Positions 1-64,000 of a DNA stretch of 64,000 nt are shown piece after piece. The DNA is taken from NCBI GenBank assembly GCA_016871195.1, contig VFZN01000001.1:186001-250000 (forward strand), given 5' to 3'. Within the stretch, counting starts at the first letter, position 1. Every line of letters starts with the position of its first letter. The position numbers were made by a program, and so were the translations under genes. Source of the DNA: Acidobacteriota bacterium (GTDB lineage Bacteria > Acidobacteriota > Vicinamibacteria > Vicinamibacterales > UBA2999). Under the pieces are notes generated by a model, which saw only the letters and a list, made by a program, of their open reading frames with translations, did no database searches and was not told the DNA's origin.

Positions 1-216
1 TTCTTCAGCCGCTCGCGTCAGACGCTCTGGACCAAGGGCGAAACGTCGGGCAACCGCCTCGCCGTCCGCCAGATCCTCACCGACTGCGACGATGACACGG
101 TGCTGGTGCGGGTGGAGCGGGAAGGCGACGGACTGGTGTGCCACACCGGCACCCGCTCGTGCTTCACCACCGAATGGCCGTGCACCACTGCCTCAAGGAC
201 GGGAGCCGCATCGTGA
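1..216 (+). CDS. hisI: Phosphoribosyl-AMP cyclohydrolase, C-terminal part
   Basis: HisI opens the ring of phosphoribosyl-AMP in histidine biosynthesis, a zinc-dependent cytosolic step. The reading frame is open from base 1, so the N-terminus lies outside the window and about 71 residues remain. They contain the family's C-terminal signature: [18 protein letters not shown], then a Cys in LTDCDDD and the Cys-His pair of [10 protein letters not shown], which supply metal ligands in known HisI. The TGA at 214-216 overlaps the GTG of hisG by four bases (GTGA), so the two are translationally coupled. No HisE domain follows, so this is a stand-alone HisI C-terminus. Confidence 0.93.
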
Positions 217-1100
217 CGCTCAAACTGGGCATTCCCAAAGGGTCGCTCGAACAGTCAACCGTCGATCTCTTCCGCCGCGCGGGCTATCAGCTCATCGTCA
301 GTTCGCGGTCATATTTCCCGACGATTGATGATCCGGAAATTTCGTGCATGCTCATCCGCGCCCAGGAAATGGCGCGCTACGTCGCCGACGGCGTGCTCGA
401 TGCGGGTCTCACCGGCCTCGACTGGGTGCGCGAGCACGAACTCGGCCACCCCGAACAGCCGCCCCTGACGCCCATCGCCGATCTCGTGTACGCCAAGCAG
501 AGCTTCGGCACCGTGCGCTGGGTGCTCGCCGCACCCGATGATTCGCCGTTCCGCGAGGCGCGCGATTTCGAGGGGTGCCGCATCGCCACCGAACTGGTGC
601 GCGTCACGCGCGACTACTTCACGCGCCAGGGCGTGTCGGTCGATGTGGAATTCTCGTGGGGCGCCACCGAAGTCAAGCCTCCCGTCCTCGCCGATGGCAT
701 CGTCGAGGCGACGGAAACCGGATCAACGCTGCGGGCCAACCGCCTCCGCATTCTCGACACCGTGCTCGAGTCGCGCACGCAGCTGGTCGCCAATGCCGCC
801 GCGCTGGCTGATCCCCGCAAGCGCGAGAAGATTGAGAACCTCGCCCTGCTGCTCAATGCCGCCATCCACGCGCAGGGCCGCGTGGGTCTCATGCTGAACG
901 TGCCGAGTCAGCAGCTGCCGCAGATTCTGTCGCTGCTGCCCGCGCTGCAGCAGCCCACCGTCAGCGCGCTCAGTGACCCGGCATGGGTGGCCGTCAATAC
1001 GATTCTGGAAGAGAAGACCGTGCGCGATCTCATTCCCCGCCTCAAGGCCGCAGGCGGCCAGGGCATTGTCGAATACCCGCTCAACAAGATCGTCGTCTAG
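213..1100 (+). CDS. hisG: ATP phosphoribosyltransferase, long (HisG-L) form
   Basis: HisG catalyses the first committed step of histidine synthesis, joining ATP and PRPP, and is the usual target of histidine feedback. The GTG at 213 begins [11 protein letters not shown], the conserved HisG N-terminus; an upstream ATG at 138 is in frame but would overlap hisI by 79 bases and adds no conserved residues. At 295 residues it is the long form. The last ~80 residues ([13 protein letters not shown] onward) match the ACT-like regulatory domain of HisG-L, so no HisZ partner should be needed. Second gene of the his operon, two bases before hisD. Confidence 0.95.
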
Positions 1101-1102
1101 CC

Positions 1103-2356
1103 ATGCTGCGCATCATTGATTCCCGTGACACCGGTGCCGTCGACGCCCTGCTGCGCGCGACGCGCCATCGCGATCGCCGTACCGACGTCCGCGTGCGGCA
1201 GATTGTCGAGGCCGTGCGTCGCGGTGGCGATGCCGCCCTGCGACGCTACGCCAGGCAGCTTGATGACCTACAGGGCCCGATCGAAGTGCCACGCACCCGG
1301 TGGATCGCCGAGGCCTCGCGCGTCAGCCCCGGTTTGCGGCGTGCCATCGCCACGGCCGCCGAACACCTCCGTACCGTGGCGCGCGCGCAGGTGCCCCGGC
1401 CCGTGCGCGTCAGCCCCGCACGCGGACTGTCGGTCGAGCAGCGCGTGCTGCCTCTGGCCCGCGTGGGATGCTACGTGCCCGCGGGACGCTATCCGCTGCC
1501 CTCGTCGCTGCTCATGACTGTGGTCCCTGCACGCATGGCTGGCGTTGGCGAGATCTGCGTGGCGTGTCCGCGACCCGATGCCACGGTGTATGCCGCCGCA
1601 CTCGAGGCCGGAGTTGACCGGCTGTTCCAGGTCGGGGGCGCACACGCCGTCGCCGCTCTGGCCTTTGGTACCGACTCGATTCCCCGGGTCGACAAGATCG
1701 TCGGTCCCGGCAACCGATGGGTCTCCGCCGCCAAGGCGCTCGTGGCCAGCGAGTGCGGCATCGACTTCTATGCCGGTCCTTCGGAAATCATCACTGTCGT
1801 GCGCGAGACGCCTGCCGCGTGGGTGGCCGCAGATCTCATCGCACAGGCCGAGCACGACCCCGATGCGCGCGCCATCGCCATCACCACTCGACGCCGGCTG
1901 GCCACACAAATCGCCCGGGAAGTGACCCGTCAGCTGCCACCGCGCGGCATTGCCCGTGTCGCCCTGCAGCAGCACGGCGGTGTCATCGTCTGTCGTTCCA
2001 TGCGCGAGGCCATGGTGCTCGTGAATGCGGCCGCCGCCGAACATCTGGTGGTCGAAGACGAGGCGACGGCTGCGCAGGTCACATCTGCCGGGGCTATCTT
2101 CGTCGGGCCCTGGACCGCACAAGTCGCGGGCGACTATGCCCTCGGCTCGAATCACGTGCTGCCCACGTCGGGTGCGGCGCGCTTCCGCGGGGGCCTGTCG
2201 GCCGCAGACTTTGTGCGCCTCGTGACGGTGCAGCGGGCGAGCCGTGCGGCACTGAAGCGGCTGGCACCGACGGTGACGACCCTCGCTTGGGCAGAAGGGT
2301 TGGAAGGGCACGCCCGCAGCATCGACGCGCGCGTGCCGCAACGGAGGCGCGCATGA
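1103..2356 (+). CDS. hisD: Histidinol dehydrogenase
   Basis: HisD oxidises L-histidinol to L-histidine in two NAD-dependent steps and binds zinc. I placed the start at ATG 1103, two bases after the hisG stop, giving 417 residues, a normal HisD length. The zinc and catalytic signatures are all present: AQAEHDPDA, AEHLVVEDEA, and GSNHVLPTSGAARF near the end. The motif DKIVGPGNRWV, typical of the nucleotide-binding region, is also seen. The TGA overlaps the ATG of hisC in an ATGA junction. A 372-residue open frame on the opposite strand is only a shadow of this gene. Confidence 0.97.
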   Translation: MLRIIDSRDTGAVDALLRATRHRDRRTDVRVRQIVEAVRRGGDAALRRYARQLDDLQGPIEVPRTRWIAEASRVSPGLRRAIATAAEHLRTVARAQVPRPVRVSPARGLSVEQRVLPLARVGCYVPAGRYPLPSSLLMTVVPARMAGVGEICVACPRPDATVYAAALEAGVDRLFQVGGAHAVAALAFGTDSIPRVDKIVGPGNRWVSAAKALVASECGIDFYAGPSEIITVVRETPAAWVAADLIAQAEHDPDARAIAITTRRRLATQIAREVTRQLPPRGIARVALQQHGGVIVCRSMREAMVLVNAAAAEHLVVEDEATAAQVTSAGAIFVGPWTAQVAGDYALGSNHVLPTSGAARFRGGLSAADFVRLVTVQRASRAALKRLAPTVTTLAWAEGLEGHARSIDARVPQRRRA

Positions 2357-3423
2357 TGCCTCAACCCACCACACCCGAGTCGGCACTGCGCCTTGATCTC
2401 AACGAACACACCGGCGGCTGCGCGCCCGAAGTAGCGGCAGCCCTGCAGGCCCTGACGGCCACGCAGCTGGCCTGCTATCCAGACACGGCCGCGCTGACCC
2501 GGGCCGTCGCCGCGCGCTTCAGCGTGCAGCCGGATGAGGTCCTGCTGACCAACGGGCTCGATGAGGGCATCCTCATGGCGGCTGTCGCATGCCTTGGCCT
2601 GCGGCCACACGCAGCCCTGCGCCAGTCTGCCGAACTTGGGTCGCCCGATGCACGACGCGAAATGATTGTCGTGACACCGGTCTTCGATCCCTACCTGCAG
2701 GCTGCCGCCGCGATGCAGGCCGACGCGGTCATCGTGCCCGCGGGCCCCGACTTCCAGTTTCCACGGCAGGCGGTGCTCGACGCGATTACGCCACAGACGC
2801 GCCTCATCATCCTCAACACGCCGCACAATCCGACCGGCTCCGAGATACCGATCCGAGCCATTGCCGAGGTCTGTGCCGCTGCACCGCATGCGCTGGTGCT
2901 TGTCGACGAGGCCTATCAGGACTTTGGCCAGACCTCGTGCATCAGCGCCCTGCCCTCATGGCCCAACGCCATTGTCGGACGGACGTTTTCAAAGGCCTAT
3001 GGCCTCGCAGGCCTGCGCATCGGCGCACTGATCGGAGCGCCTGCACTGCTGGCACCGATGAAGCGGGCCACGCCCGTGTTCACACTCAGCACGCCGGCCG
3101 TCACGGCCCTCGAGACGGCACTGCAGCACGACGGCTATCGTCTCGCCTACGTGGACCAGGTGCGCCAGTCACGTCAGCGCACCTACGACGTGTGTGCGCG
3201 GCTCGGGCTTCGCTGCTGGCCGAGTGCGGGCAACTTTGTGCTGATCGACGGCGGCGAACGATATCGCGCCCTGATCGACGGCCTGCGGGCGCGCGGCATC
3301 CGCGTACGCGACCGCTCGACCGACCCCTCGTGCCCCCGCTGCTTCCGGCTCACGACCGGTGTGCTGGCGCACACCAATCGCGCCCTCGCGGCGCTCGAGG
3401 ACCTATGCGCAGCGCCACAGTAG
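2353..3423 (+). CDS. hisC: Histidinol-phosphate aminotransferase
   Basis: HisC is a fold-type I PLP enzyme that transaminates imidazole acetol phosphate with glutamate. The ATG at 2353 overlaps the hisD stop by four bases and gives 356 residues. Diagnostic segments are the N-terminal LDLNEHTGG, the substrate loop NTPHNPTGS, the aspartate in LVDEAYQDF, and the PLP-binding lysine in [14 protein letters not shown]. The frame is open much further upstream, but that part is antisense or alternative-frame hisD. The 3' end overlaps hisB by 19 bases. Position inside the his operon makes histidinol phosphate the most likely substrate rather than aromatic amino acids. Confidence 0.95.
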
Positions 3424-3992
3424 ACCGAAACACCCGGGAAACCCGCATCCGGCTCGAGCTGTCGCTCGACGGCACGGGGCAGTTCCGCAACCACACCGGC
3501 ATCCACTTTCTCGACCACATGCTCGACCTGGTGGCACGCCACGGCGGCTTCGATCTGGTCGTCGACGCACAGGGTGACCTCGATGTCGATCAGCACCACA
3601 CCGTCGAAGACGTGGGCATCGTGCTGGGCGAAGCGATCTCGCAGGCCCTCGGCGACCGCCGCGGCATTTACCGCGCCGGGTCGTTCATCATGGCCATGGA
3701 CGAGACACTCGCCCTGGCCGCCATCGACCTCGGCGGCCGCCCGCACACTGTGGTGAGCACCCTCGTGCGCACGCGACTGGTGGGCGATCTGCAGGCCGAA
3801 CTTGTGCACGATTTCTTCGAAGGTTTTGCGATGGGCGCACGCGCCAATGTACACATCAAGGTGCTGTACGGCCGCTCGTCGCACCACAAGATCGAGGCCT
3901 GCTTCAAGGCCTTTGCTCGCGCGCTGCGGACGGCCTGCGCCGTCGACGCACGACTGGCGACGATGCTGCCGAGTACGAAGGAACTGTTGTGA
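3405..3992 (+). CDS. hisB: Imidazoleglycerol-phosphate dehydratase
   Basis: HisB removes water from imidazoleglycerol phosphate, using two manganese ions. The protein is 195 residues, the monofunctional dehydratase without the phosphatase domain seen in enterobacterial HisB. Metal-binding motifs are easy to see: GIHFLDHML (residues ~32-40), [10 protein letters not shown] (~62-71) and the C-terminal [17 protein letters not shown]. The ATG at 3405 lies inside the end of hisC, and the TGA overlaps the GTG of hisH. A separate histidinol-phosphate phosphatase must exist elsewhere, because none is seen in this operon. Confidence 0.96.
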
Positions 3993-4603
3993 TTGCGCTG
4001 GTTGACTATGGAGCGGGCAACCTAACGTCGGTGCGGAAGGCCCTGATCGCCGTGGGGGCCTCACCGGTCACGCCCGAGCGTCCAGACGACCTCGAGGCGG
4101 CCATCGGGATCATCGTCCCCGGGGTGGGTCACTTCGGGGCGACGCGCAGTCTCGATGCCGCGTGGCGTGACGCCGTGCGGGCAGCCATCGCGCGCGGTGC
4201 GGCGGTGCTGGGCATCTGCGTGGGTCTGCAGTGGATGTTCGAGGGCTCGACGGAAAGCGCCGAGACGCCGGGGCTGGGTCTGTTTCCGGGCCAGTGCCGG
4301 CATCTGTCGACGTGCGAGGGTGCCGCGGCGGCGTCTGCGCTGAAGGTGCCGCATGTGGGGTGGAACTCGCTCGACGTGCGTCGTCCTTCGGCGCTGCTCG
4401 AGGGTATCGAAACGGGTGACCAGGTCTATTTCACGCACTCGTATGCCGCACCGCTGACTGCCGACACGGTGGCCAGTACGACCTATGGCTGGCCGTTCTC
4501 GGCGGTGGTGGCGTGCGACCGGGTGGCGGCCATGCAGTTTCATCCCGAGAAGTCTGGTGAAGTGGGCCTGCGCCTGCTGAGGAACTGGTACCGTGCTGTC
4601 TAA
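3989..4603 (+). CDS. hisH: Imidazole glycerol phosphate synthase, glutamine amidotransferase subunit
   Basis: HisH hydrolyses glutamine and feeds ammonia to HisF for ring closure. The 204-residue protein starts with GTG at 3989 (GTGA overlap with hisB). It has the class I amidotransferase triad: the nucleophile Cys77 in GICVGLQ, the His in MQFHPEKSG, and the Glu two residues later. The oxyanion-loop region PGVGHFG is intact. It overlaps hisF by 11 bases, fitting the obligatory HisH-HisF complex. Confidence 0.96.
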
Positions 4604-5360
4604 GCGCATCATCGCCTGCCTCGACGTCCGTGATGGCCGTGTCGTCAAGGGCGTCAGCTTCGAAGGCCTCCGCGATGCCGGCGACCCGGCGGCGCTGGCG
4701 CGACGCTACAACATCGAGGGCATTGACGAGGTCGTCATTCTCGACGTCACGGCCACCATCGAGGCACGGCAGGCTCGCCTCCACACGGTGCGCGCTGTGG
4801 CGGCTGAACTGTTTATTCCCCTCTGTGTGGGTGGCGGCATCCGCACCGACGAAGATGCGGCCGCGATCATCGAGGCCGGGGCCGACAAGGTCAGCCTCAA
4901 CAGCGCCGCGCTGGCGACGCCGTCGCTCATCACCACGCTGGCCTCGCGGTATGGAAGCCAGGCCGTGGTTGTCGCGATCGACGCCAGGCGGCAGGACGGA
5001 CGCTTTGCCGTCTATGCGCGCAGCGGACAGGCCCGCACGCAGCGCGATGCCGTCGAATGGGCGCGCGAGGCCGAGTCCCGTGGCGCAGGTGAAATCCTGC
5101 TCACCTCAATCGATCGCGATGGCACCGGACAGGGATTCGACCTTGAGATGACAGCCTGCATGTCTGAGGCCTGCGGTATTCCGATCATCGCATCAGGCGG
5201 TGCGGGTACTCTCGAGCACTTCGTCGACGTCTTCACGACAGGGCGCGCCGATGCGGCGCTGGCGGCGTCGATGTTCCACTTTCAGTCGCACCGCGTGGCC
5301 GACCTCAAGGCACTGCTGGCGGCCCGCGATATTCCTGTCCGTCGTACACGCACATGCTGA
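4593..5360 (+). CDS. hisF: Imidazole glycerol phosphate synthase, cyclase subunit
   Basis: HisF is the (beta/alpha)8 barrel that makes imidazole glycerol phosphate and AICAR from PRFAR and ammonia. The GTG at 4593 gives 255 residues beginning with the family signature [19 protein letters not shown], where Asp11 is catalytic. The second catalytic Asp is in VVVAIDARR. Phosphate-binding segments CVGGGIR and ASGGAG are present in the two barrel halves. The 3' end overlaps hisA by seven bases. Confidence 0.97.
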
Positions 5361-6052
5361 TTCCTTCCATCGACCTCCAGCAGGGCCGCATCGTCCAGTT
5401 GATTCAGGGCGAGTGCCTGGCCATCGCCACTGACGACATCGACCTGTGGATTCGCCGGTTCTCGGCGTTCCCGGTGGTGCAGCTCATCGACCTCGATGCA
5501 GCCATGGGACGCGGCGACAACGACGCGCTCGTGCGTCGCATTGCCGCGGCGCTGCCGTGCCGCGTGGGCGGAGGTGTGCGATCCATCGACCGGGCGCAGG
5601 CGCTCATTGATGCCGGAGCACAGGCCGTCATTGTCGGCTCGCGGCTGTTCCGTGCCAGTGATCGGGGTCCGGTCGACACCTCCTTCGCAGAGGCGCTGGC
5701 CTCGGCGGTTGGTGAGAGTCGCTGGCAGGCAGCCGTCGACGCGAAGGGCGGCCAGGTCGTGGTGCAGGGATGGACGTCGGCCGTGCCGCTCACGCCTGCC
5801 GAGGCGGTGCGCATCCTCGAGCCGTGGTGCGGTGGCTTTCTGTATACGAACGTCGACCGTGAAGGCCTGATGCAGGGCACCGACATGGCTGCCATCGCCG
5901 CGGTGCAGGCGGCCACGCACAGACGGGTGACTGCCGCCGGCGGCATCACCACGCACGAAGAGATCGCCGCACTCGACGCCCTCGGCATCGACGCCGTCGT
6001 CGGGATGGCGATCTACACGGGCCGGCTCGAACTGGACTCGGGTACAACGTGA
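5354..6052 (+). CDS. hisA: Phosphoribosylformimino-AICAR ribotide isomerase (HisA-like)
   Basis: HisA performs the Amadori isomerisation just before HisHF. The 232-residue barrel begins [15 protein letters not shown], with the catalytic Asp at position 7. The second half carries [13 protein letters not shown] and the phosphate-binding [11 protein letters not shown], both normal for HisA. The gene is last in the visible operon, after hisF. In many bacteria hisA lies between hisH and hisF, so the order H-F-A is less common. No clear terminator follows; the next 98 bases show no hairpin with a T-run. Confidence 0.92.
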
Positions 6053-6150
6053 CGGCAAGAGTGCGCGGGGGGAGGCGTGCGGGATGCCACGGTGACTGCT
6101 GGTGAATGGCCGCGACGCCCGGGCCGGGTGCCTCGCCCTATACGGGGCGC

Positions 6151-6369
6151 ATGACCTCACCCACGGCCCGCGACGAGGCGCCGCTGGCGCGAGCGGTAGC
6201 CCTGGCACCTCGCGCCATCAGCGATCATCCCGAGTGCTTCTGGACGCGCGCCCCACGAGCGCCGCTCGACTCGCGCGAGGACATCGTGCTGGTGATCCGT
6301 CGGTTGCGCCAGCGCGGGTCATCGCACACGTGGGCATGTGCGCGGGTGGTTGAGCCGCCCGTCGGCTGA
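6151..6369 (+). CDS. Small protein of unknown function, 72 residues
   Basis: I do not recognise this ORF. It starts at ATG 6151. The hexamer TATACG ends six bases before the ATG, the same spacing seen ahead of several solid genes in this window, which is the main reason to believe it. The product has a polar N-terminal half and a basic segment ending in IVLVIRRLRQRGSSHTWACARVV, with no signal peptide or membrane span. It lies alone between hisA and the FKBP gene. The rest of the hisA-FKBP gap (6053-6150 and 6370-6418) shows nothing I can name. A longer form from 6106 is possible but lacks a start signal. Confidence 0.45.
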   Translation: MTSPTARDEAPLARAVALAPRAISDHPECFWTRAPRAPLDSREDIVLVIRRLRQRGSSHTWACARVVEPPVG

Positions 6370-6418
6370 CCCCGGGGCCGTCCCCCGCGCGCCTCGCAAA
6401 AGGTAGTACGCTCCCCCG

Positions 6419-7231
6419 ATGCGCATCCTGCCCGCACTCGTTCTGCTGCCGACGCTGGCCTTCGCCCAGACCTCCGCCCCCAAGCCGGCCCCGGCCCCGC
6501 GTGTGCCGCAGGCAACGACCCCCGCCACAGCACCCGCGCCGAAGGCCCCGGCCGCCGCAAAGCCTGCAGCCCCCAAGGCCGCTGGCGCGGCATCTGTCCC
6601 GAAGGCCCAACCGGTGGCCGAGATGACTGACGACCAGAAGACGATTTATGCGCTCGGCCTGCTCGTGCAGCGCTCGCTGAAGACATTCGACTTTGATGCC
6701 GCCGAACTCGAGGTGCTGAAGCGCGCCATCACCGAGGCCGCCGCAGGCACGCCGGCCCTGTCCATCGACGAGTGGGGGCCGCGGGTGCAGCACTTCGCGC
6801 AGGCCCGAGGGCAGCGCGTGGCCGAAAAAGAGAAGGTCGCCTCGGCCGCCTACCTCACCACTGCTGCCGCAGCCACCGGCGCGGTGCGCACCGAGTCGGG
6901 CCTCGTCTACACCGAGCTCGTTGCCGGCACCGGGCAGGCCCCGGCGGCGACCGACGTCGTCCGCGTGCACTATCGCGGCACGCTGCGCGACGGCACCGAG
7001 TTCGACAGTTCGTATGCGCGCAACGAGCCCACCGAGTTTCCTCTCAACCGCGTCATTCCCTGCTGGACGCAGGGCGTGCAGCGCATGAAGGTGGGCGGCA
7101 AGGCCCGCCTCGTCTGCCCGGCCGATCTGGCCTACGGCGAGAACGGCAATCAGGACATCCCCGGCGGTGCGGCCCTTGTCTTCGAGGTGGAACTGCTGGC
7201 CGTGGTGGCGCCCCCACCGCCCGGGCGCTGA
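6419..7231 (+). CDS. Secreted FKBP-type peptidyl-prolyl cis-trans isomerase
   Basis: This is a folding catalyst for exported proteins, related to FkpA and Mip. The 270-residue product has a signal peptide (MRILPALVLLPTLAFA), an Ala/Pro/Lys-rich low-complexity linker at residues ~20-65, an alpha-helical region at ~70-130 resembling the Mip dimerisation segment, and a C-terminal FKBP domain. The FKBP core is visible in VRVHYRGTLRDGTEFDSSY, FPLNRVIPCWTQGVQRMKVG, CPADLAYGENG and IPGGAALVFEVEL. Aromatic active-site positions (Tyr, Phe, Trp) are kept. It lies convergent to vapC. Substrates cannot be told from sequence. Confidence 0.92.
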   Translation: MRILPALVLLPTLAFAQTSAPKPAPAPRVPQATTPATAPAPKAPAAAKPAAPKAAGAASVPKAQPVAEMTDDQKTIYALGLLVQRSLKTFDFDAAELEVLKRAITEAAAGTPALSIDEWGPRVQHFAQARGQRVAEKEKVASAAYLTTAAAATGAVRTESGLVYTELVAGTGQAPAATDVVRVHYRGTLRDGTEFDSSYARNEPTEFPLNRVIPCWTQGVQRMKVGGKARLVCPADLAYGENGNQDIPGGAALVFEVELLAVVAPPPPGR

Positions 7232-7277
7232 CCCGAGGCCGTCGCGCAGGGCCGTCGGGCCCCGCGCGGTCGTACGG

Positions 7278-7718
7278 TCAGGCCGCTGACGGGTCGAGGC
7301 TGCGCACCACGAAGCCCTCCCGCGTGGCGGCCATCGCCAGTCGTCGGTCGGCCGTCACGAATTCCAGGCTCGAGGGACGCATCTCGGCCGCAACGATGGC
7401 CGCGGCCAGGTGCGTCGCATCCGCGGCCCGCAGCGGATGCACGCGCACCAGCCGCACGGCACACTCGCGCACGAGGTCACTGGCCTCAATCTCGTGCCAG
7501 GCCGCGGCGAACTGGGCCAGGGCCTCCATCGCACACGCCATGTCCGTCGCGCTGAGCGTCGCCTCGCGCTCAAGCCGCGCAAGCGCCGACGCGCACTCGA
7601 CCTGCGTGCCCCACCACACCACCACGGCCGGGTCGTTTCTGGCCAGGGCGCGCGCACCCGCCGTCGTCGTCTCGTGAATCAGCAGCGGCAGCAGCGCCGA
7701 CGAATCCCAGAACCTCAC
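7278..7718 (-). CDS. vapC: PIN-domain ribonuclease toxin of the VapC family
   Basis: VapC-type PIN proteins cleave RNA, often tRNA, when free of antitoxin. The 146-residue protein starts RFWDSSALLPLLIHE, where the Asp is the first metal ligand of the PIN site. Further acidic residues are the Glu in QVECASAL and the Asp in LRAADATHLAAA, and the final Asp is in FVTADRRLAMAA. The GTG start at 7718 overlaps the stop of the upstream antitoxin gene in a GTGA junction, a typical toxin-antitoxin arrangement. The pair sits between convergent and unrelated genes, as an acquired module would. Confidence 0.88.
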   Translation of the reverse strand: MRFWDSSALLPLLIHETTTAGARALARNDPAVVVWWGTQVECASALARLEREATLSATDMACAMEALAQFAAAWHEIEASDLVRECAVRLVRVHPLRAADATHLAAAIVAAEMRPSSLEFVTADRRLAMAATREGFVVRSLDPSAA

Positions 7719-8017
7719 CGGCCGTCCTCACGCTCGTCGAGCAGGGCGGCCACGGCCGATGCCTGTGCCGACGGGCAGGGCAGCACCGCGTCCAGAAGAT
7801 GGGGGGGAAGGGCCTTCCTGCCGCGCCGAAGCACCCCGTCGCGTTCGAGACGGGCCAGGCGGGCATCGGCCTGCGGACCAGCCCCGGCGCCAACAATCGG
7901 TTCCAGGCGGGCCACAGGCCGACCCCGATCGACGATGAGAAGCGGCCGCCCCCGCTGGACGCCGTCGATGTAGGCGCTGAGCTGGTTCTTGAGCTCGGAA
8001 ATGCTGGCCTTTTTCAT
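7715..8017 (-). CDS. vapB: Phd/YefM-type antitoxin of the vapC toxin
   Basis: This 100-residue protein is the likely DNA-binding antitoxin that neutralises the PIN toxin. The N-terminus KKASISELKNQLSAYIDGV followed by RGRPVARLEP is the Phd/YefM (type II antitoxin) fold signature. The C-terminal half is the probable toxin-binding tail. There is no Shine-Dalgarno. The ATG at 8017 directly abuts a 17-base palindrome that contains a consensus -10, so the mRNA is probably leaderless and self-repressed. Confidence 0.87.
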   Translation of the reverse strand: MKKASISELKNQLSAYIDGVQRGRPLLIVDRGRPVARLEPIVGAGAGPQADARLARLERDGVLRRGRKALPPHLLDAVLPCPSAQASAVAALLDEREDGR

Positions 8018-8034
8018 ATGGCTATTATAGCCAT
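8018..8034 (-). promoter_or_regulatory. Operator palindrome overlapping the vapB -10 element
   Basis: ATGGCTATTATAGCCAT is a palindrome except for its central base. Read on the minus strand it contains TATAAT, six bases before the vapB ATG. Binding of the antitoxin dimer here would block RNA polymerase directly. No convincing -35 lies 16-18 bases further upstream. Autoregulation is inferred from the family's habit, not shown. Confidence 0.75.
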
Positions 8035-8092
8035 TTCAAGAGGGCCGCCCGCCTGCTTCCCGGACCCGCGCCCCGCCCCCCTGCCGCACCGC

Positions 8093-8824
8093 CTACGGCG
8101 CCGGCAGCTTCAGCGTCTCGCGAATCTGCGCCGCCGTCATGCCCTTCACATAGACGGCGGTGTTGCGATCAAATTCCCGCGCGCGCGCCAGGCCGCCGAC
8201 CACCACCGGGTCGAACCCGGCATCGGTCACCAGCTGCACCCCCACGCGAATCGCCTCGGCGTCGTCGGCCGCCACCGGCACGCCCAGCCGCACGCCGGCC
8301 CGATGTGCGTCGTTCCGCACCTGCACTGCACTCAACGCATTCAGCGTGCGCACCAGCCGCACGCCGGGCAGATACTCGGCCGAGGCCATGCCCGTCCCCT
8401 TCCTGATGGCCTCGTTCGCCATCGGCCCGTCGCGGTCCTCGCGTGGATTCCCCAGCTCGACCACCACCTTGCCCCGCATCGCCGCCGCATAGTCTCGCCC
8501 CACCTGGGGCAGCGCGCCGTACGGCACGGCAATGACGATGACCTCGCCGAATGCTGCGGCGGCGGCGGGAAGACCCGCGCGGGCCGTGGCCCCGGCGCGC
8601 GCCACCAGATCCTTGAGTGTGTCCGGATGCCGCGACGAGAAGAACACTTCGTGCCCCGCCCGGGCCCACAGCTCGCCGAGGCTGCCCCCCTGCTGGCCCG
8701 AACCGATGATGCCGATGCGATAGGGCTTTGCCGTCTTCGGTACCTGAGACTGACCCGCCACAGGCACGAGGCCTGCGACCAGTGCCAATGCCGCGATGAG
8801 TCCTGCAAACCGTGTGCGTGCCAT
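8093..8824 (-). CDS. Exported NADP-binding oxidoreductase, F420-dependent-reductase family
   Basis: The protein resembles NADPH:F420 oxidoreductases (Rossmann fold), which bind NADP and a deazaflavin or other partner. I chose ATG 8824 because a GGGAGG lies six bases upstream and because it begins a clean signal peptide (MARTRFAGLIAALALVAG). This gives 243 residues; an in-frame extension to 8923 adds no recognisable sequence. The dinucleotide motif IGIIGSGQQGGSLGELWARAG follows at about residues 36-56, then SSRHP, which in relatives reads the NADP phosphate. An apparently exported member of a cytosolic family is odd, since free NADP and F420 are not expected in the periplasm. Confidence 0.75.
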   Translation of the reverse strand: MARTRFAGLIAALALVAGLVPVAGQSQVPKTAKPYRIGIIGSGQQGGSLGELWARAGHEVFFSSRHPDTLKDLVARAGATARAGLPAAAAAFGEVIVIAVPYGALPQVGRDYAAAMRGKVVVELGNPREDRDGPMANEAIRKGTGMASAEYLPGVRLVRTLNALSAVQVRNDAHRAGVRLGVPVAADDAEAIRVGVQLVTDAGFDPVVVGGLARAREFDRNTAVYVKGMTAAQIRETLKLPAP

Positions 8825-8933
8825 GCCGAGCCTCCCGTTTCGTGATCTGCCTGGGTCGGTGACCGTCATCGCATCGGCCCGCGCCCCGTCCGGGGCACCG
8901 CCGCATGCAACCAGGTGACTCACCGTGCGTCCG

Positions 8934-9497
8934 CTACTTCGCCTTGACCACCATCGTCAGGGCTTCGAGCAGCGTCTGGTCGCGCAGTTCGTCGCGTGGC
9001 CGCGGACTGGTGCCCCACGTCTCGTCAAGGACCGTCATCGTCCGCATCACGCATTCGATGTCGCAGGCCCCGCTCCCCGACTTGATGGTCAGCGCCGTCG
9101 CGCGGCGCTCGAGTTCGCCCAGCCAGCGATCGAACAGCTGCGATTCGCGCGAGTCGCCGCGGTCTTCGGGCTTCCACTTGAGCAGCCGATCCATAGCCTG
9201 CATGACTTCGGGGTCGGGCGGCGTGTCGCGGCCGCTGACCGAAATCGACACGGCCGTCGTCGGCCGGCCGGCAAAGGGCGATGTCGGCGAGCCGGTGCCG
9301 GTCTGCACGCGCACCTTCGACTCGGCGCGCTGCTTCACCGGCTTGAGCAGCGGCACCAGCGTGCGCGCCGCTTCGGCACGCACCGCCGCCGACGACACGC
9401 TCACAGAGGGCGGCGTGGTCTGCGCCGCCACCGGCGACGCCCACAGCCCTCCGCACATCAGCACTGACACGGCACAGATCGTCAGTCGGTCATGCAT
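8934..9497 (-). CDS. Secreted protein of unknown function, 187 residues
   Basis: I do not recognise this family. The N-terminus has a signal peptide ending near VAAQ at residue ~26. The mature part is mostly polar, rich in Arg and Glu, and contains two close cysteines in GACDIECVMRTM that could form a disulfide or bind metal. An AGGA lies seven bases before the ATG. It is tandem with the exported oxidoreductase gene (about 100 bases apart) and may be co-transcribed with it, but no shared function can be deduced. Confidence 0.65.
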   Translation of the reverse strand: MHDRLTICAVSVLMCGGLWASPVAAQTTPPSVSVSSAAVRAEAARTLVPLLKPVKQRAESKVRVQTGTGSPTSPFAGRPTTAVSISVSGRDTPPDPEVMQAMDRLLKWKPEDRGDSRESQLFDRWLGELERRATALTIKSGSGACDIECVMRTMTVLDETWGTSPRPRDELRDQTLLEALTMVVKAK

Positions 9498-9597
9498 GGT
9501 GATGTCCTGCCTTTCGCGCTGATTCCACTACATCACCACTGGCCCCGCGAGGGAAGCCCTTCCTTCAGTTCGGCCGTCGTGGCAGTCCCGCACCCCG

Positions 9598-10878
9598 TCA
9601 GACCGACGCCTTGAGCACCGCTCCGCCGTAGCGCGGCGCCCACAGGCTGCCCACCAGCGCAATCAGCGCACAGGCCGCCATCAGGTAACCGGGGGCCTGC
9701 GGCAACCCGGACTGGCCAATCAGTGAGGTAGCGACAAGCGGTGCCATCCCGCTGAACAGCGTGAAGCCCACATTGAACACCAGAGCCACGCCCGTAAACC
9801 GGATGCGCGTCGGAAAGAGATCGGTCAGCATCACGGCAAACGTGCCGTTGGTCAGCCCGGCGCAGAGTCCGGCGATGACACAGATGAGCGTCAGGTCGAC
9901 TGACCGGTCGACCAGTGCCGTATAGAACGGCACGGCCAGCAGCGCCAGCAGTCCCACACCGGCACGCAGCAGGTGGCGGGGTGCCATGCGCCCGGCCAGC
10001 CAGCCCGCCAGAAAGATGCCGAGAGCCGACGCCAGCACGCCGGCCGTCTGCGACAGCACCGCTTGCCGCGGGTCGTACTTGAGCACGGCCGACAGGAAGG
10101 CGGGCAGGTGCGAGAAGAACAGGCCGTTGAAGCACGCCGTGCCGGCCACGAGTGACGTGCCCACCACCACCTGCGGGGCATGGGTGCGCAGCAGTTCGCT
10201 GAAGGGCTGCTTCGACGCCAGGCTCTTCATCCGCTCGAATTCGGGTGACTCTTCGAGATTGCGGCGAAGCACGAAGCTCAGCACCCCGCCCAGTCCGCCC
10301 AGGATAAAGGCCAGCCGCCACCCGTAAAGGGGAATCAGCTCTGGCGGCAGGAACGTGCGCACGCCCACGCTCACCCCCGTCGCCGTCGCCACGCCCAGCG
10401 TCACGAACGCGAACACAAACCCGCACACCAGCGGGGCCTGCCGCGGCGCTGTCTCGACGACGTACGTCAGCGCCCCGGGCAGCTCGCCACCCAGGCAGAA
10501 GCCCTGCACGACGCGCAGGATGACCATCAGCAGGCTGGCCGCCACCCCCCACTGCGCAAACGACGGCACGAGGCCCATGCCCAGCGTGGCTCCCGACATT
10601 ACAAACACCGACCACAGAAACACCCGGCGCCGGCCATAGCGGTCACCGTAGTGACTCAGCACAATGCCCCCGATGGGACGCGCCAGATACCCCACCGCAA
10701 ACGCCGCAAAAGAGGCCATCAGCGAGGCGATGGCCGACGAGGCGGGGAAAATCGCCTCGGCGATGTCCCGGGCAAAGATGCCGAAAATCACAAAGTCATA
10801 GAACTCGAGGGTGCCGCCGAGGCTGGCCAGCAGCACGATGCGCCAGCCGCCGGCGCCGATGCGGTCAGGGGTCGTCAT
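9598..10878 (-). CDS. MHS-family (ProP-like) MFS transporter
   Basis: This 426-residue inner-membrane protein is a major facilitator of the metabolite:H+ symporter type, which carries small organic acids, osmolytes or amino acids. About 12 hydrophobic spans are visible. The N-terminus LEFYDFVIFGIFA is typical of MHS members, and the loop-2/3 signature DRYGRRRVFLWSVF is clear. A second repeat lies at FPTRIRFTGVAL. Substrate cannot be assigned. TACAAT lies eight bases before the ATG with no Shine-Dalgarno, so the message may have almost no leader. Confidence 0.9.
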   Translation of the reverse strand: MTTPDRIGAGGWRIVLLASLGGTLEFYDFVIFGIFARDIAEAIFPASSAIASLMASFAAFAVGYLARPIGGIVLSHYGDRYGRRRVFLWSVFVMSGATLGMGLVPSFAQWGVAASLLMVILRVVQGFCLGGELPGALTYVVETAPRQAPLVCGFVFAFVTLGVATATGVSVGVRTFLPPELIPLYGWRLAFILGGLGGVLSFVLRRNLEESPEFERMKSLASKQPFSELLRTHAPQVVVGTSLVAGTACFNGLFFSHLPAFLSAVLKYDPRQAVLSQTAGVLASALGIFLAGWLAGRMAPRHLLRAGVGLLALLAVPFYTALVDRSVDLTLICVIAGLCAGLTNGTFAVMLTDLFPTRIRFTGVALVFNVGFTLFSGMAPLVATSLIGQSGLPQAPGYLMAACALIALVGSLWAPRYGGAVLKASV

Positions 10879-11041
10879 GCGGGCGGATTGTACTCACCCC
10901 GGGCCCGCTGTCGGGCCCCAGTCTTCGCCTGATGTTCGCGCCTGAAAATTTTTTTCGTCAGGGCCTCAAGCTTTTCCGGAACCCGCCGATTAGGTCTGTG
11001 CGAGGCGGAAACCGCCCCGCTTCAGACTCGAGGTTACCGTC

Positions 11042-11314
11042 ATGCAGCTCGCCACCAGCCACTCGTTCTCGCCCTCCTGGTCAGCCCGTCACACCACCGA
11101 CTACCGGTATCGACCGGCAGCGACCGTGGCCAAGGACGACCTCATGGAACTGCGCGCCGACCTGGCCCGCACAGGCGATGCCGTGCCCGAGTGGCTCGAC
11201 GCGCTGATTGGCAACTTCGAAGTGGCCTCCGACCGGCACGGGATGATGTCGTTCGACCGCTTCCGCGGCTTTGCCGCCAGCAACGGCCTCCAGCCCCACG
11301 CACGCGTCTCGTAA
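11042..11314 (+). CDS. Small hypothetical protein, 90 residues
   Basis: No family is recognised. The ATG at 11042 has a GAGG about nine bases upstream. The middle and end look like a real soluble domain: DDLMELRADLARTGDAVPEWLDALIGNFEV and a short Phe-rich tail. There is no signal peptide or membrane segment. It stands alone between two minus-strand genes. The flanks (10879-11041 and 11315-11416) contain no other supported feature. Confidence 0.45.
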   Translation: MQLATSHSFSPSWSARHTTDYRYRPAATVAKDDLMELRADLARTGDAVPEWLDALIGNFEVASDRHGMMSFDRFRGFAASNGLQPHARVS

Positions 11315-11416
11315 GTCGACGGCGAGCCGTCTCGCCCCGGCATCCGCGCCCGGCATCCGCCGCGCACCGATCATCACTCCGCCGCCCGCCCGGGTCCCTG
11401 CCGACCCGCGCGGGCG

Positions 11417-12535
11417 TCATCGTGTGTGCAGGAACGCGCCCAGCCGCTCGAGCCCGGCGGTCAGCACGTCGGTGTGATTGGCATAGCCCATCCGCACCCA
11501 GCCTTCCATCGCCATCGCCTGTCCCGGGGTCAGCAGCACACCAGTCTCTGCCAGCAGCTGGCGGCAGAACGCGTATGAGTCTTCCCCCTCGGGAAGGCGC
11601 AGCAGGGCGGTCGTGCCGCTTTCGGGCTCGACCCACGACAGCTGCGGCTGCGTGGCCATCCACGATCGCACCAGCGCGAGGTTCCGCCGGGTGATAGCCC
11701 GACTCCGCGCCAGCACCGTGTCGGCCTGCATCAGGGCGATAGTGGCCAGATAGTCGTCCACGACGCCCACGCTGATCGTGTTGTAGTCGCGGTGAATCAT
11801 CGCCGCGTGCAGCACCTCGGCCGGGCCCGCCATCCATCCCAGACGCAGGCCCGCCAGCGAGAAGGCCTTCGACATGCTGCCCGTGCTGATGCCCTTCGGA
11901 TACACATCCGCCATCGACGCCGTGGTCCCCGGGTCGTGCTGGTCGAGGCCGCGATAGACCTCGTCGCACAGCACCCACGCACCCACGCGGTCGGCCAGAG
12001 CCGCCACGGCCCGCAGCGTCGGCTCGGGCATCAGCGCCCCGGTCGGGTTGTTGGGGTTGTTCAGCACCACGAGGCGCGTGCGCGCATCAATCAGGCCGGC
12101 CAGTGCATCGAGGTCGGGCTGGAACGCCTGCTCGGGCCGCAGGCGCAGGATGCGCACCTCGGCCCCGAGGCTCTCGGGGATGGAGTAGTGCTGCTGATAG
12201 GTGGGCTGCACGCTCACCACCACGTCCCCGGGTTCCACCAGGGCCTGATACGCCAGGCCATTGGCCCCGATGGCACCGTGCGCCACCAGCACCTGCGCGG
12301 GCGTCACCGCCCGGTACAGCCGCGCAATGGCACCGCGCAGTGCCTCGCTGCCTTCAATCGCTCCATACGTCAGAGGCAGCTGCCGCATCGCGTCGAACGC
12401 CTCAGCCGGCTGCGCAGCCAGCGACAGCAGCTCACCGACGGTGAGCGACGCCACACACGTTTCGGCCAGATTGTGCGAGCAACGCGTCTCGCACTCGTTC
12501 ATCCACATCTCGACGCCGAAGGGGGCAATTCGCAT
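11417..12535 (-). CDS. PLP-dependent aminotransferase, class I/II fold
   Basis: A fold-type I PLP enzyme of 372 residues. The ATG at 12535 starts MRIAPFGVEMWMNECE, which resembles the N-terminus of a small subfamily that includes capreomycidine-synthase-like proteins; that link is from memory and weak. The loop LNNPNNPTGAL, the Asp in WVLCDEVYRGL and the PLP lysine in GSMSKAFSLAGLRLG are all present, so it should be catalytically active. The substrate is unknown. TACAGT lies eight bases before the start. It is divergent from the PfkB kinase gene, with 53 bases between start codons. Confidence 0.85.
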   Translation of the reverse strand: MRIAPFGVEMWMNECETRCSHNLAETCVASLTVGELLSLAAQPAEAFDAMRQLPLTYGAIEGSEALRGAIARLYRAVTPAQVLVAHGAIGANGLAYQALVEPGDVVVSVQPTYQQHYSIPESLGAEVRILRLRPEQAFQPDLDALAGLIDARTRLVVLNNPNNPTGALMPEPTLRAVAALADRVGAWVLCDEVYRGLDQHDPGTTASMADVYPKGISTGSMSKAFSLAGLRLGWMAGPAEVLHAAMIHRDYNTISVGVVDDYLATIALMQADTVLARSRAITRRNLALVRSWMATQPQLSWVEPESGTTALLRLPEGEDSYAFCRQLLAETGVLLTPGQAMAMEGWVRMGYANHTDVLTAGLERLGAFLHTR

Positions 12536-12575
12536 AGCCGTGTACTGTAGCGCGGTCTGCCGCGCGCGCATCGGC

Positions 12576-12581
12576 TACCAT
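12576..12581 (+). promoter_or_regulatory. -10-like element ahead of the PfkB gene
   Basis: TACCAT ends seven bases before the GTG at 12589. There is no Shine-Dalgarno, so transcription would start at or next to the start codon. Assigned by spacing shared with other genes in the window. Confidence 0.4.
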
Positions 12582-12588
12582 TACCGGC

Positions 12589-13491
12589 GTGCTTGACGTC
12601 CTCGGGCTCGGCGCCCACGCCGTCGATCAGGTGTACCGCCTGCCGGCCGCACCCGATTTCCACGGTCTGCATTCCAAACTGCGCGTCTCGCGCCACACCG
12701 TCAGCTGCGGGGGGCAGGTGGCCACCGCACTCGCCACGTGTGCCGCCTTCGGTCTGCACGCGGCCTACCTCGGGCCGCTCGGTACCGACGACAACGCCGC
12801 CCGCGTCAGGGCCGAGCTCGACGGGCACGGCGTCGACCTCTCGCACGCGCTGGTGCGCCAGGGCGGAAGCCAGTACGCCGTCATCCTCATCGATGACCAC
12901 TCGGGCGAGCGCGTCGTGCTCTGGGATCGTCCCGCGTCACTCACGCTGTCTGCCACCGATCTCCCGGTGCTGACGCTGCACTCGGCACGTGCCGTGCTCG
13001 TTGACGATGTGGATGCGGCGGCGAGTGCGGAACTGGCGCGTCGCGCCCGGGCGGCGGGCCTGCCGGTCGTCACCGACCTCGACCATCTCACACCGCACAC
13101 CGAGGCCATCATCCGGGCGGCATCGCATCCGATCTTGTCAGAGCACCTGCCGATGGCCCTCACGCACGAGCCCACGCTCGAGCGGGCGCTGCATGCGCTG
13201 CGGGCGTGGACGCCGGGCATCATCACCGTCACGCTCGGCAAGGGCGGGGCCCTGGCGCTCGTCGGTGACACACTGGTGCATGAACCCGGCATCGACGTGC
13301 AGCCGGTCGACACGACCGGCTCGGGCGATGTCTTCCGCGGCGCGTTTCTCGCCGGGCTGCTGCAAGGGTTCGACATCGGGCGCACCCTGCGTCTGGCCAA
13401 CCGTGTGGCAGGCGCCAGCTGCACCCGGCCTGGGGCCATGGGCGGGGTGCCGACGCGGGATGAAGCCCGCCGCTGGCTCGCCGAGGCCTGA
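12589..13491 (+). CDS. PfkB-family sugar kinase
   Basis: A ribokinase-like phosphotransferase of 300 residues acting in the cytosol on a sugar or nucleoside. The start GTG 12589 begins LDVLGLGAHAVDQVY, the PfkB N-terminal strand. The conserved glycine pair is in VSCGGQVATALATCAAFG. The C-terminal signature VDTTGSGDVFRGAF holds the catalytic base Asp in GSGD, with TLGKGGALA for ATP binding. The exact sugar cannot be read from sequence. The small gap to the divergent aminotransferase gene suggests shared control. Confidence 0.9.
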   Translation: MLDVLGLGAHAVDQVYRLPAAPDFHGLHSKLRVSRHTVSCGGQVATALATCAAFGLHAAYLGPLGTDDNAARVRAELDGHGVDLSHALVRQGGSQYAVILIDDHSGERVVLWDRPASLTLSATDLPVLTLHSARAVLVDDVDAAASAELARRARAAGLPVVTDLDHLTPHTEAIIRAASHPILSEHLPMALTHEPTLERALHALRAWTPGIITVTLGKGGALALVGDTLVHEPGIDVQPVDTTGSGDVFRGAFLAGLLQGFDIGRTLRLANRVAGASCTRPGAMGGVPTRDEARRWLAEA

Positions 13492-13556
13492 GCCCGACCC
13501 CGCGGTGTCCCTCACATCGGCCCCGAACATGAATCCCGCAGAAGAGCACGCGCGGG

Positions 13557-13562
13557 TATAGT
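13557..13562 (+). promoter_or_regulatory. -10 element setting the MFS gene start
   Basis: TATAGT overlaps the in-frame GTG at 13561. If this is the -10, that GTG is not on the mRNA and translation must begin at ATG 13579, after a leader of about ten bases. Confidence 0.5.
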
Positions 13563-13578
13563 GAGGGCGCCACCACCC

Positions 13579-14916
13579 ATGCCGCCCGCCACCGGATCGC
13601 CCGTGTCAGTGGACGCCGTGCTCGCGCGCGCCGGTCTGGTCACACCGGCCCAGCGCGCCTGGGCCTGGTACGACTGGGCCAATTCGGCCTACTTCACCAC
13701 GGTCATCACTGCGGTCTTCCCCAGCTTCTTCGCCACGTATGCGGCCGCCGGGCTCGACCCGGCCGCCGCCACCACGCGCTTCGGCCTCATCACCACCCTG
13801 TCGACGGCCATCATCGCCGTGCTCGCCCCGCTGCTCGGGGCCATCGCCGATCGCGCCGCCATCCGCAAGCCGCTCATGGCCGGCTTCATTGCGCTCGGCA
13901 CCCTCAGCTGCGCCGCCATGGTGTTCATCGGCCAGGGTCAGATCGGCCTCGCCTCGGCGCTCTTCATCCTCGGCAACATCGGCGCCTCCGGGGCGATCGT
14001 GCTCTACGATTCGCTGCTGCCGCATGTGGCACGCGCCGACGAAGGTGACCGCGTGTCGTCGGCCGGATATGCGGTCGGCTATGTCGGCGGCGGGCTGCTG
14101 CTGCTCATCAACCTCGCGTGGATTCTGCAGCCGGCGACGTTCGGCTTTCCCGACACCGCCACGGCCGTGAAGGCGTCCTTCCTGGCCGTCGCCGTCTGGT
14201 GGGCGGTGTTTTCGCTGCCGCTCTTCCGCCGCGTGCCCGAGCCTCCGGCCGAGCAGGCCCCGGGCGACGAACGCGGCACAACGGTCGTGGCCGATGCGTG
14301 GTTCCGGCTGCTCAGCACGTTCCAGCAGGTGCGCCGTTACCGGCAGGCCTTCCTGTTCTTCCTCGCCATGCTGCTCTATCAGGACGGCATTCAGACCATC
14401 ATCCGCATGGCCTCGATTTACGGGGCGGAAATCGGCATTCCGCAGGACGCCCAGATCGGGGCCTTCGTGCTGGTGCAGTTCATCGGCATTCCCTTCGCGC
14501 TGCTCCTCGGCAAGCTGGCCAGCCGCATCGGCACCAAACGCGCACTGTTCATCGCCATCGCCGTGTATGCCCTGGCCACCGTCCTCGGCTATTTCATGGA
14601 CAGCGTGACCGACTTCTTCCTGCTGGCGGCGCTCGTCGGCACCGTGCAGGGCGGCGCACAGGCCCTCAGCCGCTCGCTCTTCGCACGCATGGTGCCTGCC
14701 AGTCAGTCGGCCGAGTTCTTCGGGTTCTTCGCCGTGGCCGAGCGCTTCGCCACCGTGCTCGGGCCGTTGGTCTTCACCATCAGCGTGGCGCTCACCGGGT
14801 CGAGCCGGTCGGCGGTGCTCGCCATTCTCGGGTTTTTTGTGGCCGGGGCCTGGCTGCTGAGCCGTGTCGACGAGGCCGAAGGCATCAGGGCGGCCCGCGA
14901 GGGCGGTTCGGCATAG
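13579..14916 (+). CDS. MFS permease, UMF1/Atg22-like
   Basis: An inner-membrane protein of 445 residues with about 12 spans. The N-terminal WAWYDWANSAYFTTVITAVFP is the hallmark of the UMF1 family related to the yeast vacuolar effluxer Atg22. The charged loop VARADEGDRVSSAGYAVGYVGGG and the later QDGIQTIIRMASIYGAEIGI also fit this family. Amino-acid efflux is the usual suggestion, but bacterial members are uncharacterised. A GTG at 13561 would add six residues; I prefer ATG 13579 because of the overlapping TATAGT. The gene is 56 bases upstream of the sulfite-oxidase-like gene. Confidence 0.88.
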   Translation: MPPATGSPVSVDAVLARAGLVTPAQRAWAWYDWANSAYFTTVITAVFPSFFATYAAAGLDPAAATTRFGLITTLSTAIIAVLAPLLGAIADRAAIRKPLMAGFIALGTLSCAAMVFIGQGQIGLASALFILGNIGASGAIVLYDSLLPHVARADEGDRVSSAGYAVGYVGGGLLLLINLAWILQPATFGFPDTATAVKASFLAVAVWWAVFSLPLFRRVPEPPAEQAPGDERGTTVVADAWFRLLSTFQQVRRYRQAFLFFLAMLLYQDGIQTIIRMASIYGAEIGIPQDAQIGAFVLVQFIGIPFALLLGKLASRIGTKRALFIAIAVYALATVLGYFMDSVTDFFLLAALVGTVQGGAQALSRSLFARMVPASQSAEFFGFFAVAERFATVLGPLVFTISVALTGSSRSAVLAILGFFVAGAWLLSRVDEAEGIRAAREGGSA

Positions 14917-14972
14917 CGGGGCCGTTGCCGGTCGTGATACAACTGCGGGGTTCGAAAGGAATGCGAGGCACC

Positions 14973-16139
14973 ATGGCACACGAAACGACACGTCGCGAAA
15001 TGCTGAAGACAACCGGAATGGCCGCTGCGGCGGTGAGCATGGTGACCCTGCCCGAGTGGGCACTGCCCGCCATGGCCCAGGGCGAAACCCTCGTGCCCTT
15101 CGCCGACTGGCCCGAGAACTTCAACGCCAACCCCGCACCCGACCGCCGGCTCTTCAACACCCAGGGCATCACCTCGCCCTACACCGCCGCCGATCAGTTC
15201 TTCACCACCCAGCACTACGGACACCCGGTGATCGACCCGGCCTCGTGGCGCCTCAAGGTGTCGGGGCTGGTCGACCGTCCGGCATCGCTGTCCGTCGACG
15301 AGCTGCGCAAGCTCGGCGGCACCGAGCTCGTCGCCGGCTTCGAGTGCTCGGGCAACCGGCGTCCGCTGCAGGGCCTCATCGGCAACGGCCGCTGGACGGG
15401 CGTGCCGCTCAAGACCGTGCTCGAGCGCGCCGGCCTCAAGGCCAGTGCCCGCGAAATCGTGTTCTTCGGCGCAGACAAGGGACCCGAGGAAGTGGAGTTC
15501 CGCGCACAGAAGTTCAGCGTCGAGCAGAACTATGGCCGCAGCATGGCCCGCGACAAGGCGCTCGCCTCTGATGCGTTCCTGGCCTACGCCCTCGACGGTC
15601 AGCCGCTCACCCGCCACCAGGGCGCACCCCTGCGCCTCATCGTGCCGGGCTGGTACGGCGCCCCCAACGTCAAGTGGCTCTCCGAAATTCATGTGCAGGA
15701 AGACCAGTACCTCGGCAAGTTCCAGGCCCGCTGGTATCGCACGCTCAAGGGCGAGATGATCAACGGCGAGATGAAGTGGGTCGAGACTGCCATCACCCAC
15801 CTGCAGCTCAAGTCGTTCGTCGCGCGCGTCACCCGCATGGGCAACGATTACAAGGTGCTGGCCATCGCCCTCAACGACGGCACGCCCCTCAAGTCGGTCG
15901 AACTCAAGATCGATGACGGCCAGTGGGTCGCCATGACGCCCGACACTACCACCTCGGCCAAATATGGCTGGAAGTTCTACAACTACACCTGGAAGGGCGC
16001 CGCCGCTGGCGAGCACACGCTCGTCTCGCGCGCCACCGACACCACCGGCAAGGTGCAACCGACCGAGGCCGAACTCGAGGTCAAGAAGACCTTCCTCGAG
16101 GACAACTCGCAGCACCCCCGCAAGGTGCGCCTGGCCTGA
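14973..16139 (+). CDS. Tat-exported sulfite-oxidase-like molybdopterin oxidoreductase
   Basis: A periplasmic molybdenum enzyme related to sulfite oxidase/SorA, 388 residues. The leader TTRREMLK followed by a hydrophobic stretch and AMAQ is a twin-arginine signal, as expected for a cofactor loaded in the cytosol. The molybdenum-ligand Cys125 is in AGFECSGNRRP, and the dimerisation (Mo-co) Ig-like domain fills the last ~130 residues. I chose ATG 14973 over 14961 because GAGG lies four bases upstream of the former, while the latter has AGGA touching the codon. No haem domain or partner cytochrome gene is adjacent. Confidence 0.9.
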   Translation: MAHETTRREMLKTTGMAAAAVSMVTLPEWALPAMAQGETLVPFADWPENFNANPAPDRRLFNTQGITSPYTAADQFFTTQHYGHPVIDPASWRLKVSGLVDRPASLSVDELRKLGGTELVAGFECSGNRRPLQGLIGNGRWTGVPLKTVLERAGLKASAREIVFFGADKGPEEVEFRAQKFSVEQNYGRSMARDKALASDAFLAYALDGQPLTRHQGAPLRLIVPGWYGAPNVKWLSEIHVQEDQYLGKFQARWYRTLKGEMINGEMKWVETAITHLQLKSFVARVTRMGNDYKVLAIALNDGTPLKSVELKIDDGQWVAMTPDTTTSAKYGWKFYNYTWKGAAAGEHTLVSRATDTTGKVQPTEAELEVKKTFLEDNSQHPRKVRLA

Positions 16140-16172
16140 GCCTGACGCCGTCTGTCCGAACCCTTACGCCAG

Positions 16173-16205
16173 CCAGCCTCGTCTTTCACAAGAAGACGGG
16201 GCTGG
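16173..16205 (+). terminator. Hairpin between the sulfite-oxidase-like gene and the next start
   Basis: CCAGCCTCGTCTT and AAGACGGGGCTGG form a 13-pair stem (one G-U) with a seven-base loop, followed by TGTGTTTA. It is a likely intrinsic terminator, but it ends only seven bases before the ATG at 16213, so it may also govern translation of that gene. Confidence 0.75.
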
Positions 16206-16212
16206 TGTGTTT

Positions 16213-17121
16213 ATGACGATTGTTCTCGCCGGCGGCACCGGCTTTCTCGGGCGTGCGCTCACGGCCGCTCTCACCTCCGCAGGGCACCAGGTCCTCAATC
16301 TGTCCCGCCGTCCTCGACCCGGGAACCCGCACGACGTTGCCTGGACGCCTGACGGCACCGCTGGTCCCTGGACCTCGGCGCTCGACGCCGCCGACGTCGT
16401 CATCAATCTTGCGGGCGAAGGCATTGCCAATCGCCGCTGGTCGGCCGAGCGCAAGGCGGCGCTCCGCACCAGCCGCATCCTGCCCACCCGCAGCCTCGCG
16501 CTGGCCCTCAAGGCGGCCGCGCCGCGGCCACGCCGGTTCATCACCAGTTCCGCCATCGGTTTTTACGGGGCCCACGACAATGAGGTCGTCACCGAGGCAA
16601 CCGCCCCGGGCGCCGACTTTCTGTCGACCCTGTGCGTGGAATGGGAATACGAGGCGGCCCAGGCGGCCTCGCCCGACACACGCGTTTACCTCCTGCGCAC
16701 GGGCATCGTCCTGCATCCCGACGGCGGGGCGCTCAAATCGATGCTGCCGCCCTTCCGACTCGGGGTCGGCGGCCCGATGGGTCATGGACGGCAGTTCATG
16801 CCGTGGATTCACCTCGACGACTGGGTGCGCCTCGCCACCTGGCTCGCCGAAGGCCACGGCGATGCCGCCGCACCGATGGCGGTCTGGAACGGCACCGCGC
16901 CGACCCCGGTCACCAATGCCGAGTTCGGTCGCATCCTCGGGCGCGTGGTGCGGCGTCCCGCCGTGATGCCCGCCCCCGCAGTTGCACTGCGGTTGCTGCT
17001 CGGCGAGTTCGCGCAGTTCCTGCTGACCGGCGCACGCGTGGTGCCGGCCGCGGCTGAACAGCACGGCTTCCAGTTCCGGTTCCCCACCCTCGAACCTGCC
17101 CTGCGCGACCTGCTCGACTGA
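16213..17121 (+). CDS. TIGR01777-type NAD-dependent epimerase-like protein (YfcH/SDR39U1 family)
   Basis: An extended short-chain dehydrogenase of 302 residues. The N-terminal VLAGGTGFLGRALTAAL is the nucleotide-binding motif, and NLAGEGIANRRWS is a signature specific to the TIGR01777 family. ITSSAIGFYG supplies the Ser-Tyr pair, and the C-terminus carries the family's DUF1731-like tail (LLGEFAQFLLTGARVVP). The biological reaction is unknown. The ATG at 16213 has no clear Shine-Dalgarno and directly follows a strong hairpin; frames open further upstream only because they run antisense to the previous gene. Confidence 0.88.
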   Translation: MTIVLAGGTGFLGRALTAALTSAGHQVLNLSRRPRPGNPHDVAWTPDGTAGPWTSALDAADVVINLAGEGIANRRWSAERKAALRTSRILPTRSLALALKAAAPRPRRFITSSAIGFYGAHDNEVVTEATAPGADFLSTLCVEWEYEAAQAASPDTRVYLLRTGIVLHPDGGALKSMLPPFRLGVGGPMGHGRQFMPWIHLDDWVRLATWLAEGHGDAAAPMAVWNGTAPTPVTNAEFGRILGRVVRRPAVMPAPAVALRLLLGEFAQFLLTGARVVPAAAEQHGFQFRFPTLEPALRDLLD

Positions 17122-17166
17122 AGGCAGGGCAGCGGGGCCGGGGTGTTTCATTTACACTCTTTGCAA

Positions 17167-19494
17167 ATGCCGCGTCGCGCTGTCTACGCCCTCTACTTCT
17201 GCTCGGGCGCCTGCGGTCTGGCCTATCAGGTGCTGTGGCTGCGGCAGCTCTCGTACGTCTTCGGCGTCACCGCCTATGCCGCCAGCACCGTGCTTGCCGC
17301 CTTCATGGCCGGCCTCGCCATCGGCAGCTGGCTCGCCGGTCCGCTGCTGAAGCGCGTCAGGCAGCCCCTCGCTGCGTTCGGCATCGTCGAACTGCTCATC
17401 GGCAGCGCGGCGCTCGCCACGCCGATCATGCTGGGCGTGGCCAGCTCGGTGTTCCGTGCGTTCTACGGCACAGGCCCCGACACCTTCACGCAGCAGACGC
17501 TCATCAGGTTCATCTGCGCGTTTGTCGTGCTGCTGCTGCCCACGGTGCTCATGGGGCTCACGCTGCCGCTCGTCAGTGCCTCGTCTGTCATTCAGGGACC
17601 GCGCTTCTCGTCACACGTCAGCACGCTGTACGCGGTCAACACGGCCGGTGCCGTCTCGGGGGCCCTGCTCACCGGCTTTGTGCTCATCGGCGCCATTGGC
17701 ATGCAGGCCACCTTCTGGCTGGCCGCCGCCCTCAACGCGTTCGTCGGTCTCTCGGCCCTCGGCCTGCAGCGACGACTCGCCGCTGGCACTGACACCGCCG
17801 CAGATGCGTCCCACTCGGGTGCCGTCGCTCCGCCTGCCGACGCGGCCCGCCCCTCGGGCGATGCATCCGGCGCAGGCTCGACGGCCCCTGTCAGCGGCGC
17901 GCGCGTCATCTGGCTGGTGATGGCCCTGTCCGGGGCGGCCTCTCTCGCGCTCGAAGTGGTCTGGTTCCGGCTGATGACGCTCTTTGTCGACGCCACCACA
18001 TACGCCTTTACCACCACGCTCGCCATTGTGCTGGTGGGCATCGCCCTCGGGGGCGCGACCGCCGCGCGCCTGCTGTCGCGTCCGCGCAACTGGGTGCTGT
18101 GGCTCGCCGCGATTCAGGTCGCCACCGCGGTGGGCGTGGTGCTGAGTCTCGGACTGCTGACCTGGCCCGGCGTGCCGCTGGTGTCCGGGATGCGAGCCCT
18201 GCAGCGGGTCCTGCTGTCGTTCCTGCTGCCGTCACTGCTGATGGGCGTGTCCTTCCCGCTGCTGCTGCGCCTAGGCGTACCCCCCTCAGACGCACCCGAC
18301 GATGAGTCACAGGCAGCGGCGCGTGCGGCCCTCGTCGGTCGCTTCTACGGCGTCAACGTGCTTGGCGCCATCATCGGCTCACTGGCCGGAGGCTTCCTCC
18401 TGCTGCCGTGGCTGGGCACGCGGCTCAGCCTGGTGGCCGTGGCCGGGGTGTTCGCCGTCGCCGGACTGGCAGTGGCCTTGCTGCAGCGGCGCATGGCCAC
18501 CTGGCTGCCACTGGCCGTCATGGTGGCCCTGGCCGGCGTCATGGCCACGCGCCTGCCCGATCCCTACGTCACCACCACGCGCGACCGCATCGGACCGGGC
18601 ATCGTCGAAGTGTTCCGCGAGGAGGGTGCACAGACCTCCGTCAGTGTGCACGAGTCACAGTTCGAGCGCGTGCTGCGCGTCGGCGGTCTGCACCAGGCCA
18701 ACGACACGCAGGGCATGGTCAAGGTGCATCGCCAGATCGGCATCCTGCCCGTGGCCCTGCATCCGAATCCGCGCGAGGCCCTGGTCATTGGCCTGGGCGG
18801 TGGCGCCTCGGCCGGGGCGGTCAGCCAGCATGCCGGCATTGACGTGCAGGTCGTCGAACTCTCTGAGGGTGTGCGCAAGGCCGCGGCCTACTTCGCCCAC
18901 ATCAACTACGACATCCTCAACCGTCCCAACGCCCGCATGCGCGTCGACGATGGGCGTAACTTCCTGCTGCTGTCGGGCGAGCGCTTCGACGTGATCACGG
19001 CCGACATCATCCAGCCGATTCACGCGGGTGCCGGCAGCCTCTATTCGAAGGAATACTTCCAGCTGGTGCGGCAGGCGCTGAAGCCGGGCGGCATCGCCAT
19101 GCAGTGGATTGGCCAACGCGAGCGTGCGCACTACCTCCTGATTATGCGGACGTTCCTCGAGGTCTTTCCGCACACGACGCTCTGGCTCGACGGCAGTCTC
19201 ATGGTCGGTTCGCTCGAACCGCTCAGACTCAACCGCGAGGCGTTCGAACGCAAGTTGAGCGATCCTCAGACGCGCGAGGCACTTGCCGCAGCCGGCCTCA
19301 GCTCCTTCGACGATCTGCGCCGCTGGTATACCGGGGGACCCGATGCGATGCGTGCGTTCGTGGGGCCGGGGCCGCTGCTGACGGACGATCGGCCTCTGGT
19401 GGAATATCACCGGTCGCTGCCAGCCGACACCGAGCGCCTCGACGTAACGGCGCTGCGAAGTTCCATCGCGGAGATCGATCCGCCCACGCCGTAG
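17167..19494 (+). CDS. Fused MFS-like membrane domain and spermidine-synthase-like domain
   Basis: A 775-residue membrane protein. Residues ~1-480 hold about 12 hydrophobic spans with SGACGLAYQVLWLRQL at the N-terminus, the typical start of the fused MFS/spermidine synthase family. A loop of low complexity (AADASHSGAVAPP) lies between the two halves. Residues ~490-760 form an aminopropyltransferase-like Rossmann fold with VIGLGGGASAGAVSQHAG and RVDDGRNFLLLSGERFDVITAD. The function of this family is not settled; polyamine synthesis is not proven. The start is ATG 17167, with TACACT eight bases upstream. Confidence 0.87.
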   Translation: MPRRAVYALYFCSGACGLAYQVLWLRQLSYVFGVTAYAASTVLAAFMAGLAIGSWLAGPLLKRVRQPLAAFGIVELLIGSAALATPIMLGVASSVFRAFYGTGPDTFTQQTLIRFICAFVVLLLPTVLMGLTLPLVSASSVIQGPRFSSHVSTLYAVNTAGAVSGALLTGFVLIGAIGMQATFWLAAALNAFVGLSALGLQRRLAAGTDTAADASHSGAVAPPADAARPSGDASGAGSTAPVSGARVIWLVMALSGAASLALEVVWFRLMTLFVDATTYAFTTTLAIVLVGIALGGATAARLLSRPRNWVLWLAAIQVATAVGVVLSLGLLTWPGVPLVSGMRALQRVLLSFLLPSLLMGVSFPLLLRLGVPPSDAPDDESQAAARAALVGRFYGVNVLGAIIGSLAGGFLLLPWLGTRLSLVAVAGVFAVAGLAVALLQRRMATWLPLAVMVALAGVMATRLPDPYVTTTRDRIGPGIVEVFREEGAQTSVSVHESQFERVLRVGGLHQANDTQGMVKVHRQIGILPVALHPNPREALVIGLGGGASAGAVSQHAGIDVQVVELSEGVRKAAAYFAHINYDILNRPNARMRVDDGRNFLLLSGERFDVITADIIQPIHAGAGSLYSKEYFQLVRQALKPGGIAMQWIGQRERAHYLLIMRTFLEVFPHTTLWLDGSLMVGSLEPLRLNREAFERKLSDPQTREALAAAGLSSFDDLRRWYTGGPDAMRAFVGPGPLLTDDRPLVEYHRSLPADTERLDVTALRSSIAEIDPPTP

Positions 19495-19508
19495 GCCGCT
19501 GACCCTGA

Positions 19509-19530
19509 GACGCCGGCGGTTCCCGGCGTC
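19509..19530. terminator. Hairpin between convergent genes
   Basis: GACGCCGG and CCGGCGTC form a perfect eight-base stem with a six-base loop. There is no T-run on either side. A second short palindrome (GGCCGC-GAT-GCGGCC) follows at 19545-19559. Either may end transcription from both sides. Confidence 0.4.
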
Positions 19531-19589
19531 GTGGTACTCGCACGGGCCGCGATGCGGCCGTGTCGTGCACCCGGACCCGGTGCCGGCCG

Positions 19590-20849
19590 TCAGAGGACGG
19601 GCGGCGCCCCGGTGCGGAAGTCACCGCCCAGCAGCGACACCGAGTCGGCGCCGAGCCAGCGATCGATGATGCTGGCGTACACCGACCGGAAGTCGGTCTC
19701 GTGCCGCACATCACCGGCGCTGCTCTCGAGCGTCGGGTTCTGGGGATCGGGTCGCAGGTCTGCCGCCGTGCCGTGCAGGCCGCCGCGCACACCGCCGCCC
19801 ATCAGCATCATCACGCCGCCCGCGCCATGGTCGGTACCCTGGCTGCCGTTCTCGAAGACGCGCCGGCCGAACTCGGTGTAGATCAGCACCAGCGTGGAGC
19901 CCAACAGCCCCTGCACCTGCAGGTCGTCGTGAAACGCCTTCAATCCGTCATCGAGCGTACCCATGAGGTTGAAGTAGCTGCCGGTGTTGACGCCCTGTCC
20001 GGCGTGCGTGTCATAGCCGCCGGTCTGCACCCAGAAGATCCTGGTGCCGATGCCCCGGTTCATCGCGCCCGCTACCGCCCGCAGCGCCTGGCCGAATCCG
20101 CTCGTGGGATACGTGGCCGACGGCCGATACGCGGCCACGGTCGCCACCCGATCGATCGTGTTCAGGGCCGCGCGGGTGGTGCCGTTCACAAACGCCAGAT
20201 GCGGACGTTCCACCGGCACATGCGACGCAATGCGGGCCTGCGCCTCGCGTTCGGCAAGGGCCTCGGCTCCGGTATTCGGGCTGGCGAGCACATAGGTCGC
20301 CGGGTTGACAATCGAGTGAATGCCCATGGTGTTGGCCATGAGGGGCCGCGGGGTTTGGCGCTCGGTGTTCCAGGCCACCAGCGGATCGAGCGGACCGGGC
20401 AGCGAATCGAGATACCGCCCGAGCCAGCCCGGCCCCGAAGGAGCGGTCGGGTTGGCCGTGCCCCAGATGTCATAGCCGGTAAAGTGCGAACGGCTCGAAT
20501 TCGGGTAGCCCGTGCGCTGCACAATCGCGAGACGGCCGCCGTCAAAGACGCGCTTGAGTCCGCGCAGCCGGGGATGCAGCCCGAGGTGTGCACCCGATCG
20601 ATCCTGGCCGATCTGCAGCACAGTGCCTGCAGGCACCGCGATGCTGGGGCGACGCGAGTAGTAGAACGGATCGCGATAGGGAATGACCGTGCTGAGCGCA
20701 TCGTTGCCGCCGCTCAAATATACGACGACCAGGTTGCGCGAGGTCTGGCCCTGCGCGGCTGCCACGTCCTGCAGCACGTGCGGCGCGATGAAGCCATAGG
20801 TGAAGGCGGTGACTCCGCCCCGGACAAACGTGCGTCGCGACAGATGCAT
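19590..20849 (-). CDS. DUF1501 family secreted protein
   Basis: The 419-residue protein begins HLSRRTFVRGG, a twin-arginine-type signal. The body has LVVVYLSGGNDALSTVIPYRDPFYYSRR, QTGGYDTHAGQG and YTEFGRR, the core of DUF1501, a sulfatase/alkaline-phosphatase-like fold of unknown reaction. These genes are nearly always paired with DUF1800, and here the two are separated by eight bases in the order DUF1800-DUF1501. ATG 20849 is the first start that includes the twin-arginine signal; the longer frame is antisense noise. Confidence 0.92.
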   Translation of the reverse strand: MHLSRRTFVRGGVTAFTYGFIAPHVLQDVAAAQGQTSRNLVVVYLSGGNDALSTVIPYRDPFYYSRRPSIAVPAGTVLQIGQDRSGAHLGLHPRLRGLKRVFDGGRLAIVQRTGYPNSSRSHFTGYDIWGTANPTAPSGPGWLGRYLDSLPGPLDPLVAWNTERQTPRPLMANTMGIHSIVNPATYVLASPNTGAEALAEREAQARIASHVPVERPHLAFVNGTTRAALNTIDRVATVAAYRPSATYPTSGFGQALRAVAGAMNRGIGTRIFWVQTGGYDTHAGQGVNTGSYFNLMGTLDDGLKAFHDDLQVQGLLGSTLVLIYTEFGRRVFENGSQGTDHGAGGVMMLMGGGVRGGLHGTAADLRPDPQNPTLESSAGDVRHETDFRSVYASIIDRWLGADSVSLLGGDFRTGAPPVL

Positions 20850-20857
20850 GAGGTGTC

Positions 20858-22303
20858 CTACACGAACTGGAATTCCGACGAGCCGAGCAGCAGCCGCACG
20901 GCACCGGGTACCTTCGTCGTCAGCTGCGCATCGGTGCCGGTCCAACGGATGCCTGCCCGCAGATAGTCGTGCAGCGCACTGTATCCATCGCTGCTGAACC
21001 CCGGCGTCTGATAGCGCGCCAGCAGAAACTCGAGCACCCGTTCCGGTGACGCACGGAACGCCTGCGCCTCGCGGACCAGATTCGTCCGCTGATTCGTCGC
21101 CAGCGTCGACGCGAAGTTGAGCCGCGCCAGCATCGACGAGGTCGTGAACCAGTGGGGACCGGTGGCCCAGCCATTCACGTCGGGAGGCTCGTACAGCGAC
21201 TGCCCCATGTTGACCAGCGGCGTGATGGCCGCATCCACCGACAGTCCGCGCCAGCCGGTTTCCTTGATCGCCCGCACCACATACTCGACGGGCCACGCAT
21301 AGCGCTGATAGACGTTCGCGCTGCTCAGGAACTCGGGAGAATGCAGCAGTCGCCGCAGCATCGCGTGGATGCTGAACGTGCCACTGGTCCGATAGGCCTC
21401 GGCCGCCTGCCTGATGAGGCCTTCATCGGGCGCATCGACATCGTTGATGAAGAAGGCATACAGCCGCCGCGCCAGGCGCTCGGCCGTCGCCGGATGGCGA
21501 GCCAGGGCATCAATCAGATCCAGGCCATCCTGCACACCCTGTGCGGCAGCCCTCGCAGGAATCGTGCGCGACCCGTCCGGATAGATCGGGAAGCTGAACG
21601 TCTTGGGATCGGTGTCGTGCTGCGCCGGGTTGTAGATCGACCGGTAGTAGCTGTTGACCTCGTCCGTACGATTGTTCACCACCACCAGCTCGAGGTTCCA
21701 GCCGGTGAACACACGCGCCGCCGCATACACATCGGCTTCGGTGTGCTGGCCGACACCCACCGTGAACAGCTCCATCAGCTCGCGGCCGAAATTCTCCTGA
21801 GGACGCGTGCGGATGTTGGTGCGGCCGTCCAGCCACACCAGCATCGCCGGATCTTTGGCGACCTCGATCAGCAGATCGCGGAAGTTGCCCGTGGCCATGT
21901 CGCGGAACATCTGCACCTGCCCGCGCGTGCCGTTCGGCTGGCGCGCCGCATCCATCATCTTCGTGGCGTGGATGCTGCCGAAGGTGCCGGCCACTTTCGA
22001 ATACGCCGTCGCAAAGTAGTGGTGCCAGAACAGCGCCAGCTTCTCCTGCAGCGGCCGCCGCGTGTGCATCATCCGGAACAGCCACCGCTGGCGTGCGTCG
22101 TTGATCACCGTGTCTGGCGAGAAGGTACCGCGCACCGTCACGCCGGCATGCGCAGGGTGCCCGATGAGGGCGTCGGTGCCGTCCGGAGCCTCGGCATAGT
22201 GCAGCAGCTCGTCGATCAGCTGCGCCGGCGTGAAGTCGGCAAAGTAGGACAGATCGTCGGGGCTGGCCCCGAATCCCATCCGGCGGAGGATATGCTCGTG
22301 CAT
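20858..22303 (-). CDS. DUF1800 family protein
   Basis: A 481-residue protein of the DUF1800 family, found with DUF1501 in Acidobacteriota, Planctomycetes and Bacteroidetes; the molecular role is unknown. Conserved elements are HILRRMGFGASPDD, EKLALFWHHYFAT, ENFGRELMELFTVG, AARVFTGWNLE and YAWPVEYVVRAIK. The start at 22303 has GGGGAG about seven bases upstream and TATCAT about 25 bases upstream of the ATG; an in-frame ATG at 22363 lacks both. There is no clear signal peptide. It leads a two-gene operon with DUF1501. Confidence 0.9.
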   Translation of the reverse strand: MHEHILRRMGFGASPDDLSYFADFTPAQLIDELLHYAEAPDGTDALIGHPAHAGVTVRGTFSPDTVINDARQRWLFRMMHTRRPLQEKLALFWHHYFATAYSKVAGTFGSIHATKMMDAARQPNGTRGQVQMFRDMATGNFRDLLIEVAKDPAMLVWLDGRTNIRTRPQENFGRELMELFTVGVGQHTEADVYAAARVFTGWNLELVVVNNRTDEVNSYYRSIYNPAQHDTDPKTFSFPIYPDGSRTIPARAAAQGVQDGLDLIDALARHPATAERLARRLYAFFINDVDAPDEGLIRQAAEAYRTSGTFSIHAMLRRLLHSPEFLSSANVYQRYAWPVEYVVRAIKETGWRGLSVDAAITPLVNMGQSLYEPPDVNGWATGPHWFTTSSMLARLNFASTLATNQRTNLVREAQAFRASPERVLEFLLARYQTPGFSSDGYSALHDYLRAGIRWTGTDAQLTTKVPGAVRLLLGSSEFQFV

Positions 22304-22354
22304 ACCGTCGCTCTCCCCTCGAATGTTAATGATAACTGAATCGGCACGGGCGGG

Positions 22355-22401
22355 AAAAAACACAGGCCCCGGCGCCCTGACGGTCAGGACGCCGGCGCCT
22401 G
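22355..22401 (-). terminator. Intrinsic terminator of the PIG-L gene
   Basis: On the minus strand a 19-base stem with two mismatches (arms at 22383-22401 and 22363-22381) is followed by a TTTTTT run at 22360-22355. It lies about 55 bases past the PIG-L stop and separates that unit from the DUF1800 gene. Confidence 0.85.
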
Positions 22402-22456
22402 TTCCCCACTCGGTCTTGCGTGCGGCCGGACAGCATGCGCGGCCCGGTGCCGGATA

Positions 22457-25168
22457 CTAGCGCGACGCCGGCTTCGGTGCCTGCCCCAGGCTCAGCAGGT
22501 TCGCCATGATGCGATAGGCCCCGTCAGTGCCCGCCGGCAGCTGACGCCACAGGCCCAGCCCCACATAGATCCACCGGCCCTTGCCCACCTGCGCCTCGAC
22601 CAGTGCCCCGCGCTTGGTGCCGCGGTTATACGCAAACGGTTCCTCGAACTCGATGAGGTCCTTCATGCGCGGGTCGCGCTTGTTGGTGTCGAGGAAGTAG
22701 AGTCCGCGCTCCTGCACCCAGCCCGTCCAGTCGGCACGCCCGATCGCATTCGGCCCGGTGAACACCGGATTGGTCGGCTCGAGAATGCGCACTTCGGCAT
22801 TCTCGTCAGTCACACGCTCACGACCCACCACACCGGGGTAGGGACCATACTGCGCATCGTTGAACTCGAACTTGTTGTAGTTGACGATGACGGTACCGCC
22901 GGCGGCGGCGTAATCGAGCAGCCGCTGGTTGTAGGCGCGCAGGTCAAGCCGGCGTTCATACGCGCGCACGCCGGTCATCACCACGTCGTATTTGGTCAGG
23001 TCACCCCACGCGAGTTCGTCCGGGCCAATCAGCGACACGGTCACACCCAGCTGCTCGAGGGCCTGGGGCATCTGGTCACCCACGCCCATCACATACCCCA
23101 CCGACAGGTTGGGCTTCACCGCCACATCGACGGCCTTGGCCGTAATCTCGGGCGTCACCAGCACGTGCCGGCGCGTCGTGTGTGGATACTCGACCAGCTG
23201 GTACCCGAGCGCATAGTCACCTCCGCCCGACTGCACCCTGGCCGTGATGGGGAAGCTGCTGCCACCGGGCTTCGACGCCGCAGCCATCAGCATCGGCGAC
23301 GGCGGCACCTCGACCTCGAAGCGTACCGTGATCGCCTCGTCTTCGCGGGCAAAGCTCACCGGCTGCGTGGCCGGCGTCGCACGCCAGCCCTGAGGCAGCC
23401 CCAGCACCACGTCTCCCCGCGCGGCGCCCTTGGCATGGTTGACGACCGTCACCCGCACATCCTTGCGCGTCCCGCGCGCATTCGCCGGCGAGGCACTTGT
23501 CGGCACAATCAGCGTCTCGGGCGTCATCGTCACGGCGAAGCCAGGCACCACGTGCAGCTCGGCGCGCTTCTCACCGCTGAACAGGTTCCCTTCCGAGCGG
23601 GCCTGCACCGGCACGGTCACCGGAAACTCGACCCCGTTCATGGCCAGTGTGAACGTGGCCGTGAACGGCGTGGGCCTGAATGGGGATCCGAACGGCACAT
23701 CGGGATCGACCGTGAACCGCGACACCCCCGGGGTATAGCGGAAGTGCGCCGCCGTCAGGCGCGCATCGGCCGGAATGACGCCGCCGCGATCGGTAGCCTG
23801 CGAGAAACCGTTCAGCACACGCGACTTCACCTTGACCGTCGTCGTCCCGCGCACGGCGGCGATGAGCTGCACGCCCACCTGCTGCCCCGGGGTGACGATG
23901 CCGTCATTGGCAATGGCCTCGATGCGCGTGTCGGTGGCTGCCACCAGGGCATTGATGAACTGCTGTTCCTTCTGCGCCATCCGGAAGTCGATTTCGTAGC
24001 GCGCCTCATCTGACAGGCCCATGCCCGCGAGCCCGGCTCGCAGTGCCCGCGTCGACGTCAGGCCTGCCGCCAGCGGCGCCACGGCACCGGCGCTGCCACG
24101 GGCACCCAGCTCGCGCCGGGCTGCCTGCACGTGTCCTGCAATCTCGGTCAGTGCGGCCGTCAGCGCTGCCGGGGGCGTGGCACCCGCATAGCCCGCCAGC
24201 GAGGCGAGGCTGTGGTTCACACCGTCGAACGGATCCTGTTCCACGCGGTTCACACCGTCAGGCAGCACCGTGTCGCGCAGGCGATACGCCCGTACGCTGC
24301 CCGGCCCCATCATGCTCGTCTCGCCCGGCAGCGGCAGCAGCTGCGACATGCCCTGACACTTGTGCATGCTGCGCGCCTCGCCCGACAGCTCGTTGTAGGT
24401 GCGGCCCAGCACGGGGTCATACTGCGTCCCGCCGCGGAACTGCAGCGCCGTCGATGCCCCCGGCGTGCCCGAAAACGACGGCACCTGGCCGCCGGGTGCA
24501 GAGAAGCCGGCGGTGTAATAGAACTTCGCCGGCTGCCACGGACGCAGGCCGTCCTTGATCTGTTCGGGATACTTCGTTGGATCAGCCGCCAGGCGGAACG
24601 CCTCTGACGTCAGCCGCGATGACGTCTGGTGGTGCTGCCCGCCCCCCTCGCCGTCGAACACGAACCCGACGATCACGTGGGGCCGAATCGTGCGGATCAT
24701 CCGGACGAAGTCGCCCAGAATCTCCTCCTTGCCCCACTTCTCCATGGTTTCTTCCACGCTGAAGGAAAACCCGAAGTCGACCGCGCGCGTGAAGAACTGC
24801 TCGGCGCCGTCATAGCGATGGGCCGCCAGCAGCTCTTCGGTGCGCAGCACCGCCAGGGCCTCGAACAGCTCGGGGCCGATCTCGTTCTGGCCGCCCTCGC
24901 CGCGCGTCGACGTCACCAGCGTCGTCCGCATGCCCTTGCCGAAGCCGTAGTAGGCCAGCATGGCGTTGTTCTCGTCGTCAGGGTGCGCTGTGGTCATCAT
25001 CAGCGTGCCCACCGTCTCGAGCTTGCGCAGGGCCAGCTCGACGGCCGGCGTTCCGCGCAGCCCTGTCACCGGCTGCAGCTGGTGCTGCGCTGACACCGTA
25101 GATACCGTAGACACAAAAACGGCCGCCAGGGAGGCGGCCACCGCAACACCGGTCACAAGCTTCTTCAT
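22457..25168 (-). CDS. Secreted PIG-L family deacetylase with long C-terminal extension
   Basis: PIG-L (LmbE-like) proteins remove N-acetyl groups from sugars with zinc. The protein (903 residues from the ATG at 25168; an ATG six bases upstream is possible) has a signal peptide ending near VSAQ. The catalytic domain (~50-330) shows TTAHPDDENNAML and the downstream zinc His in GEGGGQHHQTSSRLT. The remaining ~570 residues are beta-rich, contain NEW3-like segments (VTVVNHAKGAARGDVVLGLPQGW) and end in a ThuA-like region (YDVVMTGVRAYERRLDL, GRWIYVGLGLWRQ). Such three-part proteins are common in Acidobacteriota; the substrate is unknown. It lies downstream of a TonB receptor and may act on what that receptor imports. 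Confidence 0.88.
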   Translation of the reverse strand: MKKLVTGVAVAASLAAVFVSTVSTVSAQHQLQPVTGLRGTPAVELALRKLETVGTLMMTTAHPDDENNAMLAYYGFGKGMRTTLVTSTRGEGGQNEIGPELFEALAVLRTEELLAAHRYDGAEQFFTRAVDFGFSFSVEETMEKWGKEEILGDFVRMIRTIRPHVIVGFVFDGEGGGQHHQTSSRLTSEAFRLAADPTKYPEQIKDGLRPWQPAKFYYTAGFSAPGGQVPSFSGTPGASTALQFRGGTQYDPVLGRTYNELSGEARSMHKCQGMSQLLPLPGETSMMGPGSVRAYRLRDTVLPDGVNRVEQDPFDGVNHSLASLAGYAGATPPAALTAALTEIAGHVQAARRELGARGSAGAVAPLAAGLTSTRALRAGLAGMGLSDEARYEIDFRMAQKEQQFINALVAATDTRIEAIANDGIVTPGQQVGVQLIAAVRGTTTVKVKSRVLNGFSQATDRGGVIPADARLTAAHFRYTPGVSRFTVDPDVPFGSPFRPTPFTATFTLAMNGVEFPVTVPVQARSEGNLFSGEKRAELHVVPGFAVTMTPETLIVPTSASPANARGTRKDVRVTVVNHAKGAARGDVVLGLPQGWRATPATQPVSFAREDEAITVRFEVEVPPSPMLMAAASKPGGSSFPITARVQSGGGDYALGYQLVEYPHTTRRHVLVTPEITAKAVDVAVKPNLSVGYVMGVGDQMPQALEQLGVTVSLIGPDELAWGDLTKYDVVMTGVRAYERRLDLRAYNQRLLDYAAAGGTVIVNYNKFEFNDAQYGPYPGVVGRERVTDENAEVRILEPTNPVFTGPNAIGRADWTGWVQERGLYFLDTNKRDPRMKDLIEFEEPFAYNRGTKRGALVEAQVGKGRWIYVGLGLWRQLPAGTDGAYRIMANLLSLGQAPKPASR

Positions 25169-25232
25169 CGACATGATCCTGAGAGGGATGGTGCGGGAAG
25201 GCCCAGGGGCCCTCCCGCATCGTCAACGCTCA

Positions 25233-28109
25233 CTAGAACGTGAACTTGATACCGAACTGCAGCTGGCGCTGCTCGTACCCGCCGGTCGGCACCAGATCCT
25301 TGCCGCTCTTCGGCAGCGCCACGGTGGGCACGCCGAGCGTATCGGTCGCAATGACGGCGTTCACGCCCGACACCTGCACGGTGTTGAACAGGTTCTTCAC
25401 TTCCGCAATCGCCTCGATGGCGCGGTTGCCACCCACGCGCACACGACGCGAATAGCGGAAGTCAACGTTATAGCGCGCGGGCAGGCGCAGCGAGTTGCGC
25501 GCCACACCCACAGGACGGTCAGCCGCCGTGCCGTCGTTGTTCAGCTCGCGGTTGCTGCGCAGGTTGATCGGAATGCCGCTCGCAAACTGCATCGCGATGC
25601 CAAACACGTTGTTGTTCAGGATGGCGCCCATCGCGCCATCCTTGTCGACCTGCGGCGTCGCCACGACGCTGCCCGTAAACGTGTGCCGCTGGTCGAGCAC
25701 ATTCGGACCGCGGTCGCGGTCGAGGCTGGTCACGTCAGTACGGCCCGCATCGCCCTGCACCGACAGTGCGCCGGTGATCGGGGCATTGTCGTCGCTCTTG
25801 CCCAGCGTATAGGCCAGGTCAAAGCCGATGCCGTTCACATTGCGCCGCGTGAACTGCAGCGTCATGTTCCTGTAGGTCGACTCGCCGATCGACTGCGTGG
25901 CGTTGATGACGTTATAGAGCGGATTCGCGCGCGTCGAGGCGTTGACCGCCGTGCTGAAGATCGGGTTGCCGTCCGACAGCGTGCCAATCGGGTTGATGAG
26001 GTTGATGTTCGTCACCACCGGCAGGTTGTAGCCGCGGACATACGAACCACCCACGCCCACCGAATAGCGATCGTTCAGCGCATGCTCGAACTGCACGTTG
26101 CTCTGCCACGCACGGGCAATCTGGAAGCTCGGATCCACGGTCCACGCCGTGTTCGGCTGCGCACCCGCGCCGGCGCTGAGAATCGCCGGGAACCGCGGGG
26201 CCCCCACCTGCGTGGGCTGGAGCGATGCCGACGCCCGCGCATTGGTGCCGTCATTCTGCAGCGCCTGCTCATAGATGGCGTTGAGCGGCTGGTCGAACAT
26301 CAGGCCCGTGTTGCCGCGCAGCACCGTGCGGCGCTGATTGCCGAGGGTCCACACAAAACCGAAGCGGGGCGCGAAATTGTTCTTGTCGATCGCGAACTCG
26401 CGCGACGTGGCAATCGGGGCATTGGCCACCGGATCAGGCGTGCGGTAGCGGTCGTAGCGCACGCCGTACAGCACCTTCAGGTTCGACGTGACGCGCCAGT
26501 CGTCCTGCACGAACAGGCCCAGCTGCGACGTGTTGTACTCGAGATTCGGCTGGCCGAAGTATTGGGTGAACGTCTGGTAGCCGAGGGGGTTGGCACCGCT
26601 CACCGCTGCCTGATACGCCGCGACGTTCGCGAAGGTGTACTGCGCGGCCGGAGCGGCCGTGCGCGTGTCCTGCACCATCTGCACGTCGAAGCCCGCCTTC
26701 AGCGCGTGATCGCCACGCAGGTAGGTGGTGCTGTTGTTCACCTGCAGCACGTTCTGCGTGAAACCGAAGCCCGCATCAGACACGCTGCCCACCGGGCCGC
26801 CGATGTTCGCCACGCCGGTGATGTTCACCGCCGGGCCCTTGCCTGCCAGTGCGTTGGGCGTGCGGGCCTGCGCGCGCGTCGCATACTGCACGCGCAGTTC
26901 GTTCAGGAAGCTGCTCCCCAGCGTCGACACCAGCTGCGCCGCCGTCGAGTGCTGGCGGTCGGTGAAGTCGGTCGCGCGCTGCACCGACGTCAGCCCGCCG
27001 CCGATGTTCGCCGTGATGAAGTTGTCGAAGAACATGTAGCGCACCGACAGCCGGTTGCCCTGGCTCAGCTGGTGGTCGATCTTGCCGATGGCAAACTCGG
27101 TGTTGAGTCCGCGCGGCATGTAGCGCGGTTCAGTCAGGCCCAGCGCGGCCTGGTTGGCCGCCGAAATCGTGATGACGCTCAGCCCCGACAGGTCACGTTC
27201 CGTGTGCTCGTACCCGCCGAAAAAATGCGTCTTGTCCTTCACAATCGGACCGCCGAGGTCGAACGTGTAGACATTCACGTCCGTCGGCGGCTTGTTGGCC
27301 GTCGTGCGCTCGCCCTGCGTGTAGAACGGAAATGCCACCATCGGCTGGCGCTGGAAGCGGTAGCTGCCCTGCCCCCGGAAGGTATTCGTGCCCGACGGCG
27401 TAATCGCGTTATAGACCAGCCCCATCGTCTGCCCGAATTCGGGTGCGTAGCCGGTGGTCACCACCTTCACTTCGCGAATCATCACTTCCGACATCGGCAT
27501 CTGCCGCAGGCCGGCGCGATCCTTCTGCGTGTTGTTGCTGCCGTCCACCTGATAGTTGACGCGCAGCAGCGCGCCGTTCGCCGTCAGGCGGGGCACACCG
27601 AATTCGTTGGTTTCAAAGCCCACCACGCCCGGCTGCAGCAGCGCGAAGTTGTAGGGGTTGCGCGAGGTCAGCGGCAGCGTCTTGATTTCCGCCTGACTCA
27701 GCGTGCGGCCCTGCTCGATCTTGCCGAGGTCGACAATCGGCGCATCGGCCGTGACCGTGACCGTTTCTTCCAGGGTGCCCACTGACAGCGAGAAACTGAT
27801 GACGGCGGTCTGCCCCGCCCGCAGCGTGACACCCGTCTGCTCGAACTTCTTGAAGCCCTGCAGCTCGGCCGTCACCTTGTATGTGCCGAGCGACAGCAGC
27901 GGCGCGCGGTACAACCCGCGTTCGTTCGTCACAACCGCACGCGTGTCGCCGGTGTCGATGTTGACCACCGTCACGGTGACGCCCGGCAACACCGCCTTCT
28001 GATCGTCGGTGACCGTGCCTTCAATCGTGCCGTTGATGGCGGTCGACTGTGCCGCCGCAGAGACGGCGGTGGCCAGCGCCAGCATCAGGGCCAGGAATGT
28101 TCGCTGCAT
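25233..28109 (-). CDS. TonB-dependent receptor with carboxypeptidase-regulatory-like domain
   Basis: A 958-residue outer-membrane protein of the Oar/acidobacterial TonB-receptor type. After the signal peptide, residues ~25-110 form a carboxypeptidase-regulatory-like beta domain (GTIEGTVTDDQKAVLPGVTV). A plug domain follows (ADAPIVDLGKIEQGRTLSQ; VNYQVDGSNNTQKDRAG), then a beta-barrel ending in an aromatic residue (QLQFGIKFTF). A GGGAGG lies nine bases upstream of the ATG and TATACT about 40 bases upstream. The ligand is unknown; downstream PIG-L suggests a glycan, as inference only. A 941-residue open frame on the other strand is a shadow. Confidence 0.92.
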   Translation of the reverse strand: MQRTFLALMLALATAVSAAAQSTAINGTIEGTVTDDQKAVLPGVTVTVVNIDTGDTRAVVTNERGLYRAPLLSLGTYKVTAELQGFKKFEQTGVTLRAGQTAVISFSLSVGTLEETVTVTADAPIVDLGKIEQGRTLSQAEIKTLPLTSRNPYNFALLQPGVVGFETNEFGVPRLTANGALLRVNYQVDGSNNTQKDRAGLRQMPMSEVMIREVKVVTTGYAPEFGQTMGLVYNAITPSGTNTFRGQGSYRFQRQPMVAFPFYTQGERTTANKPPTDVNVYTFDLGGPIVKDKTHFFGGYEHTERDLSGLSVITISAANQAALGLTEPRYMPRGLNTEFAIGKIDHQLSQGNRLSVRYMFFDNFITANIGGGLTSVQRATDFTDRQHSTAAQLVSTLGSSFLNELRVQYATRAQARTPNALAGKGPAVNITGVANIGGPVGSVSDAGFGFTQNVLQVNNSTTYLRGDHALKAGFDVQMVQDTRTAAPAAQYTFANVAAYQAAVSGANPLGYQTFTQYFGQPNLEYNTSQLGLFVQDDWRVTSNLKVLYGVRYDRYRTPDPVANAPIATSREFAIDKNNFAPRFGFVWTLGNQRRTVLRGNTGLMFDQPLNAIYEQALQNDGTNARASASLQPTQVGAPRFPAILSAGAGAQPNTAWTVDPSFQIARAWQSNVQFEHALNDRYSVGVGGSYVRGYNLPVVTNINLINPIGTLSDGNPIFSTAVNASTRANPLYNVINATQSIGESTYRNMTLQFTRRNVNGIGFDLAYTLGKSDDNAPITGALSVQGDAGRTDVTSLDRDRGPNVLDQRHTFTGSVVATPQVDKDGAMGAILNNNVFGIAMQFASGIPINLRSNRELNNDGTAADRPVGVARNSLRLPARYNVDFRYSRRVRVGGNRAIEAIAEVKNLFNTVQVSGVNAVIATDTLGVPTVALPKSGKDLVPTGGYEQRQLQFGIKFTF

Positions 28110-28212
28110 GGAGCGGAGCCTCCCAAATCAAATACGGACCAGCTGTCAGTATATGTCCGGCAGCTTGAGGTCATCGACTGAAACGACGGTCCCGTCCCCG
28201 GCGATGCAGGGG

Positions 28213-28218
28213 CATAAT
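28213..28218 (+). promoter_or_regulatory. -10-like element ahead of the penicillin acylase gene
   Basis: CATAAT ends six bases before GTG 28225. The spacing matches other presumed leaderless starts here and is the reason for choosing that GTG over ATG 28204. Confidence 0.5.
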
Positions 28219-28224
28219 GTCGAC

Positions 28225-30645
28225 GTGATAACCGTCCTCAGGCGGGTGCTGGGTCCCCTGCTGGTGATAACACTCGTGCTCGGACTGGGAGCCGCATGGT
28301 GGGTGCGCACCCGGCTCCACGACAGCCTGCCGGTGCTGGAGGGAGAACTCGCGGTCAAGGGCCTGTCGGCACCGGTCACCGTCACCCGCGACGCCAGAGG
28401 CATTCCCTTCATCTCGGGCGGATCGCGTGCAGACGTCGCGCGCGCCCTCGGCTTCATCCACGCGCACGACCGCTTTTTCCAGATGGACCTGCAGCGTCGC
28501 CAGCCCGCCGGCGAGCTCAGCGCCCTGGTCGGACCCGCGGCCGTCGCCGCCGACCAGCGCATGCGGCCCCACCGGTTCCGTCAGGTGGCCCGCGAGGCCC
28601 TCCAGAGGGCCGATCCGTCGTGGCGCGACCTGCTCGTCGCCTACACCGACGGCGTCAATGCAGGACTCGCCGCCCTCGGCGCGCCCTCGTTCGAGTACGC
28701 CCTGCTGCGCCAGTCGCCCGAGCCCTGGACGCCCGAAGACTCGATTCTGGCCGTTATGGCGATGTTCGTGGCCCTGCAGGGGCGCCAGATGGAGTTTGAA
28801 CAGGGCGCCGAACAGGTGCGAAGTGCCGTGCCCCCCGAGGTGTTCGAGTTCCTCACCCGCGCAGGGTCAGAGTGGGACGCCCCCGCTGAAGGCGAGGCCA
28901 TCAGCCGCCCCCCTGTGCCAGAGCCCGGGCAGTTCAATCTGCGCAGCACACTGGCGGCTGCCGCCCTGCCCGTCGCGGATACAACCGCCGATCCCGACGC
29001 CATCGCTCACGCCGCGATTGGCTCGAACAACTGGGCCGTCGACGCCGCGCACACCGGCGGGCACGGCGCCCTGCTCGCCAACGACATGCACCTGCAGCTC
29101 GGCGTCCCCAACATCTGGTACCGCGCCGCGATGCAGTTCCCCGACCCGTCGCAGCCGGGCACCACCCGCACGCTGCACGGCGTCACCCTGCCGGGCCTGC
29201 CCGTCCAGGTCGTCGGCAGTAATGGCGACGTGGCCTGGGGCTTCACCAACACGGGAGGCGACTGGAGTGACCTGGTCCGCATTGATCCCGATCCCGCCAA
29301 CCCTGATCGCTACCTCACGCCCGATGGACCGCGCGCGTTTGAGCACCTCACCGAGCCGATCGAGGTTCGTGGCGAATCCGCCCGCCCCCTCACCATTCGC
29401 ACCACCATCTGGGGGCCCGTCGTCTGGACCGATGTCGACGGCCGCGACTATGCCCAGCACTGGGTGGCCCACGATCCCGACGTCATTGCCGGCGATCTCT
29501 CACGTCCCGAACGGGCCCGCACCATCGATGAGCTCATGACAGCAGTCGTCGGACTCGGCGTGCCCCATCAGAATGTCGCCATGGCCGGCCGCGATGGCCG
29601 CATCGCCTGGACGGTGGGCGGGGCTATTCCCGTCAGGCGTGGCTTCAGTGGTACCACACCGGTGTCATGGGCCGACGGCACCAGCGGGTGGGACGGCTAT
29701 CTTCCCGCCGCCGCGATGCCCCGCATCATCGACCCCGAGGTCGGCCGCGTGTGGACCGCCAACGCCCCCGTGGTCGATGGGGCGCGCCTCGCCACGATCG
29801 GCGACGGCGGCTATGCCGACGGCATCCGCGCCCGCATCATCCGCGATCACCTGCTGGCGCGCACCTCGGCCAGTCCGCGCGACATGCTCGCGCTGCAGCT
29901 CAACGACCGCGCCCTCTTCCTCGAACGCTGGCGCACCCTCGCGCTGCGCACACTCGATTCGGCCGCAGCCGCAGCGCCAGCCGACCGCGCAGACGCGCGT
30001 CGCCAGATGCGCGACCTCATCGACCGCACCTGGACCGGCCGGGCCTCGACCGACTCGACCGGCTACCGCCTGGTCCGCATGTTCCGCACCGACATCGTCC
30101 GCCGCGTACTCACCTTCGTCACCGCACCCGTGAAACAGAAAGACCCGACGTTCGACTACACGCAGCTGGGCCGCACCGAAGGCCCCGTCTGGGCCATCGT
30201 CGATGCACGGCCGATGCACCTGCTCGACCCCCGCTATGAGTCGTGGGATGCGCTGTTTCTCGACGCCATCGACGCGGTCTATGCCGAACTGACCGCCGAC
30301 GGTCGACCGCTGGCCGGACAGACGTGGGGCGAGGCCAACCGCGCACAGATCGTCCATCCGCTCACGGCGGCCGTGCCGCTGCTGGGCCGGTGGCTCAACA
30401 TGCCCGGCGATCCGCTGCCAGGCGATGCCTACACCCCGCGTGCACAGTCACCCCGCACAGGCGCGTCGGAACGGCTCGTCGTCTCACCGGGCCGCGAAGC
30501 CGAAGGGCTGCTGCAGATGCCGACCGGCCAGTCATCGCATCCGCTGTCGCCCTTCTTCGGGTCAATGCATCGCGAGTGGGTCGAGGGCACACCCATCCCG
30601 CTCGTGCCCGGCCCCGCGCAGCACACACTGACCCTGGTGCCCTGA
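28225..30645 (+). CDS. Penicillin acylase family protein (Ntn hydrolase)
   Basis: Enzymes of this family hydrolyse amide bonds of acyl side chains (beta-lactams, acyl-homoserine lactones and similar). The 806-residue precursor has one N-terminal hydrophobic segment (LLVITLVLGLGAAWW), which anchors or exports it. Residues ~50-266 form the alpha chain, with LGFIHAHDRFFQMDLQRRQ. Autoproteolysis would expose the nucleophile Ser267 in AIGSNNWAV, followed by GALLANDMHLQL. The beta chain ends in PFFGSMHREW. The start could be ATG 28204, which adds seven residues. It diverges from the TonB receptor gene. Acyl-homoserine lactone degradation is possible but not shown. Confidence 0.9.
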   Translation: MITVLRRVLGPLLVITLVLGLGAAWWVRTRLHDSLPVLEGELAVKGLSAPVTVTRDARGIPFISGGSRADVARALGFIHAHDRFFQMDLQRRQPAGELSALVGPAAVAADQRMRPHRFRQVAREALQRADPSWRDLLVAYTDGVNAGLAALGAPSFEYALLRQSPEPWTPEDSILAVMAMFVALQGRQMEFEQGAEQVRSAVPPEVFEFLTRAGSEWDAPAEGEAISRPPVPEPGQFNLRSTLAAAALPVADTTADPDAIAHAAIGSNNWAVDAAHTGGHGALLANDMHLQLGVPNIWYRAAMQFPDPSQPGTTRTLHGVTLPGLPVQVVGSNGDVAWGFTNTGGDWSDLVRIDPDPANPDRYLTPDGPRAFEHLTEPIEVRGESARPLTIRTTIWGPVVWTDVDGRDYAQHWVAHDPDVIAGDLSRPERARTIDELMTAVVGLGVPHQNVAMAGRDGRIAWTVGGAIPVRRGFSGTTPVSWADGTSGWDGYLPAAAMPRIIDPEVGRVWTANAPVVDGARLATIGDGGYADGIRARIIRDHLLARTSASPRDMLALQLNDRALFLERWRTLALRTLDSAAAAAPADRADARRQMRDLIDRTWTGRASTDSTGYRLVRMFRTDIVRRVLTFVTAPVKQKDPTFDYTQLGRTEGPVWAIVDARPMHLLDPRYESWDALFLDAIDAVYAELTADGRPLAGQTWGEANRAQIVHPLTAAVPLLGRWLNMPGDPLPGDAYTPRAQSPRTGASERLVVSPGREAEGLLQMPTGQSSHPLSPFFGSMHREWVEGTPIPLVPGPAQHTLTLVP

Positions 30646-30676
30646 TCGGCTGCCGCGGGGGCAGAGTCCGGGCCGC

Positions 30677-30694
30677 GGCCTCGTCGGCGAGGCC
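30677..30694. terminator. Hairpin between convergent genes
   Basis: GGCCTCG and CGAGGCC form a perfect seven-base stem with loop TCGG, centred between the penicillin acylase stop and the NHL gene stop. No T-run follows on either strand. Confidence 0.4.
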
Positions 30695-30716
30695 CCCCAT
30701 CGCTGCGCCCTTCGCC

Positions 30717-31880
30717 TTACCGACGCAGCATCAGCTTCTGCACGCGCCGGCCGTTGCCGACCTCGCTGACATACAGGTTGCCGCGAGAGTCGGTGGCCAG
30801 GTTGTGCATGAACACGAACTGTCCGGCATAGCGCCCGATGCGGCCATAGGTGCCGACCTCAGTCAGCGTCCGACGGTCGAGGATGTGGATGCGCCCATTG
30901 CCGGCATCCGCCACATACAGCCATCGCTGATCGGGATCCGGCGAAAACGCGGTGCTGAATGAGGTGCCCAGCAGGCGCGTCTGCCGCTCGATGAAGACTT
31001 CGCGCTGAAACCGGCCGTCGATCGTGAAGATCTGCACGCGGTTGTTCAGGCGATCGTTCACGTAGACGAGGCCATCGTTCGACACCTTGATGCCGTGCAC
31101 GGTGTTGAACTGCTGGGGGCCCGGTCCCTCGCCGGCAAACACCTGCGGCGTGCCGTCGTCAGGCGTGTTGCCGTAGGCACCCCACATCCGCTTGAACGCG
31201 CCCGTGTCGGCATCGAGCACGAGCACCCGACGGTTGATATAGCCGTCCGCAATGAACACCTCGTTGGTCGGCGCATGCACCCAGATGTCGGCCGCGTTGT
31301 TCACGTTGCGGGTGTCGAGGCTGCCCTGGCTCATGCCCCGCCGGCCGATCTGCAGCAGCAGGCGCCCGTCAGGGGTGAACTTCAGCAGAAAGTTTTCCTT
31401 CCGATCCCGCATGCGCGGCCCACCCGCTGACGAAATCCACACGTGGCCCTTGAAGTCGACGTGAATGCCGTGTTCATCCGCCGGCCATTCGTAGCGCTTG
31501 TCGGCCGGCTCTCCACCCCAGCCCCGGATGAAGTTTCCCGACGAATCGAACTCCATCACCGGGGGCGCGGCCTCGCAGCACGCAGCCTCGGGGTTCTGCC
31601 GCTTCTCGTCGCTGTTGATCGACCAGGGCCGCTGCAGAATCCACACGTGATCCCGGGCGTCGACGGCCACGCCAGACACCTGACCCAGAATCCACTGCGT
31701 CGGCAGCGTCGGCCAGCGCGGATCCACCTCGAACCTCGGCACCCCGCTGTCCGGCTGCGATCCTCTGTCAAGCGCCGTCACCGCCGTCGCCAGCACGCTG
31801 AGCGCGCAGACCACCACCAGCAACACCCGCGGGCGACGCGGGTTCACTGGTCGATCACCTGTGTGGCGTGGCATCCACAT
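30717..31880 (-). CDS. Exported NHL-repeat beta-propeller protein
   Basis: The 387-residue product has an N-terminal signal or anchor (VLLVVVCALSVLATAVTA) and then a six-bladed propeller of NHL/SMP-30-like repeats. Repeats are visible as VSGVAVDARDHVWIL, HGIHVDFKGHVWI, EVFIADGYINRRVLVLD, VHGIKVSNDGLVYVNDRLNNRVQIF, LYVADAGNGRIHILDR and HNLATDSRGNLYVSEVGNGRRVQ. Binding rather than catalysis is usual for NHL proteins, but peptidylglycine-lyase-like members exist. A GAGG lies seven bases before the ATG. It starts ten bases after the gamma-glutamyltransferase stop and is probably co-transcribed with it. Confidence 0.87.
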   Translation of the reverse strand: MWMPRHTGDRPVNPRRPRVLLVVVCALSVLATAVTALDRGSQPDSGVPRFEVDPRWPTLPTQWILGQVSGVAVDARDHVWILQRPWSINSDEKRQNPEAACCEAAPPVMEFDSSGNFIRGWGGEPADKRYEWPADEHGIHVDFKGHVWISSAGGPRMRDRKENFLLKFTPDGRLLLQIGRRGMSQGSLDTRNVNNAADIWVHAPTNEVFIADGYINRRVLVLDADTGAFKRMWGAYGNTPDDGTPQVFAGEGPGPQQFNTVHGIKVSNDGLVYVNDRLNNRVQIFTIDGRFQREVFIERQTRLLGTSFSTAFSPDPDQRWLYVADAGNGRIHILDRRTLTEVGTYGRIGRYAGQFVFMHNLATDSRGNLYVSEVGNGRRVQKLMLRR

Positions 31881-31889
31881 CGCCAGACC

Positions 31890-33719
31890 TCAATACCCCA
31901 TCGCATACCCGGTGCGCCGCGGGTCCGCGCCCGCCGTCATGGCACCCGTCACCTGATCCACGCGAATCACCTGCATGTGCCCGAGACTGCCCCACCCGGG
32001 CAACACACGCACGGTGTGTCCCATCTGCTCGAGCGCCGCAATGGTCGCCGGTGGCACTCGCCCCTCGACCTGCACGGTAATCGCCGCACCCGGCTTGTAG
32101 AAGTTCGGAGCCGCCTCGAGTACCAGCCGCGGTGCCTCAATCGCCGCCTGCACCGGCTGCGCAAAGTCGATGAGGTTCAGCAGCACCTGAAACTGCGTCT
32201 GACCGATCGTCTCGCCACCCGGCGTACCGAAGACAAACGCCAGCGTGCCGTCTTTCAGCACCACCACAGGCGAGTTGTTCAGAATCGGAATCTTGCCCGC
32301 GCCCACATAGTTCACGTCGGTCGGATAGGGTGACGTCGATCCGATCCGCATGCCGTTGTTCAGCAGCAGACCCGTGCGGCCCACCACCACGTTATTCCCG
32401 AACAGTCCTCCGAGCGTCGGCGTGCAGCCCACCGCATTGCCGAACCGGTCGACAATCGAGAACGACGTCGTGTGCAGCTCGCCGTCGTAGTGCTCGTCCC
32501 ACGCAGGTCCCTGCGCACGCGGCGTCGCCTCGGGTGTGCCCTCAGGCACACCAGGCGCCGGATACGGAATGGCCCGGGCCTGATCGAACAGCCGCCAGCG
32601 GGCCTCGGCAAAGCCTCGCGAGACCAGACCCGTCTGCGGCACACGCACAAACGCCGGGTCGGCCACATAGCGGTAGATGTCGGCTTTCGAAATCTTGATC
32701 GCCTCAATCACCGCATGCAAGTGCGCCGGCGAGTGCTGCCCGGCGGCCTTCAGATCGACGGGCGTAATGAGATTCGCCCCCATCACCACCTCGAAACCGC
32801 CGCGCGAGGTCGACGGATTGCTGTAGACATCGTGGCCGCGGTACGTCGTATGCAACGGCTCCTGCCACTGCGGCGCATACGCCGCGAGGTCGGCCGCCGT
32901 CAGCACCCCGCCGTTCTCGCGGAAGAACCGATCGATCTCCTGCGCAATGTCGCCCCGGTAGAACCGGTCGTAGGCCGCCTGAATCGCGGCCACCCGGCTC
33001 GCCCCGCCCTTCAGGGCCTGTGCTTCCGCCTCCACCAGCTTGCGCAAGGTCGCGGCATAATCCGGATTCTTCAGCAGCTCGCCCGCCTTCAGCGGTTCAC
33101 CGTTCGGCAGGAAAATCTTTGCGGTGGTCGGGTACTTCGCGAGGTTGTTGCGGCCCCGCGCAATCGACTGCGCCAGCATCACATCAATCGGATAGCCCTG
33201 CTCCGCATACGCAATCGCCGGCGCCAGCACATCGGCCACCGACAGCGTGCCGAAGCGCTGGAGCTGGACGAGATAGCCGCCGATGTTGCCCGGCGTGATG
33301 CCGGCCGTCATGCCCGCATTCAGCGTCTCGGGCGTCATCGCCTCGGGCTTCAGGGCCTTCGGCGCCGCGCCGGCCATCGACAGCGACCACACCTTCCTCG
33401 ACGACCGGTGATACATCGTCATGAAGCCGTTGCCGCCGATACCGTTCATCTCGGGTTCGCCGAGGCCGGCCATCGCGCCCACCGCCGCCGCCGCATCAAA
33501 GGCATTCCCACCCTTGACCAGCATCTGCAGGCCGGCAGACGCCGCAATGGGATGGCCCGCCGTCACCAGCCCGTGCACACCGGCCACTGCGGGACGCGTC
33601 AGGCCCGGCCGCGCCGACGCGGGCGCCTCGGCCGCCTGCTGCTGCGCGAGGCCGTAGAGGGTCGTGGCCCCCAGTGCAACAATCACGAACGATACGCCGA
33701 ACAGACGCTGCAGCCGCAT
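31890..33719 (-). CDS. ggt: Gamma-glutamyltransferase
   Basis: A periplasmic Ntn hydrolase that cleaves gamma-glutamyl bonds of glutathione-like compounds. The 609-residue precursor has a signal peptide (MRLQRLFGVSFVIVALGATTLYG), the substrate-binding region GGNAFDAAAAVGAMAGLGEPEMNGIGG, and the self-processing nucleophile Thr417 in GELHTTSFSIVD. The late GTPGGETIGQTQFQVLLNL is the C-terminal family signature. Upstream, TATACT lies 28 bases before the ATG, and GGGAG lies close to it. First gene of a two-gene unit with the NHL protein. Confidence 0.93.
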   Translation of the reverse strand: MRLQRLFGVSFVIVALGATTLYGLAQQQAAEAPASARPGLTRPAVAGVHGLVTAGHPIAASAGLQMLVKGGNAFDAAAAVGAMAGLGEPEMNGIGGNGFMTMYHRSSRKVWSLSMAGAAPKALKPEAMTPETLNAGMTAGITPGNIGGYLVQLQRFGTLSVADVLAPAIAYAEQGYPIDVMLAQSIARGRNNLAKYPTTAKIFLPNGEPLKAGELLKNPDYAATLRKLVEAEAQALKGGASRVAAIQAAYDRFYRGDIAQEIDRFFRENGGVLTAADLAAYAPQWQEPLHTTYRGHDVYSNPSTSRGGFEVVMGANLITPVDLKAAGQHSPAHLHAVIEAIKISKADIYRYVADPAFVRVPQTGLVSRGFAEARWRLFDQARAIPYPAPGVPEGTPEATPRAQGPAWDEHYDGELHTTSFSIVDRFGNAVGCTPTLGGLFGNNVVVGRTGLLLNNGMRIGSTSPYPTDVNYVGAGKIPILNNSPVVVLKDGTLAFVFGTPGGETIGQTQFQVLLNLIDFAQPVQAAIEAPRLVLEAAPNFYKPGAAITVQVEGRVPPATIAALEQMGHTVRVLPGWGSLGHMQVIRVDQVTGAMTAGADPRRTGYAMGY

Positions 33720-33807
33720 AGACGCTCCCGGGAATGAAGGTGCCCAGAGTATAGGCTGTCGAGCGGCACCCCACTCCCGCTAAGATGTCGCCACCAGGGA
33801 GGACTCC

Positions 33808-34383
33808 ATGCGTCGTTTTCACAAGCAGGCCAGCTGTGCAGTCGCAATGATCGCTGTGTTCAGCAGCGCCGTGTCCGAGGTTCGGGCCCAGGCGCCTCAG
33901 GCGCCCCCGTCAGGTGGGCCCGCCGTGGCGGCCCCGACCTACGTATCGATCGCCCTCGACATCACCGTCAATCGCCCGGCGGATGATGTCTGGAAGCGAA
34001 TCGGCAAGTACTGTGACATCGGAGAATGGCTGCAGATGCCGTGCACCATCACGTCCGGCAAGGACGGCGAACTGGGCGCGGTACGCTCGGTGGCCAACGA
34101 GATTCTGGTCGGTCGCTCGCTGCGGTCCTACACCTACACCCAGCCCGTGCGCAATGATCGGCCCTACAACATGTACCACGGCACCCTGGAAGTCAGGTCA
34201 CTGACCGCGACGACCTCGTCCATCGTGTACGTGCTTGTCTGGGACAACTCGATGCTGGCCGACGATGCGGCACGACAGGCTGACGTGACCCGGCGTCGCG
34301 CCACATTCGTGCGTGCCCTCGACAACATGAAGATCCTGGCGGAAGGCGGTACGCTGCCCCCCAAGCCGGCTGCCGAGCGGTGA
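33808..34383 (+). CDS. Secreted SRPBCC-superfamily protein
   Basis: A 191-residue protein with a signal peptide (ending near VRAQ) and one START/SRPBCC fold, which binds hydrophobic ligands in a deep pocket. The fold is recognised from SIALDITVNRPADDVWKRIGKYCDIGEWL and the late amphipathic helix VTRRRATFVRALDNMKIL. A strong Shine-Dalgarno (AGGGAGGA) precedes the ATG, and TAAGAT lies about 20 bases upstream. Its stop overlaps the amidase start in a GTGA junction, so the two are co-expressed; the ligand is unknown. Confidence 0.85.
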   Translation: MRRFHKQASCAVAMIAVFSSAVSEVRAQAPQAPPSGGPAVAAPTYVSIALDITVNRPADDVWKRIGKYCDIGEWLQMPCTITSGKDGELGAVRSVANEILVGRSLRSYTYTQPVRNDRPYNMYHGTLEVRSLTATTSSIVYVLVWDNSMLADDAARQADVTRRRATFVRALDNMKILAEGGTLPPKPAAER

Positions 34384-35942
34384 GGCGCACCTGCACGGCA
34401 CTGCTCGCCCTCTGGGGACTGCTGGTAACGCATCACAGCCCGATGGTCTCATCGACACACGCACAGGCCCGGCCCACACCCCTCGTGTGGGCCGACGCCA
34501 CCGTGGCCGACATCCACCGCGCACTCGCAGCGGGCGAGGTCACCTGCCGCCAGGTCGTACAGGCCTATCTCGCTCGCATCGAGGCCTACGACCGCCGCGG
34601 GCCGTCTCTCCGCGCAATCATCGCCGTCAATCCCCGTGCGCTCGACGAGGCCGATCGCCTCGACCGCGAGGCCGCACGCGGCGCGACACAGGCACCGCTT
34701 CACTGCATTCCGCTCATCCTCAAGGACAACTTCGACACGGCCGACATGCCCACCACCGGGGCCTCGCTCACCCTCGCCCGCTCGGTGCCCCCGGACGATG
34801 CCTTTGTGGTGAAGCGGTTCCGCGCGGCAGGGGCCATCGTTGTCGCCAAGGCCAACCTGACAGAGCTCGCGCTGACGGGCGTCACCGTAAGCTCGCTCGG
34901 GGGACAGACGCTCAATCCCTACGACCTGACGCGCACGCCCGGCGGCTCGAGCGGAGGGACGGGTGCGGCCATTGCGGCAGGCTTTGCGGTGCTCGGCACG
35001 GGCAGTGACACGGGCCAGTCGATCAGGTCACCGGCCTCGGCCAACAGCATCGTAGGCCTGCGCCCCACGCGCGGACTGGTGAGCCGCGACGGCATCATGC
35101 CGTTCAGTGTGACGCAGGATGAAATCGGGCCGATGACCCGCACGGTGGAAGACGCCGCGCGCATGCTCGACGTGATGGTGGGCTACGACAGCGCCGACCC
35201 CATCACGGCCTTCGGCATCGGCCGTACACCCGCCAGCTATCGGGCGACACTCGACCGCGGGGCGCTGAAGGGCGCGCGACTCGGACTCCTGACTGATGTG
35301 CTGGGGCGCGAGGCCGTGCATGCACCGGTCAACCGCGTAGTTGAAGAGGCCGTCGCAGCCATGACCGCGCAGGGGGCCACCGTTATGCGCGTGTCGATTC
35401 CGGGGCTGACCGACCTGACTCGTGGCCTCAGCCTGATGGCACTCGAGTTCCAGCCGTCCTTCAACCGCTATCTCGCCAGCTTGGGGCCGGCGGCGCCGGT
35501 GAAGACGTTTGCCGAGTTCATGGCGCGCGGCGAGATGCATCCCACGCTGAGACCCGTGCTGGAGGAATATCTGCAGGTGACCGATGGACCCGAGCGACCG
35601 GAATACGATCGCCAGCTGCGGCGTCGCGCCGCCTTGCGCCAGGCCATCATGACGGTGCTGGCCGATCACCAGCTCGACGCATTGCTCTATCCCCATCAGA
35701 GCCGCCTCGTGGTGCCGATTGGCGAAGACCAGGCCGATCGGAATGGCGTGCTCTCGAACAGCACCGGCCTTCCCGCGCTGACCTTCCCGGGTGGCTTCAG
35801 CGCACCCACGGCCACTGCATTCATCGGAGTGCCGGTGGGCCTCGAGCTGCTGGGCCCTGACTGGTCCGAGGCCACCCTGCTGCGACTGGCCTACGCCTAC
35901 GAGCAGGCGACCCGTACCCGCAAGCCCCCGCGGCTGCCGTAG
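34380..35942 (+). CDS. Secreted amidase (amidase-signature family)
   Basis: A 520-residue hydrolase with an N-terminal signal peptide (TCTALLALWGLLVTHHSP). The Ser-cisSer-Lys triad is visible: Lys in PLILKDNFDTADMPTTGAS, and the two serines in the signature TPGGSSGGTGAAIAAGFAVLGTGSDTGQSIRSPAS. The usual GSDTGGS is GSDTGQS here, a Gly-to-Gln change beside the nucleophile. The C-terminus GVPVGLELLGPDWSEATLLRLAYAYEQ is typical. The start is GTG 34380, overlapping the SRPBCC gene. The substrate is unknown. Confidence 0.9.
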   Translation: MRRTCTALLALWGLLVTHHSPMVSSTHAQARPTPLVWADATVADIHRALAAGEVTCRQVVQAYLARIEAYDRRGPSLRAIIAVNPRALDEADRLDREAARGATQAPLHCIPLILKDNFDTADMPTTGASLTLARSVPPDDAFVVKRFRAAGAIVVAKANLTELALTGVTVSSLGGQTLNPYDLTRTPGGSSGGTGAAIAAGFAVLGTGSDTGQSIRSPASANSIVGLRPTRGLVSRDGIMPFSVTQDEIGPMTRTVEDAARMLDVMVGYDSADPITAFGIGRTPASYRATLDRGALKGARLGLLTDVLGREAVHAPVNRVVEEAVAAMTAQGATVMRVSIPGLTDLTRGLSLMALEFQPSFNRYLASLGPAAPVKTFAEFMARGEMHPTLRPVLEEYLQVTDGPERPEYDRQLRRRAALRQAIMTVLADHQLDALLYPHQSRLVVPIGEDQADRNGVLSNSTGLPALTFPGGFSAPTATAFIGVPVGLELLGPDWSEATLLRLAYAYEQATRTRKPPRLP

Positions 35943-35956
35943 CCCCTGCGCAGGGG
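35943..35956 (+). terminator. Short palindrome directly after the amidase stop
   Basis: CCCCTGCGCAGGGG is a perfect 14-base palindrome immediately after the TAG. It lacks a T-run. It may slow or end transcription or protect the mRNA 3' end. From here to 36012 nothing else is seen. Confidence 0.35.
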
Positions 35957-36012
35957 ACGGCCGCCGCGGTGACGGAGCCCTGTGCGATCCCCAGGCCGCC
36001 CGGCGTGCAGGG

Positions 36013-36183
36013 TCAGTGTGAACAGAACCGTGTGATGATGCCGCCGAACGGAGCAGCCCGCCCATCCGAGAAGATGCGGACCCCCGCGCGGGTGACCGCA
36101 CATGGGGTGCCCTGCGAATCGAGACGTATCATGGCCCACCCTATCGACGTGCTGCCAAGGTCGAGGGCCAGGCGATAGTGCAT
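36013..36183 (-). pseudogene. cas9: Truncated cas9: RuvC-I N-terminal stub only
   Basis: The 56-codon frame begins at ATG 36183. Residues 1-42 match the N-terminus of Cas9, especially type II-C: YRLALDLGSTSIGWAMIRLD then RAGVRIFSDGR, with Asp8 in the place of the first RuvC catalytic residue. After residue 42 (base 36058) the usual Asn-Pro-Lys and arginine-rich bridge-helix sequence is absent. Fourteen unrelated residues follow, then TGA. Full Cas9 proteins are about 1,000 residues or more; nothing to the left, including antisense to the amidase gene, continues it. No Shine-Dalgarno precedes the ATG. It is divergent from a tracrRNA-like unit 60 bases away. I read it as a deletion remnant; a functional micro-protein is a less likely alternative. 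Confidence 0.85.
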
Positions 36184-36210
36184 GGTGGGAAGGGCATCGC
36201 GAACAGCGGT

Positions 36211-36240
36211 TTGTTGAGAAGCCTTTGGGTGTGTCATACT
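36211..36240 (+). promoter_or_regulatory. Promoter of the tracrRNA-like transcript
   Basis: TTGTTG at 36211-36216 and CATACT at 36235-36240 are 18 bases apart (17 if TGTTGA is used). This is a good sigma-70-type promoter in a window where -35 elements are otherwise hard to find. It predicts a start near 36246-36248. Confidence 0.6.
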
Positions 36241-36245
36241 TCGGT

Positions 36246-36331
36246 TCTAGCGACTTGGGATATGCGCTCTGGACGCTAACACGCTGAAAGATGCACCAGA
36301 TGCAGGGGCCGCTACATGCGGCCCCTTTTTC
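36246..36331 (+). ncRNA. tracrRNA-like small RNA beside the cas9 stub
   Basis: About 86 bases lie between a promoter and a strong intrinsic terminator, with no ORF. In order it holds: a 5' region where an anti-repeat would be expected, with TAGCG (36248-36252) able to pair with CGCTA (36274-36278); CTGAAAGATGCACC at 36284-36297, close to the post-anti-repeat segment of the Neisseria meningitidis tracrRNA as I remember it; a TGCA-CCAGA-TGCA mini-hairpin (36292-36304); and a terminal GC hairpin with T5. Layout, size and adjacency to cas9 support a tracrRNA. Without a repeat array the anti-repeat cannot be proven. Alternatives are an unrelated small RNA or a leader. Confidence 0.6.
36305..36330 (+). 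terminator. Intrinsic terminator of the tracrRNA-like RNA
   Basis: GGGGCCGC and GCGGCCCC form a perfect eight-pair stem with loop TACAT, followed by TTTTT. It is the clearest rho-independent terminator on the plus strand of the window. Confidence 0.92.
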
Positions 36332-36340
36332 GTTTCGGCA

Positions 36341-36376
36341 GTTGTGACTGTTCCAGAAGTATAGGCACGAGCGTTC
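36341..36376 (+). other. Possible single degenerate CRISPR repeat (unproven)
   Basis: This 36-base stretch starts GTTGTGACTG. Three blocks can pair, in antiparallel order, with the 5' part of the tracrRNA-like RNA: GTTG (36341-36344) with 36277-36280, CCAGA (36353-36357) with 36268-36272, and GTAT (36359-36362) with 36260-36263, with bulges between. Only one copy exists, so it is not an array. The pairing may be chance. The rest, 36377-36536, contains a GTTCC-CACTC-GGAAC hairpin (36373-36387) but no gene. Confidence 0.2.
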
Positions 36377-36536
36377 CCACTCGGAACCCGTTTTTCAGGG
36401 TCGGGAAAAAGTACTCACATCTTTCCCAGCTGTCGATGCTTGAGCGAACAGCGCCGCCACAGTCAGAGTCGCTGGTGGTGACGGCCGTCAGGGCCAGCCG
36501 TCTCGACGACGTGTAACCGCCCCGCCCCACCCGCCA

Positions 36537-37676
36537 CTAGCGCATCTGCAACGCGTCGTACGCCTGCGTCACCCGCGCGACCGCTTCGTCGAGTGTGTCG
36601 GCCACCACCGTCAGGTGCCCCATCTTGCGACCGGTGCGCGGCTCGGCCTTGCCGTACAGGTGCAGTGCCACGCCCGGCACCGCCAGGGCCGCAGCCCACT
36701 GCGGGTCGCCGCCGGCCCACACATCGCCCAGCAGATTGATCATCGCCGCCGGCCGATGCTGCGTTGTGGAACCCAGCGGCAGGCCGCACACCGCGCGCAC
36801 CTGCTGCTCGAACTGGCTCGTCGCACACGCCTCAATCGTGTAATGCCCCGAGTTGTGCGGCCGCGGCGCAATCTCGTTCACCAGCAGCCGCCCGTCGCGC
36901 GTGACGAAAAATTCCACGCACAGCACGCCCACATAGTCGAGCGCGTTCATCACGCGGCGCGCCAGCGCACTCGCCTCGGCCGCCACCGTGACCGACACCC
37001 GTGCCGGTGCCATGGTGAGGTGCAGGATATGATGCCGATGCACGTTCTCGACCGCGCCGTAGTCAGCCATCCTGCCGTCGGCACTGCGCGCCGCCACCAC
37101 CGACACCTCGCACGCAAAGTCGATCACCTGCTCGACAATCGCCTCGCCCCCGCCCAGTCGCGCCCACACAGCAGCGACATCGCGCTCGTCATGCACACGC
37201 TGCTGGCCCTTGCCGTCGTAGCCGAACGCCGCTGTCTTCACAATCGCCGGCACGCCCACCACTGACAGCGCCGCACGCAACTCGTCGGCAGAGGTCACGC
37301 GCACGCACGGGGCCACCGGAAATCCCTGCGCCTGCAGGAAGGCCTTCTCGCGCGCACGCTGCTGGGTCGTATGCAGCGCCGCACCGCTCGGGCGCACCAC
37401 CGCGACCTCGGCCGCGGCCGCCGCCGCCTCCGCCGACACATTCTCAAACTCCATCGTCACGACGTCGACCGCCGAGGCGAAACGACGGATGGCGGCGAGG
37501 TCGTCATACGAACCGGTCACTTCGACGTCGGCCACCTGGCCGGTCGGAGAGTTGGTGTCAGGAGAATACGTGTGGACGCGGTAGCCCATGCGCCGGGCCG
37601 CCAGCGCGAACATGCGGCCCAGCTGGCCGCTGCCCAGCACACCGATCGTGCCGCCCGGCAGCACCCGGTCGATCAC
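36537..37676 (-). CDS. purK: 5-(carboxyamino)imidazole ribonucleotide synthase
   Basis: PurK is an ATP-grasp enzyme that carboxylates aminoimidazole ribonucleotide at nitrogen in purine synthesis. The 379-residue protein starts GTG 37676 and begins [20 protein letters not shown], the PurK dinucleotide-like motif. ATP-grasp elements include [12 protein letters not shown], the grasp Glu in VCVEFFVT-like VLCVEFFV, and [18 protein letters not shown]. The start overlaps the purE stop by four bases. No terminator with a T-run follows. Confidence 0.95.
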
Positions 37677-38167
37677 GGCAGTTCGGCCGCCCGCACCTGC
37701 GCGGTCTGCTCAGACCGGAAGGCGCGGAGGCGTTCCGCAAGCTCAGGGCGCGATGTGGCCAGAATCGACACCGCCAGCAGGCCCGCGTTGGTCGCACCCG
37801 CCTTGCCGATCGCCAGCGTCGCCACCGGCACGCCACCCGGCATCTGCACTATCGACAGCAGCGAATCGATCCCCTGCAGCGCGTGGCTCTGCACCGGCAC
37901 GCCCAGCACCGGCAGCACCGTGTGCGCCGCCACCATGCCCGGCAGGTGTGCCGCGCCGCCTGCACCCGCAATGATTACCTGCAGACCGCGTGCCTCGGCC
38001 GTCGAGGCGAACTCGGCCATCCACTGCGGAGTGCGGTGCGCCGAAACGACAGCTTTTTCGTAGGGAATCTCAAACCGCTCGAGCATCGTCACCGCGGCCG
38101 ACATGGTGTCCCAGTCGGAGGTCGAGCCCATGATGACGGCAACAAGGGGCGTGACGGCAGTCGGCAT
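37673..38167 (-). CDS. purE: N5-carboxyaminoimidazole ribonucleotide mutase
   Basis: PurE moves the carboxyl group made by PurK from nitrogen to carbon. The 164-residue class I form has [14 protein letters not shown]-type phosphate binding (here [16 protein letters not shown]), the catalytic His in [11 protein letters not shown], and [19 protein letters not shown]. It leads the purEK operon. Its promoter appears to share a -10 core with the divergent peptidase gene. Confidence 0.96.
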
Positions 38168-38187
38168 GGAGGAAGAAGACGCTCAGC

Positions 38188-38195
38188 AGTATAGT
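38188..38195. promoter_or_regulatory. Shared divergent -10 core for purE and the M16 peptidase gene
   Basis: AGTATAGT reads TATAGT on the plus strand (38190-38195, six bases before ATG 38202) and TATACT on the minus strand (38193-38188, 20 bases before the purE ATG). Polymerase binding in one direction should exclude the other. Confidence 0.55.
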
Positions 38196-38201
38196 GCAGT
38201 C

Positions 38202-39569
38202 ATGACCATCCGCCCGCTCGTCGCGCTCGCCTGCAGCCTCCGCCTGCTGACTGCCGTGCCGCTGGCGCAGGCCCCCCAGGCCCCGGCCACCATCACGGTG
38301 CCCTACACCGAGTTCACGCTCGCCAACGGCCTGCATGTCATCCTGCACCGCGATCCCACCGTGCCCGTGGCCGCCGTCAATGTCTGGTATCACGTCGGCT
38401 CAGGCCGCGAGAAGCCCGGGCGCACCGGCTTCGCGCATCTCTTCGAGCACGTGATGTTCGAAGGCTCCGAGCATGTCGCCGAAGGCCAGTTCGACAGCTG
38501 GCTCGAAGCCGCCGGCGGCAGCAACAACGGGTCAACCTCGGAAGACCGCACCAACTACGTCACCGACGTGCCCAGCAACGCGCTCGAGCTGGCGCTGTTC
38601 CTCGAATCCGATCGCATGGGCTATCTGCTGCCCACCCTCACGCAGGGCAAACTCGATGGTCAGCGCGATGTGGTCAAGAACGAGAAACGCCAGCGCGTCG
38701 ACAACGCGCCCTACGGGCAGGCGTTCGTCGAGCTGACCTCGATGCTCTACCCGAAGGGGCATCCGTACAGCTGGCCGGTCATCGGGTCGATGGACGACCT
38801 CTCGGCCGCGCAGCTTGACGATGTGCGCGAGTTCTTCACCACGTATTACGCACCCAACAACGCCAGCCTGGTAATCGCGGGTGACATCGACATCGCGCAG
38901 ACGCGCACGCTGGTCGAGAAGTGGTTCAGCGCCATTCCCCGAGGGAAGGATGTGTCGCCGCTGGTGACGCAGCCCGTACAGCTCGAGGGCGTCGTGCGCC
39001 GCACCATTACTGATCGTGTGCAACTGCCGCGCCTCTACATGGCCTGGCACACGCCGGCGTTTTACGCGCCCGGCGACGCGGCCATGGACATGATCGGCGG
39101 CCTGCTCACCGGCGGGAAGAATTCGCGCCTCTACAAGCGCCTCGTGTACGACCTGCAGATGGCGCAGGATGTCTTTGCGGCGCAGCAGTCATCTGCGCTC
39201 GGCAGCACCTTTCTCGTCGTGTCGACCGCGCGGCCCGGGCAGTCGCTCGAAAAGATTCAGGCGGTCATCGACGAGGAGATCGCCCGCCTGCAGCAGCAGC
39301 CGCCCGAGGCACGCGAGATGATGCGCGTGCTCAACCAGACCGAGGCATCGTTCTACCGCCGCATGGAGCGCACAGCAGGCTTCGGCGGCAAGGCCGATCA
39401 GCTCAACGGCTATTTCGTCGCCACCGGCATGCCCGATTTCTTCGAGGAAGATCTCGCACGCTACCGCGCGCTGTCGCCCGCCGACATCCAGTCGGCTGCG
39501 GCCCGCTATCTGCCTGCCACGCGCCGCGTCGAACTCAGTGTGATGCCGGCCACCCCGGCGGGAAAGTAA
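38202..39569 (+). CDS. Secreted M16 family zinc peptidase, catalytic member
   Basis: An exported insulinase-like peptidase of 455 residues. After a signal peptide (LVALACSLRLLTAVPLAQA) comes the inverted zinc motif in GFAHLFEHVMFEG (HxxEH), with the distal Glu in KNEKRQRVDN. A second M16 domain follows from about residue 180 (RLYMAWHTPAF). I chose ATG 38202 because it starts the signal peptide and has TATAGT six bases upstream. The downstream gene encodes a paralogue without the zinc motif, as in two-chain M16B peptidases that form a closing clamshell. Confidence 0.92.
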   Translation: MTIRPLVALACSLRLLTAVPLAQAPQAPATITVPYTEFTLANGLHVILHRDPTVPVAAVNVWYHVGSGREKPGRTGFAHLFEHVMFEGSEHVAEGQFDSWLEAAGGSNNGSTSEDRTNYVTDVPSNALELALFLESDRMGYLLPTLTQGKLDGQRDVVKNEKRQRVDNAPYGQAFVELTSMLYPKGHPYSWPVIGSMDDLSAAQLDDVREFFTTYYAPNNASLVIAGDIDIAQTRTLVEKWFSAIPRGKDVSPLVTQPVQLEGVVRRTITDRVQLPRLYMAWHTPAFYAPGDAAMDMIGGLLTGGKNSRLYKRLVYDLQMAQDVFAAQQSSALGSTFLVVSTARPGQSLEKIQAVIDEEIARLQQQPPEAREMMRVLNQTEASFYRRMERTAGFGGKADQLNGYFVATGMPDFFEEDLARYRALSPADIQSAAARYLPATRRVELSVMPATPAGK

Positions 39570-39573
39570 CGCG

Positions 39574-41043
39574 ATGACTGCCATGTTCATGACCCGTCGC
39601 ATCCGTCCCCTCATCGTCTGTGCACTGGCGCTGGCCGCCGCCTCGGCCGTGACCACCCTCCGCGCACAGGGTCCCGACCGTCGCCAGCCGCCGCCGCTGG
39701 GCCCGCCCCCGGCGCTGCGCCTGCCGGCCGTGCAGAAAGGCACGCTCGCCAACGGCGTGCCGCTGTGGCTCATCGAGCAGCATCGTGTGCCGCTGGTGCA
39801 GGTCAATGTGCTGCTCAGGGGCGGCAGCAGCCTCGATCGGGCCGGGCGCTACGGCATGGCCAGCCTCGTGGCGGCCATGCTTGATGAGGGCGCAGGCTCG
39901 CGTTCGGCACTCGAGCTGGCCGACGCCGTCGAATTTCTCGGGGCCGAGCTCAGCACCAGCAGTTCGTTCGACTACAGCGCCATCCGCATGTCGTCACCCG
40001 TCAGGAATCTCGACGCCGCTCTGCCGCTGATGGCCGATGTGCTGCTGCGTCCCACGTTCCCCGCAAACGAGCTCGACCGACTCAGGAAGGAGCGGCTCAC
40101 CGCACTCGTGCAGGCGCAGGATAATCCCGCAGCCATCATCGGGTATGCGTTCCCCCGCGTGGTCTTCGGGCCCGCGCACCGCTACGGCACGCCAGCCACC
40201 GGCCTGGCCCCGGCGCTCACCGCCATCACGCCTGATGATGTGCGGGCGTTCTACCGCGAGCACTACACGGCCGGTCATGCGGCAGTGGTGGTGGTCGGCG
40301 ACATCACGCTGGCCGACGCGAAGGCGCGCCTCGACCGGGCCTTCACCGGCTGGAGCAGCACGGCCGGCGCCGCACCGACAGCCGCCCCCATTCCCACGGC
40401 CCCGCAGCTGACGCGCCGCGAGGTGGTCATCATCGACAAGCCCGGTGCGGCACAGTCGCAGATTCGGATCGGTTGGGTAGGCGTGCCGCGCTCCACAGGC
40501 GAGTACGCGATCCTTCAGGTGCTCAACACCATCCTTGGCGGGTCGTTCACTTCGCGCCTCAACCAGAACCTGCGCGAGCGGAACGGTTACACCTACGGGG
40601 CCTCGTCGGGCTTCGACATGCGCACGTCCGCGGGGCCCTTCCTCGCTGGTGCAGGCGTGCAGACCGACAAGACCGCCGAGGCGCTCCGCGAGTTCTTTGT
40701 CGAGCTCGACGGCATCAGGAAGCCCGTGCCGGCCGCAGAGCTCGACAAGGCAAAGAACTATGTGGCGCTCGGCTTCCCCGCCGAGTTCGAAACCTCGCGC
40801 GATCTCGCGCAGAAGCTCGAAGAGATGATCGTCTTCTCGCTGCCCGATGACACGTTCCAGTCGTTTGTCGGTGCCGTCACGCGCGTGACAGCCGCCGAGG
40901 TACAGCAGGCCGCCGACCGGTACATCCGCGGCGATCGCATGGCGGTCGTGGTGGTGGGCGACCGCAAGGTCATCGAGCCCGGCATCGCGGCCCTCAAGCT
41001 GGGACCGCTGCGCGTGGTGCCCGTCGAGGAGTTCTTCAAATAG
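39574..41043 (+). CDS. Secreted M16 family peptidase-like protein, non-catalytic partner
   Basis: A 489-residue paralogue of the upstream M16 peptidase, four bases after its stop. It has a signal peptide (PLIVCALALAAASAVTTL). Where the zinc motif should be it reads GMASLVAAMLDEGAG, so the two metal histidines are missing. The second-half motif of the inactive subunit, the arginine/tyrosine clamp in RNGYTYGASSGF, is present. It should form a heterodimer with the catalytic subunit. ATG 39583 (MFMTRR) is an alternative start. Confidence 0.9.
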   Translation: MTAMFMTRRIRPLIVCALALAAASAVTTLRAQGPDRRQPPPLGPPPALRLPAVQKGTLANGVPLWLIEQHRVPLVQVNVLLRGGSSLDRAGRYGMASLVAAMLDEGAGSRSALELADAVEFLGAELSTSSSFDYSAIRMSSPVRNLDAALPLMADVLLRPTFPANELDRLRKERLTALVQAQDNPAAIIGYAFPRVVFGPAHRYGTPATGLAPALTAITPDDVRAFYREHYTAGHAAVVVVGDITLADAKARLDRAFTGWSSTAGAAPTAAPIPTAPQLTRREVVIIDKPGAAQSQIRIGWVGVPRSTGEYAILQVLNTILGGSFTSRLNQNLRERNGYTYGASSGFDMRTSAGPFLAGAGVQTDKTAEALREFFVELDGIRKPVPAAELDKAKNYVALGFPAEFETSRDLAQKLEEMIVFSLPDDTFQSFVGAVTRVTAAEVQQAADRYIRGDRMAVVVVGDRKVIEPGIAALKLGPLRVVPVEEFFK

Positions 41044-41051
41044 CGCCCCTG

Positions 41052-42302
41052 GTGATCATCGGCGCCGGGGCCGCTGGCCTCGTCGCCGCCCTGTTCGCGG
41101 CCGAAGGGCCGGTGCCTGTGGTCGTGCTCGAAGGCACGGCCGACGGCGGACGCAAGATTCTCATCAGCGGCGGCGGCCGGTGCAACATCCTGCCCGCCGC
41201 CATTCAGCCCGAGCGCTTCGTCACCGACTCGCCACCGGCGATCCTGCGCGGCGTGCTGCGCTCGTGGCCGCTGGCCGGCATGCAGCGCTTCTTCGAGCAC
41301 GATCTCTCGCTGCCCCTCGCGTTCGAAGCCGACACCGGCAAGTGGTTCCCCGCGTCGCACAAGGCACGCGATGTCTGTGACGCGCTCGTCCGCACGGCGC
41401 GCACGCGCGGCGTCGATCTCCACTGGAGCACCCGGGTCACCAGCCTCGGCCGCGTCGGCTCGCAGTGGCGCATCGGCACCACGACCGGAACCCTCGACGC
41501 CAGCCGCGTCATCGTGGCGACCGGTGGCCTCTCGGTACCCGCCACCGGGTCTGATGGCTTGGGCCTGTCGCTGGCCCGCCAGCTGGGCCTGCCGTGTCAC
41601 CCCACCTATGCCGCACTCACGCCGCTCACCTGTGACGATGAGCAGCTGCCCGGGCCGTGGAAGGCCGCGACGCTCGCCGGGGTATCGCTGCCCGTACGGG
41701 TGCGGGCTCGATGGAACACCCTGCGCGCCGACGCCGCCGGCGGCTTTCTCTTCACCCATCGCGGCTACAGCGGACCGGCGGTGCTCGACGTCTCGCACGT
41801 CTGCGTGCGCAGCCTCGAGCAGGGCACAGGCGATGCCCTCGCGAGTCTGCAGGTGGCCTTCAGCGACCGCTCAGAGGACGACTGGCACGGGCGCCTGCAA
41901 TCAGGCGATCAGCTCGCCGCCACCGTGCTGGGACGCGCCCTGCCTGATCGGCTCGTCACCGCCCTGATGCATACCGCCGGCGTGCCTGTCGATCGCCGTG
42001 TCTCGTCGCTGCGCCGCGACGAACGCATCGCGCTGGTGCGCGCGCTGACGCAGCACGCACTGCCGTGGACCGGACACGAAGGGTATCGGAAGGCCGAGGT
42101 CACCGGCGGCGGTGTCGCACTCGACGCGGTGCACGGAGGCTCGCTCGAGGTACGCACACAGCCCGGCCTGCATCTCTGCGGCGAAGTGCTCGACGCCTTC
42201 GGCCCCATCGGCGGGCATAACTTCGCCTGGGCCTGGGCCACCGGACGCCTTGCGGGTCTCGGCGCCGCGAAGGCTGCGGCGGCAGACGGATTGCTATACT
42301 GA
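41052..42302 (+). CDS. HI0933/BaiN-like flavoprotein oxidoreductase
   Basis: An FAD-binding protein of 416 residues. The GTG at 41052 begins IIGAGAAGLVAALFAAEG, the dinucleotide fold, followed by the family-specific GGRKILISGGGRCN. The C-terminus LHLCGEVLDAFGPIGGHNFAWAWATGRLAG closes the FAD site. Relatives are annotated as BaiN or as aminoacetone oxidase family, but the physiological reaction is not established. It lies eight bases after the M16 partner gene. Confidence 0.88.
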   Translation: MIIGAGAAGLVAALFAAEGPVPVVVLEGTADGGRKILISGGGRCNILPAAIQPERFVTDSPPAILRGVLRSWPLAGMQRFFEHDLSLPLAFEADTGKWFPASHKARDVCDALVRTARTRGVDLHWSTRVTSLGRVGSQWRIGTTTGTLDASRVIVATGGLSVPATGSDGLGLSLARQLGLPCHPTYAALTPLTCDDEQLPGPWKAATLAGVSLPVRVRARWNTLRADAAGGFLFTHRGYSGPAVLDVSHVCVRSLEQGTGDALASLQVAFSDRSEDDWHGRLQSGDQLAATVLGRALPDRLVTALMHTAGVPVDRRVSSLRRDERIALVRALTQHALPWTGHEGYRKAEVTGGGVALDAVHGGSLEVRTQPGLHLCGEVLDAFGPIGGHNFAWAWATGRLAGLGAAKAAAADGLLY

Positions 42303-42313
42303 GGCGCCTTCAC

Positions 42314-43156
42314 GTGGCCGCCTTCCTCGACGATCTGCAATCGCTGCCCTCGGTGGTCGCCGTCGAGCTGCGTCCGCCACGCGCCGAACTCGAGGCAGGC
42401 GCCGGCATGGATGCCTGGATCGACCTGCACCACTCGGTGCGGGCCCTGGCCCGGCAGGACATCCGGGTGATGCTGACCGACAGTGCCGTCGGGGCGCAGG
42501 AGGAAAACAACCTCAGGCACCTGGTCGCCAACCTCGGCGATGCCGTCCCGCGCAACCGCATCGTGCCGTTCCTCACGACCAAGCACTCGCTCGACTACTG
42601 TCTGTCATATGCCGACCAGGCCGTCGAGCACGGCTTTCCGGCGCTGGTGATTCTCGGCGGCGACAAGCACGTCGGCCGTCCACGCGTGGTGGAACACGCC
42701 TGGCAGCTGCGCGCCCTGCTGCGGGCGCGCCACCCCCAGCTGCAGCTCGGCGGCTGGGCCAACCCGGTCGCCGACCCCATCGCGCAGGTCCGGTTCCTGC
42801 GTGACCCGCAGGCACACGCCGATTTCTTCCTGACCCAAATCGTCTCGCACCACCAGCAGGCCGAGATCGCCGCGTTCCTCAACGAAGCCGCACGCACCGG
42901 CCTCGACACGCCCGGCGTCTTCGGCGTGTTCTATTACCGCAGCGCCAACGCGCGCACGCTGCAGACACTCAGCCAGTTTCTGCCCGTGCCGGTCGATGCG
43001 CTCACACGCGAGTTCGCCACAGGGGCCACACCCGCCACCATCTGTGCCCGCACCATCCGGGCCCTGCGTCACGCAGGCGCACGACACGTCTACATCAGTA
43101 ACCTGCCCCAGCGCGGCACCCTGCGTGTGCTGCAGTCCATCCTCGATCAGGTCTAG
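42314..43156 (+). CDS. Methylenetetrahydrofolate-reductase-like protein
   Basis: A TIM-barrel protein of 280 residues resembling MTHFR/PF02219. The N-terminus VVAVELRPPRAELEAGAG parallels the substrate Glu region of MTHFR. FFLTQIVSHHQ aligns with the FFxTQ segment, and VILGGDKHVGRP stands where MTHFR has its RGD-type flavin loop. It is shorter and more divergent than a housekeeping MetF. It may reduce or bind a folate, and the downstream pteridine-reductase-like SDR supports a pterin link. TATACT lies 13 bases before GTG 42314, within the end of the previous gene. Confidence 0.7.
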   Translation: MAAFLDDLQSLPSVVAVELRPPRAELEAGAGMDAWIDLHHSVRALARQDIRVMLTDSAVGAQEENNLRHLVANLGDAVPRNRIVPFLTTKHSLDYCLSYADQAVEHGFPALVILGGDKHVGRPRVVEHAWQLRALLRARHPQLQLGGWANPVADPIAQVRFLRDPQAHADFFLTQIVSHHQQAEIAAFLNEAARTGLDTPGVFGVFYYRSANARTLQTLSQFLPVPVDALTREFATGATPATICARTIRALRHAGARHVYISNLPQRGTLRVLQSILDQV

Positions 43157-43165
43157 GCATCACCC

Positions 43166-44359
43166 ATGGGTATCTCGCTCGATTCCATTCCCCTCTCAGC
43201 CATCGTCCGCATCCGCGACCTGATGTACAAGGTCGACCGCCCCTTCAGGCTCGACCAGGGCGACGTCTCGTTCGATGCACCGGAATCGTTCAAGCAGGGT
43301 GTGCGCGAGGCACTGGAACGCAATCACACGCACTATCTGCCCACCGTCGGGGTGCCCCGCCTGCGCGAGCTGCTGACCGAAAAGCTGAGGCAGAAGAACG
43401 GCATTCCCGTCGACTCGGCCGACGAAGTGCATGTGACCAACGGTGGCACGCATGCCATGTATGTGGCGATGCAGGCCCTCCTTGAACCCGGCGACGAAGT
43501 CATCGTGCCCGATCCCGAGTGGCCGCCCACCATGGCCATTGTGCGCGCCGCACACGCGGTGCCGGTGGCCGTGCCGCTGCACGAATCGCTCGGCTGGCGC
43601 TGGGATCTCGCTGCCCTCGAGCGCGCCATCACACCGAAGACGCGCGCCCTCTATCTCAACTCGCCCAACAACCCCACAGGCGGCATGCTGACGCGCGCCG
43701 ATCTCGAGCGCATCGCGGCCATCGCCACCGAGCGCAACCTGTGGGTGTTCAGCGACGAAGCCTACGAGGATGTGGTCTTCCGCGGCACGCACATCAGCAT
43801 GGCCTCGCTGCCCGGCATGCATGCACGCACCATTTCGCTCTACACCTTCAGCAAGACCTACGCCGTCACAGGCGTGCGCATGGGCTATTACGTCATTCAC
43901 GACCCCGAGATTCGGGCGCGGGCGCTGAAGGTGCTGATGTACACCACCAGCAACGTCAGCTCGCTTGTGCAGTACGGCGCCATCGGCGCGCTGGAAGGCC
44001 CGCAGGACTGCATCCGAGCATTCCGCGACGAGCTGCAGGCGCGGCGCGATCTGTTCTTTGAGGGCATCGCCTCCGCTGCGCCGGGGATCCTCACCGGCAC
44101 GCCGCCCGATGCGGCGTTCTATGCGTTTCTCCACATCAACCCCGACTGGGCACGCGACGCAGGCATCACGGGCGAGTCGCTGTCGTGGGCCATGGCCGAG
44201 CATCTCATCCGCGGGGCCCGTATCGGCTGCGTGCCAGGGGTCGACTTCGGTGCGGCCTCCGAAGGCTACCTGCGCTTCTGCACGTGCCGCAGCCGCGAAG
44301 AGCTGACCGGTGCGCTGGGCTCGATGAAGGCACTGCTCACCGGGCTGCCGCAGGCCTAG
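43166..44359 (+). CDS. PLP-dependent aminotransferase, aspartate-aminotransferase family
   Basis: A 397-residue fold-type I enzyme. Conserved parts are VHVTNGGTHAMYVAMQALL, LYLNSPNNPTGGML, the PLP-contacting Asp in WVFSDEAYEDV, and the Schiff-base Lys in YTFSKTYAVTGVRMGY. The final substrate Arg is in YLRFCTCRS. It is nine bases after the MTHFR-like gene and four before the SDR gene, so it is part of that operon. The amino acid substrate is not evident. Confidence 0.87.
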   Translation: MGISLDSIPLSAIVRIRDLMYKVDRPFRLDQGDVSFDAPESFKQGVREALERNHTHYLPTVGVPRLRELLTEKLRQKNGIPVDSADEVHVTNGGTHAMYVAMQALLEPGDEVIVPDPEWPPTMAIVRAAHAVPVAVPLHESLGWRWDLAALERAITPKTRALYLNSPNNPTGGMLTRADLERIAAIATERNLWVFSDEAYEDVVFRGTHISMASLPGMHARTISLYTFSKTYAVTGVRMGYYVIHDPEIRARALKVLMYTTSNVSSLVQYGAIGALEGPQDCIRAFRDELQARRDLFFEGIASAAPGILTGTPPDAAFYAFLHINPDWARDAGITGESLSWAMAEHLIRGARIGCVPGVDFGAASEGYLRFCTCRSREELTGALGSMKALLTGLPQA

Positions 44360-44363
44360 CGTC

Positions 44364-45104
44364 ATGGAGCTGACCGGGCGCGTCGCACTGATCACCGGGG
44401 GCCGCCGCATGGGAGCGGCCGTGGCCCGTCGTCTCGCGGCGGGAGGCGCCGACGTCGCCCTGGTCTACCGCGAATCGCGAGACGCCGCCGATACGGCGGC
44501 CGACGAGGTGCGCGCCCTCGGCCAGCAGGCCATCACCCTGCACGCCGACCTGGCCGACCCCGATGCGTGCACGCGGGTCGTCGCCGCGACGCAGGCCGCG
44601 TTCGGGCGCCTCGACATCCTGGTCAACATGGCGTCAATCTATCCTCAGGTCGCCTTCGATGCCCTCACCGTGGACCACTGGGATGCACAGCTCAATGTCG
44701 ATGCCCGCGCCGCGTTCCTCTGCGCCCGCGCCGCCGTGCCGATCATGCGCGACAGCGGCGGAGGACGCATCATCAACGTCACCGATTGGACCGCTGCCAG
44801 CCGCCGCCCGCGCTATCTCGGCTATCTGCCGTACTATGTCGCCAAGCACGCCGTCATTGGCCTCACCGAGGCGCTGTCGCTCGAGCTGGCGGCCGACCAC
44901 ATTCTGGTCAATGCCGTGGCACCGGGGCCCATGCTCCCGCCCGACGATATGGCACCCAACGAACAGATCGCCGTCACCCGCGTGACTCCGCTTGGCCGCT
45001 GGGGAGGCGCCGACGAAATCGCCCAGGCGGTCTGTTACCTCATCGCCTCGGACTTCGTCACCGGAGAAACCATCCGGGTAGATGGCGGACGGCATATCCA
45101 GTAG
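44364..45104 (+). CDS. Pteridine-reductase-like short-chain dehydrogenase
   Basis: A 246-residue SDR. The cofactor motif is [19 protein letters not shown]: TGxRRxG instead of the usual TGxxxGxG. The catalytic Ser of ordinary SDRs is replaced by Asp in [10 protein letters not shown], while YYVAKHAV keeps the Tyr and Lys. Both changes are hallmarks of PTR1 pteridine reductase and of FolM dihydromonapterin reductase. The likely reaction is NADPH-dependent reduction of a pterin or dihydrofolate. The MTHFR-like gene two genes upstream fits. The sequence ends GRHIQ, normal for FabG-like proteins. Confidence 0.8.
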
Positions 45105-45117
45105 ACTTTTCAGGCTC

Positions 45118-45834
45118 ATGAAACTGTCCGTGATCATGCCTGCCTACAACGAGCAGGCCACCATCCGCCTCATCGTCGATCGCGTGCTCGCCGTGGACCT
45201 CGGTCCCGTCGAAAAGGAGCTGGTGATTGTTGACGATGGATCGAAGGATGGCACGCGAGACATCCTCAAGACGCTGGACGGACAGCGCGGCGTGCGCGTG
45301 TTCATGCAACCCGTCAATCAGGGCAAGGGTGCGGCTGTGTGGCGCGGCATGCGGGAATCGACCGGCGACATCCTCATTATTCAGGACGCCGACCTCGAGT
45401 ACGACCCGGCCGAGTATCCCGCACTCATCGCTCCAATCCTCAACGGACAGGCCGATGTCGTCTATGGGTCACGCTTCCTCGGCTCGCCTCGCGGTCACCG
45501 CGTCCTCTACTTCTGGCATTCGGTCGGCAACAAGTTGCTGACCATGCTGTCGAACATGTTCAGCGACCTCAACCTCACCGACATGGAAACCTGCTACAAG
45601 GTCTTTGTCCGTGACGTCGCCCTCAGGCTCGACATCCAGATGAAGGACTTCGGCATCGAACCCGAAATCACGCAGAAAGTCGCGCGGATGCGTGCACGCG
45701 TCTACGAGGTGCCCATCTCGTATCACGGGCGCACCTATGAAGAAGGAAAGAAGATCGGCCTCAAGGATGCGTTCAAGGCCGTCTATACCATCCTGAAGTT
45801 CTGGCGCTGGACGCCGCCGGCGTCCAACCGCTGA
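45118..45834 (+). CDS. Family 2 glycosyltransferase (polyprenyl-phosphate glycosyl transfer type)
   Basis: A 238-residue GT-A enzyme similar to dolichyl-phosphate mannose or glucose synthases. The start at ATG 45118 begins [15 protein letters not shown]. The nucleotide-sugar site is [11 protein letters not shown], and the metal-binding DxD is in [27 protein letters not shown] is typical of the DPM1-like group. There is no C-terminal membrane span. It probably charges a lipid carrier for envelope glycans. TAGACT is ten bases upstream with AGG near the ATG. It is the last gene before a bidirectional hairpin. Confidence 0.9.
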
Positions 45835-45835
45835 C

Positions 45836-45865
45836 CGACACGCCCCTCACCCGAGGAGCGTGTCG
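45836..45865. terminator. Hairpin between convergent genes
   Basis: CGACACGCCCCTC and GAGGAGCGTGTCG form a 13-position stem with one C-A mismatch and loop ACCC. It begins two bases after the GT2 stop. No T-run. It likely ends transcription from the GT2 side and perhaps from the macro-domain side. Confidence 0.55.
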
Positions 45866-45887
45866 TCCCGCCCGTCGTCAGAAGGAA

Positions 45888-46373
45888 TCAGAGCGGCTCG
45901 CTGACCGCAACTCCGGCGTGATACTCGGTGTAGACGATGACCGGAATCGGCAGGTCGCCCAGACGCCGCTCGACCAGCGGTTGCACATCCTTCCAGTCAA
46001 GGCCCTCGACGCCCGTCGCCAGCCGTGGCAGCGCGATGCTCGTCAGTCCGTGCTTCTCAATCGAGTGCCGCAGGCGCTTGAGGCAGTGATTCACGTGCCC
46101 CAGCGTGGCGCGCCCGGGATGGGCGCCGTGTTCAAAACTGCCGTCCTGGGTCAGCAAGTTGAGGATGCGCGCGCCGAACCCGCCCCACTCCCAGAGTTCA
46201 CCCGGCTCCGGATGCGCCTGGTGCGCATAGTGCCGGTAGTCGGTGAACATCACCGGCTACTTCTCGCGCAACGCCAGCGCAAGACCCCGGTCAAACGGAT
46301 CGTTGGGAGAAATGCCATGCGCAATGGCCTGCGCGCGGGTGAGCAGAATGTCGCCGGAGACTTCGTGAATCAT
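45888..46373 (-). pseudogene. Macro-domain protein interrupted by an in-frame TAG
   Basis: Macro domains bind or hydrolyse ADP-ribose linkages. The frame from ATG 46373 reads IHEVSGDILLTRAQAIAHG and runs in one frame through to EYHAGVAVSEPL, 161 codons, a full single-domain length. Codon 39 is TAG (46257-46259). Homologues as I recall them have Arg-Glu-x-Trp-Pro here, and the sequence reads R-E-K-stop-P, so a single TGG-to-TAG change explains it. Both halves keep conserved motifs (LTRAQAIAHG; HPGRATLGHVNHCLK; ALPRLATGVEGLDW). It could be a fresh null allele, a readthrough site or a sequencing error. Restart at GTG 46253 would omit the first strand. Confidence 0.8.
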
Positions 46374-46385
46374 CGACACAGAACC

Positions 46386-46428
46386 TCTCGGGAAGACCAC
46401 GGGTAAGCTACCCGCAGTCTTCCCGAGA
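46386..46428 (-). terminator. Long inverted repeat between the OmpA-like and macro-domain genes
   Basis: Two 20-base arms (46386-46405 and 46409-46428) pair at 18 positions around a three-base loop. It starts 12 bases after the OmpA-like stop on the minus strand. The T-run is weak (GGTTCTGTG). It may be a terminator or an attenuator for the macro-domain gene, whose ATG is 13 bases further on. Confidence 0.65.
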
Positions 46429-46440
46429 ATCAATTGCGCG

Positions 46441-47127
46441 TTACGACAGCACCTTGATGACGACGCGGCGGTTCTGCGCACGGCCGTCGCGGGTGCGGTT
46501 CTCAGCGGCCGGCTTGCGCTCGCCATAGCTGATGGTGTTCATCTTGTGCAGCGGAATCTGGTGCTGCTCATACAGATACCGCTTCACCGCCTCGGCGCGC
46601 TGCAGGCCCAGCGCCTCGTTGTACTGCTCGTCACCCACATTGTCGGTGTGACCCTCGATCTCGATCCACACATTCTTGCGGTCGCCTTTCACCCGCGCCA
46701 CCAACTGGTCAATCGCCTGCTTCGCACCGTCAGGCAGGTCGGCCGTGCCAAACCGGAACTTGCCGCTGTCCTCGCTGATCACCGTTTCAAGAAGCAGCTT
46801 GCGCGTCTCGGCTTCGAGGGCCGCCGCACGGGCATCGGCCTGGGCGCCGGTGGCCTGCGCCGCCTTCGCCTGGCCGGCCGCAGCGTCTGCCGCCTTCTGC
46901 GCATTGCCCGCGGCCGTGCCGGCGGCGGCCGCCTTGCCGTCGACATCCGAGATCTTCTGCTCGTTCTGCTTCACGCGCTCCTGAGTCTCTTCGAGCGACT
47001 TGCCCAGCGTGCCCACTTTCTCGTTCACGTCGCCCACCGACTCGCGCACAAAGCCCTTGGTCGCACACGCCGGCGCCACCACGAGCGCACCGAGCGCCAC
47101 TGTCACTGCCATCAGCTGTTTACGCAT
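46441..47127 (-). CDS. OmpA-family peptidoglycan-binding lipoprotein
   Basis: A 228-residue envelope protein. The signal peptide ends LVVAPACATKG, where the Cys can be lipidated. Residues ~30-100 form an Ala/Gln/Glu-rich coiled coil (VNEKVGTLGKSLEETQERVKQNEQ), resembling Lpp-like spacers. The C-terminal OmpA domain has IEIEGHTDNVGDEQYNEALG, LQRAEAVKRYL and the Arg in NRTRDGRAQNRRVVI for diaminopimelate. A GGAGG is six to seven bases before the ATG. Role: anchoring outer membrane to cell wall. Confidence 0.92.
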   Translation of the reverse strand: MRKQLMAVTVALGALVVAPACATKGFVRESVGDVNEKVGTLGKSLEETQERVKQNEQKISDVDGKAAAAGTAAGNAQKAADAAAGQAKAAQATGAQADARAAALEAETRKLLLETVISEDSGKFRFGTADLPDGAKQAIDQLVARVKGDRKNVWIEIEGHTDNVGDEQYNEALGLQRAEAVKRYLYEQHQIPLHKMNTISYGERKPAAENRTRDGRAQNRRVVIKVLS

Positions 47128-47173
47128 GCGCACCTCCAGACAACCCTGACCCTCTCGTGTGTCAGGCGCGCGG

Positions 47174-48100
47174 TCAGGGCCGCGGCGCCTGCAGATAGCC
47201 GCCACGCGCACGCACCGAGTGCGTCGCCGTGGACGTCCGGACCTCGATCGGATGCCACCCCGGCTCGTCGAGGGCATCGAACCCCAGCACATACTGCTGC
47301 CGCAGTTCGTCGACCATCTCTCGCGCGACCCGACGCGCCGCCAACGGGTCACTCGCATACCGCAGTACGCCACCGGTCCATCGGGCCAGGTCCGACACAC
47401 TGCCCGCCGGCGCCGTGCGGCCGGCCTGCGGCGTCGCCCGATCAGAGGCCGGGTCGTCAATCGGCAGCACCAGCGCAATCACATACACCGGCACGTCGAT
47501 CGCCGAGGCCTGGCCTGACACCTCAGCCGGCGTAAACCGGCTCGACGTGTCAACCCCGTCGGTCAGCACAATCACAGCCCGCCGGGGATGCGTGCGCGCG
47601 CCCACGCGCGCAGCGGCCGCCGCTATGGCGTCGTGCAGCGAGGTGGCACCGAAGGAATCCATCTGCCCCAGCACACCGTTTAGCGTCCGCACGTCGCTCG
47701 TGAACGGCGCCACGTCATGCAGCCGGCTGTCAAACGCCAGCAGGGCTGCCTCGTCGCGCCCCGGTTCCAGGGCCCCGAGCAGCGCCGTTGCCGCCAGGCG
47801 CGCCGCCTGCATCCGCAACGCCACATCCATGCTGCCACTCACGTCAACCAGCACCGCCACACTCATCGGCGCCGGCTCAGACAGCAGCTGCCGAATCGGC
47901 CGTGTCGCGCCCCGATCACGCACCGTGAAGTCGCCCATTCCCAGTCCGCGCACCAGCCGCCCCCGGTCGTCGCGGACCGTTACGGCCAAGCGCACCAGGG
48001 CCGCTTCACTGCGAAACAGCGGATCGGTCTGCGCCTGCGCGTGTACCCCGCTTATCAGGTGAAACGCTCCGGCCAGGACCGCCACGCGTCGACGCGCCAT
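47174..48100 (-). CDS. Secreted VWFA-domain protein of the acidobacterial type
   Basis: A 308-residue exported protein. The signal peptide ends near VHAQ. An N-terminal strand block ALVRLAVTVRDDRGRLVRGLGMGDFTVRDRG is the lead-in typical of the 'VWFA-related Acidobacterial domain' family. The von Willebrand A domain has an intact metal-ion site: DVSGSMD, a Thr in FGATSLHDAI, and Asp in VIVLTDGVDTSS. Function is unknown; adhesion or complex assembly is usual. I chose ATG 48100 because it begins the signal peptide. It is 46 bases upstream of the OmpA-like gene on the same strand. Confidence 0.88.
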   Translation of the reverse strand: MARRRVAVLAGAFHLISGVHAQAQTDPLFRSEAALVRLAVTVRDDRGRLVRGLGMGDFTVRDRGATRPIRQLLSEPAPMSVAVLVDVSGSMDVALRMQAARLAATALLGALEPGRDEAALLAFDSRLHDVAPFTSDVRTLNGVLGQMDSFGATSLHDAIAAAAARVGARTHPRRAVIVLTDGVDTSSRFTPAEVSGQASAIDVPVYVIALVLPIDDPASDRATPQAGRTAPAGSVSDLARWTGGVLRYASDPLAARRVAREMVDELRQQYVLGFDALDEPGWHPIEVRTSTATHSVRARGGYLQAPRP

Positions 48101-48243
48101 ACCCCAACCTTTCCAAACATTGTGCCAAGCCCGCAACATACTGAAGCTGAACAGTTTACCGTGAAGGCCGCATCGGAACGGCAAGCCGAAACACCCGGGA
48201 GAATGTAGGAATTACACCCTCGGAACAGCCGTTCATTCCCTGC

Positions 48244-48249
48244 TACCAT
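48244..48249 (+). promoter_or_regulatory. -10-like element ahead of the AlaA-like aminotransferase
   Basis: TACCAT ends five bases before GTG 48255, with no Shine-Dalgarno between. Assigned by the spacing shared with other genes here. Confidence 0.4.
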
Positions 48250-48254
48250 GAAGC

Positions 48255-49454
48255 GTGAATTCTTCAGTTCCCATTCGCACGGCGCAGCGCGTGGACCGTT
48301 TCACCTACGCCATCCGCAACATCGTGGCCGAGGCAAAGAAGGTGGAAGCCGCCGGCACCCGCGTCCGCTACCTCAACATCGGCGACCCCAATCAGTTCGG
48401 CTTCCTGACACCGCCCCACCTGATTGAGGCCGTGGCCAAAGCCATGCGCGACGGTCACAACGGCTACACCGCCTCGGCCGGCATTCCCGAAGCCCGCGAG
48501 GCCGTGGCCAACGACTTCACCCGCCGCGGTGTGCCGACCGATCCCGACCGGGTCCTCATCACCTCGGGCACGTCTGAAGGCATCGAGCTGGCCCTCACCG
48601 CCATGGTCGATGAAGGCGAAGAGGTGCTGGTGCCCTCGCCCACCTATCCGCTCTACACCGCGGTGCTCGCAAAGATTGGCGCCACGCCGGTCTACTACCG
48701 CACCGACCACACCAACGGGTGGCTGCCCGACCTCGACGACATCCGCCGCGCCATCACTCCGAAGACCCGTGCACTCGTCGTCATCGATCCCAACAACCCC
48801 ACCGGCGCCATCTATCCCGACGCTGTGCGCCGCGCCCTCATCGACATCGCCAGCAGCCACGGACTGGTCATCCTGGCCGACGAAGTCTACGGCGACATGG
48901 CCTACGACGGACCCGTGCCGCCTATGGCCCTGCTCGACCAGGACGCCCCGATCATTTCCTACTCGAGCCTGTCGAAGGCGTACCTCGCGCCCGGCTGGCG
49001 CGCCGGCTGGATGGCAGTCGGTCGCTCGCCTCGGCTCGATGGTGCGCTGGCAGCCATCAAGAAGCTGGCCGACGGCAGGCTCTGCAGTCCGGGGCCTATG
49101 CAGTACGCGGTCATCGCCGCCCTCAACGGTGACCGCTCGCACCAAGACACATTCCGCCACGAGCTGCGGATGCGCGCCGAGCTCACCACCACGCGCCTCA
49201 ACCAGATACCAGGCATGTCGTGCGTCGCCCCACGCGGCGCGTTCTACGCCATGCCGAAGATGACGCTCCCCCCAGGCAAGACCGACCGCGACTATGTGCT
49301 GGCCCTGCTGCGCGCCACAGGCATTCTCGTCGTCTACGGGTCGGGGTTCGGCACCAGGCCCGAGGACGGGTTCTTCCGCGTGGTGTTCCTGGCGTCAATG
49401 CAGGAACTGGGGGAGATCTACGACGCGATGGCCGCCTTTCGCTTTACCGAATGA
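48255..49454 (+). CDS. AlaA-like alanine aminotransferase
   Basis: A 399-residue class I aminotransferase. The N-terminal RVDRFTYAIRNIVAEAKKVEAAG with YLNIGDPNQFGF resembles AlaA-type glutamate-pyruvate transaminases. LVVIDPNNPTGAIYP, the Asp in VILADEVYGDM, the Lys in SSLSKAYLAPGWRAGW and the C-terminal Arg in GFFRVVFLA complete the active site. The GTG at 48255 has a -10-like TACCAT five bases upstream. The stop overlaps the next gene's ATG (ATGA). Confidence 0.85.
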   Translation: MNSSVPIRTAQRVDRFTYAIRNIVAEAKKVEAAGTRVRYLNIGDPNQFGFLTPPHLIEAVAKAMRDGHNGYTASAGIPEAREAVANDFTRRGVPTDPDRVLITSGTSEGIELALTAMVDEGEEVLVPSPTYPLYTAVLAKIGATPVYYRTDHTNGWLPDLDDIRRAITPKTRALVVIDPNNPTGAIYPDAVRRALIDIASSHGLVILADEVYGDMAYDGPVPPMALLDQDAPIISYSSLSKAYLAPGWRAGWMAVGRSPRLDGALAAIKKLADGRLCSPGPMQYAVIAALNGDRSHQDTFRHELRMRAELTTTRLNQIPGMSCVAPRGAFYAMPKMTLPPGKTDRDYVLALLRATGILVVYGSGFGTRPEDGFFRVVFLASMQELGEIYDAMAAFRFTE

Positions 49455-51415
49455 CGCACGCCGGGCGTGACACGCGCCTGCCAGCCGTGGCAGCCGGCTA
49501 CACCGCAGTCGCCCTCGTCATGACCTGGCCGCTGGCCCTCGGGCGCGGTCGGGACGTGCCGGGTGACCTCGGTGATGCCCTGCTCAACATGTGGATTCTG
49601 GCCTGGGGCTTCGATGCCCTGCCGGGGCTGCTGACCGGAACGCTGTCATGGACGGCGTTCTGGAACGCCCCCATGTTTCATCCCGAGCCCCTCGCGCTGG
49701 CCCTGTCCGAACACCTAATCGCCCAGGTGCTGCAGGGCGCCCCCATCTACTGGCTCACCGGGAACCTCGTCCTCACCTACAACCTGCTGTTTCTGTCGAC
49801 CTACCTCCTGTCGGCGCTCGGCACCTATCTGCTGGTACGCGACCTCACTGGCGACTGGCGCGCCGGAGTCATCAGCGGCCTCGCCTTCGGGTTCCTTCCC
49901 TATCGTGTGGCCCAGATCTCTCACCTGCAGGTGCTGAGCACCCAGTGGATGCCGCTGGCCCTGTGGGGCCTGCACCGGTTCATTCAGCACGGCTCGCGCC
50001 GGGCTCTCGCCGGCGGAACCGCATCGCTGGTGATGCTGCACTGGTCGTGCGGCTACTACATCCTGTTCTTTGCGCCGTGCGTTGTCGCGTTCTGCCTGCA
50101 CGAGCTCTGGCGTGCGAATCATCTCCGCTCGTCGCAGCGCTGGGCAGGGCTGATCACGGCGGGCGCCGTGTCACTCGCGCTCACCCTGCCGGTGCTGTTG
50201 CCGTATCTCAACGTGCGAGCGACTTATGGGTTCCAGCGAGGACGCGAGGAAATCCTGAGCTTCTCGGCTAACCTGTGGGCCCTCGCCACCAGCAGCCAGG
50301 CGCTCACGATATGGGGTCCGGTGATGCAGGCGATGCCCGTGGCTGAAGGCGAAGGCTTTCTGGGTGTCACCATCGCGGTGCTCGCCCTCATCGGCTGCGT
50401 CGGTGCGGCACTGAACAGCCGCGGCTCCGGGACCGACACGGCGCCTGCGTGGCGTTCGCGGCTCGCCGCCGTGGCGCTGGTCTGGGTCGCCGCCAATGCC
50501 GCCCTGTGTGTCGGCACGCTCGCGCTGGGACGCGTGGTCTTCCCGGCGGGTCCGTGGCTCGTGCGTGCCTCGAGCAGCGGTCGACTGCTGCTGCAGATGA
50601 CCCTCGGGCTCGCACTGGCCGCACAGCTCTCGCCGCGCGTCCGACATCGCCTGCGGCGCGTCGCCCTCAGTCCCGCGTTCGGCGCATTGCTGCTGTGTGT
50701 TTTCTGCGTGTGGATGGCCATGGGTCCGCGACCCATGTCGGGCGTGTTCCGACTGAACGACATCGGCCTGTACGGGTTCTTCTACGACCACGTGCCCGGG
50801 TTCGACGGCCTCCGTATACCGGCGCGCTACATCATGGTCGCCGGGCTCTTCCTGAGCATCGTAGCCGGCGTCGGCGCGGCGGCGCTGATGCGCGGGCGAA
50901 TGGCCGGCCTGGTGATGGCCCTCGCGATGGGCGGCGTGCTGATCGATGGGGCCTCGGTTCCTATCGACCGCAACCGCACGTGGCGCGAGCACGAGGCCCA
51001 GCCCCCAGCCGAGGTGTTCGCCGCCCGCAATACGCCACCGGTCTACCGGTACCTGTCGCAGTTGCCGGCCTCCGCCGTCGTGGCCGAATTTCCCTTTGGT
51101 GACAAGGCATGGGAACTGCGGTATCTCTACGCCGCCACATTCCATCGCCGCACACTGCTGAACGGCTACAGCGGCTGGTTCCCCCTAGAGTATGTGCACC
51201 GCGTGGCCGCATTCTCGCGGCTGCCCAGCGAACCCGAGGTCGCCTGGCAGGCGTTGGCCGGGGCGCAGCCCACACATGTGGTGCTGCACGGGCGCGCGTT
51301 CTCAGAGCCCCAGCGAGCTGGTGTCATTGCCGACTGGCTCGTGGCACACGGTGCAACCTTCGATCGTGCCTTCGGCGACGGCGACGTCGTCTACACGATG
51401 CCCGCAATGCGATGA
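49451..51415 (+). CDS. Polytopic membrane protein of unknown function
   Basis: A 654-residue integral membrane protein. About 11-12 hydrophobic segments cover residues ~10-520, followed by a soluble C-terminal domain of ~130 residues. Motifs such as WPLALGRGRDVPGDLGDALLNMWIL near the N-terminus and FDGLRIPARYIMVAGLF in the middle resemble YfhO/GT-C-type glycosyltransferases that use lipid-linked sugars. The conserved acidic residue in the first periplasmic loop (DLGD) would be the catalytic candidate. Assignment to GT-C is inference. It overlaps the aminotransferase stop by four bases. Confidence 0.7.
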   Translation: MTHAGRDTRLPAVAAGYTAVALVMTWPLALGRGRDVPGDLGDALLNMWILAWGFDALPGLLTGTLSWTAFWNAPMFHPEPLALALSEHLIAQVLQGAPIYWLTGNLVLTYNLLFLSTYLLSALGTYLLVRDLTGDWRAGVISGLAFGFLPYRVAQISHLQVLSTQWMPLALWGLHRFIQHGSRRALAGGTASLVMLHWSCGYYILFFAPCVVAFCLHELWRANHLRSSQRWAGLITAGAVSLALTLPVLLPYLNVRATYGFQRGREEILSFSANLWALATSSQALTIWGPVMQAMPVAEGEGFLGVTIAVLALIGCVGAALNSRGSGTDTAPAWRSRLAAVALVWVAANAALCVGTLALGRVVFPAGPWLVRASSSGRLLLQMTLGLALAAQLSPRVRHRLRRVALSPAFGALLLCVFCVWMAMGPRPMSGVFRLNDIGLYGFFYDHVPGFDGLRIPARYIMVAGLFLSIVAGVGAAALMRGRMAGLVMALAMGGVLIDGASVPIDRNRTWREHEAQPPAEVFAARNTPPVYRYLSQLPASAVVAEFPFGDKAWELRYLYAATFHRRTLLNGYSGWFPLEYVHRVAAFSRLPSEPEVAWQALAGAQPTHVVLHGRAFSEPQRAGVIADWLVAHGATFDRAFGDGDVVYTMPAMR

Positions 51416-51435
51416 CCGGCAGGCGAGGCGTGCCG

Positions 51436-51441
51436 TATACT
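51436..51441 (+). promoter_or_regulatory. -10 element ahead of the KBL/BioF gene
   Basis: TATACT ends six bases before ATG 51448, with ATGACC 18 bases upstream as a weak -35. The message should begin at or near the ATG. Confidence 0.55.
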
Positions 51442-51447
51442 CGCGAC

Positions 51448-52632
<1,185 letters not shown>

Positions 52633-52644
52633 CACAGGCGAGAC

Positions 52645-55449
52645 GTGCGGCGTCGCTCGTGCGTCCTTCGTGGCATGGGGTGGTGGCTCACACTTGCGGT
52701 GGCGCTGTGGCTCGCTCCGGCAACCGTCGCCGCGCAGGAACGCCTAGCGACTGAAGAGCCGTCCTTCCAGTTCTTCCTCGATGCGCTCGCACCCGTAGTG
52801 CTCGCGCCATCGGCGGTCCGATGGCAGGGTCTGGTGTCGGAGATCACCAACGCCCAGGTGGTCGCCGAGCGGCTGCTGCAGCTGACCCCGCCCGGGGCCA
52901 CGCACGTCGTGACGCGCGAGCGCGACTACCAGCCTCTCCCGGGGGCCTTGCCCGGCGACGGCTACCAGGTGGTGGTCGACATCTTCGTCGAATCAGACGA
53001 AGGCCGTCGTGGACAGATTCTCACGTGGGCCCTCGATATCCGCCGCCCGCGTGTCGCTGATGATCCGCAGCCCTGGCGCATCGTGAACGTCGAGCAGATT
53101 GGCCTGGTCGACGGACTCTTTCAGCTCGCGCTCGATGCATCAACGGTCTACGCCGTCTCGCAGTTCGCCGTGCAGGCCGTGGACCTCACCCTCGAGCTGC
53201 AGAAGGGACACGTGTTTGTCATACCCACGCCTGATGGCATCACCGGCCTCGTGCTGATGGGCGAGGGCCAGATGCACTTTGCGCCGGCGCCGAAGCAGGA
53301 ACAGGGTCAGCTGCAGATCTTCAGCGGTGCGCCCTCAATCGACACCGGATTCTCGGTAGCGTTCGTGCGGCTCAATCCGTTGGCGGCCGAGTCCCTGCAG
53401 CGCGAGCTTGCACCGAGGCGCCAACGCCCCGAGCAGGCACTGCTGAAGCATGCGCGCGAGGTCTTCGCCGAGGACGTCGGCAAGTCATACAGTCTCGATC
53501 TCAACGACCTCAGTCGATCGATCTGGTCGCTGCTGCCGCAGCCCGGCGACATGGTGGCCGAGGTACGCACCAGGCGGCATGGCCGGCTGACCTATGCGCG
53601 CACGCGGGCGGAGGCGGAGGACGTCACACTGTTCCAGCGTGATCGCGAGCGCACCATCGCCCAATACGCCTCGCCCGAACAACTCGATCGGCGCGGACGG
53701 TTCTATGACGAGTCTGACTTCGCCGACATTGACATCACGGACATTCAGCTCGACGCGTCATTCGATCCCGAGCGCGAGTGGCTCGACGGGCGCGCACGGC
53801 TGCGCCTGATCACACGGGCACCCGAGATGACCAGCCTGCGGCTCAAGCTGGCCGACACGCTGACCGTCAGTGACGTACACAGCCCAGAACTCGGGCGCCT
53901 GCTCTTTCTGAGGGTGCGCGACCAGCAGTCGGTCGTCGTCAACCTACCGAGGCCGATGCCGGGTGGCTCGACGCTGACACTGGATGTGACCTACCGTGGC
54001 GTGTTGCGGCGACAGACCCTGCATGATGAATCGGTGGGGGTGGGCCAGGGCGGTGGCCAGGGCGGAGGAGGCCAGGGGGGAGGCCGACCACTCGACCCGT
54101 CGCTCGGTGATCTCATGCTGCAGCGCCCCGAACGCTATTGGATGCTCAGCAACCGATCCGCCTGGTATCCGCAGACTCCGGTGTCCGACTACGCCACCGC
54201 AACGATCCACATCAGTGTGCCGACCGGCTATCAGGTGGTGGGCAGCGGCCGGCAACCACAGGGGTCGCCCGAGTCGAGGCCGCCGGCTGCCCCTCGCCAG
54301 CCGGGCGTGAGTCGGTACACCTTCGAGGCCATTCATCCGGTGCGGTATCTGAGCGTGGCGGTGTCGACGCTCATCCGAACGGATGCCGCCACCGTCGTGC
54401 TCGACGGCGTTCTAAAATTAGGTCATAAAACAGAACATTTTCTGCTTCAAGGACTTCCCCCAAGAAATACCCTCGAGGTCACGGTCGATGCGACACCCCA
54501 GCTCCAGTCACGGGGGCGGGCCATCATGACCGATGTGTCAGATATCGTTCGGTTCTATACGTCAATATTTGGTGATATGCCCTATGAATCAGTCGGACTC
54601 GGTCTCCTTGAGGACTCGCTTCCGGGTGGTCATGCCCCCGGCTACGCGTCGCTGCTGAGTTATCCGCCACCCATGGCGCCAATCACCTGGCGCAGCGACC
54701 CGGCTACCTTCACCTCATTCCCCGAGTTCTTTCTGGCACACGAGCTGGCTCATCAGTGGTTCGGCCAGGCCGTCGGTTGGAAGAACTACCACGAACAGTG
54801 GTTGAGCGAGGGAATGGCGCAGTATCTTGCGGGCCTCTTCGCCCGCGAGCGACATGGCGACAAGGTCTTTGCCGATGTGGCCGCCCAGTGGCATCAGACG
54901 AGCCTGTCAGCTTCTGGTGAAGGCCCTATTAGTCTGGGTTATCGGCTCGGCCACCTACGGCGCGACCCCCGCATCTTCAGGGCACTGGTCTACAACAAGG
55001 GCGCGGCGGTGCTGCATATGCTGCGGCGATGGGTCGGTGATGAGGCATTCTTCCGCGGATGGCGGTCGTTCTACGCCGACCACCGGTATCGGAAGGGCGG
55101 CAGCGACGACCTTCGCCGCGCCTTCGAGCACGCCAGCGGCCTTGAACTGACCCGGTTTTTCGACCGCTGGGTTTACGATGACCTCGTGCCGGAGGTGTTC
55201 TACACCGTGATGCGCACACCGCAGGCCCTCATCCTCGAGTTCGAACAGCGCACGCCCGTGACCGACATTCCCGTGACCGTCCAGTTGCGCATGGCTGACG
55301 GACAGACGGTCGTGCACCAGGTGCGGCTCGACCGGGTGCGACAGGACGTCACCCTGCCGGTCGCAAGCCCTGTCCGCGACATCAGGGTCAATCACGACCG
55401 CATGGCCCTGGCCCGCTTCTCGCCACGACGCACCCCGGTACGTCCGTGA
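52645..55449 (+). CDS. Secreted M1-family metallo-aminopeptidase
   Basis: A 934-residue exported zinc peptidase. The signal peptide is MGWWLTLAVALWLAPATVAAQ; GTG 52645 or ATG 52675 may start it. Residues ~1-330 are a family-specific N-terminal region, and ~360-600 are the beta-sandwich typical of M1. The catalytic motif HELAHQW (His699, Glu700, His703) with Glu722 in WLSEGMAQYLAG is intact. A glycine/glutamine run (GQGGGQGGGGQGGG, ~470-484) interrupts the beta domain. Bases 54409-54600 are markedly A+T-rich and use rare codons, unlike the rest. It is 12 bases after the KBL-type gene. Confidence 0.9.
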   Translation: MRRRSCVLRGMGWWLTLAVALWLAPATVAAQERLATEEPSFQFFLDALAPVVLAPSAVRWQGLVSEITNAQVVAERLLQLTPPGATHVVTRERDYQPLPGALPGDGYQVVVDIFVESDEGRRGQILTWALDIRRPRVADDPQPWRIVNVEQIGLVDGLFQLALDASTVYAVSQFAVQAVDLTLELQKGHVFVIPTPDGITGLVLMGEGQMHFAPAPKQEQGQLQIFSGAPSIDTGFSVAFVRLNPLAAESLQRELAPRRQRPEQALLKHAREVFAEDVGKSYSLDLNDLSRSIWSLLPQPGDMVAEVRTRRHGRLTYARTRAEAEDVTLFQRDRERTIAQYASPEQLDRRGRFYDESDFADIDITDIQLDASFDPEREWLDGRARLRLITRAPEMTSLRLKLADTLTVSDVHSPELGRLLFLRVRDQQSVVVNLPRPMPGGSTLTLDVTYRGVLRRQTLHDESVGVGQGGGQGGGGQGGGRPLDPSLGDLMLQRPERYWMLSNRSAWYPQTPVSDYATATIHISVPTGYQVVGSGRQPQGSPESRPPAAPRQPGVSRYTFEAIHPVRYLSVAVSTLIRTDAATVVLDGVLKLGHKTEHFLLQGLPPRNTLEVTVDATPQLQSRGRAIMTDVSDIVRFYTSIFGDMPYESVGLGLLEDSLPGGHAPGYASLLSYPPPMAPITWRSDPATFTSFPEFFLAHELAHQWFGQAVGWKNYHEQWLSEGMAQYLAGLFARERHGDKVFADVAAQWHQTSLSASGEGPISLGYRLGHLRRDPRIFRALVYNKGAAVLHMLRRWVGDEAFFRGWRSFYADHRYRKGGSDDLRRAFEHASGLELTRFFDRWVYDDLVPEVFYTVMRTPQALILEFEQRTPVTDIPVTVQLRMADGQTVVHQVRLDRVRQDVTLPVASPVRDIRVNHDRMALARFSPRRTPVRP

Positions 55450-55482
55450 GATTCCCCTCCCTGTCACGTGCGGCGGCTGCGG

Positions 55483-55488
55483 TATCAT
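55483..55488 (+). promoter_or_regulatory. -10-like element ahead of nuoG
   Basis: TATCAT ends six bases before GTG 55495. This sets the nuoG start, since an ATG-like start at 55468 lies upstream of it and would not be transcribed. Confidence 0.5.
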
Positions 55489-55494
55489 TTACGC

Positions 55495-57324
55495 GTGGAA
55501 ACCGTCACTCTCACCATCGATGGACGTCAGGTGTCGGTGCCGAAAGGCACCACGGTCCTGCAGGCGGCCATTCAGGCTGGCATCCAGGTGCCGTATTACT
55601 GCTATCACCCCGGCCTCGGCGTCGACGCGTCGTGCCGTGTCTGCCTGGTGAAGATTGAGAAGTTTCCCAAGCTGCAGACGTCCTGCTCGACACCCGTCGC
55701 CGAAGGCATGGTCGTGCACACCAACGACCGCGAGGCTGTGGAAGGGCGCGCCGGCGTCTTCGAGTTCCTCCTGATCAACCACCCACTCGATTGCCCGGTG
55801 TGCGACAAGGGCGGCGAATGCCCGCTGCAGGATTTCTCCTACACGTTCGGCAACACCGACAGCCGCATGGACTTTCCGCGGCGCACCTTCGATGGCGAGG
55901 GCGTGAAGGCCGACGTCGACTTCGGTCCGACGCTCATGCTCAACCGCAACCGCTGCATCATGTGCACCCGCTGCGAGCGCTTCATGCGTGAAGTCGACGG
56001 TGACGCACAGATTGGCGTCATCAACCGCGGCAACGGCAGCGAGATTGCCACCTTCAATGATGAGGGCATCCACTCGCTGCTCTCGGGCAACCTCATGGAT
56101 GTCTGCCCGGTCGGTGCCATCACCACCAAGCAGTACCGCTTCCGCTCGCGACCGTGGGATAACCCGCACGCCGTCGACACCATCTGCACCGGCTGCTCGA
56201 AGGGATGCAGCACCACCGGCTGGCTCAAGGCCAAGCCCGAATGGGCCAAGGGTGGGCGCCTCATTCGCATGACCCCGCGCTACAACCCGCAGGTCAACGA
56301 CTACTGGATGTGCGACATCGGGCGCTTCAACTTCGGCTGGGTCGAAAGCGACACGCGCCTGCGTCGGCCTGAAGTGCGCACCCGTGACGGCGCCCTCCAG
56401 CATGTCACCTGGAAGGATGCACTGTCGCGCGTCCGTGATGTGATGGCCACAGCCGCGCGCAACGGTCAGGGGGCCGTGCAGTTCCTGGCCTCGGCACACG
56501 CCTCGGTCGAAGAACTGTTCCTCCTCAAGCGCCTCGCCGCCGAAGCGCCAGGAGCCGGCGCCAGTGCCCTGCACATCACCTACACCCGCCGCGAGAAGGT
56601 GCAGCCGGCGACGACCCACTTCCACATTCCCGCGACCGACGCTCCCAATCTAACAGGCGCCGCCGACCTGGGCCTGCGCATCGGGGCCGGCCTGTCGGGT
56701 GATGCCGATCTGTCGGCTCTCAAGACCGCCGTCGCCGCTGGTTCTGTCTCACTTGTGTATGTCGTCGACCTCGGTGCCGATGGCTCGATGGGCGACATGC
56801 AGTGGCTCATCGACGCCCGCATGGCCGGGCACGTCTCGACCCTCGTCTACGAGGGGGTGGTCACCAGCGCTCTGGCGGGTGTCGCAGACATCGTCCTGCC
56901 CGGTTCAGCCTGGGTTGAAAAAGACGCGGTGTACACCAATGATCAGGGCCACGTGCAGGCCAGCTCGAAGGCCATCACGCCGCCTGGAGAAGCCGTGGAC
57001 GACTGGCAGATTCTCACATCGGTGGGTGCCGCTCTCGGCCTTGAGTTCACCTACACCTCGTCCCACGAGGTGCGTGCCGCCGTGGCCGCCGCTCTGGCCA
57101 GCCAGCCAGCGTACGCCTCCCTCGCCGACACCACCTTCAACCGTCCGGTCACAGCCGAGCACTGGCTGCAGTCCAGCAACCCGATGGAGCGCATGAAGTG
57201 GCAGGACCTGTTCCAGGACCTGCCGCCGGTCAAGGGGCACAACGTGCAGATGGAGAACCAACCGCCCGCAACGGTCATTCCGCTGCGGCTGGTCACCGAA
57301 GAAGTCGCGCGGGCCTCGGAGTAG
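55495..57324 (+). CDS. nuoG: NADH-quinone oxidoreductase subunit G-like iron-sulfur protein
   Basis: NuoG carries iron-sulfur clusters on the electron path of complex I. From GTG 55495 the protein is 609 residues. The N-terminal 2Fe-2S ferredoxin has CYHPGLGVDASCRVC and a fourth Cys in QTSC. The His/Cys cluster is HPLDCPVCDKGGECP, and a 4Fe-4S set is NRCIMCTRCERF with DVCPVGA. A further CTGCSKGCS follows, then a molybdopterin-oxidoreductase-like domain (~220-540) that is shorter than usual. No other nuo gene is adjacent, so this is an orphan; it could serve complex I encoded elsewhere or another NADH-linked enzyme. Confidence 0.88.
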   Translation: METVTLTIDGRQVSVPKGTTVLQAAIQAGIQVPYYCYHPGLGVDASCRVCLVKIEKFPKLQTSCSTPVAEGMVVHTNDREAVEGRAGVFEFLLINHPLDCPVCDKGGECPLQDFSYTFGNTDSRMDFPRRTFDGEGVKADVDFGPTLMLNRNRCIMCTRCERFMREVDGDAQIGVINRGNGSEIATFNDEGIHSLLSGNLMDVCPVGAITTKQYRFRSRPWDNPHAVDTICTGCSKGCSTTGWLKAKPEWAKGGRLIRMTPRYNPQVNDYWMCDIGRFNFGWVESDTRLRRPEVRTRDGALQHVTWKDALSRVRDVMATAARNGQGAVQFLASAHASVEELFLLKRLAAEAPGAGASALHITYTRREKVQPATTHFHIPATDAPNLTGAADLGLRIGAGLSGDADLSALKTAVAAGSVSLVYVVDLGADGSMGDMQWLIDARMAGHVSTLVYEGVVTSALAGVADIVLPGSAWVEKDAVYTNDQGHVQASSKAITPPGEAVDDWQILTSVGAALGLEFTYTSSHEVRAAVAAALASQPAYASLADTTFNRPVTAEHWLQSSNPMERMKWQDLFQDLPPVKGHNVQMENQPPATVIPLRLVTEEVARASE

Positions 57325-57348
57325 GCGCGCGACGGCTCATCCGTCCAG

Positions 57349-58527
57349 ATGCATCGCCGCTCAAGCAAGGCCCTGCTGCTTCTCGTCGTTCTGGTCGTCT
57401 CGGCCGGGGCCGTATGGCGTGCCACTGTCAACGAACAGCGTCGGGGGCAGGAACGCCGCGCCGCACAGCTCCTTGACGGCCAGGCGGCTGAACTGATCTT
57501 CACACTCGCCGAGTTCAGGGCCGGGCTCTACGCACTCGTCGCTCCCCAGCAGAGCGCGGCATTCTGGACCGACCACCTCTCGGCGCAGCTTGATGTGCTC
57601 GACGGTGAACTTGCAGCCCTCGAAGCACCCGCCGCAGAGAATTTTGCCCCCCTGACCGAGGCCCGTGCCACGTTCGACCGCGTGCGTGGCCAGGTCAGAC
57701 TCATCATCAGCCTCGTGGCCTCCGGTGACCCGTCGGCTGCCAGCCGACGTATCTTCGGCACCACGCGCGACGACATTCAGCGCCTCCTGCTGCAGCTCTC
57801 CGACGCAAGGCAGTCGATGGCCCGCGCCGCTTCGTCGCGTGAGGGTGGCATGGCCCACGAGCAGTCGCTCATCGCCGGCTCACTCCTCTGCATCTGGCTC
57901 ACGGCACTGCTCGTGCTCGTGATGGCGGGCAGCGGTGCCGCGCCCGTCGCGCCTCAGGTCACCCCGGCTGAGGAGCGGAACGCCGCCGCTCCCGCAAGCA
58001 CCGCCACCGCCGAGACAGCGTCCCCGCAGAACGCGGCGCGCGAACAGCAGCAGATCGAGGGTCTGGCGGCCTTCTGCGACGAAGCCGCCCACGTGCGCAG
58101 CGCCGCGGAACTACAACCCCTGCTGGCACGCGCCGCCACCGTGCTCTCGGCACGAGTGCTGGTCGTCTGGCTCCGCGATGCCAACGCCTCTGCACTCGTT
58201 CCGGCCCTCGCACACGGCTACGACGTCGAGCAGCTCGCCCGGCGGGGCCCACTGGCCATCGACGCCCAGACCATGACCTCGACGGCGTTCCGTACATCGA
58301 CCTCCTCTGTCAGCACCTCGACGGCGGCGCAGCCGCGCGCCCTGGCTGTGCCCCTGGTCACCGTCGGGGGCACCACCGGCGTGCTGGCCGCCGAACTGGC
58401 CGACGGCGCCAGCACCGATCGCCTGCTGCCGGTGGCCCGCATCATCGCCACGCAGTTCGCCGCGCTGTGCCCGACGTCCGCCTCCGACCCGGCGCCGCCG
58501 GCACTCTCCGATCCACAGCCCCTCTAA
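57349..58527 (+). CDS. Membrane protein with periplasmic sensor-like segment and GAF domain
   Basis: A 392-residue protein 24 bases after nuoG. Two membrane spans (LLLLVVLVVSAGAVW at ~9-23 and SLLCIWLTALLVLVMAG at ~178-194) flank a ~150-residue extracytoplasmic helical segment, as in four-helix-bundle sensors. An Ala/Pro-rich linker leads to a GAF-like domain (~240-380: LLARAATVLSARVLVVWLRD ... ALAVPLVTVGGTTGVLAAEL). No kinase, cyclase or output domain follows, so it must signal through a partner or be a remnant. It lies 12 bases before glnA. Confidence 0.7.
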   Translation: MHRRSSKALLLLVVLVVSAGAVWRATVNEQRRGQERRAAQLLDGQAAELIFTLAEFRAGLYALVAPQQSAAFWTDHLSAQLDVLDGELAALEAPAAENFAPLTEARATFDRVRGQVRLIISLVASGDPSAASRRIFGTTRDDIQRLLLQLSDARQSMARAASSREGGMAHEQSLIAGSLLCIWLTALLVLVMAGSGAAPVAPQVTPAEERNAAAPASTATAETASPQNAAREQQQIEGLAAFCDEAAHVRSAAELQPLLARAATVLSARVLVVWLRDANASALVPALAHGYDVEQLARRGPLAIDAQTMTSTAFRTSTSSVSTSTAAQPRALAVPLVTVGGTTGVLAAELADGASTDRLLPVARIIATQFAALCPTSASDPAPPALSDPQPL

Positions 58528-58539
58528 GGACAGGCACGC

Positions 58540-59862
58540 ATGGACAAGCGCGACATCCTTGAGCGCGCCGCCGCCGAGCGCGTCAAGTTCCTCCGGCTGC
58601 AGTTCACCGACATCCTCGGCGTCATCAAGAACGTCGAGGTGCCCGACCGCCAGTTCGCCGATGCCCTCGATGGCCGCATCATGTTCGACGGCTCGTCCAT
58701 CGAAGGCTTCGTCCGCATCGAAGAGTCCGACATGTACCTGTCGCCGGACCTCGATACCTTCCAGATCTTCCCCTCGACCGATCCCGGAGGCGCGCGCGTC
58801 GGCCGCCTCATCTGCGATATCTCGAATCCCGACGGCTCGCCCTTCGTCGGCTGCCCGCGCACGACCCTCAAACGCGTCATCGCGATGGCCGAGGCCCGCG
58901 GCTTCACCATGGCGGCGGCACCGGAAACTGAGTTCTTCCTGTTCCTCCGCCGCGACGGACGGCCCACCACCGACACCCACGACGCCGCCAGCTACTTCGA
59001 CCTCGCCCCGGTCGACCTCGGCGAAGACGTGCGCCGCGAGATCGTGCTCTCGCTCGAACAGATGGGCATCCAGGTCGAGGCCGCCCATCACGAAGTCGCG
59101 CCCGGCCAGCACGAAATCGATTTCCACACCAACGATGTCCTGGCCACCGCCGACAACATCGGCACGTGTCGTTTCATCGTCAAGAACGTCGCCCTCAGGA
59201 ACAACCTGCACGCAACGTTCATGCCCAAGCCCATCTTCGGTGTCAACGGGTCGGGGATGCACACCCATCAGGCTCTCTTCCGCGACGGTGCCAATGCCTT
59301 CTTCGATCCGGATGAAGAGTGGCAGATCAGCCGCACCGGGCTCCACTACATCGGCGGCCTGCTGCGGCACGCCAAGGGTTACTGCGCCATCACCAATCCG
59401 CTGGTCAACTCCTACAAGCGCCTCGTGCCAGGCTTCGAAGCGCCTACAGCCATCGCATGGTCTGAGCGCAACCGGAGTCCGCTCGTCCGCGTGCCTGCCG
59501 CGCGGCACCACCGCACCCGCATCGAGCTGCGCATGCCCGACCCGGCCTGCAATCCGTACCTCGCCCTGGCCGTCATGCTGCGCGCCGGTCTGTCGGGCAT
59601 CGACGAGGCCATCGACCCCGGGCCTCCGGTCAATAAGAACATCTCGCGTATGAGCCACCGCGAGCGGCGCCACCTCCGTATCGACGACCTCCCCGCCAAC
59701 CTCAGCGAGGCGCTCGACGAATTCGAGAAAAGCGACCTGATTCGGGAAACGCTCGGCGAGCACATCGTCGAGCACTTCCTCGCGGCCAAGCGCGAGGAGT
59801 GGGATGAGTACATCCGCCACGTCTCCCCATGGGAGATGAATCGGTACCTGGGCGTCTACTGA
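58540..59862 (+). CDS. glnA: Glutamine synthetase, type I
   Basis: This enzyme makes glutamine from glutamate, ammonia and ATP, and is the main entry of nitrogen. At 440 residues it is the GSI-alpha length, shorter than the adenylylated beta form. Signatures are MFDGSSIEGF, the metal Glu in APETEFFLF, KPIFGVNGSGMHTHQ for ATP, NPLVNSYKRLVPGFEAP for glutamate, and RIELRMPDPACNPYLALA. The adenylylation-site tyrosine region of beta enzymes is not evident. AAGGA lies about ten bases before the ATG. It is followed within 40 bases by an NtrC-type gene, the usual nitrogen context. Confidence 0.96.
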   Translation: MDKRDILERAAAERVKFLRLQFTDILGVIKNVEVPDRQFADALDGRIMFDGSSIEGFVRIEESDMYLSPDLDTFQIFPSTDPGGARVGRLICDISNPDGSPFVGCPRTTLKRVIAMAEARGFTMAAAPETEFFLFLRRDGRPTTDTHDAASYFDLAPVDLGEDVRREIVLSLEQMGIQVEAAHHEVAPGQHEIDFHTNDVLATADNIGTCRFIVKNVALRNNLHATFMPKPIFGVNGSGMHTHQALFRDGANAFFDPDEEWQISRTGLHYIGGLLRHAKGYCAITNPLVNSYKRLVPGFEAPTAIAWSERNRSPLVRVPAARHHRTRIELRMPDPACNPYLALAVMLRAGLSGIDEAIDPGPPVNKNISRMSHRERRHLRIDDLPANLSEALDEFEKSDLIRETLGEHIVEHFLAAKREEWDEYIRHVSPWEMNRYLGVY

Positions 59863-59900
59863 CCACAGCCACGGACGCGGTGATGTAGATTCTCACTGTC

Positions 59901-60452
59901 GTGGTCGATATCCTTATCGTCGATGACGACCTCGACCTGCTCGAGGTCATGTCCACCGCCCTCGCCCGACCCAATCGGCGGATCGAGTGTGCCTCCTCGG
60001 GCGAAGCGGCCATCACCCTCTCCCGCAGCGACCGACAGTTCGACGTCGTCTTGACCGACCTCAACCTCAAGAGCGCGGTATCGGGCCTCGACATCCTGAA
60101 GTCATTCAAGGCAGAGCATCCCTCGACGCAAGTCATCCTGATGAGCGGCTTCAGCACGCTCGACAGCGCCGTCGAGGGTGTGCGCGCCGGGGCGCTCGAC
60201 TATATCGGCAAGCCGTTCGACATCCGCGAGGTCACCGTCACGGTCAATCGGGCCCTAGAAACACGAGTGCCGGTCACCACCGCGCCGGCAGTGGGCTCGG
60301 CACTCCCGGCGGGACTGCTGGGCCGCACCCGCGAGATGCTCGAGGTCTACAAGCAAATCGCCCTGGCGGCTGACGCGTCGACCCCCATTCTGGTGACCGG
60401 CGAAAGCGGCACCGGCAAGGAACTGGTGGCCCGGGCCATTCACGCGCAGTAG
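59901..60452 (+). pseudogene. NtrC-type response regulator truncated after Walker A
   Basis: The 183-codon frame has a complete receiver domain (VDILIVDDDLDLLEVMS; phospho-acceptor Asp in VVLTDLNLKS; Lys in YIGKPFDIRE). It then starts a sigma-54-activator AAA+ domain: LLGRTREMLEVYKQIALAA and the Walker A GESGTGKELVARAIHAQ. It stops there with TAG. A working activator needs about 220 more residues for ATP hydrolysis and an HTH domain. The 3' part is missing, replaced by unrelated DNA. GTG 59901 has TAGATT nine bases upstream. The receiver could still be made, as a phosphate sink. Confidence 0.85.
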
Positions 60453-60593
60453 CTTGACCTGCAGGGCAGATGAGGTTTCGCCGACCTCGTCCTCTAAGAG
60501 AAGCGCATCAGCCAGATTCTCGATTAGGCGACGAGACCGCTCCTCTGTTGCGGCTCGCGGGTCAGGTTCCCAACTGAGGCCAGATGTCGCCAT
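60453..60593 (-). pseudogene. Truncated 5' end of an unidentified gene
   Basis: From ATG 60593 the minus strand encodes about 47 protein-like residues (ATSGLSWEPDPRAATEERSR, then LIENLADALLLEDEVGETSS). At about 60452 the frame enters sequence antisense to the NtrC fragment. The break coincides with the end of the NtrC fragment, so two genes were cut and joined here. I do not recognise the family. TACATT lies upstream on the minus strand in an A+T-richer patch. Confidence 0.45.
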
Positions 60594-60869
60594 AAGACTT
60601 TAGCGGCTAATGTATGCCTGTTTAGGATTTAATCATCAATATATCCCGCCTTAGTGTATCGACTGTCCCAAAACGCCACGACCACTGAAAAGGTCACTCG
60701 GTGCTGGCACAGACCTTGATGCTCTCCCGGCTGGCTGCAGCGGGTCACCGGACGCACACATGGCAGGCGCTGGCTGAGTGCGTCCGGGGTTCGACAGGCG
60801 ACCCGACTGCGGCCATCTACCCCTGCCCGGGTTCCCCCGCTTGTGAAGCCGTAGTAGAATAAGTCGGTT
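60594..60869. other. Intergenic stretch with A+T-rich patch and inverted repeat
   Basis: No gene is supported. Bases 60594-60680 are notably A+T-richer than the window and may hold the promoter of the truncated minus-strand ORF. CCGGACGCAC (60748-60757) and GTGCGTCCGG (60778-60787) are perfect ten-base inverted arms 20 bases apart, a possible terminator stem. TAGAAT at 60855-60860 is a -10 candidate nine bases before the atpB GTG. Confidence 0.5.
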
Positions 60870-61583
60870 GTGGAAGCGCTAGAGCACCCCTCCCCACTGG
60901 TCGAGCTGATTAACGCGCTGCTGGCTCCGCTGCACGTGCACGCGCCCGACCACGTCGTCTTCTCGGCCCTCATCTGTCTGATCGTGCTGGTGCTGGGCCT
61001 GATGGTGCGTTCGCGCCTCAGCGTCGACAATCCCGGGTCGCTCCAGATCATCCTCGAGGATGTCGTCAGCTTCTTCGTCTCGGTGCTCGAGACCAACATG
61101 GGTCCCAGGGGCCGTCAGTTCCTCGCGCTGCCCGGCGCCCTCTTTGTGTTCATCTGGATGGGCAACATGATGGGCCAGATCCCCGGTCTCGGCGCGCCCA
61201 CCAGCAATGTCAATGTGCCGTTCGCCTGCGCACTGACGCTGTGGATTTACTATCACGCTCAGGGCATTCGTGCGCAGGGCCTGGTCTCGTATTTCAAGCA
61301 CTTCGCGGTTATGCCGGGCGTGCCCATCGCGATGGCGCCCATCATCTTCACCATCGAGATCATCAGCCACCTGTCGCGTGTGCTGTCGCTGACGCTGCGC
61401 CTGTTCGGCAACGTCTTCGGCGAACACCTCGTCGTGCTGATCATCGCCAGCATCATTCCCTTCATCGCGCCCCTGCCCATTCAGTTCCTGGGCCTCGTGG
61501 TCGGCACGCTGCAGGCGTTCATCTTCCTGACGCTGGGCGCCATCTACCTGACCGCGGCCGTCGCCGTCGACGAGCACCACTAG
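60870..61583 (+). CDS. atpB: ATP synthase F0 subunit a
   Basis: Subunit a forms the proton half-channels beside the c-ring. The 237-residue protein from GTG 60870 has five to six membrane spans. The essential Arg is in SLTLRLFGNVFGEHLV, and the later Gln/Tyr helix VGTLQAFIFLTLGAIYL is normal. QIPGLGAPTSNVNVPFACAL is also family-typical. No atpI precedes and no atpE follows, unlike ordinary F0 operons; the next gene is a TonB receptor. The N-terminus before span 1 is short. The protein looks intact. Confidence 0.93.
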   Translation: MEALEHPSPLVELINALLAPLHVHAPDHVVFSALICLIVLVLGLMVRSRLSVDNPGSLQIILEDVVSFFVSVLETNMGPRGRQFLALPGALFVFIWMGNMMGQIPGLGAPTSNVNVPFACALTLWIYYHAQGIRAQGLVSYFKHFAVMPGVPIAMAPIIFTIEIISHLSRVLSLTLRLFGNVFGEHLVVLIIASIIPFIAPLPIQFLGLVVGTLQAFIFLTLGAIYLTAAVAVDEHH

Positions 61584-61591
61584 GTGCCTGG

Positions 61592-61609
61592 GCGCCGTGC
61601 CTGCGGCGC
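61592..61609 (+). terminator. Hairpin after atpB
   Basis: GCGCCG and CGGCGC pair around TGCCTG, eight bases after the atpB stop. No T-run follows. The rest of the gap to 61732 shows no atpE-like or other coding signal. Confidence 0.35.
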
Positions 61610-61732
61610 ACCCCCGTGCCTGACAGCGCCGGGTGTCCCTGCGCCCCTCCCGCTTACCTGATGCGGTTGGCCGTCTATCTGCCGCAGTTGACTATTCATT
61701 GACCTGTGGTCGCTCGTCGACGCGGGAACACC

Positions 61733-61738
61733 TAGCGT
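61733..61738 (+). promoter_or_regulatory. -10-like element ahead of the second TonB receptor
   Basis: TAGCGT ends six bases before ATG 61745. It is a weak hexamer, accepted mainly for its spacing; the intervening GGCAGG touches the ATG and is too close for a normal Shine-Dalgarno. Confidence 0.3.
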
Positions 61739-61744
61739 GGCAGG

Positions 61745-64000
61745 ATGCGACTGTTCTCTCGCCCTCCCGTTGTTCTTGTACTGTTCGCCCTGCTGACGAC
61801 GCTGGTGGCCGCCACACCGGCCTTCGCTCAGTCGGCCCGACTCTCGGGACACCTCACCGACCCCTCAGACGCACCTGTCGCCGGCGCCACCGTCACAGCC
61901 ACCGACACATCGACCGGTGTCAGCCATGAGGCGGTCTCGTTTCCAGACGGCCTCTACATCTTCCCCGCCCTGCCACCGGGTAGCTACCGGCTGGAGACGA
62001 ATGCCGCCGGTTTCCGCCCGCTCCGCCAGGACGGCATCGCCCTGAACGTCGCCACGGCCACCACGGTCAACCTCCGACTGCTCGTTGGCGATGTCACCGA
62101 CCGCGTCGAAGTGACCGGTACCGCGCCGCTCATCGAACGCCAGTCGGGCAGCGTCGGCACCGTCGTTGACCGGCAGTTCATCGAGAACCTGCCCCTCAAC
62201 GGCCGCAGCCTGCAGTCGCTGCTCGAACTGGTGCCCGGCGCCGTGTTTGTGGAACCGGACATCTTCAACACAGGCCAGTTCAGCGTCAACGGCCAGCGGG
62301 CCAATGCCAACTACGTCATGGTCGATGGTGTCGGCGCCAACGTCGGCACCAGCATGAGCGCACAGTCATTTCAACAGGCCGCCGGCACGGTGCCCGCAGG
62401 AACCGCGCTCGGGGGAACACAGGGCCTCGTCTCGGTGGACGCGCTCGAGGAATTCCGGATGCTGACCTCGACATTCGCTCCCGAGTTCGGCCGCATGCCC
62501 GGTGGGCAGGTCTCGCTGGTCACCCGATCAGGCCGCAGCCGCTATAGCGGCAGTCTCTACGACTTCGCCCGACACGAACAGTTCGATGCCAACGACTGGT
62601 TCAACAACCAGGCCGGCCGGTCGAAGCTGCCCCTGCGCCAGCATCAGTTCGGTGGCACCCTCGGCGGCCCCATCGCCAGACCAGGGCGGACACCTGCCCG
62701 GCCTCGTGCGTTCTTCTTCGCCTCGTATGAGGGCCTGCGCCTGCGTCAGCCCCAGCCCGACATCCGGAATGTCGTCGTGCCATCCATGTCCGCACGGGCG
62801 CGCGCCACCGGCTCGATCCGGGCACTGTTTGACGCCTTCCCACAGCCCAATGCGCCGTCGCTGCCCGGCGACCCCACCGACACCGAGCGCTACACCTACC
62901 GCATCAGCTTTCCTTCGTGGTTCGAGGCCCCGAGCCTGCGCATCGACGTGCCCGTGGGACGCATGCAGATCTTCAACCGCACCGCCTACAGCCCGTCGGG
63001 CTACCGGGAGTTTGTCTTTGCCAACCAGCAGAACGAGTTCTCGAAGAACTTCGTCTCAAACACGACCGGCGTTACGTGGACCCTGTCACCGCGTCTCGTG
63101 AGTGATACCCGCGTCAACTGGAGCCGCGAGACCGGGCGCTTCGCGTTTGCGGTCCGCGCCATCGACGGTGCCACCCTGCTGCCCGACTCGCTCGTGTTCC
63201 CCGACCAGGCCTCACGGGAAACCGTGTCGGTCTCGCTGCAGGTCAATCCGTCCAGCTTTAATCCCACATCGCTGACGCAGGGCAAGTCGCTCGGCAACAA
63301 CCAGGAGCAGTTCAACCTGGTGCAGACGCTGACGTATCTGCGCGGGCGGCATGAAGTGAAAGCGGGGCTCGACTGGCGCCGACTCATGCCCCTCACCGAT
63401 TTCCGCGAGCGGGGCATCACCTACAACTTCGGATCGGTCACCCAGGCGCTGCAGACCGGGCTGGCCTCGGTCAGCGTGCAGGCCCTTGCCCCCACGACCA
63501 ACTTCCGCATCGACAACCTGTCGCTCTTCCTGCAGGACACCTGGCGTGTCTCATCGCGGCTCACCGTGACGGCCGGCGCACGCTATGAACTCAACCCGCC
63601 GCCGAACGGAGACCGGCTGCCGTACACGTTCACCGATGTCGACAACCTGCTAACGGCCGACCTCGCGCCCGCTGGCACGCCCCTGTGGCGCACGGACCAC
63701 ACCAACATCGCACCCCGGTTCGATGCCGCCTACGTAATCTCCGAGCGTCAGGAGCTCGTGCTGCGCGGTGGCGTCGGTCTGTTCTACGACCTGGGCACCG
63801 GCACGGCCCTGCGGGGCTACAGCAGCTATCCGTTCAACTCGCAGCGCACCACGCCCAACCAGCCTTTCCCGGCCCCGGCCTCGGCGGTGGCAGCAGCGCC
63901 GTTCGACACCACCACGCGGCCGATTGCCTCGACCTTCTATGTGACCGAGCCCGATCTGCGGCTGCCGTCCACGATGCAGTGGAACGTCTCGCTCGAGCGC
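61745..64000 (+). CDS. TonB-dependent receptor with carboxypeptidase-regulatory-like domain, partial
   Basis: The frame is open from ATG 61745 to the window edge (752 codons), so the C-terminal barrel strands are missing. A signal peptide ends ATPAFAQ. Residues ~30-110 are the regulatory-like beta domain (SARLSGHLTDPSDAPVAGAT). The plug follows with VEVTGTAPLIERQSG, NLPLNGRSLQSLLELVPG and MVDGVGANVGTS. TFAPEFGRMPGGQVSLVTRSG then leads into the barrel. This is the acidobacterial Oar-like class, as at 25233-28109 but not closely similar to it. The ligand is unknown. Confidence 0.92.
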   Translation, partial: MRLFSRPPVVLVLFALLTTLVAATPAFAQSARLSGHLTDPSDAPVAGATVTATDTSTGVSHEAVSFPDGLYIFPALPPGSYRLETNAAGFRPLRQDGIALNVATATTVNLRLLVGDVTDRVEVTGTAPLIERQSGSVGTVVDRQFIENLPLNGRSLQSLLELVPGAVFVEPDIFNTGQFSVNGQRANANYVMVDGVGANVGTSMSAQSFQQAAGTVPAGTALGGTQGLVSVDALEEFRMLTSTFAPEFGRMPGGQVSLVTRSGRSRYSGSLYDFARHEQFDANDWFNNQAGRSKLPLRQHQFGGTLGGPIARPGRTPARPRAFFFASYEGLRLRQPQPDIRNVVVPSMSARARATGSIRALFDAFPQPNAPSLPGDPTDTERYTYRISFPSWFEAPSLRIDVPVGRMQIFNRTAYSPSGYREFVFANQQNEFSKNFVSNTTGVTWTLSPRLVSDTRVNWSRETGRFAFAVRAIDGATLLPDSLVFPDQASRETVSVSLQVNPSSFNPTSLTQGKSLGNNQEQFNLVQTLTYLRGRHEVKAGLDWRRLMPLTDFRERGITYNFGSVTQALQTGLASVSVQALAPTTNFRIDNLSLFLQDTWRVSSRLTVTAGARYELNPPPNGDRLPYTFTDVDNLLTADLAPAGTPLWRTDHTNIAPRFDAAYVISERQELVLRGGVGLFYDLGTGTALRGYSSYPFNSQRTTPNQPFPAPASAVAAAPFDTTTRPIASTFYVTEPDLRLPSTMQWNVSLER

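What the first reader, a model, noticed from the sequence alone, without database searches (positions are those of the whole stretch)
36013..36183. A 42-residue cas9 RuvC-I remnant stands alone between housekeeping genes
The sequence shows a clean Cas9 N-terminus (LALDLGSTSIGW, GVRIFSDGR, Asp8) that breaks at about base 36058 and ends 14 codons later. No other cas gene or array is visible in 64 kb. Established knowledge: this motif order is specific to Cas9 RuvC-I, while IscB and TnpB differ. Inference: a type II-C locus was deleted here, leaving the start of cas9. The ATG and the divergent RNA unit survived, so the stub might still be transcribed, for example as a target for tracrRNA-guided autoregulation.
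Basis: partly seen in the sequence, partly recalled or inferred. Interest (0 to 1): 0.85.

Follow-up and report, generated by a model that had tools for sequence, protein, structure and literature searches.

The report
Orphan tracrRNA beside a cas9 stub
This bacterial chromosome carries the leftover of a lost CRISPR-Cas9 immune system: one well-preserved guide-helper RNA gene (tracrRNA) next to the first 42 codons of cas9; the same kind of leftover turned up in several unrelated genomes, so it looks like an ordinary deletion scar and not a new device.

Summary
Minus-strand ORF 36013-36237 contains a genuine Cas9 N-terminus (42 residues, 36058-36183), up to 79-85% identical to betaproteobacterial type II-C Cas9, breaking after codon 42. 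The "divergent RNA unit" is the more striking part: 36249-36332 (+) is a nearly intact type II-C tracrRNA (anti-repeat, conserved tail, terminator), found at E = 8.8e-18 by a covariance model built without the window. The rest is missing from the held 3.08 Mb genome: no other cas9 piece, no cas1, no matching repeats. No genus, family or order genome sampled has this cas9 or tracrRNA, so the locus was acquired laterally and then mostly deleted, or arrived as a fragment. Six other genomes show a like fate: tracrRNA plus cas9 stub (L005, L033, L074) or tracrRNA alone (L179, L182, L186), with no intact cas9 found in them. The window's tracrRNA is about as divergent as those of intact loci, with one change at a nearly invariant tail position; this fits a recent loss. 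Autoregulation is not supported, since no Cas9 remains to carry it. Verdict: a real, well-preserved remnant of a known kind; modest interest.

The parts
36058..36183 (-). cas9 5' end: codons 1-42 (MHYRLALDLGSTSIGWAMIRLDSQGTPCAVTRAGVRIFSDGR), RuvC-I motif with the catalytic-type Asp at residue 8
   Evidence: TIGR01865 E 1.3e-7; up to 79-85% aa identity to II-C Cas9; a search with the full L046 Cas9 finds only this piece in the genome, E 1.3e-13
36013..36057 (-). non-homologous 3' tail of the stub ORF (14 codons and stop) after the breakpoint
   Evidence: sequence and translation; no match to the II-C loci or relatives' DNA
36184..36248 (.). divergent intergenic region between the cas9 start and the tracrRNA; no sigma-70 consensus site found by the scan
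36249..36275 (+). tracrRNA anti-repeat (contains CGACTTGGGATATGCGCTCTGGA), matching repeats of II-C arrays in intact relatives
   Evidence: blastn to array repeats of L069, L034, L046 and others; a match to one strand of the array means complementarity to crRNA transcribed from the other
36276..36303 (+). tracrRNA conserved tail (around GCTAACACGCTGAAAGATGCACCAGATG), nearly invariant in relatives
   Evidence: alignments; CM hit 36252-36332, 78.1 bits, E 8.8e-18, model built without the window
36304..36332 (+). tracrRNA intrinsic terminator (AGGGGCCGC-TACAT-GCGGCCCCT, then T-run)
   Evidence: terminator scan; fold of 36246-36340 -38.2 kcal/mol, z -3.4
34380..35942 (+). amidase gene flanking the breakpoint side
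   Evidence: ORF; homologues in 29 of 43 family genomes, none found next to purK
36537..37676 (-). purK flanking the tracrRNA side, with purE and two M16 peptidase-like genes beyond it (neighbourhood conserved in the genus)

Best explanation
This is the scar of a type II-C CRISPR-Cas9 locus of the betaproteobacterial kind, laterally acquired next to purK. A deletion removed cas9 from codon 43 onward together with cas1, cas2 and the array. What remains is the divergent tracrRNA gene and the first 42 codons of cas9. Shown: the identity of both pieces, the breakpoint, the absence of the rest from the assembly, and parallel cases in other genomes. Inferred: lateral acquisition, deletion in place, recent loss, and no present function. 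The tracrRNA may still be transcribed and terminated, but with no Cas9 and no crRNA it has no known partner in this cell.
For: The stub matches Cas9. The tracrRNA is found by an independent covariance model at E 8.8e-18 and sits in the same divergent position as in dozens of intact loci. No other cas9 fragment, cas1 or repeat is in the genome. Of 396 phylum genomes only two have a tracrRNA of this type: this one and G085, whose cas9 is intact. No stub homologue was found in the genus, family or order genomes sampled, apart from one weak 35%-identity match that I judge unrelated. Parallel scars: L005 is a deletion from cas9 into a cas2-like end with repeats kept; L033 and L074 are tracrRNA plus cas9 stubs of 111 and about 60 aa, not at contig ends. 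tracrRNAs with no cas9 nearby or elsewhere in the genome: L179, L182, L186. The tracrRNA-versus-stub divergence is close to that of intact pairs (84-88% against 85-91%), so it is not strongly decayed.
Against: No relative with an intact cas9 at this junction was found, so deletion in place is inferred. The assembly has 51 contigs and is 98% complete, so a cas9 on an unassembled piece cannot be fully excluded. The tracrRNA is preserved well enough that retained function is conceivable.
Confidence: 0.68

Rival explanations
1. The fragment arrived already broken: a short piece holding tracrRNA plus the cas9 start was transferred or inserted here, and this lineage never held a complete system. It is still an inert remnant of a II-C locus.
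For: No relative in the family or order has a related system. In same-genus relatives the interval beside purK holds other genes, so the region is variable.
Against: Other genomes show deletion scars within II-C loci, L005 with its repeats still in place. I saw no mobile-element ends at the borders, though I did not search for them exhaustively.
Confidence: 0.23
2. Assembly artefact: the contig is chimeric or collapsed here and the living genome has a complete cas9.
For: Draft assembly of 51 contigs; reads are not available to check the junction.
Against: The remnant is flanked on both sides by genes whose homologues lie in the same neighbourhood in same-genus genomes, so two false joins would be needed. 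No cas9, cas1 or repeat sits on any other contig. Similar scars occur in other assemblies.
Confidence: 0.04
3. A retained functional unit: the orphan tracrRNA, or the 56-aa RuvC-I peptide, has been co-opted, for example as a regulatory RNA.
For: tracrRNA architecture is intact, including the terminator. tracrRNAs without an intact cas9 recur: 4 of 30 tracrRNA loci examined in one betaproteobacterial family sample.
Against: Recurrence is explained by deletion, since tracrRNA lies at the edge of the locus. Several orphans show changes in positions that hardly vary in intact loci (L186 five; the window has A to G in CACCAAATG). No Cas9 partner is in the genome. Neighbours of the orphans differ from genome to genome.
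Confidence: 0.05

Closest known systems
Type II-C CRISPR-Cas loci of Betaproteobacteria (e.g. Hylemonella, Limnohabitans, Acidovorax, Gallionellaceae)
   Same: Cas9 N-terminus up to 79-85% identical; divergent tracrRNA of the same architecture and up to 93% identity over 69 nt
   Different: cas9 after codon 42, cas1, cas2 and the array are absent
[quoted passage not shown] in Mollicutes (PMC6882279: at least 8 of 21 systems degraded)
   Same: Partial locus left after inactivation; acquisition and loss are described there as frequent
   Different: Here only tracrRNA and 42 codons of cas9 remain, in a different phylum
Long tracrRNA (tracr-L) repression of cas genes in type II-A (PMC11417352)
   Same: Concerns a tracrRNA and the control of cas genes
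   Different: Needs Cas9, which is absent here; no long-form tracrRNA was identified

Membership tests
Cas9 (TIGR01865), functional protein | RuvC-I motif with conserved Asp near the N-terminus | tested here: met
   LALDLGSTSIGWA; HMM E 1.3e-7
Cas9 (TIGR01865), functional protein | bridge helix, REC lobe, HNH, RuvC-II/III and PAM-interacting domain; curated cut-off of 100 bits | tested here: not met
   only model positions 1-35, 30.2 bits; nothing else in the genome
Type II-C tracrRNA | anti-repeat complementary to the cognate repeat, conserved tail, intrinsic terminator, position beside cas9 | tested here: met
   the repeat was taken from relatives' arrays, since none exists in this genome
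Type II-C tracrRNA | transcribed, and processed with crRNA and Cas9 | not testable with these tools
   no RNA data; no sigma-70 consensus promoter found by the scan
Type II-C CRISPR-Cas system | cas9, cas1, cas2 and a CRISPR array | tested here: not met
   cas9 truncated, cas1 absent, no cognate repeats; cas2 was not searched separately across the genome
tracrRNA-guided cas9 autoregulation | a Cas9 protein to be guided | tested here: not met
   no Cas9 in the genome
tracrRNA-guided cas9 autoregulation | long-form tracrRNA with a spacer-like match to the cas9 promoter | not tested
   not examined, because the Cas9 requirement already fails

The most novel reading that the evidence does not exclude
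Orphan tracrRNAs that outlive their Cas9 are sometimes kept by selection as stand-alone RNAs with a new partner; the window's well-preserved copy would be one of them.
Probability: 0.04. Interest if true: 0.65.

Novelty: new member of a known kind. Interest (0 to 1): 0.27.

Why it matters
It places the loss of a Cas9 system in a lineage with no other trace of one. It also shows that tracrRNA can outlast cas9, cas1-cas2 and the array. A tracrRNA covariance model is therefore a sensitive probe for past CRISPR-Cas9 carriage that cas-gene searches miss, and methods that infer Cas9 presence from tracrRNA alone should expect orphans (4 of 30 tracrRNA loci examined here lacked an intact cas9).

Tried and rejected
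(1) Mobile carrier: only a 27-bp hit in plasmids, nothing in phages or viral contigs. (2) The other half of the locus beyond the breakpoint: 35943-36057 matches neither the II-C loci nor relatives' DNA. (3) Empty site in relatives: purE-purK is conserved, but the amidase is not next to purK in any of them, and two same-genus genomes hold a long beta-propeller/fibronectin-like ORF (my reading of its sequence) in the interval, so no clean before/after comparison exists. (4) Rfam: no tracrRNA family hit. (5) Excess conservation of the tracrRNA as a sign of function: not seen. (6) The weak hits at model positions of about 550-674 are probably other HNH nucleases (inference), not Cas9. (8) Literature searches for an orphan tracrRNA with a cas9 remnant gave only the general degraded-locus precedent.

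Full report
WHAT WAS CLAIMED. A 42-residue Cas9 RuvC-I remnant at 36013-36183 with no other cas gene in 64 kb, read as the trace of a deleted type II-C locus, possibly still transcribed and autoregulated by tracrRNA.

THE STUB. The minus-strand ORF exists: stop ending at 36013, ATG at 36183 and an upstream in-frame ATG at 36237. It hits the NCBI Cas9 model TIGR01865 (E 1.3e-7, model 1-35), five PADLOC Cas9 models and solved Cas9 structures (best E 3.8e-7). In public genomes 109 stretches encode relatives; the best 80, mostly betaproteobacterial, match at 49-81% identity. The 42 residues MHYRLALDLGSTSIGWAMIRLDSQGTPCAVTRAGVRIFSDGR are 79-85% identical to the best of them. Similarity stops after codon 42, where intact proteins continue NPKDGSSLAVTRR or similar; the 14 following codons are unrelated.

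THE tracrRNA. Comparing 700 bp around the stub with the fetched loci gave the stronger signal on the other strand. Window 36255-36335 is about 90% identical to the DNA just upstream of intact cas9 genes, and 36246-36275 matches the repeats of their arrays. Read on the + strand this is a tracrRNA: anti-repeat, CGCTAAC, GAAAGATGCAC tail and a 9-pair terminator. A covariance model from 25 other tracrRNAs, without the window, finds 36252-36332 at 78.1 bits, E 8.8e-18, as the only hit in 64 kb. Rfam gives no matching family.

WHAT IS MISSING. In the 3.08 Mb assembly (98.2% complete, 51 contigs) the Cas9 HMM finds only this piece. So does a full close homologue at E up to 1. No cas1 matches even at E 1. 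The repeat core occurs once at full match, inside the tracrRNA; the other two hits carry 3 mismatches and stand alone.

RELATIVES. None of the genus, family or order genomes sampled has a stub homologue, except one weak 35%-identity hit. In about 300 genomes of the phylum no other member of this family or order carries Cas9 above the cut-off. The tracrRNA model rings in 2 of 396 phylum genomes: this one and G085, where cas9 is intact beside it. purE-purK and the M16 genes are conserved beside the site. The interval on the other side of purK is variable, but the next gene beyond it (28036-30645) has its homologue in the same place in two same-genus genomes. So the system is foreign to this lineage, and both flanks belong to the host chromosome. 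That also argues against a chimeric contig.

SIMILAR SCARS ELSEWHERE. Of the 80 public loci, three have cas9 stubs away from contig ends. L005 (an isolate, Limnohabitans T6-20) runs from about cas9 codon 57 into a cas2-like C-terminus (my reading of the sequence), with repeats retained. L033 keeps 111 aa and L074 about 60 aa, both with tracrRNA and then unrelated genes. Their genomes have no intact cas9. In 401 genomes of the L005 family group, 37 carry this tracrRNA. Of the 30 loci fetched, one is L005 itself and three (L179, L182, L186) have tracrRNA with no cas9 beside it. Those three genomes hold no Cas9 over the cut-off. Reduction of the locus to its tracrRNA end is thus a repeated outcome. 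My stub search started from the N-terminus, which favours finding this end.

AGE AND SELECTION. tracrRNA identity between the window and intact loci (84-88%) lies at or slightly below that of intact pairs with the same stub divergence (85-91%). The window differs at one tail position (CACCAGATG) that hardly varies in 70 intact tracrRNAs, and its terminator changes keep pairing. This fits a recent loss without purifying selection since. The numbers are too small to prove neutrality.

MECHANISM. A tracrRNA works by pairing with crRNA and binding Cas9 (established knowledge). Here neither partner is encoded, so I infer no current function. The proposed autoregulation requires Cas9 and is not supported; tracr-L repression is described for type II-A (PMC11417352). 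Degraded type II loci are well known, for example at least 8 of 21 systems in Mollicutes (PMC6882279).

VERDICT. Observation confirmed; interpretation partly supported; a new member of a known kind (degraded II-C locus). Interest is modest, mainly because a tracrRNA model can reveal past Cas9 carriage that gene searches miss.

Noticed in passing
L051:3822-3913 (-), L053:3804-3895 (-); also G767:C16 with two hits: Acidovorax II-C loci carry a second tracrRNA-like tail about 1 kb upstream of the normal tracrRNA, with the anti-repeat replaced by another 5' part (in L051 the hairpin-like GGCAGCAGGAGGCTTGCCTCC). It could be a duplicate, a decoy or a different class of Cas9-binding RNA.
   Followed up: partly
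L190:8333-8413 (+) (G806): An orphan tracrRNA with a fully conserved tail but an altered 5' half of the anti-repeat lies about 100 bp upstream of a type I-C-like cas3-cas5-cas8c-cas7 operon, in a genome with no Cas9 over the cut-off. Gene names are read from the sequence, not tested by profile.
   Followed up: partly
L189:8040-8230 (G456): An orphan tracrRNA preceded by two degenerate repeat-like stretches (GTGCACATATCCCAGTGAACTAG and GTGCACATTTCCGAGTAAACTGG), in a genome without a Cas9 hit.
   Followed up: no
L005:4992-5795: In Limnohabitans T6-20 the cas9 start is joined by a deletion to a region encoding a cas2-like C-terminus within a single 267-aa open frame, followed by retained CRISPR repeats.
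   Followed up: partly
window 30645-36537: The interval between a penicillin-acylase-like gene and purK holds gamma-glutamyltransferase-like, SRPBCC-like and amidase genes plus the CRISPR scar here, but a long beta-propeller/fibronectin-like ORF in two same-genus genomes: a variable region.
   Followed up: partly
L069:5001-8047: The cas9 of one of the loci with the most similar tracrRNA is split by a frameshift at about codon 150 (residues 5-151 and 148-1054), so it may be an early stage of decay or a sequencing error.
   Followed up: no
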